Shown here: in pieces, positions 1 to 26,145 of the stretch | Layout of the letters: the number at the start of each line of letters is the position of its first letter | How positions within the stretch are numbered: position 1 is the stretch's first letter | Virus record (IMG/VR): IMGVR_UViG_3300024520_000434 | Coordinates: 1-26,145 of that record | Length of the DNA: 26,145 nucleotides | Strand: one strand, 5' to 3' | DNA from: a virus | Program-made: the position numbers and the translations under genes | Notes under the pieces: model-generated | Told to the model about the DNA's origin: nothing | Databases searched by the model: none | What the model saw: only the letters and a program-made list of their open reading frames with translations

Positions 1-1
1 A

Positions 2-454
2 TCCGAACAGCTGGCGAAGTCGGAGACGCTCCCGCGGGGATACGAACGGCACGCGCCGACGATCGCGAGGATGGCGCTAGCTGCCGACGAGACGCGGGCC
101 AAGCTCAAGACGGCGGCGAAGTTCGGAGCGGGGCCGACCGTCAGATGCAATCAATGCGGCGACCTCGGCCGCGTCTCGATCTACCTGGTCGGCAATTCAT
201 TGGCCAGGTGGATGGAGCACGCGCGGCGGTTCGGCTCGATTGCGCCGCCCGAGCACGCAACCGGCATCGTCCGTTGCGACTGCGATACCGGCCGGTCCGT
301 CATGGACCACCTACCGGAATACGTCCCGGCGCATCATCGGATCTCGGTCCGTTCGCCGGGCGTTCACCTGCGGAACAATCCGGCGATCCTGGCCGAGAGG
401 CGGGCGGAAGTCGAATTGGCTCAATCGGTCGTCGACCGGGGGGTGATGGAATGA
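2..454 (+). CDS. Cys-motif protein, 5' end cut by window
   Basis: The reading frame is open from base 2, the first in-frame ATG is at base 71, and the stop is at 452-454. That ATG has no ribosome binding site at a proper distance, and the upstream codons look like coding sequence, so the gene probably begins before the window. From the ATG the product is 127 aa. It carries a CxxC pair (CNQCG, about residues 26-29) and a later CxC pair (RCDCD, about residues 68-71), a possible zinc-binding set, followed by a charged helical tail. The stop overlaps the next start (ATGA), so the two are probably translationally coupled. Its position before a Holliday junction resolvase suggests a replication or recombination accessory role, but I do not recognise the family. 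Confidence 0.6.
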   Translation, partial: SEQLAKSETLPRGYERHAPTIARMALAADETRAKLKTAAKFGAGPTVRCNQCGDLGRVSIYLVGNSLARWMEHARRFGSIAPPEHATGIVRCDCDTGRSVMDHLPEYVPAHHRISVRSPGVHLRNNPAILAERRAEVELAQSVVDRGVME

Positions 455-687
455 CGCCGTACGAACAGTTGGACTTGAGCGAGGCGAAGCGGGAGAGGAT
501 GCTTACGATAGCGGACGGTTACGAGCAGTCGGCGATGCAGTTGACGGCGTCGCTAAAGCAAAGGGTTTCGACCGATCCCGACGATGTCGCGTACCAAGCC
601 CTGATCGAGAAGGGCCTCGTGCTGTTCGCGTCTGCTGATAGGCTTCGGCGGACCGTGTGCTATCTGGAATCAGCCGAGAGGAATTGA
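451..687 (+). CDS. small helical hypothetical protein
   Basis: A 78-residue protein starts at the ATG that overlaps the upstream stop (ATGA) and ends four bases before the resolvase gene. The same frame is open upstream to 145, but that stretch lies inside the preceding gene and has no good start signal. The predicted product is charged and largely helical, with no motif I recognise. The tight coupling on both sides suggests it is a true member of the replication/recombination operon. Confidence 0.6.
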   Translation: MTPYEQLDLSEAKRERMLTIADGYEQSAMQLTASLKQRVSTDPDDVAYQALIEKGLVLFASADRLRRTVCYLESAERN

Positions 688-691
688 CCCG

Positions 692-1153
692 ATGCTCGTA
701 TTCACGATTGACTCGCCGCCGATTGCGCAGCCGCGACAACGGCAACGGGTCATCAAGGTCAACGGGAAGCACACGGCGACCAACTACCTGCCGGCGTCGC
801 ATCCGGTGAACGGGTTCAAGGCGATCGCGCGGGCGGCGTGCCGGCAAGCGTACGACGGGGCGCCGCTGACGGGGCCGGTTAGCGTCGGGTTCGAGTTCGT
901 CTTCGCGCGGCCGAAGGCGATCACCTACAAAACGAAACCGATGTTGAGTCGACCGCATTACGGCAAGCCCGACTGCGACAATCTGATGAAATCGGTACTC
1001 GACGCCTTGAACGGCGTCCTTTGGGCCGACGACGCGCAGGTCTGCGAGTGGTTCGGATTCAAGCGGATCGGCGACGGATACGAGAAGCCGCGGGTAATCT
1101 TGACGGTCAGAGAGATCCCACCGAGGACGGCATCGGCTCACGAGGGCGGGTGA
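692..1153 (+). CDS. rusA: RusA-type Holliday junction resolvase
   Basis: The 153-residue product matches the RusA endonuclease family, which cuts four-way DNA junctions as a dimer and in phages resolves branched DNA before packaging. The signature is clear: KPDCDNLMK at residues 92-100 gives the acidic pair D94 and D96 and the conserved lysine K100. DALNGV follows at 104-109, and WADDAQV at 111-117 supplies the third acidic residue (D113 or D114). The N-terminal strand with PRQRQR (residues 14-19) is also typical. Family members are usually about 120-150 aa, so this one is full length. An AGAGGA sequence lies about 10 bases upstream of the ATG. It closes the replication/recombination block just before the lysis block. 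Confidence 0.92.
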   Translation: MLVFTIDSPPIAQPRQRQRVIKVNGKHTATNYLPASHPVNGFKAIARAACRQAYDGAPLTGPVSVGFEFVFARPKAITYKTKPMLSRPHYGKPDCDNLMKSVLDALNGVLWADDAQVCEWFGFKRIGDGYEKPRVILTVREIPPRTASAHEGG

Positions 1154-1233
1154 TTCGTACTCCGTTTGGCACGTTGACTAGGGAGCGGAAATCCTAGACA
1201 ATGTGGGCTAATCGCATCCAAACAGGGGTTCCG

Positions 1234-1647
1234 ATGCCAAGCGAACGATCCAGGGATGACGAGGACGGAAACAAGGTGGTTCGCGTGCTCGATGCTCTGT
1301 GGTCGTCTAGCGGCTTGATCTGGGGAATCACGGTCGGCGTACTCTCCGCGACGATCTGGGGGATGACGACGCTTAGTTCGGTGACCACAGCGATCGAACT
1401 GCTTGCGAATGAAAAGGTCAACGCGGACCAGGTCCGAGCTATCTTCGATCGCGAAGGAAGCGTCGTTCGCGATACGATCAATGCCAACCGTGAGGGTTAT
1501 ACGTCTCTGTCCGAGCGTTTGCATCGCATCGAAATCCAGCTTGCTCGCTTTGCCGCAATCATGGAACGAAAGGCCGATGGCGACAAGCAGGGATTCGCGC
1601 CCAAGCGACGAGCAAATCCGACGATCAGTTCCGCGACCAAACCGTAG
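1234..1647 (+). CDS. single-pass membrane protein with coiled-coil tail (holin- or spanin-like)
   Basis: The 137-residue protein has a short charged N-terminus, one strong membrane segment (roughly residues 24-45, LIWGITVGVLSATIWGM) and a long charged helical tail likely to form a coiled coil. I chose the ATG at 1234 because AGGGG lies 6-7 bases upstream. An in-frame ATG at 1201 would add 11 residues but its nearest purine run is about 15 bases away. It begins a run of small membrane proteins that precedes a secreted-type hydrolase, so a lysis role (holin accessory or inner-membrane spanin) is the natural inference. No specific family could be named. Confidence 0.7.
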   Translation: MPSERSRDDEDGNKVVRVLDALWSSSGLIWGITVGVLSATIWGMTTLSSVTTAIELLANEKVNADQVRAIFDREGSVVRDTINANREGYTSLSERLHRIEIQLARFAAIMERKADGDKQGFAPKRRANPTISSATKP

Positions 1648-1684
1648 CAAAATGGGGAATCTACCCGATGCACGAGGGCAAGCA

Positions 1685-1807
1685 ATGACGCGCCCACCGT
1701 GGCACTGGGTCAAAGCGTACGACGAGCACGACGCAAGGTGGTGGCATTGGGTCTTCGGGACGGCTTTCTTCGCTGTCGCGATGTGGCAACTCTCGGAGTG
1801 GATGTGA
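1685..1807 (+). CDS. 40-residue single-pass membrane protein
   Basis: This tiny gene begins at the ATG at 1685 with GAGGG six bases upstream, and its TGA overlaps the next start (TGATG). The product starts MTRPPWHWVKAYDE, is rich in Trp and His, and has one hydrophobic segment (about residues 21-37, HWVFGTAFFAVAMWQL). An upstream in-frame ATG at 1652 would add 11 residues but lacks a good ribosome binding site. The spacing and coupling argue that it is real. It is most likely a small holin-associated or antiholin-type membrane protein, an inference from position only. Confidence 0.6.
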   Translation: MTRPPWHWVKAYDEHDARWWHWVFGTAFFAVAMWQLSEWM

Positions 1808-1998
1808 TGAGCAAACACTGGCTGGCGAGCAAAACGCTTTGGTTCAATGGTTTGGCAGTGCTTCTTTCGGTCGGGCTGTCGTTCGGGTTTGGCGAGTTCA
1901 CGCCGTCGCCGGAAGCGTCGGAGATCTCGACCGCGCTGATCGCGATCATCAACATCGTGCTCCGGTTCGCGACGACGCAAGCGATAAGGGGTGCGTGA
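1807..1998 (+). CDS. putative phage holin, two membrane segments
   Basis: The 63-residue product has two hydrophobic helices, about residues 12-27 (WFNGLAVLLSVGLSFGF) and 37-56 (ISTALIAIINIVLRFATT), joined by a short turn. The ending NIVLRFATTQAI resembles a group of small phage holin-like proteins that end in N-[IV]-[VI]-L-R-[FL] plus a Thr/Lys-rich tail. Holins form inner-membrane lesions that let cell-wall enzymes out and time lysis. The start overlaps the upstream stop (TGATG) and the stop overlaps the next ATG in the same way, so it sits in a tightly coupled string. The family match is from pattern memory rather than a search. Confidence 0.68.
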   Translation: MSKHWLASKTLWFNGLAVLLSVGLSFGFGEFTPSPEASEISTALIAIINIVLRFATTQAIRGA

Positions 1999-2255
1999 TG
2001 ACTGTGCGCGAACTAGTGGGATTGCTGCAAGGAGAGCCAAACCAAGACAGGGAAGTCGTCTTATCGAAGGATGCGGAAGGAAACAGCTATTCGCCTCTGT
2101 ACGGAACGTGGGTAGGACGTTACAGCGAGCAGACGAGCGGACAAGGGGACGCTGGAATGGAATGCCTGGACGACGAGTTGCGAGCCGAAGGGTATAACGA
2201 CGAAGACGTGATGGCGGACGGTGTGCCAGCGTTGATTCTTTCCCCAATAGTGTAA
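1998..2255 (+). CDS. small acidic phage protein with EVVLSKDAEGN motif
   Basis: An 85-residue acidic protein begins MTVRELVGLLQ and contains REVVLSKDAEGNSYSPL at about residues 19-35. This signature recurs in small proteins of unknown function from many phages and bacteria. No membrane segment or signal peptide is seen, so it should be cytoplasmic. The ATG overlaps the upstream TGA. Its biochemical role is unknown; its insertion among membrane lysis proteins may be incidental. Confidence 0.72.
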   Translation: MTVRELVGLLQGEPNQDREVVLSKDAEGNSYSPLYGTWVGRYSEQTSGQGDAGMECLDDELRAEGYNDEDVMADGVPALILSPIV

Positions 2256-2272
2256 ACGAGCGGGGGGACGCA

Positions 2273-2398
2273 ATGGATAACTTCCACAACGACCAGGGGC
2301 CTCGGCCGGTAGTGGCGTCGATCTTGCTGACGATCGGCGGGATTCTGGGAACGGTTGCGATGCTGTGGGTACTGATCGAAACGGCCTATTACCGATGA
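2273..2398 (+). CDS. 41-residue single-pass membrane protein
   Basis: The gene runs from the ATG at 2273 to the TGA at 2396-2398, with a G-rich run (GCGGGGGGAC) just upstream acting as ribosome binding site. The product begins MDNFHNDQGPRP and continues with one hydrophobic helix (about residues 13-36, VVASILLTIGGILGTVAMLWVLIE) ending in ETAYYR. It fills what would otherwise be an empty gap between two better genes. Together with the preceding membrane proteins it suggests a multi-component lysis or superinfection-control set, but no family is recognised. Confidence 0.58.
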   Translation: MDNFHNDQGPRPVVASILLTIGGILGTVAMLWVLIETAYYR

Positions 2399-2406
2399 GG
2401 TGAGAC

Positions 2407-2817
2407 GTGGTGGAATGGCGAGAACAGACCGAAGTCGAAGACGATATCGACGAGAAGATTGACGGTGACGTAGGCAAGAAGATTGCCCTTGCGGTGACCG
2501 AGGCGAAGGCAAAAGTCGAGGGCATCGGAGTCAAAGCGGCGTTCGACCCGACCGCGATGATCGCAATAATCACGGCCATTTTCGACGCGATCCAGAATTG
2601 CCGAGGATCGGCAGGAGCACGCATTGCGACGGCTCGCGAGCATCCGCGTGGTTTCGCCGCGTTCGTCATGCGCAGGCAGCTGATCAAGCGGTTCCGCGAG
2701 GACAACGCGACTCGGAAGGACGCCCGGAACTGGGCACGCGCTACGGTCGACGCGATGGGCGAAGCGGCGCCCGATGACCTCGCGGACGTTCTGGAACAAG
2801 CGGAGGGCCAAGGGTGA
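2407..2817 (+). CDS. hypothetical helical protein
   Basis: A 136-residue protein starts at GTG 2407 (a second GTG follows at 2410) behind GAGGTGAG. It has an acidic N-terminus (residues 7-21), an amphipathic hydrophobic helix around residues 46-65 (FDPTAMIAIITAIFDAI) and a basic central helix (MRRQLIKRFRED, 88-99). The stop overlaps the GTG start of the metalloprotease gene by four bases, so the two are likely translated together. I do not recognise a family. Because of the coupling it could chaperone or regulate the downstream hydrolase, which is speculation. Confidence 0.62.
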   Translation: MVEWREQTEVEDDIDEKIDGDVGKKIALAVTEAKAKVEGIGVKAAFDPTAMIAIITAIFDAIQNCRGSAGARIATAREHPRGFAAFVMRRQLIKRFREDNATRKDARNWARATVDAMGEAAPDDLADVLEQAEGQG

Positions 2818-3623
2818 ATCTATCACGCGAACCGGCAATCCCGGACAAGGTCCTTCGCCGAGAGTTGAAGCGAAACGGGTGGATCGGAAAGCAGTCGGTC
2901 ACGCCGGAGCAACTCAAGCGGGCCGTCCAATCGTATCAGCGGCGGTTCGGCCTGAAGGTCGACGGATGGGCCGGGCCGATCACGAGCAGGACGCTGACGG
3001 AACGGTTCTGCGGATGCCCGGACCATGCGCTAGAGGCCCGGTCGGCGTGGGACAAGGACCAGGCGAGAGAAGGTCTCACGTGGGCGATTCCGGAGAAACT
3101 GACCGGCTCGCCGAAGATGTCGGCCGGCGACTACAAACAAGTCGTGACGGTCGCTCTTGCCCATATCTCGACCGTGTGCGGCGCCCGGTTCGTCTACAGT
3201 GCGAACGCCCGCACGGCAAACGTCGTCATGGGCACGCATCGCGAACGATCTGGGGGTGTGCTCGCTTGGTCGCAACTGCCGAACGGTTCCGGGTCGCAGC
3301 TCGAACAGTCGTACGACGACGCCGAGCGGTGGCATTGGGAGAACGTTTCGCCGGCGTCGGGAACGATCGGGCTGATCCACGTGATCCGCCACGAATGGGG
3401 CCACGCCCTCGGCCTCGGTCACGGTGGCGACTGGTTGCTTCGCCCGACGTACGACCCGCGAGCGTATACGTTCCGGAACTGGGAAGCGAAGGAAGTCGTC
3501 GCCCGATACGGGCCACCGCAAGACGTTCCACCGGTCGATCCGCCGCCGGGGCCAGGGGGGACGCGCGAGCTGCGGCTGATTGTCAAGGGCGACTTCACTT
3601 GGGAATGGGAGAAGGCCGAATGA
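2814..3623 (+). CDS. matrixin-like zinc metalloprotease with peptidoglycan-binding-like prodomain
   Basis: The 269-residue protein has two visible parts. Residues about 12-62 resemble a peptidoglycan-binding type 1 domain (AVQSYQRRFGLKVDGWAGP at 37-55). Residues about 80-232 form a matrixin/M10-type catalytic domain with the zinc site HEWGHALGLGH at 193-203 (H193, E194, H197, H203) and an upstream GGVLAWSQLP strand plus SYDDAERW, much as in matrix metalloproteinases. Between them lies RFCGCPD (64-70), close to the MMP cysteine-switch consensus PRCGxPD. The expected Met-turn methionine appears to be leucine (WLLRPTY, 207-213). A proline-rich linker (235-248) and a short strand-rich tail follow. 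No signal peptide is seen. The GTG start overlaps the previous stop and has GGAGG upstream. The neighbouring holin-like genes suggest an endolysin or envelope-digesting role, possibly on peptide rather than glycan substrate. Confidence 0.85.
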   Translation: MNLSREPAIPDKVLRRELKRNGWIGKQSVTPEQLKRAVQSYQRRFGLKVDGWAGPITSRTLTERFCGCPDHALEARSAWDKDQAREGLTWAIPEKLTGSPKMSAGDYKQVVTVALAHISTVCGARFVYSANARTANVVMGTHRERSGGVLAWSQLPNGSGSQLEQSYDDAERWHWENVSPASGTIGLIHVIRHEWGHALGLGHGGDWLLRPTYDPRAYTFRNWEAKEVVARYGPPQDVPPVDPPPGPGGTRELRLIVKGDFTWEWEKAE

Positions 3624-4177
3624 TGCGAATCGCTGGCCTGATCCTGATGATGTTGCCGTTCGGTATCAGTGCCGCCGAGATTGAGATACGCGGCGCCGAG
3701 TCTGTTCGCTTGGGCGACTACACCCTACAACTCGACGGATCGACGACCGTATGGATCGACACGGACGCCGGAACGATCCGCATTGGCAAACCCGGCGAGC
3801 CGAAACCCGAACCCGATCCGAAGCCCGACCCGCCACCGACGGGAATCGAATCTCTGGAGGCGTTCACACGCGCAGCGTTCGACCGGGTGCAAGGGGAGGG
3901 GCCGGACGAGATCACCGTTCGCGAACGGCAGGCCGTGGCGAACGTGTTCGGTGAGTTGGACGTTTCCCGGACCGGCGTTGCATCGAACGAAAAGGAACTG
4001 GGCCAGGCGACGACCGAGGGGATTCGCAGGGTGTTTGGGTCGAAGGCGGACAAGGTGCGGCCGGTGCTGACTGCGATCTTCGCCGAGGCGAACCGGTTAC
4101 GCGATGCGGGCCAGATCGTTTCGATTGACGACTGGGCGAAAGCGTGGCGAGCAATAGCCAAGGGGGCTGAACCGTGA
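3620..4177 (+). CDS. exported proline-linker protein of unknown function
   Basis: The 185-residue product starts at ATG 3620 (overlapping the metalloprotease stop; a second ATG follows immediately) with GGGAGAAGG upstream. It has a clear signal peptide (MMRIAGLILMMLPFGISAA, residues 1-19, likely cleaved near SAA). A short beta-rich section (20-56) and a Pro/Lys/Asp linker (57-73) follow, then a helical domain (75-185). It should act in the periplasm or outside. Its place between a metalloprotease and a thioredoxin-fold protein, with overlaps at both ends, makes a role in envelope breakdown likely. It could be a spanin-like or hydrolase-assisting factor, but no lipobox or catalytic motif is visible. 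Confidence 0.72.
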   Translation: MMRIAGLILMMLPFGISAAEIEIRGAESVRLGDYTLQLDGSTTVWIDTDAGTIRIGKPGEPKPEPDPKPDPPPTGIESLEAFTRAAFDRVQGEGPDEITVRERQAVANVFGELDVSRTGVASNEKELGQATTEGIRRVFGSKADKVRPVLTAIFAEANRLRDAGQIVSIDDWAKAWRAIAKGAEP

Positions 4178-5052
4178 TTCTGTTGATGATGTCGATGCTG
4201 GTCGGCGTGGAATGGCACGACGCCGAAGAACCGCAGGGGATCGCGTGGGCCTCGGCGGTCGTCGAGCCGGCGGCGCTGGTCTTCGGAGAGCCGGACAAGC
4301 CAGTCGTTCTCCCCGCGCCATCGTACGCAGAGGCTTGGGCGGACTCGCTTCGTTCGGGCGTTGGCCTGATGGTCGCTTCGCGCATGGAAGCCTCGGTTCC
4401 CTACTGGCGGGAACGGGCCACGCAGGAAGGGCGGACGTATTGCGTCGATACGGGTGGCGTGTTCCATCAGGGCATTCACCGGCTGGACGTGGCGAGAGGC
4501 AAATTGTGGAGGCGAATCTCGCATCTGTACGCCGGGCCGAATTACTGGCGAATCGAACGGTTCGTCGGGGGTGACGGTTCGGACCTGTGGACCGGGCGAA
4601 CGAAGACGCCCGAGCAGGCCGGCGCCTACGGTAACGTCGTCGTCGTATCGCCGGAGTCGTTCGGCTGTCCCGCATGCGAGGACCTCAAGGGTCGGTTGCG
4701 GGCCGCTGGCGTGGCGTTCCATTCGGTGGCGAACGACCAGGCCGGACCGTGGCCGAGGTTGTACGCGGATGGTCGAGAGATCGAACCGAACGTCGGCGCG
4801 TTGCAGGCCGTGGGGCTGAAGACGAAGAGCAAATCGAAGGCCGTGATTCGTTCGCAAGCAGTCGCTGGCGCCTATTCATCGGCTATGATGGGGATGAGCT
4901 ACAATTCCCAGATGAGTACCAGGATCGTAGAACGAAGCGGCAGACGCGGGCCGTTGCGATCTCTGGGCGCCCTGCTGTTCAATCGGCGCGGCATGCGAGC
5001 GATGCGGGGCCGTTCGATGATGCGAACGAACTACGCGGCGGCCGGTTCCTGA
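4174..5052 (+). CDS. thioredoxin/glutaredoxin-like protein with CPAC motif
   Basis: The 292-residue product starts at GTG 4174, which overlaps the preceding TGA and has AAGGGGG upstream. Residues about 154-215 look like a compact thioredoxin-fold redox domain: a beta strand VVVVSPESF runs into CPAC (C165-C168), then a helix, then PWPRLYADGREI (192-203) with a plausible cis-proline P194. The first 12 residues are hydrophobic (MILLMMSMLVGV) but lack a positive charge, so export is uncertain. The N-terminal 150 residues have an unrecognised Trp/Tyr-rich domain, and the C-terminus (about 215-292) is basic and Met/Arg-rich. Thiol redox activity is inferred from the motif. The coupling to the Cys-containing protease two genes upstream is notable. 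Confidence 0.7.
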   Translation: MILLMMSMLVGVEWHDAEEPQGIAWASAVVEPAALVFGEPDKPVVLPAPSYAEAWADSLRSGVGLMVASRMEASVPYWRERATQEGRTYCVDTGGVFHQGIHRLDVARGKLWRRISHLYAGPNYWRIERFVGGDGSDLWTGRTKTPEQAGAYGNVVVVSPESFGCPACEDLKGRLRAAGVAFHSVANDQAGPWPRLYADGREIEPNVGALQAVGLKTKSKSKAVIRSQAVAGAYSSAMMGMSYNSQMSTRIVERSGRRGPLRSLGALLFNRRGMRAMRGRSMMRTNYAAAGS

Positions 5053-5100
5053 AGCTAGGCATGACGCGGCCCGTGCGGCCGCTTGGATGAAAGGGCGAGG

Positions 5101-5376
5101 ATGCGCCTGCGATTGCACTGCTCGCGGCTCGGCTCGGGCCTCTATATTCTGACCGACAAACCGATGATCAATTCCACGGTGGCCGGCAAGGAAAAGCGTG
5201 ATCTCTACGTTTCGCCCGGCGAACCGATCGGCGTCGGTGGCCTTTGCCCGGACGGCGTGATGAAGCTATTCGACGGATTGCAGCTTCGCCGGCTCGATTC
5301 CCGAATCGTATACCTTTCCGGTGAACTGGCCCCCGAGGCCGAGCAGGCCGAAAGGGGGGCCATCATGTTGGATTGA
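5101..5376 (+). CDS. hypothetical 91-residue protein
   Basis: The ATG at 5101 has AAAGGG five bases before a GAGG run, so I chose it over an upstream in-frame TTG at 5083. The protein is beta-rich at the start (MRLRLHCSRLGSGLYIL) and has a G/P-rich middle (YVSPGEPIGVGGLCPDG) and an acidic end. No family is recognised. It lies between the redox protein and a small acidic/basic protein and is probably a late accessory or structural factor. Confidence 0.6.
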   Translation: MRLRLHCSRLGSGLYILTDKPMINSTVAGKEKRDLYVSPGEPIGVGGLCPDGVMKLFDGLQLRRLDSRIVYLSGELAPEAEQAERGAIMLD

Positions 5377-5428
5377 CGACGCGGATGGCGTGCGTGTGAA
5401 CACGAAGCGGAAAAAAGGAGGGCTGACG

Positions 5429-5656
5429 ATGGCGGCGAAAGATGAGAAGAGATTCGAAGTCAAAATCGGTGGAGTCAAGATCACCGAGAACATTCTGGGC
5501 GGTGGGTCGAAAGACTACTACACCGACGAAGGGCCGGTCATCTACCACGACGTGCCGGAGTCGGTGATGCTGGCTATCGAAGACCGGCTCGTCGCGCTGC
5601 GGAGCCAACTGCTGGCCGACGGACTCGAAGCGTTCAAGAAGAAAAAGGGCGCCTAA
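5429..5656 (+). CDS. small protein with Lys-rich tail
   Basis: A 75-residue protein starts at the ATG at 5429 with a near-perfect AAGGAGG six bases upstream, the strongest ribosome binding site in this part of the window. That suggests high expression. The sequence is beta-rich at first (RFEVKIGGVKITENIL), has a Tyr/Asp-rich middle and a helical end finishing AFKKKKGA. A longer in-frame version begins upstream but without such a signal. The TAA stop touches the base of a large inverted-repeat structure. Function unknown. Confidence 0.68.
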   Translation: MAAKDEKRFEVKIGGVKITENILGGGSKDYYTDEGPVIYHDVPESVMLAIEDRLVALRSQLLADGLEAFKKKKGA

Positions 5657-5729
5657 CGCCCCCGAACCGCGGGCCTGTCCACGTCTCTGGGGGAGAGAAC
5701 ACGGCGGGCCTGCGGTTCGACCTCGGCGT
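5656..5729. other. long structured inverted repeat (possible regulatory RNA or terminator)
   Basis: Three nested helices can be drawn. An outer one pairs 5656-5660 with 5725-5729 (5 bp). A main one pairs 5663-5679 with 5703-5719 (17 consecutive pairs, three of them G-U). An apical one pairs 5684-5688 with 5694-5698 closing a GGGGG loop. It lies directly after a stop codon and 82 bases before the next start. No T-run follows, so it is not a classic intrinsic terminator. It could be an mRNA-stabilising 3' end, a leader controlling the methyltransferase gene, or a DNA site bound by a protein. Confidence 0.55.
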
Positions 5730-5810
5730 CGTTTGCTGGGTTGTCATGCGCCCGGCGGGACGATTGACGTTGTCGCGGCGCCGAGGTTGTTTCTCTTCGC
5801 GAGTCCACCA

Positions 5811-7151
5811 ATGCCGAAGCTGAACCTGGACCATATCGCCCAGCCCCTTCGACGCCTCGCCGTCGACCTGTCTACGGTCGTTCCCGATCCACGCAACGCC
5901 CGAACGCACAGCCCGGACCAGGTCCAGGCCATCGCCGATTCGATGAAGCGGTTCGGCGTCGACCAGCCGCTCGTCGTGCAGCTCCAAGGGCGCGTCGTCC
6001 GCAAGGGCAACGGCCGGCTCGAAGCCGCGACGCTCAATGGGTGGACTCACCTGCCGGCCGTCATCGTCGACGAGTCGGAAGTCGACGCCCAGTGTCGCGC
6101 GCTGGCCGACAACCGGCTGTCCGACCTCGCTGGATGGGATGACGGCGTCCTTCGGGAGTTGCTCGCCGAGGCGCCGGACGATGGCGTGCCTGGTTGGACG
6201 GCGGACCAGATCGCGGAACTTGTCCAGGAAGCCGGCGAGCAGGCCGACCCGAAGCTAGGCAGATTGTCGGGTCTGTTTGTCGCTCCACCGTTCAACGTGC
6301 TGGACACGAAACAAGGCTATTGGCAAGAACGGAAGCGTGAATGGATGGCGTTGGGCGTCGAATCGGAGTTGGGGCGGTTCAAGGGCGAAAACGGTAAAGG
6401 CAGGGTTTTTACAGCGAGCGTCGTGGGCCTCGGCAACAGTCCAAAAAAAACGGTTTCCATCTTTGACCCTGTCCTTTGCGAGATCGCTTATCGTTGGTTC
6501 TGCCCTCCGGGCGGCTCGATCCTCGACCCGTTCGCGGGCGGAAGCGTTCGCGGGATCGTCGCAAGCCGGCTCGGGCGCCAATACGTGGGAATCGAACTCC
6601 GGCCGGAGCAGATCGAATCGAATCGCGAGCAGGCCGACCGGATCTGTGCCGAGCCGTTCCCGGTCTGGATCGAAGGCGACGCGGTCAACGTGGCCGACCT
6701 GACGGCGCAAGACGAGCCGTACGACTTCGTCTTTTCGTGTCCTCCGTACGGTGACCTCGAACGCTACAGCGACGACCCACGAGACCTGTCGGCGATGGAC
6801 GCCGAGACGTTCGACGCAACCTACGCCGCGTGCCTGTCGGACGCCTGCGATCGGCTGAAGCCCGACCGCTTCGCCGTGTTCGTCATCGGTGACGTTCGCG
6901 ACAAGCGCGGGCGGTTGCGGGGCCTTCCGGCTGCGACGGTTCGAGCATGCGAGGGGTCGGGCCTGGTGTTCTGGAACGACGCGGTGCTGTTAACTTCGAT
7001 CGGGTCTCTACCGATGAGGGCCGAGGCTGGATTCAATAGCAGCCGGAAGCTCGTTCGCGGCTATCAATGCGTCTACGTCTTCGCCAAGGGCAACCCGAAG
7101 TCCGCAACCGAAGCCGTCGGGCATGTCGACGTGGCGGGCGAGGAACCGTAG
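5811..7151 (+). CDS. ParB-like nuclease domain / DNA methyltransferase fusion
   Basis: The 446-residue protein joins an N-terminal ParB/Srx-type domain (about 15-120; DPRNARTHS at 26-34, VRKGNGRLEAA at 63-73) to a class I SAM-dependent DNA methyltransferase. Visible methylase motifs are DPFAGG (239-244, SAM binding), YVGIELRPEQI (258-268) and SCPPYGDL (309-316, the catalytic DPPY-type motif, here CPPY). A second conserved block, VAPPFNVLDTKQGYWQERK (157-175), is typical of this phage ParB-methylase family. It probably modifies phage DNA to protect it from host restriction, or guides DNA handling before packaging. I chose ATG 5811, where homology would begin. The frame is open upstream to a TTG at 5733, and no strong ribosome binding site precedes 5811, so translation may depend on the structured leader. 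Terminase follows 75 bases later. Confidence 0.87.
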   Translation: MPKLNLDHIAQPLRRLAVDLSTVVPDPRNARTHSPDQVQAIADSMKRFGVDQPLVVQLQGRVVRKGNGRLEAATLNGWTHLPAVIVDESEVDAQCRALADNRLSDLAGWDDGVLRELLAEAPDDGVPGWTADQIAELVQEAGEQADPKLGRLSGLFVAPPFNVLDTKQGYWQERKREWMALGVESELGRFKGENGKGRVFTASVVGLGNSPKKTVSIFDPVLCEIAYRWFCPPGGSILDPFAGGSVRGIVASRLGRQYVGIELRPEQIESNREQADRICAEPFPVWIEGDAVNVADLTAQDEPYDFVFSCPPYGDLERYSDDPRDLSAMDAETFDATYAACLSDACDRLKPDRFAVFVIGDVRDKRGRLRGLPAATVRACEGSGLVFWNDAVLLTSIGSLPMRAEAGFNSSRKLVRGYQCVYVFAKGNPKSATEAVGHVDVAGEEP

Positions 7152-7199
7152 GACGGAACCCGTTGAAGGGTAAGGGAAAGCGACGAGGCGGACCGGACA

Positions 7200-7229
7200 A
7201 GTCCCCATGTCTTCGAGGGAGTCCCCATG
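7200..7229. repeat. 10-bp direct repeat over the terminase small-subunit start
   Basis: AGTCCCCATG occurs at 7200-7209 and again at 7220-7229, an exact 20-bp period. The second copy contains the ATG of the small terminase gene. Between them lies the AGGGAG ribosome binding site. It may be chance or a short duplication; a role as a packaging recognition site is only a possibility. Confidence 0.4.
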
Positions 7230-7958
7230 GCCGGGAAGTTATGTGGAGCGAAGACGCGGGCCGGTGGGGAGTGCCAATGTCGTGCGATGCCAAACGGCCG
7301 TTGTGATAAGCACGGGGGCAAGTCGCTTCCTCCCGGTCCGTCACATCCGAGCTACAAGCACGGGCGGACATCGAAGACGTACACGGTCCCTACCGGTCTC
7401 CAGGCGAAGTACGCGGCCGCTCTAGACGACCCCGACCTGCTCGACATGCGCCGCGACGTGGCCCTGATCCAAACGCTCATCGAAGCGCAGATGGAGGGGA
7501 TCGACAAGCCGCGGCTGTTGCTCGAATCCATCAAGCGGGAATGGGGCGCGTTGCTCGAAGCCCGTGGGACCGGCGACATGGACGCGGTGAAGGAACGTAT
7601 GCAATCGGTGGGGGCGCTGATCATGTCGACGCAGGACCGCTACCCGACGGCGAAGGAGATCATCGACAGCGTCTGCAAGCGGGCGACGATCGCGGAAAAG
7701 CAAACGGCCCGTATGATGGACCAGGGCGCCCTGCTCACGGTCGCCCAAGCAACCAAGATGCTCCAGGAAGTGAACGAGGCACTCGATGGGATCATCGCCC
7801 GACTCTTCCCCGGCAACGTCGAAGCCCGTCGACGGCTTGGAGAAGCGTTTGCTCAACTCGTTCTGGGCCGGGTTGGCCGACCAGTTCGATCCGCAATCGG
7901 TGGCCCTGCCGACGGACCGGTCGTGGTGGCTGGAACAGCCGAGCGAAAGACAGACTGA
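7227..7958 (+). CDS. terminase small subunit-like protein with HGG zinc motif
   Basis: The 243-residue protein starts with a zinc-finger-like block: C6, C16, C18, C26 and H29 in CGAKTRAGGECQCR...GRCDKHGG. This is the familiar N-terminus of phage proteins encoded just before the large terminase. The rest is helical (residues about 55-195) and ends in a low-complexity Arg/Gly/Pro tail. Small terminases bind the packaging site on concatemeric DNA and load it on the large subunit. AGGGAG lies six bases before the ATG. The last 57 codons overlap the large terminase in another frame. The small-subunit assignment rests on motif and position; direct DNA binding is inferred. Confidence 0.75.
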   Translation: MAGKLCGAKTRAGGECQCRAMPNGRCDKHGGKSLPPGPSHPSYKHGRTSKTYTVPTGLQAKYAAALDDPDLLDMRRDVALIQTLIEAQMEGIDKPRLLLESIKREWGALLEARGTGDMDAVKERMQSVGALIMSTQDRYPTAKEIIDSVCKRATIAEKQTARMMDQGALLTVAQATKMLQEVNEALDGIIARLFPGNVEARRRLGEAFAQLVLGRVGRPVRSAIGGPADGPVVVAGTAERKTD

Positions 7959-9177
7959 GTTCCTAGACGCTCCCGAACGCGAGGTCCTCTACGGCGGGGC
8001 GGCTGGCGGCGGGAAGTCAATCGCCCTACTGATGGGCGCGCTTGAACACATCGCGACGCCCGGCTACTCGGCCCTGATCCTTCGGCGGCAGATTGTCGAC
8101 CTGGAACGCGACGGCGGCCTCTTGCAGGTCTCGCATGCGTGGCTTGGGCAATCGGGGATCGCTCGCTGGTCGGGCGGTCGGAAGCGATGGACGTTCGAAA
8201 GCGGCGCCACGCTGACGTTCGGCTACCTCGAAACCGCGGCCGATCAGATGCGGTACCAGAGCACGCAATACCAGTACATCGGCTTCGACGAGTTGACCGA
8301 GTTCAGCGAGAAGTCGTACCTCTGGATGTTCCGGTCCCTTCGGCGTCCGCGATACCTGAACGTCACGCCGAGGATCACGGCCGCGACGAACCCGATCGGG
8401 CCGGGCCGGGACTGGGTCCGCAAGCGGTTCGTGACCGAGCCGGAGGAGAACCGCCGCTTCATCCCCGCGACGATGGCCGATAATCCGGGATTGCAACGCG
8501 ACGAGTACGAATCGAACCTCGCGCAGCTTCCGCAATTCGAGCGGCAAGCGTTGCTTCACGGCAACTGGTTTACCGACCGCGATACGCTCATTCGCGGCTC
8601 GTGGATCGACGCGGTCACGACCGATTGCCTTTGGCCGACGCACAAGCCACCAGGCGGCACGTTTCCGTCCCTCTATCTCGGCGTCGACTTCGGCCGGAAG
8701 AGGGACAGGACGGTCGTGTGGACTTGGGAGAAGGTCGGCGACGTGTGCTGGTGCCGCGAGATCCTCGTGATGCACAAGACGCCGTTTGCGGAACAGATGC
8801 GGGAGATCCGGAAGCGGCTCGGTCGGTGGGTAGTCAAGGCCGCGATGGACTGCGGACTCATGGGCGCGCCTCTGGTCGAGGAGTTGGAATCCGAGTTTCC
8901 CGGCGTGGTCGAGGCCATCGGTCTGGGGCAACCGGCGCAACGCCGAATGGCCGAGCGGTTGCGTGTCGGATTCGAGTCTCGAAAGGTGCGCGTCCCGGAC
9001 GACCCGGATTTACGCGAGGACTTGCAGCTCGTATCCTTGGGGGACGACGGCAACGTCGTGACGAAGCGCGACCCGGCGGTCGGTCACGCGGACCGGTTCT
9101 GGGCGGCGGCGCTGGCATACGAGCCGGCGTGTTTCGATGAGCCGTTGACGTTCCGCGCGCCGTACGTTCGGCGATAG
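7786..9177 (+). CDS. terL: terminase large subunit (ATPase/nuclease)
   Basis: The 463-residue protein is a complete packaging motor. Walker A is GGAAGGGKS (70-78), Walker B with catalytic acid is YIGFDEL (164-170; D168, E169), and the coupling motif is TAATNP (198-203). The RNase H-like nuclease has acidic residues in GVDFGRKRD (D301), AAMDCG (D355) and HADRFWAA (D436). It cuts concatemers and drives DNA into the prohead through the portal. I chose ATG 7786 with GAGG six bases upstream, giving a 173-base out-of-frame overlap with the small subunit. An alternative TTG at 7849, with GGAG six bases upstream, would shorten the protein by 21 residues and the overlap to 110 bases. It is the most secure identification in the window. 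Confidence 0.96.
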   Translation: MGSSPDSSPATSKPVDGLEKRLLNSFWAGLADQFDPQSVALPTDRSWWLEQPSERQTEFLDAPEREVLYGGAAGGGKSIALLMGALEHIATPGYSALILRRQIVDLERDGGLLQVSHAWLGQSGIARWSGGRKRWTFESGATLTFGYLETAADQMRYQSTQYQYIGFDELTEFSEKSYLWMFRSLRRPRYLNVTPRITAATNPIGPGRDWVRKRFVTEPEENRRFIPATMADNPGLQRDEYESNLAQLPQFERQALLHGNWFTDRDTLIRGSWIDAVTTDCLWPTHKPPGGTFPSLYLGVDFGRKRDRTVVWTWEKVGDVCWCREILVMHKTPFAEQMREIRKRLGRWVVKAAMDCGLMGAPLVEELESEFPGVVEAIGLGQPAQRRMAERLRVGFESRKVRVPDDPDLREDLQLVSLGDDGNVVTKRDPAVGHADRFWAAALAYEPACFDEPLTFRAPYVRR

Positions 9178-9187
9178 GGGGCATGAC

Positions 9188-9403
9188 GTGCGACTGATTG
9201 ACGAGGTGGAGGTTGGCGGTGGAGTAACGGTCGGCGTCTACAGCGAACCCGACGACCTCGGCAACAGCGTGTCGCTCAAGATGGATATGGTCGCAGACGG
9301 GCAACCGTTGTTCTCTTCGTTGGCACGGATCGATATCCGGGATCTGGAACGCATGGTCGCGAAGGCGCGGCGGACGATCAATGAACGAAACGAGGCAATG
9401 TGA
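9188..9403 (+). CDS. small hypothetical protein between terminase and portal
   Basis: The 71-residue product starts at GTG 9188 with AGGGGG six bases upstream, and its stop overlaps the portal start by one base. The first half is beta-rich (VEVGGGVTVGVYSEPDD), the second half helical and basic (MVAKARRTINERNE). No family is recognised. Small genes in this position are common in phage packaging operons and often concern head completion, but nothing here shows that. Confidence 0.65.
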   Translation: MRLIDEVEVGGGVTVGVYSEPDDLGNSVSLKMDMVADGQPLFSSLARIDIRDLERMVAKARRTINERNEAM

Positions 9404-10899
9404 TGGTCACAACCGCAGCGAAGGCCGGAACGAACGGCGTAGCGCCAAAGCCGGTCCGTCCTCCGGTCACTCGTCAGTCGCCGTTCGTCTACGCGAACTC
9501 GCGCATTCCATCGCCGACCGGCCTGGCCGAGTTGGTCAAGGAAGTCGAGAAGGACTACCAGTTCCTTTTAGGCGTCCGCGTCATCAACGCGCTTGCCCAG
9601 ACGATCCGGGTGGCCGTGACGTGGCAGGGCGGAAACGACGACGTTCGCGCCAAGCGGCTGGCCGACAACCTTACGGAGACGTGGTACGCGATGTTGCCGC
9701 ATGCGCTGCGGTGCTTCGCCTACGGCCGGTCGGCGTTCGAGCGGACCTATCGGATCGAGCACGGGATGGCCCTCGTCGACGATCTGACATACCTGCCGTT
9801 CGAGGACTCGAAACTGATCATCGGCGACGACGGGACGTTCGAGGGCGTCGAGGTCCAGCCGGAAGGCGAGGACAAGCCGTTGACGCTCGACCCGTCGGAA
9901 TCTTGGTGGGTCGCTCTCGACCCGACGATCAAGATGCCGCACGGGCAGTCGAGGTACACGGGGGCGGTCCTCGAAGTCTGGAAGGCACGCCGCGCGCTGG
10001 ACAAACACGAAGAGGTATGGCACAACAAATTCAGCTACGGCCACGGGGTCGGCAAGGCTCCGGCCGAGTATCCGGCGACGCCCAGCGCCAAGGGGTCGAA
10101 GGGCGAAATCGGGAACGACGGCAACATTCGCGATCCGATGATGGACCTCTCCGACGGAATAGCCGCGCTCGACAGCGGCGGCGTCCTGGTCCTCGACTCG
10201 GCGAGCTACCCGAACGGCGGCGGTGGCATGTTCGCCTACGAGCCACCGACGACGCGGCAGGACGCGGGGCCGTTGGAAGCACGCCGGCAACGGCTCGACG
10301 ACGCGGCCCTCCGGTCGATGGGCGTGACCGAACGCTCGGCGACTCAGAATGCGGATGTCGGGACGAACGCGATGGCGGCGACCCATCTCGACGTTACGTT
10401 CGCGACGGTCGAGGAAGTCTTCGGCCAGGTCGCGGGCGCCTACCAGGTCGTGATGGAGGACGCACGGAACTGGAACTGGCCCGTCGGTCAAGGTCCGGTT
10501 TTCGAGTTCGACTGGCAATCGTTGTCGGGAAGCGAACGGGGCGAACGCATCAAGTCGATCGTCGCGTCGTTGCTGTCCGCGCCGACCGTGTCGCCGCTGT
10601 TCCTTCACGGCGTCATCGACTTCGAGCAGTTGCTGACGCTGGCCGAGTTGCCGGTCGGTCCGAACGTGGCGCAAGGGCTGGCGGACATCCGCGAGGCGGC
10701 GGCTGTGCCTCCGGCCCTTCCTGGCCTCGGTGGGCCTGCTCAATTCCAACTCGCGGTCGAACGTCCGACGATCCCTCCCGTCGCGCCGACCGACCTGTCG
10801 ATTGCCGAGAAGGCCGCGCGCGCCGACGAACCGTTGTTGCGCGAACTGATGGCCGCGTTGGGCGATGGACCTGAGTCCGTCGACATGGTGCGACTTTAG
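9403..10899 (+). CDS. portal protein, DUF935 (Mu gp29)-like
   Basis: The 498-residue protein has the length and position of a portal, the dodecameric ring at one capsid vertex through which DNA enters. Features typical of the DUF935/Mu gp29 group include an early helical region (YQFLLGVRVINALAQT, 52-67), the segment AYGRSAFERTY (106-116) and LPFEDSKLIIGDDG (131-144). The C-terminal half is rich in Gly/Pro and Ala. A DUF935 portal is usually followed by a MuF protein, as here. ATG 9403 has GAGG seven bases upstream; a GTG at 9400 would add one residue. The last 35 bases overlap the MuF gene. Confidence 0.82.
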   Translation: MVTTAAKAGTNGVAPKPVRPPVTRQSPFVYANSRIPSPTGLAELVKEVEKDYQFLLGVRVINALAQTIRVAVTWQGGNDDVRAKRLADNLTETWYAMLPHALRCFAYGRSAFERTYRIEHGMALVDDLTYLPFEDSKLIIGDDGTFEGVEVQPEGEDKPLTLDPSESWWVALDPTIKMPHGQSRYTGAVLEVWKARRALDKHEEVWHNKFSYGHGVGKAPAEYPATPSAKGSKGEIGNDGNIRDPMMDLSDGIAALDSGGVLVLDSASYPNGGGGMFAYEPPTTRQDAGPLEARRQRLDDAALRSMGVTERSATQNADVGTNAMAATHLDVTFATVEEVFGQVAGAYQVVMEDARNWNWPVGQGPVFEFDWQSLSGSERGERIKSIVASLLSAPTVSPLFLHGVIDFEQLLTLAELPVGPNVAQGLADIREAAAVPPALPGLGGPAQFQLAVERPTIPPVAPTDLSIAEKAARADEPLLRELMAALGDGPESVDMVRL

Positions 10900-12304
10900 C
10901 GCCGTCCTTCGGAAGCTACGGGACCGGTACGCGCAGACCATCCTTGCGGCTCGCGTCGCCGGCATGCTCCAGCCGTTGAGGGAAACGGTCAAGACGCTGG
11001 CGGTCGAGGTGACGTGGCCCAGCATCGACAAGGGGTTGGCCTGGCTCGAAGACCAGGAGATCCTACTCGGCGGTCGACGCGCGACGGTCGAGGCCAACGC
11101 CGAGGCGTTGGCGTCCCGGGCGTCATCGGCGGCGAACCGGCTTTTCGATGCGAAGGTAGCTCGTGAGGTCCGGGAATCCATCCGACGCGGCGAGGGGGCC
11201 GACTCGTGGCACAAGCGGGTGTCGGCGATCGTCGACGTGGAGCGGAACGTCTCGGAGACCGTCCATAGGACGTTCGCCCATCGAGCCTACTACGCCGGGC
11301 AAACGGAAGTCTTGACCGAGGTGCCGGCCGTCGCCTCGCGGTTCCCATACGTGGCCTACGATGCGACCAGGGACACGCGAGTTCGGCCGACCCATTGGGC
11401 GAAGAACAAAATGGTCGCGCGGGTAGGCTCGCCGCTGCACAAAGAGATGTTGAAGCTACTCGACGAATACAATTGTCGTTGCAGTTCCACGCCGATGACG
11501 CTCAAGCAAGCGCAGGCGGCCGGCATCGACGACGACACGGGTGCGCCTCCCGAGCCGGTGGAAACAATCGCGGATCAGCCACAACCGGCCGCGGAACCGG
11601 TCGGACGCGACTTCGTCGGGGGCTTCGGCAAGTCGGTTGCCGATGTCCGGCGAACTGGCTCGATCACCACAGACGGCCAGCTCGACCATCCTTCGACCGT
11701 TGCTTGGGATCGGATCGTTGCGGACGCCATCGGCGAAGGGGCCGGCGACGCGGACCTCGCGTCGGTCGCTGGCGTTCCCGATGGTGAGTCGGCCGAGATC
11801 CTCATCCGGCAGAACCGCGAAGGCCCGCCGTCGATCAAGGTCAAGACGGACGGCAGGACCGGCGTTGTTCTCGACAGCGAGATCGTGAAGAACGACGCCG
11901 GCGAGACGGAGATATCGAACGACCTGTTCTTGGTGCCGAAGGCGAAGCAAGGGCAAGGGATCGGCTCTCGGTCGTTCGCCCGACAGGTCGAGCAAGCGGC
12001 CGAGAAGGGGGTCGCGAGAATCAGGACGCTCGCTGCCGGAAGCCCAGACGATGCCGACCGCAACGGCTACTACACCTGGGCGCGGCTCGGATACGACTTC
12101 GAGTTCGACGCCGAACTGATCGCAAGGCTACCGGTCAAGTTCCGCGACGCGCGGACGCTTCAGCAGTTGATGAGGCTCCCGGACGGTCCGCAATGGTGGC
12201 GGGCCAACGGCCGGTCGTTCGACGGCGTCTTCGACCTGGCTCGCGGTTCCGAAAGCCGCGCGGCGTTGCAACGATACCTCGACGTGAAGGGGATCAGCTC
12301 ATGA
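10865..12304 (+). CDS. MuF-like minor head protein fused to a GNAT-like domain
   Basis: The 479-residue protein has two parts. Residues about 75-215 carry the phage Mu gpF/SPP1 gp7 head-morphogenesis signature: a helical start, AYYAGQTEVLTE (141-152), a DTRVRPTHWAKN stretch (170-181) and the closing NCRCSSTPMT (203-212). After a Pro/Ala/Asp linker (about 220-250), residues about 255-480 form an extra domain. This holds QGQGIGSRSFARQVEQA (362-378), which fits the GNAT acetyl-CoA loop Q-x-x-G-x-G, plus strands before it and NGYYTWARLGYDF (400-412), the usual GNAT ending. MuF proteins sit inside or at the portal and can carry toxin or enzyme domains that enter the cell with the DNA. Acetyltransferase activity is inferred, not shown. 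The start overlaps the portal gene by 35 bases. Confidence 0.8.
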   Translation: MDLSPSTWCDFSAVLRKLRDRYAQTILAARVAGMLQPLRETVKTLAVEVTWPSIDKGLAWLEDQEILLGGRRATVEANAEALASRASSAANRLFDAKVAREVRESIRRGEGADSWHKRVSAIVDVERNVSETVHRTFAHRAYYAGQTEVLTEVPAVASRFPYVAYDATRDTRVRPTHWAKNKMVARVGSPLHKEMLKLLDEYNCRCSSTPMTLKQAQAAGIDDDTGAPPEPVETIADQPQPAAEPVGRDFVGGFGKSVADVRRTGSITTDGQLDHPSTVAWDRIVADAIGEGAGDADLASVAGVPDGESAEILIRQNREGPPSIKVKTDGRTGVVLDSEIVKNDAGETEISNDLFLVPKAKQGQGIGSRSFARQVEQAAEKGVARIRTLAAGSPDDADRNGYYTWARLGYDFEFDAELIARLPVKFRDARTLQQLMRLPDGPQWWRANGRSFDGVFDLARGSESRAALQRYLDVKGISS

Positions 12305-12579
12305 ACCGATTCGACCTCGAACTGTCCGTGATGGTGGGACCAGATGGCGACGCCGACGCTGTCGTGATCAAGCGGGCCGACGGGTCGTTCGTTCGCCTCG
12401 CTTCGCCCGATGCTGAATACCGCGGCTACTCGTTCGCCGAGCTTGTCGCCATCGGATCGGGCATCCATTCGCTCGACGTGCGGCTCGACACGGACGGCGA
12501 CATCGACCCGGACGATCCGGCCTTCGAGGCGATGGACCGGCAAGCGGCGGCGGTTGCTGCGCGACGTTCGTTCGGATAG
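12301..12579 (+). CDS. small acidic hypothetical protein
   Basis: A 92-residue acidic protein starts at the ATG that overlaps the MuF-GNAT stop (ATGA). It contains two Asp-rich turns (VGPDGDADAVV at 12-22 and DTDGDIDPDDPAF at 63-75) and a helical, Ala/Arg-rich C-terminus. No family is recognised. Direct coupling to an unusual fused MuF gene makes it a candidate partner or immunity protein for the fused domain, which is speculation from position alone. It is the last gene before the transcription break at 12606. Confidence 0.62.
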   Translation: MNRFDLELSVMVGPDGDADAVVIKRADGSFVRLASPDAEYRGYSFAELVAIGSGIHSLDVRLDTDGDIDPDDPAFEAMDRQAAAVAARRSFG

Positions 12580-12605
12580 ATTGGACTCGGCTTCGGGTGG
12601 ACGGG

Positions 12606-12639
12606 ACAGGGGGGCGCGTGCCAAGTAGCCCCCCTGTTT
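12606..12639 (+). terminator. intrinsic terminator-like hairpin
   Basis: A perfect 10-bp stem pairs 12606-12615 (ACAGGGGGGC) with 12628-12637 (GCCCCCCTGT) around a 12-base loop and is followed by a short TTT. It sits 27 bases after the last gene of the packaging block. The U-run is short, so termination may be partial. Confidence 0.68.
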
Positions 12640-12683
12640 CCACCTTGACAAACGGCCCAACCCCCCACTCGCCTATTGACCCG

Positions 12684-12716
12684 CGTAATACAACGTAATA
12701 CCCTTGACATTGTCAA
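12684..12716. promoter_or_regulatory. operator-like repeat and palindrome cluster
   Basis: CGTAATAC occurs twice (12684-12691, 12694-12701) with a 10-bp period, one helical turn. It is followed at once by the perfect palindrome TTGACATTGTCAA (12704-12716). The cluster lies in a 167-base gap after a terminator and 30 bases before the protease/scaffold gene. A regulator-binding site or a phage-specific promoter region is likely. TTGACA also occurs at 12645-12650, but no convincing -10 box lies at the right distance from either copy. Confidence 0.5.
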
Positions 12717-12746
12717 TCCTCCCGTGCGGTCGCCGGCGGAATAACC

Positions 12747-13922
12747 GTGACGACGCTCGCGAGTCCCACCGTCTACCAGTTCTACGCCGACTCAGGCGCC
12801 GCCGATCCCATCCGCTCGACCAAGTTCCGCAAGGACATCCTTCGCGTTGGGCGTTGGCGTATCGGCGATCGCGTTTGGAACGTCACGCGAGAAACCATCG
12901 CCGAGATCGCGGCCAACTTCGACCGCTCACGCAAGGCCGGGAACCGCGTTCCTCTGGTCTGGGGCCATTCGCAATCGGCTCGCGACAAGGCGGGCGAGGT
13001 CGTCGGCCTGTCGATAACCGATGACGGCCGTGAACTGACGATGGAAGTCGCGGCGCAAGATCCCAAGGCGCGCGAGTCGTTGCGGAACGTCGACCACGCA
13101 GTATCTGTCGAGGTCCGCGAACCTTACGTAGACGGGCGAGGCAACCAGTACAGCGCCCTTCTGACACACGTCGGCATCGTCCAACACCCGGTCATCCCCG
13201 GTCAAGGTCCGTTCGTTCAACTCTCTTTGGAGTCTTCAGGCATGGGCAAGAGCATCACGCGGCAACTGGCGGAAGACGAGGTAACGGACATGGTCGCCGA
13301 GGAAGGCGTGTCGGATGCCGTCGATACCTCGGCCGAGCCGGGTTCGCCGAGTTCGAACATGATCGCGGTGAAAGACGTGGTCGAGATGTTCGCGAAGGCG
13401 ACCGGGCAGACCCTGAGCGCCGACATCGACACGGTGAAGGAACTGAAAATCGTAGTCGACATGCTCTTCGGCGCGCCGGCGTCCGATGTCGGGGCCGATG
13501 TGGCCGACGCTCCCGAAATCGACCTGACGGGTGACGAGTCGGTCGCGACGCTGTCGATCCCGGCGATGCGGAAGCAACTGAAAGAGACTCGCCGGCAACT
13601 GTCGATTCAAGTGCAATCGCGCGTCGCCGATTCGAAGGCCGCGTTCGTCCGACGCCTCGACTCGATGGTCAACGCCGGCCAGATCTCGCCGCAATTCCAA
13701 ACCGGGCTGCTGAACGCCGGCGAGGTGAGCCGGTGGCAGATGTCGATTCTCGACCCGTTCGCGGGTTCCGATGGCACCTCGGGGCCGAAGACCACGACGA
13801 AGGTTCGGCGCTTGGCGACCGCGCAGGTTCCGTCGATCGATGGCGCCACCGCGGGGCCGACCGACGCCGAGTGCGCAGCGATGGCCGCGAAGATGCTACG
13901 GCGCCCAGTCGCCGCGAACTGA
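12747..13922 (+). CDS. prohead protease / scaffold fusion
   Basis: The 391-residue protein starts at GTG 12747 behind GGCGGA. Residues about 25-158 resemble phage capsid maturation protease-type domains of the Mu gpI / prohead protease kind (VPLVWGHSQSARDKAGEVVGL at 68-88 with H74; then SVEVREPYVDG and LLTHVGIVQHPVIPG at 138-152). Residues about 200-350 are helical and charged (KELKIVVDMLF; MRKQLKETRRQLSIQV), as in scaffolds. The C-terminus is Thr/Ala-rich. Such proteins shape the procapsid and then digest the scaffold. No nucleophile can be assigned with confidence; S120 and H74 are candidates. An internal ATG at 13242 may give the scaffold alone. Confidence 0.75.
   Translation: MTTLASPTVYQFYADSGAADPIRSTKFRKDILRVGRWRIGDRVWNVTRETIAEIAANFDRSRKAGNRVPLVWGHSQSARDKAGEVVGLSITDDGRELTMEVAAQDPKARESLRNVDHAVSVEVREPYVDGRGNQYSALLTHVGIVQHPVIPGQGPFVQLSLESSGMGKSITRQLAEDEVTDMVAEEGVSDAVDTSAEPGSPSSNMIAVKDVVEMFAKATGQTLSADIDTVKELKIVVDMLFGAPASDVGADVADAPEIDLTGDESVATLSIPAMRKQLKETRRQLSIQVQSRVADSKAAFVRRLDSMVNAGQISPQFQTGLLNAGEVSRWQMSILDPFAGSDGTSGPKTTTKVRRLATAQVPSIDGATAGPTDAECAAMAAKMLRRPVAAN
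13242..13922 (+). CDS. possible nested scaffold product, in-frame internal start
   Basis: ATG 13242 (residue M166 of the long product) is preceded by GGAG nine bases upstream, at the junction between the protease-like and scaffold-like regions. Starting here would yield a 226-residue scaffold alone, as in the lambda C/Nu3 arrangement. This is inferred from position and start signal only. Confidence 0.35.
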   Translation: MGKSITRQLAEDEVTDMVAEEGVSDAVDTSAEPGSPSSNMIAVKDVVEMFAKATGQTLSADIDTVKELKIVVDMLFGAPASDVGADVADAPEIDLTGDESVATLSIPAMRKQLKETRRQLSIQVQSRVADSKAAFVRRLDSMVNAGQISPQFQTGLLNAGEVSRWQMSILDPFAGSDGTSGPKTTTKVRRLATAQVPSIDGATAGPTDAECAAMAAKMLRRPVAAN

Positions 13923-13982
13923 CCTTGTAGCGGTCGGCTCGGGGCCGGTTGCGTCTGAACCAAACGATTGAGGAGAACAGAA

Positions 13983-14597
13983 ATGGTACAGCTTGCCGGA
14001 TATGAAGCGGGCGCGTCGATCACTCCGCGAGAGATTCAGTTCAGCGTCGAGGACGGGCAACTCAAGCCGGGCGGTATCGTCATCAACGGCACGCTCGGAA
14101 TCGACGGCGGCAACTCGATCACGAACGAGATTCGAGCCGGTTGGCTCATGGGCCAGATCACGGCGACCGGGTTGTGGACGCCGTGCAAGCGGACGCAGGT
14201 CAACCTTGCCTCGGCGACCGTCACGGCGCTGATCGTCGACAACAGCTATCCGTTCGTCGTTGGTGACGACATCTCGGTCGGGGCCGATACCGGGATCGAA
14301 ATCACGGCGATCAACTACGCGACTCACACGCTGACCATCGCATCGACCGCCGTAGTCGACAACGAGGTCGTGGTCGCCGAGGACGGGTCAGAGATCTGCC
14401 GAGGCGTCCTGGCCTCCTGGGCCAAGTTGCGCAACCGCGAGAACGACGCTTTGGCGAATGCCTCGGCGCAATTGTTCATCGCCGGCAAAGTCGACCAGGC
14501 GAACCTGCTGGGCGACGTGGCGGCCGTCATTGCGACAGCGTCGAGCCATTTCCTCGAAGGCATCCAGTTCTGGAACGCCGGCATTCGGACGCTGTAG
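13983..14597 (+). CDS. capsid decoration-like protein
   Basis: The 204-residue protein begins at ATG 13983 with GAGGAGA six bases upstream. It is rich in beta strands and Val/Ile/Thr/Ala (FSVEDGQLKPGGIVING; STAVVDNEVVVAEDG), has few charged clusters, and ends with a helical region (GDVAAVIATASSHFLEG). Its place between protease/scaffold and major capsid protein is the usual slot for head decoration (lambda gpD-like) proteins, which stabilise the expanded shell. It is longer than gpD (110 aa), so a specific family is not assigned. Confidence 0.62.
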   Translation: MVQLAGYEAGASITPREIQFSVEDGQLKPGGIVINGTLGIDGGNSITNEIRAGWLMGQITATGLWTPCKRTQVNLASATVTALIVDNSYPFVVGDDISVGADTGIEITAINYATHTLTIASTAVVDNEVVVAEDGSEICRGVLASWAKLRNRENDALANASAQLFIAGKVDQANLLGDVAAVIATASSHFLEGIQFWNAGIRTL

Positions 14598-14662
14598 CGC
14601 AAGGGACCATCGAAGCGGTCGGGGGGTCCGGCCATTGAAACGACCAATAGGGAGCGAACGAA

Positions 14663-15778
14663 ATGGCCAGTCTCACCGATGTTGCGAAGGTGCTCGACTA
14701 CCGGACCTTGGCGTCCGTCTACTCGGAAGCGGGGCGCGACAATCTCGCGCTGAACACCTACTTCAACATGTACACCGGGGGCGCCCGCGAGCAGTTTCGA
14801 AACGACGAGGTCGAGTTCGTGAAGCTGTCGCGGACCAAGGACCCGATGCCGTTAAACCACCGGGGAAGCCCGGCGCGAGTGGTCACGCCGACCGGCAAGG
14901 ACCGCGCCTACCTGCGCATGCTGAATATGTACGACGTGCTCGAATTGGGTATGGACACGCTCCAGATGTTGCGGAACCCGGACCAGTGGGTTCTGCAAGA
15001 CAAGGGGCGAGAAGAGGTCGCGCAACAGACGACCGACCTTGCAACGCGGCACTCGGTCGCGAAGCAAGTCTTCATGGCGAAGTACATGTCGAGCCAGACG
15101 ATCTGGATCGACGGCAACGGCGACATTCTCGAATCGTCCACGGGCGCCGTCGAGACGATCGCAACCGGCATCCCGACGCAGAATATCGGCCAGGTTCCGG
15201 GCGCCGGGTTCGGCATCACGGGCGACATCATCGACGCCGCGTGGGATGTCGCGGGGACCAAGATCCTCACGCAGTTGGACAAGTTGAACGAAGCGGCCGA
15301 GGCGCAGAACAGCGAACCTTTGCGTCACATCTGGATTCATCGGTCGAACAAGTTCTGGTTGCGCCAGAATACCGAGATCCTCGCGATGTACTCGGCCGGC
15401 CAGGATCGGCTCGACAACGCGCTCTCGGGAGACACGTTCGAACTCAACGGCTATACGTTCCATTTCTACGGCGGAACGTACACCACCACCGCAGCGGCGA
15501 CCGGGTATTACGTCCCGAAGGCGCAGGCCATCATCACGCCCGATCCGGGCGATGGTCGGTGGATCATGAACGCGGACGGCCTCCAGCTTGTCCCGACTCA
15601 GTCGGGCGTCATGCCGACCGTCGAGGCCGCGCTGTCGAACTGGACCGACGTGTTCGGCGACTTCGCCTACGCGAGCGTCGTCGACAATCCCCCGCGAACC
15701 CAACTGTTCGCCGGCAGCAACTGGCTCTTCGGGTTCAAGTCGCCGAAGTCCACCTTCGCGCCGACGGTCGACTTCTAA
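14663..15778 (+). CDS. major capsid protein (HK97-fold, lambda gpE-like)
   Basis: The 371-residue protein has the length and position of a major capsid protein. GGGAG lies nine bases before the ATG. Recognisable features of the gpE-type group are the early DYRTLASVYSEAG segment, the RHIWIHRSNKFWL core (about 228-240), the FELNGYTFHFYGGTY strand-turn, and the C-terminal IITPDPGDGRWIMNADG followed by FAYASVVDNPPRTQLF. There is no N-terminal scaffold delta domain, in keeping with a separate scaffold upstream. It assembles the icosahedral shell. The exact subfamily would need a profile search. Confidence 0.8.
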   Translation: MASLTDVAKVLDYRTLASVYSEAGRDNLALNTYFNMYTGGAREQFRNDEVEFVKLSRTKDPMPLNHRGSPARVVTPTGKDRAYLRMLNMYDVLELGMDTLQMLRNPDQWVLQDKGREEVAQQTTDLATRHSVAKQVFMAKYMSSQTIWIDGNGDILESSTGAVETIATGIPTQNIGQVPGAGFGITGDIIDAAWDVAGTKILTQLDKLNEAAEAQNSEPLRHIWIHRSNKFWLRQNTEILAMYSAGQDRLDNALSGDTFELNGYTFHFYGGTYTTTAAATGYYVPKAQAIITPDPGDGRWIMNADGLQLVPTQSGVMPTVEAALSNWTDVFGDFAYASVVDNPPRTQLFAGSNWLFGFKSPKSTFAPTVDF

Positions 15779-15828
15779 GCGGCTGTCGAGGCGGCGGCCG
15801 TGGGTTCGGGCACTGGCGAGGGGTTGGA

Positions 15829-16128
15829 ATGGCGAAACGATCGAACAGCGTCGACGAGTCCATCTTGGGCGGTCTGAAGATGCCGTTCGGGGAGTTCACG
15901 GGCCAGCCGATCACCGACGTTCCGCCCTCGCATCTCGAAGCGTTGCTCGCCGAGAAGGGCGTCGGGATGTCGGACTTGAGCGGGTCGGAACTCGGCAAGA
16001 TCCGCCGCTGCAAGATCCTCGTCCCGGCCGAGGCGATCGTCCGCCATTGGCGGCAGTCCTCGAAGCGACGCAAGGTCCGGAAGCCGGTCGAGGTCGTCGA
16101 CGAACCACCGGCGACCGAGACCGATTGA
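15829..16128 (+). CDS. small protein with FGxFxGxxxxDVP motif (exonuclease X C-terminal/DUF3820-like)
   Basis: The 99-residue product starts at ATG 15829 with GAGGGG upstream. MPFGEFTGQPITDVPPSHLEALL (residues 18-40) matches a short domain, often written FGKYKGxxxxDxPxxYLxWL. It is found at the C-terminus of exonuclease X-like proteins and as a stand-alone protein (DUF3820). The rest is basic (SSKRRKVRKPVEV) and then acidic. No nuclease catalytic residues are present, so it probably binds nucleic acid or a protein. It is the last gene before a strong terminator and is out of place in a capsid cassette. Confidence 0.68.
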   Translation: MAKRSNSVDESILGGLKMPFGEFTGQPITDVPPSHLEALLAEKGVGMSDLSGSELGKIRRCKILVPAEAIVRHWRQSSKRRKVRKPVEVVDEPPATETD

Positions 16129-16153
16129 ACCGGGCCGGACGAACTATCGCTCT

Positions 16154-16186
16154 CCCCGCTCCGATCCACGCGGGGCGGGGTTTTTT
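16154..16186 (+). terminator. strong rho-independent terminator
   Basis: A 10-bp stem pairs 16154-16163 (CCCCGCTCCG) with 16171-16180 (CGGGGCGGGG), with one G-T pair and a 7-base loop, and is followed directly by TTTTTT (16181-16186). It ends the capsid cassette. The connector gene starts 18 bases later, which leaves no room for a promoter between them. Confidence 0.9.
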
Positions 16187-16204
16187 GTTGCCGCAAGGTG
16201 AACT

Positions 16205-16687
16205 ATGGCGAACGTAACAACCTATTGCAGTCGTCAGAACGTCATCGACCGCATCACCGACGCCGGGTTCGAGTACGCGGCCGACGACAACCAAAGCGAA
16301 GACTTGACCGAGGCCGAGAAGGTCGCGTCTATCGACGAGGCCATAGCGTTCGCCGGCGTGCGGATCGACGAGTCGTTGTGGAAGTGGGTCGACGTTCTCC
16401 CGATCGTGCAAAGCGACACGGCCCGCAATGAACCGTTGAAACACTTGGCGATCGACATCGCGTCCGAACGCATCTTTCAGCGCGGGGGCGGCGTCGTTCC
16501 CGAATCGATCGCCCAAGCAGCGAGCGAGGCGAAGGCGACTCTCATGCGGTACATGGCGAACGAGTCGAGGCCGACCGGCATCGCCTACCCGATCGACGCC
16601 GAGGATCGCGAGGTTGCGCGTCTCGGGACACCTGTCGTGGTCAACCCGCGTAGGCGTGGCCCGTCGGTCGTTCGGAGGCGCTACTAA
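16205..16687 (+). CDS. head-tail connector (Mu gp36/DUF1320-like)
   Basis: The 160-residue protein starts at ATG 16205 with AAGGTG upstream. The opening YCSRQNVIDRITDAGFEYAA (residues 7-26), a run of acidic helices (AEKVASIDEAIAFAGVRID) and the later HLAIDIASERIF (82-93) follow the layout of small all-helical adaptor proteins. These (gp36 of Mu, gp6 of HK97) sit beneath the portal and close the head. A basic tail (NPRRRGPSVVRRRY) ends it. Its stop overlaps the next ATG (TAATG). Family placement is by pattern, not search. Confidence 0.7.
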   Translation: MANVTTYCSRQNVIDRITDAGFEYAADDNQSEDLTEAEKVASIDEAIAFAGVRIDESLWKWVDVLPIVQSDTARNEPLKHLAIDIASERIFQRGGGVVPESIAQAASEAKATLMRYMANESRPTGIAYPIDAEDREVARLGTPVVVNPRRRGPSVVRRRY

Positions 16688-17196
16688 TGGCCCTTCCGAT
16701 CCTCACAACGATGCGACGGAGCCTATGGAGCGCGGTCGACGCTTGGGAACCGTTCGACGGGCTATTTCGCGAGAAGGTCCGCGCGGAAGCGAAGGGCACG
16801 GTTCTCGCTGCGGACTACACGCCGAAGGTCGCGAACCTGCCGGCGCTGCTCATGCAACCGTCCGCGCTACCGCCGACCGGGTGGCGGACGAACCAAGAGC
16901 AAGAGATTCAATACCCAATCGACGTGACCGTCTGGACGCATCACCGGTCCGTGCTCGATGGCGAATGGATATGGGAACAGTTCAACCGCTGCCTCTGGCA
17001 ATCGACGGCGCCGGGCGGCTCGCGATCCTACCTGTTCGACCGCGATCATGGGGCGCTTGACAATCACTCCACGAGCCTTCCGGGCGCCATCTTCGTCGGG
17101 CCGGACATGACGCGGTGGGACTGGGGCGTAGTTTTGATCCGGGCGTGGACCCCTGAAACTGAAACGGCTGAAATCGACAAAGCGGAGGCTATCTGA
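16687..17196 (+). CDS. probable neck/tail terminator protein
   Basis: The 169-residue product begins MALPILTTMRRSLWSAVD. It is a mixed alpha/beta protein with several Trp-rich strands (IQYPIDVTVWTHHRS, RWDWGVVLIRAW). Its place between the head connector and the tail tube, with one-base overlaps on both sides, is where siphoviruses encode head-closure or tail-terminator proteins. No specific motif confirms this, so the name is positional. Confidence 0.58.
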   Translation: MALPILTTMRRSLWSAVDAWEPFDGLFREKVRAEAKGTVLAADYTPKVANLPALLMQPSALPPTGWRTNQEQEIQYPIDVTVWTHHRSVLDGEWIWEQFNRCLWQSTAPGGSRSYLFDRDHGALDNHSTSLPGAIFVGPDMTRWDWGVVLIRAWTPETETAEIDKAEAI

Positions 17197-18149
17197 TGGC
17201 ACAGCTTGGCAAAGCGGGCGGACATCGGCCGTACCTGCATTTCGCGAAGGAATCGGTATGGTCGACGCCGGTTACGCCGGACATCTACTTGCCCTACGAT
17301 TCCTACGGCGTGATCGCGGCGCCGGCGTATTACGTTGCAAACCGCTTTACCGGCGTTCGGCAGCGCAAGTCCGATAACGAGATCCACCAAATCCCGGTGG
17401 GCGGTACGATCGCCTGCGACCTGCTCGGGTTCCAGTTCAACTCGCTCGCGGCCGGCCTGATGTCGATCGCCCAGCATCTCATCGACCCGGCGTTCTCAGG
17501 GCCTGCAAGCGAAACTCTCGACTCGCTGACGTTCAACCTCTTCGACCCGAACGAGGGAACCGGCACCAGCGGCAAGCTACACGACGGCTGTCGCATCAAC
17601 TCGCTGACGCTCTCGGGCGACGAGGGGTCGGCGCCGATCAAGCTATCTCTCGACGTGTTCGCGGCTGCTGAAGCCGTCGCGGCCGAGGTGGCCCTGCCGG
17701 CTGCGAGCCGACGCCGGGCGTTCCTGTTCCGCGATTCCGTGTTCTCTTTCGGTGGGACGACCACGCCGCTGAAGTCGTTCGGATTCACGTTGGAAAACAA
17801 CCTGATCCGGAAGTACAACAACTCGCTTCTCGTGTCGGGGATCTACGCCGGCGACCGAAACACCTCGCTGACCTTCGCTCTCGACAAGGATTCCGATACG
17901 TACGACCTGCTCCGAAGGGTGACCGACTTCAGCGACCGGACCGCGCAGATTGTCTTGAAGGGCGACCACGAAGGCACTGGGGCGACCGGGACATTCACCA
18001 CGTTGACGATGGATTTCGACGTCACCCAGTTCGCGGGCGCGACCGACGACACAGCGCGCAACGACCTGATGGGGCAAAGCTTGTCGTACGCGGTGCTGAA
18101 GGCGGACACGTCGGCGAACGACGTTGACTTGACGTGGAGCGACACGTGA
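17196..18149 (+). CDS. major tail tube protein
   Basis: The 317-residue protein starts at the ATG overlapping the upstream TGA. It is beta-rich with repeated strand-turn patterns (VPVGGTIACDLLGFQF-like stretch at about 66-82, NSLTLSGDEGSAPIKLSLDVFA at about 134-155, SFGFTLENNLIRKYN at about 188-203, TDFSDRTAQIVLKGDHEG at about 246-263). These resemble tail tube proteins of the kind with two related beta-sandwich halves. Tube proteins polymerise into the channel for DNA. Position just upstream of tail completion, chaperone and tape measure genes supports this strongly. Confidence 0.75.
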   Translation: MAQLGKAGGHRPYLHFAKESVWSTPVTPDIYLPYDSYGVIAAPAYYVANRFTGVRQRKSDNEIHQIPVGGTIACDLLGFQFNSLAAGLMSIAQHLIDPAFSGPASETLDSLTFNLFDPNEGTGTSGKLHDGCRINSLTLSGDEGSAPIKLSLDVFAAAEAVAAEVALPAASRRRAFLFRDSVFSFGGTTTPLKSFGFTLENNLIRKYNNSLLVSGIYAGDRNTSLTFALDKDSDTYDLLRRVTDFSDRTAQIVLKGDHEGTGATGTFTTLTMDFDVTQFAGATDDTARNDLMGQSLSYAVLKADTSANDVDLTWSDT

Positions 18150-18901
18150 GCAAGTTTTCGATTCAAGCTGATTTCCAACGGGACGCCGGGCGGCTCAAGG
18201 CTGCGCGCGCCAAGCTTCCGGCTGCGCGCAAAGCCGGAATGCGCGCGGTCGGCGTCCAGGTCATCGCGTGGGCCGTTCGCGACTTCCGAGGCCGTTCCGT
18301 CGGCGGTTCCCAAGGCGGTACGACCTGGCGGCGTATCGGGCGTTCCGCGATCGCGAGCCGACTTGCGAAGCGTTCGCCCTGGCAAGCCATCGGGGCGACG
18401 CTGGCGGCGATGACGGCGGTCGAGCGGCCGTTGCGCGAGAACCTGGCCCGGATGATGCCGGGCGCCGGGACGAGGCAGCAACGCGGGGCAATCGCCCACG
18501 CGTTCGAGGAAGCGAACCCGATCCTCTCGAAGAACAAGGCGACACGGAAGAAGCTGAAGGCCAAGCGCAAGGGGATGATCGATACGGAGTTGGCCCGGCA
18601 TGCGATCGGCGTCGACACCGGGCGGCTCGTCAACTCGCTGGTCCACGGCGAACCTGAGCTTGCCGGAATCAATCCGGGCAAGATGCGACCGGGGACGCCA
18701 CCGCCGCCGCGCGCCGAGTTCAAAGAGGGGAAAGAATCGATCACCGTCGGCTCGAACCTCGAGTACGCGAAACACTTCGATAAGCTACGGCCGGTCTTCC
18801 CCCGTACCATGATCACGTCGGCGCGCAAGAAGGAGCTGCAAGAGCTGCTCGCGGACGTGCAGGACGAGGTGATCCGGGAATCGTACGAGGGGAAAGCATG
18901 A
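18146..18901 (+). CDS. tail completion / virion morphogenesis protein (Mu gpG-like)
   Basis: The 251-residue product starts at GTG 18146 (GTGA overlap) behind GGAG. The C-terminal half has the hallmark of the phage virion-morphogenesis / HK97 gp10 group: DTGRLVNSLVHG (157-168) then ITVGSNLEYAKHFDKLRPVFPRTM (199-222). A basic helical section (about 125-147) and a Gly/Arg-rich N-terminal half precede it. Such proteins finish or join the tail end. In most siphoviruses this gene comes before the tube gene; here it follows it. Confidence 0.75.
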   Translation: MSKFSIQADFQRDAGRLKAARAKLPAARKAGMRAVGVQVIAWAVRDFRGRSVGGSQGGTTWRRIGRSAIASRLAKRSPWQAIGATLAAMTAVERPLRENLARMMPGAGTRQQRGAIAHAFEEANPILSKNKATRKKLKAKRKGMIDTELARHAIGVDTGRLVNSLVHGEPELAGINPGKMRPGTPPPPRAEFKEGKESITVGSNLEYAKHFDKLRPVFPRTMITSARKKELQELLADVQDEVIRESYEGKA

Positions 18902-19356
18902 TCGTTGGCGGTGGAGACAAGGGCGACAAGGGGCCTGGGCCGTTCCCGGTGACGATTTCAAACCCGTCCTTCGGGTCGGCCGTCCTGCTCGTCAAGCGGG
19001 TGACGTGGGCCGACACGGCGGGTCAGATCGGCGTGCGGAACGACGCGGCTGTCGAGGGCGGTTCGCCCGGGAAGGCGGACGCGGAATACGTGATGGCAAC
19101 CGCGATTGTCGGCTGGTCCGACGTGTTCGACTCGGAAGGGGCGGCCGTGCCGTTCTCTCGGGACGCCCTGGCGGAAGCATGCACGGCTCATCCGCTGTTC
19201 GGTTGGTGCGCGTGGCGAGTGGCGGACAATGCGTTCTCGGGCATCACCGAGGACGTTGTGGGAAACTTGCCGGCGCCGTCCGACAATGGGTCCGGAACGG
19301 CCGAAGCGACGACGCCAGAATCAACCGATGGCAGCGATATCGAACCGAACGGCTGA
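18898..19356 (+). CDS. tail assembly chaperone, short form (gpG-type)
   Basis: The 152-residue protein starts at ATG 18898, overlapping the previous stop (ATGA). A central VGWSDVFDSEGAAVPFSRD (71-89) is typical of tail assembly chaperones, where a GW...V...DG...PF...L pattern is common. The tail after residue 124 is Ser/Thr/Gly-rich and acidic, unlike a folded domain. At codon 122-123 the frame meets GGGAAAC, where a -1 shift would make a longer product. Chaperones of this kind coat the tape measure before the tube forms. Confidence 0.75.
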   Translation: MIVGGGDKGDKGPGPFPVTISNPSFGSAVLLVKRVTWADTAGQIGVRNDAAVEGGSPGKADAEYVMATAIVGWSDVFDSEGAAVPFSRDALAEACTAHPLFGWCAWRVADNAFSGITEDVVGNLPAPSDNGSGTAEATTPESTDGSDIEPNG

Positions 19357-19508
19357 TATGGGAAGAGCTTGGCCTTTCCCGCGCCGACCTCGCGGACATG
19401 CCGGCGAACGAAGTCGAAGAGCTGATCGTCATCGGCAATTGGCGAACAAAGGTGATCGAGGAGATCGCCGAGATCCGCAGGCAGGCCGACGCTATGAGAT
19501 CCAGATGA
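18898..19508 (+). CDS. tail assembly chaperone, frameshifted long form (gpG-T type)
   Basis: A -1 slip on GGGAAAC (19260-19266) joins the first 123 residues to the next frame from 19266, giving a 203-residue product. The added 80 residues are charged and helical (RLIWEELGLSRADLADMP, then EELIVIGNWRTKVIEEIAEI) and have no proper start of their own. The heptamer is in the correct phase (G GGA AAC) and a stem follows. This is the lambda G/GT arrangement; lambda uses GGGAAAG. In lambda the long form links tube subunits and tape measure during assembly. Confidence 0.75.
19260..19301 (+). promoter_or_regulatory. programmed -1 frameshift site with downstream stem
   Basis: The slippery heptamer GGGAAAC lies at 19260-19266 with the codon boundaries needed for tandem slippage. 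After 8 bases, 19275-19282 can pair with 19293-19301 (8 bp with one bulged A, 10-base loop). The geometry is that of a classic frameshift stimulator. Confidence 0.75.
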
Positions 19509-19587
19509 ACCAAACGATGCACACCCACATTACGGCGAAGCAGACCAGTTGCGTAGCATTCCATCGAGTCGGCGTTGACGAAGTCAT
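19492..19587 (-). CDS. 31-residue antisense membrane protein
   Basis: On the - strand, an ATG (complement of 19585-19587) with AAAGGGG six bases upstream opens a 31-codon frame ending at TAG (19492-19494). The product begins MTSSTPTRWNATQ and continues as one hydrophobic helix (LVCFAVMWVCIVWFIWI). It fills the otherwise empty 131-base gap between the chaperone and tape measure genes and opposes their direction. A weak promoter-like pair (TTGCCA, 17 bases, CAAGAT) can be seen on the same strand. It may be a superinfection or immunity membrane protein, or chance; conservation is not known. Confidence 0.45.
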   Translation of the reverse strand: MTSSTPTRWNATQLVCFAVMWVCIVWFIWIS

Positions 19588-19639
19588 GGTGAACCCCTTT
19601 CGTTGATGTGTTCCTTGATCTTGGGCCGAGATTGGACCA

Positions 19640-21163
19640 ATGGCAACGACGATCCTGATAAAAGGCGAATCGAGGTCGGCCGAGGTCGCTGTCGACAAGG
19701 TCACGACATCGATGGACCGGGGGAGCACGTCGGCGAAAGGCTACGCCGTCTCCCAAGGACAGGTCGACCGATCCCTGAAGGGCACGACAGCGTCGGCGAC
19801 AACGGCGGCTGCGGCTGTCGGGAAGGTCGGAACGGTCACGACGCTGATGTCGGGGAAGGCCGGGACAGCGGCGACGGCCATCATTGGGTTGGGCGGGGCG
19901 TTCGGTGTGATGGGGTCGTCGGTCGCAAGCGTGGTCGCGGCGATGGGGCCGTGGGGACTGGCGATCGCGGGAATAGGCATTGCTTTAGCTACTGCCGTGA
20001 CGATCTACAAGAACTTCGCCTCCGCTGCCGACGATGTGAGCGACTCTCACGAAAAGGCAACAGACAGTGTCAATCGCTTCGGTTCCGCTCTCAATCAGGC
20101 GACGCAGAACAGAACCCGAGCAAGGAACGAAAACCGGGCCGAAGCCGAAGTCTTCCGGAAAACGCTGGCCGATGAGAAAACCGAACGACTGAAGATCAAG
20201 CTCGTCCGTACCGCGTTGCTGGAAGTCGGAAACGACGAAGTAAAGACCAGCGAACGGCTCAAGAAACTCGAAATCGAACGGCAAGGATTGCTTCGGCAAG
20301 GCGCCCGGTCTACCGGCGGAACGAGACGAGAAAAAGACGCTCGAAGGCTCGCCGAAGAGGGTATCTTCGCGATCGACGTAAAATCGGCTGCACTGCTGAA
20401 ACGTCGAACGGAATTACAACAAAAGGCCGCCTTGGCCGCGGACAAGGCAAGAGCCGAAGAAACGGCGGGCATGGTGGCGCGGGCCGGGGTTCGCGACAAG
20501 CTCGAAGCGCAAGACCTCGCCGCGCAGAAGGCCAAGCTGAAGCTATTGAAGGACCAGAAAGACGCGCGGGTTTCGGCGCTGGTCGCTTTACAGCAAGAGG
20601 TCAAGGTCACGGCCGATGCCGCGAAGGCCGACGCCGGGACGGGCGACAGCGAAACGGTTCGGGGCGGTGGCGGTGGTCTCCAAGGCGGGATCGGCGCGTT
20701 CTTCGCTCAAGCGGGGTTCAACTTCGGTGGGCCTCGGGCGCCGCGAGGACCGGCCCAATCCCGTGGCGGCGGCGGACCGGGCGGCACGCTCAAAGGTCTT
20801 TTCAACCGACCCGACCGGAAGGAAATACTCAAGCAGGTCGTCCGTTCTCGCGTGGCTGGCGGCGCCGACGAGGACGACGCGCGGAAGGCAGCGTTCCGGG
20901 GTGGCGACAAGCGGCAAGGCGACGCGACCGGCAAAGAGATCGCGGAAGCGCAACAGCAACTGGCGAACGCCGAGATCGACCGCGTCGCGAAGCGGGCCGG
21001 GACCGATGCCGAGATCGTTCTAGCGCAAAAGAAACAGATCGAGGCGATGGCCGAACTGAACACGCAACAATCGGAGATGTCGACGAAGCTGGCGCAGGTC
21101 CAGGCGGCGGCGGACGCGATCTTGAACAACGCTCGCGGTCGTCGCCAGCGGTCGGGGAGGTAG
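19640..21163 (+). CDS. tape measure protein
   Basis: The 507-residue protein follows the chaperone genes as expected. It has an Ala/Gly/Val-rich hydrophobic region (about 55-122, with AIIGLGGAFGVMGSSVASVV and PWGLAIAGIGIALATAV) and long charged coiled-coil stretches (about 150-345). A Gly/Arg-rich spacer (about 350-395) and a last coiled coil (about 440-500) follow. Tape measures set tail length and form part of the DNA channel through the inner membrane. At about 1.5 angstrom per residue this predicts a short tail of roughly 75 nm. The ATG at 19640 has only a weak ribosome binding site. Confidence 0.85.
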   Translation: MATTILIKGESRSAEVAVDKVTTSMDRGSTSAKGYAVSQGQVDRSLKGTTASATTAAAAVGKVGTVTTLMSGKAGTAATAIIGLGGAFGVMGSSVASVVAAMGPWGLAIAGIGIALATAVTIYKNFASAADDVSDSHEKATDSVNRFGSALNQATQNRTRARNENRAEAEVFRKTLADEKTERLKIKLVRTALLEVGNDEVKTSERLKKLEIERQGLLRQGARSTGGTRREKDARRLAEEGIFAIDVKSAALLKRRTELQQKAALAADKARAEETAGMVARAGVRDKLEAQDLAAQKAKLKLLKDQKDARVSALVALQQEVKVTADAAKADAGTGDSETVRGGGGGLQGGIGAFFAQAGFNFGGPRAPRGPAQSRGGGGPGGTLKGLFNRPDRKEILKQVVRSRVAGGADEDDARKAAFRGGDKRQGDATGKEIAEAQQQLANAEIDRVAKRAGTDAEIVLAQKKQIEAMAELNTQQSEMSTKLAQVQAAADAILNNARGRRQRSGR

Positions 21164-21165
21164 GC

Positions 21166-21660
21166 ATGCCGTTCGCATCCTTCACGTTACGGACTCACGA
21201 GCAATCCGACGGTCGGGTTCAGGTCTATGAGAGAAACGTTGATTCAGACGGCGAGATCTACAGCTACAGCTACACTGCCGCGACGGTGTCTGAAGCTACG
21301 GCAATCCAGGCAAGCCGATACGACGGCATCTTGGTTGACCGCAGGCGTAGAGAGGTTCGCCGTTTGGTCAATCATTTTTCTGGTCGCGGAACGTGGGCGA
21401 ATTTCATCCTTGCGACGTTCTCGACCAAAGCGATGCTCAGGACTCGGATACTCAAGTTGTTCCGAGGTAACGGACGATCTGAGGCGTTGCAATACGCGGC
21501 GCCGGTCGACGCGCTGACGGTCGGCACGATCGCATCGTTGCTGTCGGTAACGAACCCGGTGGCGAGCGGGATCAAAACCCGAGCCGCGAACATGATCCAA
21601 GTCGCTACCGACGACGCGGGATGGGAAGCGGACACGGTTGACGATGACGGGGTCGAGTAA
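21166..21660 (+). CDS. hypothetical tail-tip protein
   Basis: A 164-residue protein starts at ATG 21166 with GGGGAGG five to six bases upstream. It is mixed alpha/beta with a beta-rich start (FTLRTHEQSDGRVQVYERNVD), a basic centre (VDRRRREVRRLVNHFSGRG) and an acidic end. The position right after the tape measure is usual for distal tail proteins. No motif identifies it further. Confidence 0.6.
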   Translation: MPFASFTLRTHEQSDGRVQVYERNVDSDGEIYSYSYTAATVSEATAIQASRYDGILVDRRRREVRRLVNHFSGRGTWANFILATFSTKAMLRTRILKLFRGNGRSEALQYAAPVDALTVGTIASLLSVTNPVASGIKTRAANMIQVATDDAGWEADTVDDDGVE

Positions 21661-22994
21661 TGGCTGACGTATATCTACGATCGACCGATGGTAACGACGC
21701 GGACGATGGTTCGACGTGGGCGCTAGCTGACGCTACGCTCGTTGCTTCGTTGGTCGCTGCCGGCGCTGGTGGAAAATCTTACGTCAGCGACGCGCACGCC
21801 GAGACGCAAGCGGCGAATATGGATATGGCATCGTCGGGAACGGCAGCCAGCCCCACGAAGGTACTTTGCGGCGATGATGTGGCCGAGCCACCGACGACCG
21901 TCACAACATCCGCCACGGTCACGACGACCGGCTCGAATCACATGTCGTTTACCGGTTTTGCCTACGTCCAGGGCGTGACGTTCAACATGGGGACGGGCAA
22001 TGCAAACGACACGATCAAATGGACCGACGCATCTCCGTGGTCTTGGACGTTCGAGGACTGCGCGTTGAACGTGGTGTCGACCCATGCTTCGGCGGGGTTT
22101 CAGGTAGGAAACTACGGGAACAATACCGAAGACGATCAGGCGTTGCGGTTCATCAATACCGACATCTCGTTCGGCAACTCAAGCCAGGGGTTCATCTGGG
22201 TTTCTTGTCTGTTCGATTGGCATGGCGGATCGGTCACCGGAACCGCGCCCACGACGCTGTTTTTGGCCAAGGCCAGCGGGTCGATAGGACAAGTCAACCT
22301 GTTCGGCGTCGACTTGTCGGCATTCGGAAGCGGAAAGAATCTGGTCGACGTGTCGGCGACTGGCGGAAAACGAACGATCTACAAGTTCGTTGGTTGCAAG
22401 CTCGGCGCATCGGTGACGATAGCGACCGGAGACGTGGCCGGGCCAGGTGGCCCAGAGGTCGAATGTATCAATTGCGACTCGGCGGATACTCGTTATCGCT
22501 GGTACAAGAAGGCGTGCGGCGGGGAATCGCTGACTGAGACGACCATTGTCATGACGGGTGGCGCGCAGGTCGACAGTGTGGCAATCAGCCGAAAGATCGT
22601 CACGACAGCCAACGTCAATGACGTTTTCCCATTCTTCGGCCAGTGGCATCAGTTCTGGAACACCGACCTTACGGCTCAGACGCTGACCGTCGAGATGGTG
22701 ACCGATAATGTGACGGTGACCGATGGCGAAGTGTACGTCGAATTGTGGTACGCCGGGACCAGCGGAACGCCTCTTTATCTGCTGCTCACGGATCGCGTGG
22801 CTGACTTCCTAACGACGCCATCGAATCAAGCGGCATCAACGCAAGCATGGACCACGACCGGATTGACGACGCCGATCAAGCAAAAGCTCACGGTGGCGTT
22901 CACGGCTCTCGAAACTGGATTGATCTTGTGGCGGGTCGCGGCCACGAAGGCGAGTTTGACGATGTATTACGATCCTGACACGGCGTTGAGCTAA
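21660..22994 (+). CDS. beta-helix-like tail or host-contact protein
   Basis: The 444-residue protein begins MADVYLRSTDGNDADDGSTW, a start typical of proteins with a right-handed parallel beta-helix. Many short strand-turn units follow (about 70-275: FTGFAYVQGVTFNMGTG, WTFEDCALNVVSTH, INCDSADTRYRW). Residues about 300-444 form a likely C-terminal beta-sandwich (LTVEMVTDNVTVTDGEVYV). Such proteins are tail spikes or fibres that bind or cut surface polysaccharides; no catalytic residues can be assigned. One-base overlaps on both sides (TAATG) link it to neighbours. Confidence 0.65.
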   Translation: MADVYLRSTDGNDADDGSTWALADATLVASLVAAGAGGKSYVSDAHAETQAANMDMASSGTAASPTKVLCGDDVAEPPTTVTTSATVTTTGSNHMSFTGFAYVQGVTFNMGTGNANDTIKWTDASPWSWTFEDCALNVVSTHASAGFQVGNYGNNTEDDQALRFINTDISFGNSSQGFIWVSCLFDWHGGSVTGTAPTTLFLAKASGSIGQVNLFGVDLSAFGSGKNLVDVSATGGKRTIYKFVGCKLGASVTIATGDVAGPGGPEVECINCDSADTRYRWYKKACGGESLTETTIVMTGGAQVDSVAISRKIVTTANVNDVFPFFGQWHQFWNTDLTAQTLTVEMVTDNVTVTDGEVYVELWYAGTSGTPLYLLLTDRVADFLTTPSNQAASTQAWTTTGLTTPIKQKLTVAFTALETGLILWRVAATKASLTMYYDPDTALS

Positions 22995-23761
22995 TGGCGA
23001 CATCATGCGACGGATTGTTCGGATTCGTGACCGGGACAGGAACCGGACTGTCGTACGACACGCTCGGAACGTTCTTTACGGAACCGGCCAGCGGCGGAAC
23101 CACCTACGAAGAGTCGATCACCATCGCCGAATCGGCTGGCTACTCGCTGGCCAACATCGGGACACTCGGAAACGCCTTGACGATCGCGGCGTCGAGCGGG
23201 TTGACCGACGCCGACCTTGGCACGCTGGGCAACACCAGCACGTACGCGGCGACGGCCGGTTTGACCTCGGCGGCGAATGCGATCGTAGCGAATGCGCTGA
23301 CGGTTGCCGCGACGGTCGACCTGTCGCTGGTGGCGGGCCTTCTCCTCGAAGACACCTTCGCTCTCGGCGCGACGCTCGACCTCGTGACGGCCGGGGTCGT
23401 ATCGAAGGATGAGGCGCTGACTCTCGCGGCTTCGGTGGGGATGACGCAAGCGTCGCAACTGGTCGCGGCCGATGCGGCGACGATGGCCGTTACGGCTTCG
23501 ATTGCGGCGCAGACCGACGCGGTTGTCGCCAACGCTGTGGCCGCTGGGGCGTCTATGGCCGTCTCGGCTGCGGGCGCCGGTGTATTCGCCCAAGCGTTGA
23601 CGGTGGCCGTCCAGGCGGCGTTGGCGGCCGCTGGCGTGGTCGCGACCGCGGGTTCCGACCATACTGTCATTCGGTTCGTGCTCGAAGCGATGACGAAGCC
23701 TGGGCTGACCGGCGAGACGCTGACGAAGCCGGGAATGACCGACGAGACAATGTACAACTGA
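22994..23761 (+). CDS. Ala-rich protein of nine 20-residue repeats
   Basis: The 255-residue protein has a short N-terminal Gly/Thr-rich part (1-39), then nine tandem repeats of exactly 20 residues from E40 to A219 with no gaps. A polar residue (E/N/D/Q) starts each at 40, 60, 80, 100, 120, 140, 160, 180 and 200, and the consensus is roughly [ND]ALT[VIL]AA[ST]xGLTxAxxxxx[AG]. The C-terminus carries two 10-residue repeats (TKPGLTGETL, TKPGMTDETM). Repeats of this kind may form a solenoid or fibre shaft. Its place between two likely tail-surface proteins suggests a virion fibre component. No known family is recognised. Confidence 0.72.
   Translation: MATSCDGLFGFVTGTGTGLSYDTLGTFFTEPASGGTTYEESITIAESAGYSLANIGTLGNALTIAASSGLTDADLGTLGNTSTYAATAGLTSAANAIVANALTVAATVDLSLVAGLLLEDTFALGATLDLVTAGVVSKDEALTLAASVGMTQASQLVAADAATMAVTASIAAQTDAVVANAVAAGASMAVSAAGAGVFAQALTVAVQAALAAAGVVATAGSDHTVIRFVLEAMTKPGLTGETLTKPGMTDETMYN
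23111..23650 (+). repeat. nine tandem 60-bp coding repeats
   Basis: The DNA encoding residues 40-219 of the Ala-rich protein is nine in-frame units of 60 bases. They are degenerate at the nucleotide level, so they are old or under protein-level selection rather than a recent duplication. Confidence 0.7.
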
Positions 23762-23773
23762 AAGGGGCTTGCA

Positions 23774-24313
23774 ATGATCCTTGACCAGACCGGCTCGGCG
23801 TTCGGTGGCGGCGTCGCGATCCACAACGTTTACGACGTTGAGTGCTTCGACCGCGCGGGGCGGTTGAAGTGGCGCGAAGTCGTGGGCAACCTCATCACGA
23901 CCGAGGGACTCAACGACCTGCTCGACAAGTACCTGAAGGGGTCGACCTACACGGCGGCATGGTACGTCGGCCTGATCGACAACGCCGGGTTTACGTCGAT
24001 TGCGGCCGGCGATACGGCGGCGCAGATCAACGGCACGAACGCTTGGGCCGAACTAAGCGAGTACGACGAGGCGACTCGCGAAGTCCTGACGCTCGGCACG
24101 CCGGCGGCCGGTTCGGTCGACAACTCGGCCAGCAAGGCGTCGTTCACCATCAATGCGTCGAAGTCGGTCGAGGGCGCGTTTATTTCGAGCCTATCGACGA
24201 AGGACGGAACGACGGGCGTTCTCTACGGCGCCGCCGCGTTCGCCGCGACCCGCGTCGTCATCAGCGGGGACACATTGAACGTCACGGCGACACTGACCGC
24301 GGCGAGCGCGTAG
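23774..24313 (+). CDS. conserved phage tail-fibre/structural protein
   Basis: The 179-residue product starts at ATG 23774 with AAAGGGG six bases upstream. It matches a recurrent phage structural family: YTAAWYVGLIDNAGFTSIAA at about residues 59-78, SASKASFTINASKSVEGAFI at about 118-137, and TGVLYGAAAF then VISGDTLNVTATL at the end. The function of this family is not settled; it is usually found among tail fibre or head-fibre genes. The whole is beta-rich and without export signal. Confidence 0.7.
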   Translation: MILDQTGSAFGGGVAIHNVYDVECFDRAGRLKWREVVGNLITTEGLNDLLDKYLKGSTYTAAWYVGLIDNAGFTSIAAGDTAAQINGTNAWAELSEYDEATREVLTLGTPAAGSVDNSASKASFTINASKSVEGAFISSLSTKDGTTGVLYGAAAFAATRVVISGDTLNVTATLTAASA

Positions 24314-24329
24314 GCGAAGGGGCCAATCG

Positions 24330-24716
24330 ATGCCATTGACGCGAAAGCAACGGACGGTCCAGGAGGCCACGACGGCAACCTACACGGCGACGCTGAAGGA
24401 TGACGCCGGCGTGGTCATCCCCTCGGCCGACCTGACGACCTTGACGCTCACGCTCTACAACGAGAAGACCGACGCGATTATCAACTCGCGCAACGCGCAG
24501 GACGTGCTAGGCGTCAACGGCGGCACGGTCCACGCGACATCGGGACTGCTGACGCAGGTCTTCGCGCCGGCCGACAATCCGATCGTCGATACGGCGCTTG
24601 AGCACGGGCGGACCGAGGTCCATATCGCGCAGTTCGACTTCGCCTGGAACGCCGGCGCGAAGGCGGGCCGGAAGCTGATCACGATCGAGGTCGTCCAGAA
24701 TCTAAAGACGACCTGA
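24330..24716 (+). CDS. Ig-like / BppU-N-like baseplate protein
   Basis: The 128-residue protein has the pattern of a beta-sandwich: TATYTATLKDDAGVVIPSAD (15-34), TLTLTLYNEKTDAIINSR, then a GLLTQVFAPADNP strand-turn and RTEVHIAQFDFAWNAG (94-109). This resembles the N-terminal domain of baseplate upper proteins and related phage Ig-like proteins, which act as adaptors on tails. It is complete and ends 14 bases before the hub-like gene. Confidence 0.66.
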   Translation: MPLTRKQRTVQEATTATYTATLKDDAGVVIPSADLTTLTLTLYNEKTDAIINSRNAQDVLGVNGGTVHATSGLLTQVFAPADNPIVDTALEHGRTEVHIAQFDFAWNAGAKAGRKLITIEVVQNLKTT

Positions 24717-24730
24717 AGGGGCGGCGTTGA

Positions 24731-26145
24731 ATGGCTCTCCGTATGTGGTATCGGTTGCCTCCTGGTCCGTGGATCGAGTTGGACTTCGACGCCCAGCGGA
24801 TGGGCGACTTCACGCTTTCCGTCTCGTATTCGCATCCCGCGACGCTGACGTGGACGATGGCGCAGGACCAGCACACGACGCCGATCCCCTACCTGTCGTC
24901 TATCGCGTTCACCGATTCCGATTTCTGGGACCCGGACGCCGCGCCGCTCGGGGTCGGTCCCGAGTTCTTCGTAGACCCCGTCTTCGAAGGACACGTCAAG
25001 GACATCCAGCCGGCCGAGTCGAACAAGCTGGCGTATGTCGCGATGGACCCGACCGATCGGGCGGGGCAGGAACTCACGATCCTGTCGGGGGCGTCGTCGA
25101 ACGTTCCGCGACTCGTCTACAACGCGATGATCGAGACGGACGACGACTACGCATTCTCGCGCGACCTGACGGCCACCGTTGAAACGATGTTCCAGGATCT
25201 GCTCGGCGACCGGGTGGCGCAACTACGACCGCTGATCGCGGCGCCGCCTGGGGCTTCCGACCCGTACCACGCGCCGGACTTGGCCGGCCTCGACATGGTT
25301 CCGCAGGACAAGGTGGTTTTCGAGACCGAGGGGTTGCGGTCCGGTCTCGATCGGTTGCTGCAATGGTACCCCGCTCACCGGATCTTGTTCCGTCCAGGGG
25401 CTGACGCCGCGCGCAAGTGGCGCGTCCACAAAGTCGATACGGCGCCGCAAGTCACGCTGACGCTCAACGACTGGTCTACGGTCGGTGGCAAGCGAATCCT
25501 TTCGATGGCGTTGCAACGGTCCATCGAGCAGCGCGTCGCGGCCGTCGAGATCCTCGGTCCGTTACGACTCAATCACGGCGTCGCTTCGTTGCTGCCGGCA
25601 ACGCCTACGGGCATCGGACCGGCCGACGCGACGCATTCCCTGACCGAGCTATGGGACCCGACCGACGAGGCGTCCGTATTGGCTCTCGGGCCGGACATCG
25701 GTAATGCGACGAAGGGCCGCGTCTTCCGCGTGTGGCAGATCACGGAACCCGACGCGCGGGCGCTGGCCCGGCAGATGTCGACGGTGCGGCTCTTCGGCTA
25801 CAGCGATGTCGGCCGCGGCACAAACAACGACGACCAGTTCCGGCTCACCTACCAGCCGAACCTGCTTGCGTCGTACGACGCCGGCGTGACCTACGAGACC
25901 GTAAACGGCATCGAACTCGACACGGCCGAGGGAATCGTCCGGGCGCCGCGCACGGTCATCCGCAACGTGGGTGGCGCGTGGACCGGACCCGACAACGTGG
26001 TCTTCGAGTTCGGGTATTTCGCTTCGGAACTGTCCGCTCGCGCGCCGCTGGTCGGATTCGAGGGCACGGCCAACAGCCAGCTTGGAATCACTACCGTGCG
26101 AAGCCAGTTCGACGAGAGCTTGGTGGTTGGATACGACAAAAACGA
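24731..26145 (+). CDS. tail hub/baseplate-like protein, 3' end cut by window
   Basis: From ATG 24731 the frame is open to the last base: 471 residues are visible and the stop is beyond the window. AAGGGG lies about nine bases upstream of the start. The N-terminal part is beta-rich (WIELDFDAQRMGDFTLSVSY), then FVDPVFEGHVKDIQPAESNK and YVAMDPTDRAGQE (about 80-120). This resembles the first barrel of gp27/gp44-type tail hub proteins, which form the trimeric ring at the tail tip. Later segments (VVFETEGLRSGLDRLLQWYP; RKWRVHKVDTAPQVTLTLND) fit the same group. No enzyme motif is seen. Identification is by pattern only. Confidence 0.66.
   Translation, partial: MALRMWYRLPPGPWIELDFDAQRMGDFTLSVSYSHPATLTWTMAQDQHTTPIPYLSSIAFTDSDFWDPDAAPLGVGPEFFVDPVFEGHVKDIQPAESNKLAYVAMDPTDRAGQELTILSGASSNVPRLVYNAMIETDDDYAFSRDLTATVETMFQDLLGDRVAQLRPLIAAPPGASDPYHAPDLAGLDMVPQDKVVFETEGLRSGLDRLLQWYPAHRILFRPGADAARKWRVHKVDTAPQVTLTLNDWSTVGGKRILSMALQRSIEQRVAAVEILGPLRLNHGVASLLPATPTGIGPADATHSLTELWDPTDEASVLALGPDIGNATKGRVFRVWQITEPDARALARQMSTVRLFGYSDVGRGTNNDDQFRLTYQPNLLASYDAGVTYETVNGIELDTAEGIVRAPRTVIRNVGGAWTGPDNVVFEFGYFASELSARAPLVGFEGTANSQLGITTVRSQFDESLVVGYDKN

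Follow-up and report, generated by a model that had tools for sequence, protein, structure and literature searches.

The 26,145-base linear virus record analysed here (the window), which carries terminase, portal, head and tape-measure genes, encodes what is, on the basis of its sequence, a zinc protease of the matrixin type with the domain order of the pro-matrix metalloproteinases (proMMPs) and a CGxPD cysteine switch. Relatives of this protein in dozens of unrelated phages adjoin lysis-like genes, and a latent host-opening enzyme is therefore probable. The best explanation, in which we place about even confidence, is a cytoplasmic protease latched by a cysteine, which lysis would release to cleave proteins of the envelope.

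The open reading frame, the RFCGCPD segment and the HEWGHALGLGH motif all lie where a preliminary description of this DNA had placed them (Table 1), and the peptidoglycan-binding-like N-terminus and M10-like domain recognised there were recovered by HMM comparison with Pfam, PG_binding_1 (PF01471) scoring 34.0 bits against a curated cut-off of 23 and Peptidase_M10 (PF00413) 38.0 bits against 24. The top sequence match in the PDB (phmmer) is full-length proMMP-1 (1su3; query residues 37-242, E=5.2e-7), in an alignment that spans prodomain, switch and catalytic domain and lays RFCGCPD on CGVPD, so that C66 occupies the position of the MMP switch cysteine and C68 the variable x of CGxPD. The Pfam order agrees with this alignment, and the MMP-like arrangement with cysteine switch first proposed from the letters is thus upheld. 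A DNA search for CGxPD and a downstream HExGHxxGxxH separated by 117-127 residues gave a single occurrence in the window, against an expectation of zero from shuffles; a motif arising by chance or misreading was ruled out on this count.

Two departures from the MMP consensus accompany the match. In proMMPs an arginine immediately precedes the switch cysteine; here Arg64 stands at -2, with Phe65 between it and C66, and the PRCG order does not hold, a spacing found also in some cellular matrixins (RFCGTPD, RFCGVPD). The Met-turn methionine is absent, the stretch WLLRPTY aligning to the Met-turn (ALMYPTY in most MMPs) with leucine at position 209, as had been suspected; Leu is found at this position also in L042, L095, L111, L211 and L237. 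Neither a signal peptide nor a SAR transmembrane segment was seen at the N-terminus of the matrixin (MNLSREPAIPDKVLRRELKR), which is not hydrophobic.

Table 1. Features around the matrixin gene of the window, and members of the CxxCH family found downstream of matrixins at other loci (window coordinates unless a locus is named)
Feature	Position	Strand	Remarks
148-aa protein	1201..1647	+	one hydrophobic segment, then probable coiled coil; no significant family match
63-aa protein	1807..1998	+	two hydrophobic segments; holin-like in size and topology only; no family match
136-aa protein	2407..2817	+	one hydrophobic helix (FDPTAMIAIITAIFDAIQNCR); stop overlaps matrixin start (GTGA)
Matrixin gene	2814..3623	+	269 aa, GTG start; 4-base overlap with each neighbour
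PG_binding_1, MMP-prodomain-like three-helix domain	2850..2993	+	residues 13-60 (Pfam)
Cysteine switch RFCGCPD	3003..3023	+	residues 64-70
Switch Cys codons	C66, 3009-3011; C68, 3015-3017	+	
Peptidase_M10 catalytic domain	3072..3455	+	residues 87-214 (Pfam)
Zinc motif HEWGHALGLGH	3390..3422	+	residues 193-203
Leu209 at Met-turn position (WLLRPTY)	3438..3440	+	phmmer alignment
185-aa exported protein	3620..4177	+	signal-peptide-like N-terminus; overlaps matrixin stop (ATGA); no family match
292-aa protein	4174..5052	+	thioredoxin-like CPAC (VVVVSPESFGCPACEDLK); possible short signal sequence; no Pfam/NCBIfam match
Start/stop overlaps of the four-gene run	GTGA 2814-2817; ATGA 3620-3623; GTGA 4174-4177		four bases each
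CxxCH family members	L022:8043-9563; L055:8284-9576	-	directly downstream of matrixin
Further CxxCH family members			downstream of matrixin in L188/L257, L171, L198, L211, L237, L095, L175, L263 and others

Relatives of the matrixin were found in about 50 phage lineages. No match was obtained by tblastn among 50,697 deposited phage genomes, nor with the window protein as a single query against viral contigs; the relatives came to light through scans by motif and by alignment. The motif scan, which used the DNA pattern given above, found 66 + 15 viral contigs, all 81 carrying open matrixin frames, together with 27 loci among about 85,000 genomes, 20 of them open matrixin frames. One of these 20, assigned to a Heimdallarchaeota MAG (L074, an 11-kb contig), encodes a matrixin closely similar to that of L014 and is probably a mis-binned phage contig. 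Two alignment scans whose queries were catalytic-domain peptides only, and which did not require the switch, yielded 34 further distinct relatives, and 30 of these have cysteine at the C66 column. Homologues without the cysteine, which the preliminary description had named as evidence against a switch, are thus represented by four distant members of this set (Gly in L262, His in L263, Leu in L264 and L268), while the great majority keep it. Around the retained cysteine the residues equivalent to G67, P69 and D70 vary, e.g. CAHPD, CAYPD, CSCPD, CALPE, CNHPD, CMTPD and CGYKP, and three proteins that have no PG domain start about ten residues or less before the switch: L155 (MADTFDGVKICGVPD), L171 (MSDRIICGYKP) and L188 (MDRIICGYKP). 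Retention of the cysteine amid changing neighbours and after loss of the PG domain is the strongest single argument that this residue has a role of its own. One viral contig carries two matrixins in tandem (L101:6508-7116 and L101:5308-6000, both on the minus strand), with PRCGCPD in one of them and CNVKD in the other.

Of two structure predictions, the one with the deeper alignment docks the prodomain over the active site as in the proMMPs. The AlphaFold2 model built from a 72-sequence alignment (pLDDT 84.2, pTM 0.81) is docked in this way, and its top Foldseek matches are whole zymogens: proMMP-10 (9csx; 3.3 Å over 240 columns, TM 0.78 by target) and proMMP-3 (1slm; 3.7 Å). These low deviations from whole zymogens indicate that this model places the prodomain where it lies in proMMPs; karilysin (4r3v/2xs3) was also matched by the models (TMt 0.72-0.77). 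A model from a 24-sequence alignment (pLDDT 79.4) has well-predicted domains that are undocked, at about 11 Å to proMMPs. Prediction had been put forward as a check on the switch, a CGCPD segment far from the active site counting against it; the segment is not far from the site in the 72-sequence model, although in the 24-sequence model the prodomain stands undocked. Since the training set of AlphaFold2 included proMMP zymogen structures and the docked model is zinc-free, docking supports the switch but falls short of proof.

The same body of evidence bears on whether the enzyme is latent at all. The cysteine and prodomain might simply be a legacy of a cellular matrixin, with the cysteine serving folding, a disulfide or metal delivery in an enzyme that is not latent, as might be suggested by the identical domain order of cellular matrixins and by other conserved cysteine columns (122, 157 and 192) in the phage proteins. 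This reading is considered distinctly unlikely, given that the cysteine is kept with changing flanks and even where the prodomain is lost, and that the docked model resembles a zymogen. Moreover, the phage matrixins form lineages separate from the cellular ones, with three changes between phage and cell on the tree, and inheritance alone would not be expected to preserve one residue in families so old and separate.

Judged from its overlaps, the matrixin gene belongs to an operon with translational coupling, in which genes for small membrane proteins precede it and four genes run together with four-base start/stop overlaps. The 136-aa protein directly upstream is a remote homologue of a family that lies directly 5' of jumbo-clade matrixins at 42 distinct loci, and when all ORFs at all loci were searched it was the best match to that family outside the jumbo clade; it was followed by L116 and, among ORFs near matrixins, weakly by L151, both also upstream of matrixins. 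Two genes 5' of the jumbo-clade matrixins lies a protein with two transmembrane segments that gives sub-threshold matches to Phage_holin_10 (E 4e-4, 1e-3) and a weak match to a holin PHROG. Apart from the 136-aa neighbour, the only window genes resembling those of other matrixin phages are RusA, ParB/methylase, terminase and one tail-region gene. The pairing of upstream gene and matrixin in otherwise unrelated phages is the pattern expected of a lysis module. Among the surrounding genes, that at 5733-7151 of the window encodes a ParB N-terminal-like domain fused to an N6_N4 DNA methylase, and in the jumbo clade with RRCGLPD matrixins an RNA polymerase beta-like subunit is encoded near the matrixin (L215:13612-16735).

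The window matrixin has the layout of a globular endolysin, i.e. a wall-binding-type and a catalytic domain with no signal peptide; endolysins of Gram-negative phages usually carry the wall-binding domain at the N-terminus and the catalytic domain at the C-terminus (PMC7912344). A scan for endolysin domains, which covered Amidase_2, Phage_lysozyme, SLT, Peptidase_M15_3, M23 and PG_binding_1 in matrixin phages, whose records are mostly or all probably incomplete, found no Amidase_2 in 40 records and no Phage_lysozyme, SLT or Peptidase_M15_3 in 36 records, many of them fragments. For M23 there were only weak matches below threshold, in large proteins from seven of the jumbo records, and PG_binding_1 occurred once each in 27 of 36 records, being the matrixin itself wherever positions could be compared. 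A true endolysin, in which the matrixin fold is adapted to the peptide of peptidoglycan and the cysteine keeps the enzyme switched off until it binds the wall, would account for the order of PG_binding_1 and peptidase, for the fact that several standard endolysin domains are apparently missing from the same phages, and for the PHROG matches of the N-terminal part, which are endolysins. Those matches, however, reflect the PG_binding_1 domain only, the closest relatives of the catalytic half are MMPs and serralysins, and we know of no M10 enzyme that cuts D-amino-acid cross-links; direct attack on the wall is considered quite unlikely.

Matrixins cleave ordinary L-peptides, and an envelope protein is accordingly a likelier target than peptidoglycan. 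A role in lysis is suggested by architecture, by gene order and by the lack of further endolysin domains that could be recognised; zinc-thiolate latency, release at lysis, a trigger and a protein substrate are inferred. The matrixin, made in the infected cell with no signal peptide, would stay in the cytoplasm, its PG_binding_1-like prodomain covering the cleft of the active site and C66, as the thiolate, bound to the catalytic zinc, whose other ligands would be the three histidines of HExxHxxGxxH; with the cleft so blocked, phage and host proteins would be spared from digestion. Late in infection the small membrane proteins encoded just upstream would permeabilise the inner membrane, and the matrixin could then reach the envelope, where the switch would be released by binding of the prodomain to the wall, by proteolysis or by oxidation of C66, perhaps in a C66-C68 disulfide. 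The active enzyme would cleave envelope proteins, replacing or supplementing an endolysin. Points against this explanation are the leucine in the Met-turn, the undocked 24-sequence model and the naming of the window holins by topology only.

A latent protease might instead act outside lysis: on host proteins in the cytoplasm, in takeover or counter-defence, or carried in the virion to breach a surface layer made of protein when the phage enters. It is a family trait of matrixins that they cut proteins rather than peptidoglycan cross-links, the window enzyme has no signal peptide, and its gene lies upstream of the head genes of the window, a region that also harbours early or packaged functions, all of which would fit such uses. 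They are nevertheless thought fairly unlikely in view of the PG_binding_1 domain in most relatives, the recurrence of small membrane proteins directly 5' and of exported proteins directly 3', the lack of another PG_binding_1 protein and scarcity of endolysin domains in the same records, and a separate candidate head-maturation protease in the window (12747-13922). With that other candidate among the head genes, a capsid-maturation role for the matrixin was rejected.

The preliminary description had found two cysteines in place of one odd; C66 is the switch and C68 the variable residue, and the pair is not peculiar to this protein, a second cysteine close to the switch being common among phage matrixins and all but missing from the cellular ones sampled. 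Cysteines were counted in 62 phage representatives (under 70% identity) and in 18 cellular matrixins picked by the switch pattern. The switch cysteine is present in 58 of the 62, 14 have a second cysteine at position 68, 29 have one at the C77 column, and columns 122, 157 and 192 hold cysteine in 42, 28 and 28 respectively; among the 18 cellular proteins, so chosen, the switch column alone reaches three cysteines. C68 is scattered on the tree, with 11 changes on weakly supported branches, and its near-exclusivity with C77, strong in raw counts, comes down to few independent pairs on the tree and is a lead only. A partner cysteine adjoining the switch suggests oxidation as a hypothetical trigger. 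The enzyme would then be a redox-triggered lysis protease, with C66 on the zinc in the reducing cytoplasm and drawn off it outside by a disulfide with a partner, C68 (C-x-C) in some lineages including the window and the C77 position (C-K/R-W) in others, and the product of a downstream gene, an exported CxxCH protein in many relatives and the CPAC protein in the window, could link the switch to redox chemistry outside the cytoplasm; this elaboration, too, is regarded as rather unlikely. The CPAC protein, encoded two genes 3' of the matrixin, may be exported and is a possible redox partner of the CxC switch.

The CxxCH proteins form an exported family of 430-750 aa with one invariant motif of the haem-c type, encoded directly 3' of the matrixin gene; of the 44 phage lineages with enough flank at least 18 have it there, and of 14 cellular matrixin loci none does. 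No match to this family was found in Pfam, PHROG, NCBIfam or the PDB, and exported c-type-cytochrome-like proteins encoded by phages would be unusual. A second exported CxxCH protein, beginning CSRCGxFGxxCRx, comes next in L191 (11360-12193) and L257 (10418-11191), and one of this pair weakly matches PSCyt1 (planctomycete cytochrome C); from that single weak match a planctomycete host is suspected. The same CxxCH cassette, with no matrixin nearby, is present in a deposited huge phage genome (LR756511, 595 kb; L291:7647-10223). Among 195 genomes of Verrucomicrobiota, considered as hosts, there was one weak partial match and nothing convincing, and plasmid searches gave no host link.

Animals and plants have cysteine-switch zymogens, and so do microbes, among their secreted matrixins. 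No report of phage matrixins or of cysteine-switch endolysins was found in the open literature searched, and the word "phage" is absent from the text of a 2025 survey of microbial MMPs (PMC12587646). The fold and the switch principle are known, and a cysteine-switch zymogen in tailed phages appears to be unreported. A large phage family in which the switch persists even where the prodomain has been lost provides a natural experiment on what the latch cannot do without. If the enzyme acts in lysis, a latent protease does in some phages the work that peptidoglycan hydrolases do in others, which would point to hosts with protein-based envelopes and to a new kind of timed lysis enzyme.

The vertebrate proMMPs (MMP-1, -3, -7, -9 and -10) share with the phage matrixin the order and spacing of prodomain, CGxPD and HExxHxxGxxH; unlike them, the phage protein has no signal peptide and no hemopexin domain, and it has leucine in the Met-turn, phenylalanine between arginine and cysteine, and a second cysteine at x. 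Secreted bacterial and archaeal matrixins with PRCGFPD (e.g. in L068, L071, L073, L076, L084, L085 and L088) have the same domain order and switch, whereas the phage enzymes are shorter, form separate lineages, have extra conserved cysteines and lie beside small membrane proteins. Karilysin, the MMP of Tannerella forsythia, shares the bacterial matrixin catalytic fold with the phage model, but its propeptide is very short and its switch residue is Asp instead of Cys, where the phage enzyme has a full prodomain with cysteine. Globular Gram-negative phage endolysins (PMC7912344) resemble the matrixin in having an N-terminal binding and a C-terminal catalytic domain, no signal peptide and, so far as topology indicates, holin-like genes nearby; they differ in the catalytic domain, which is here a matrixin. 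The SAR endolysins P1 Lyz and Lyz103, kept inactive by disulfide caging (PMC7912344, reference 25 there), are likewise phage lysis enzymes controlled by cysteine, but the matrixin has no SAR segment and its cysteine would sit on zinc. A wall-directed parallel is the latent form of the M23 zinc peptidase LytM, in which an "asparagine switch" places a propeptide residue on the zinc (PMC9662197), in a different fold and with a different zinc ligand from those of the phage matrixin.
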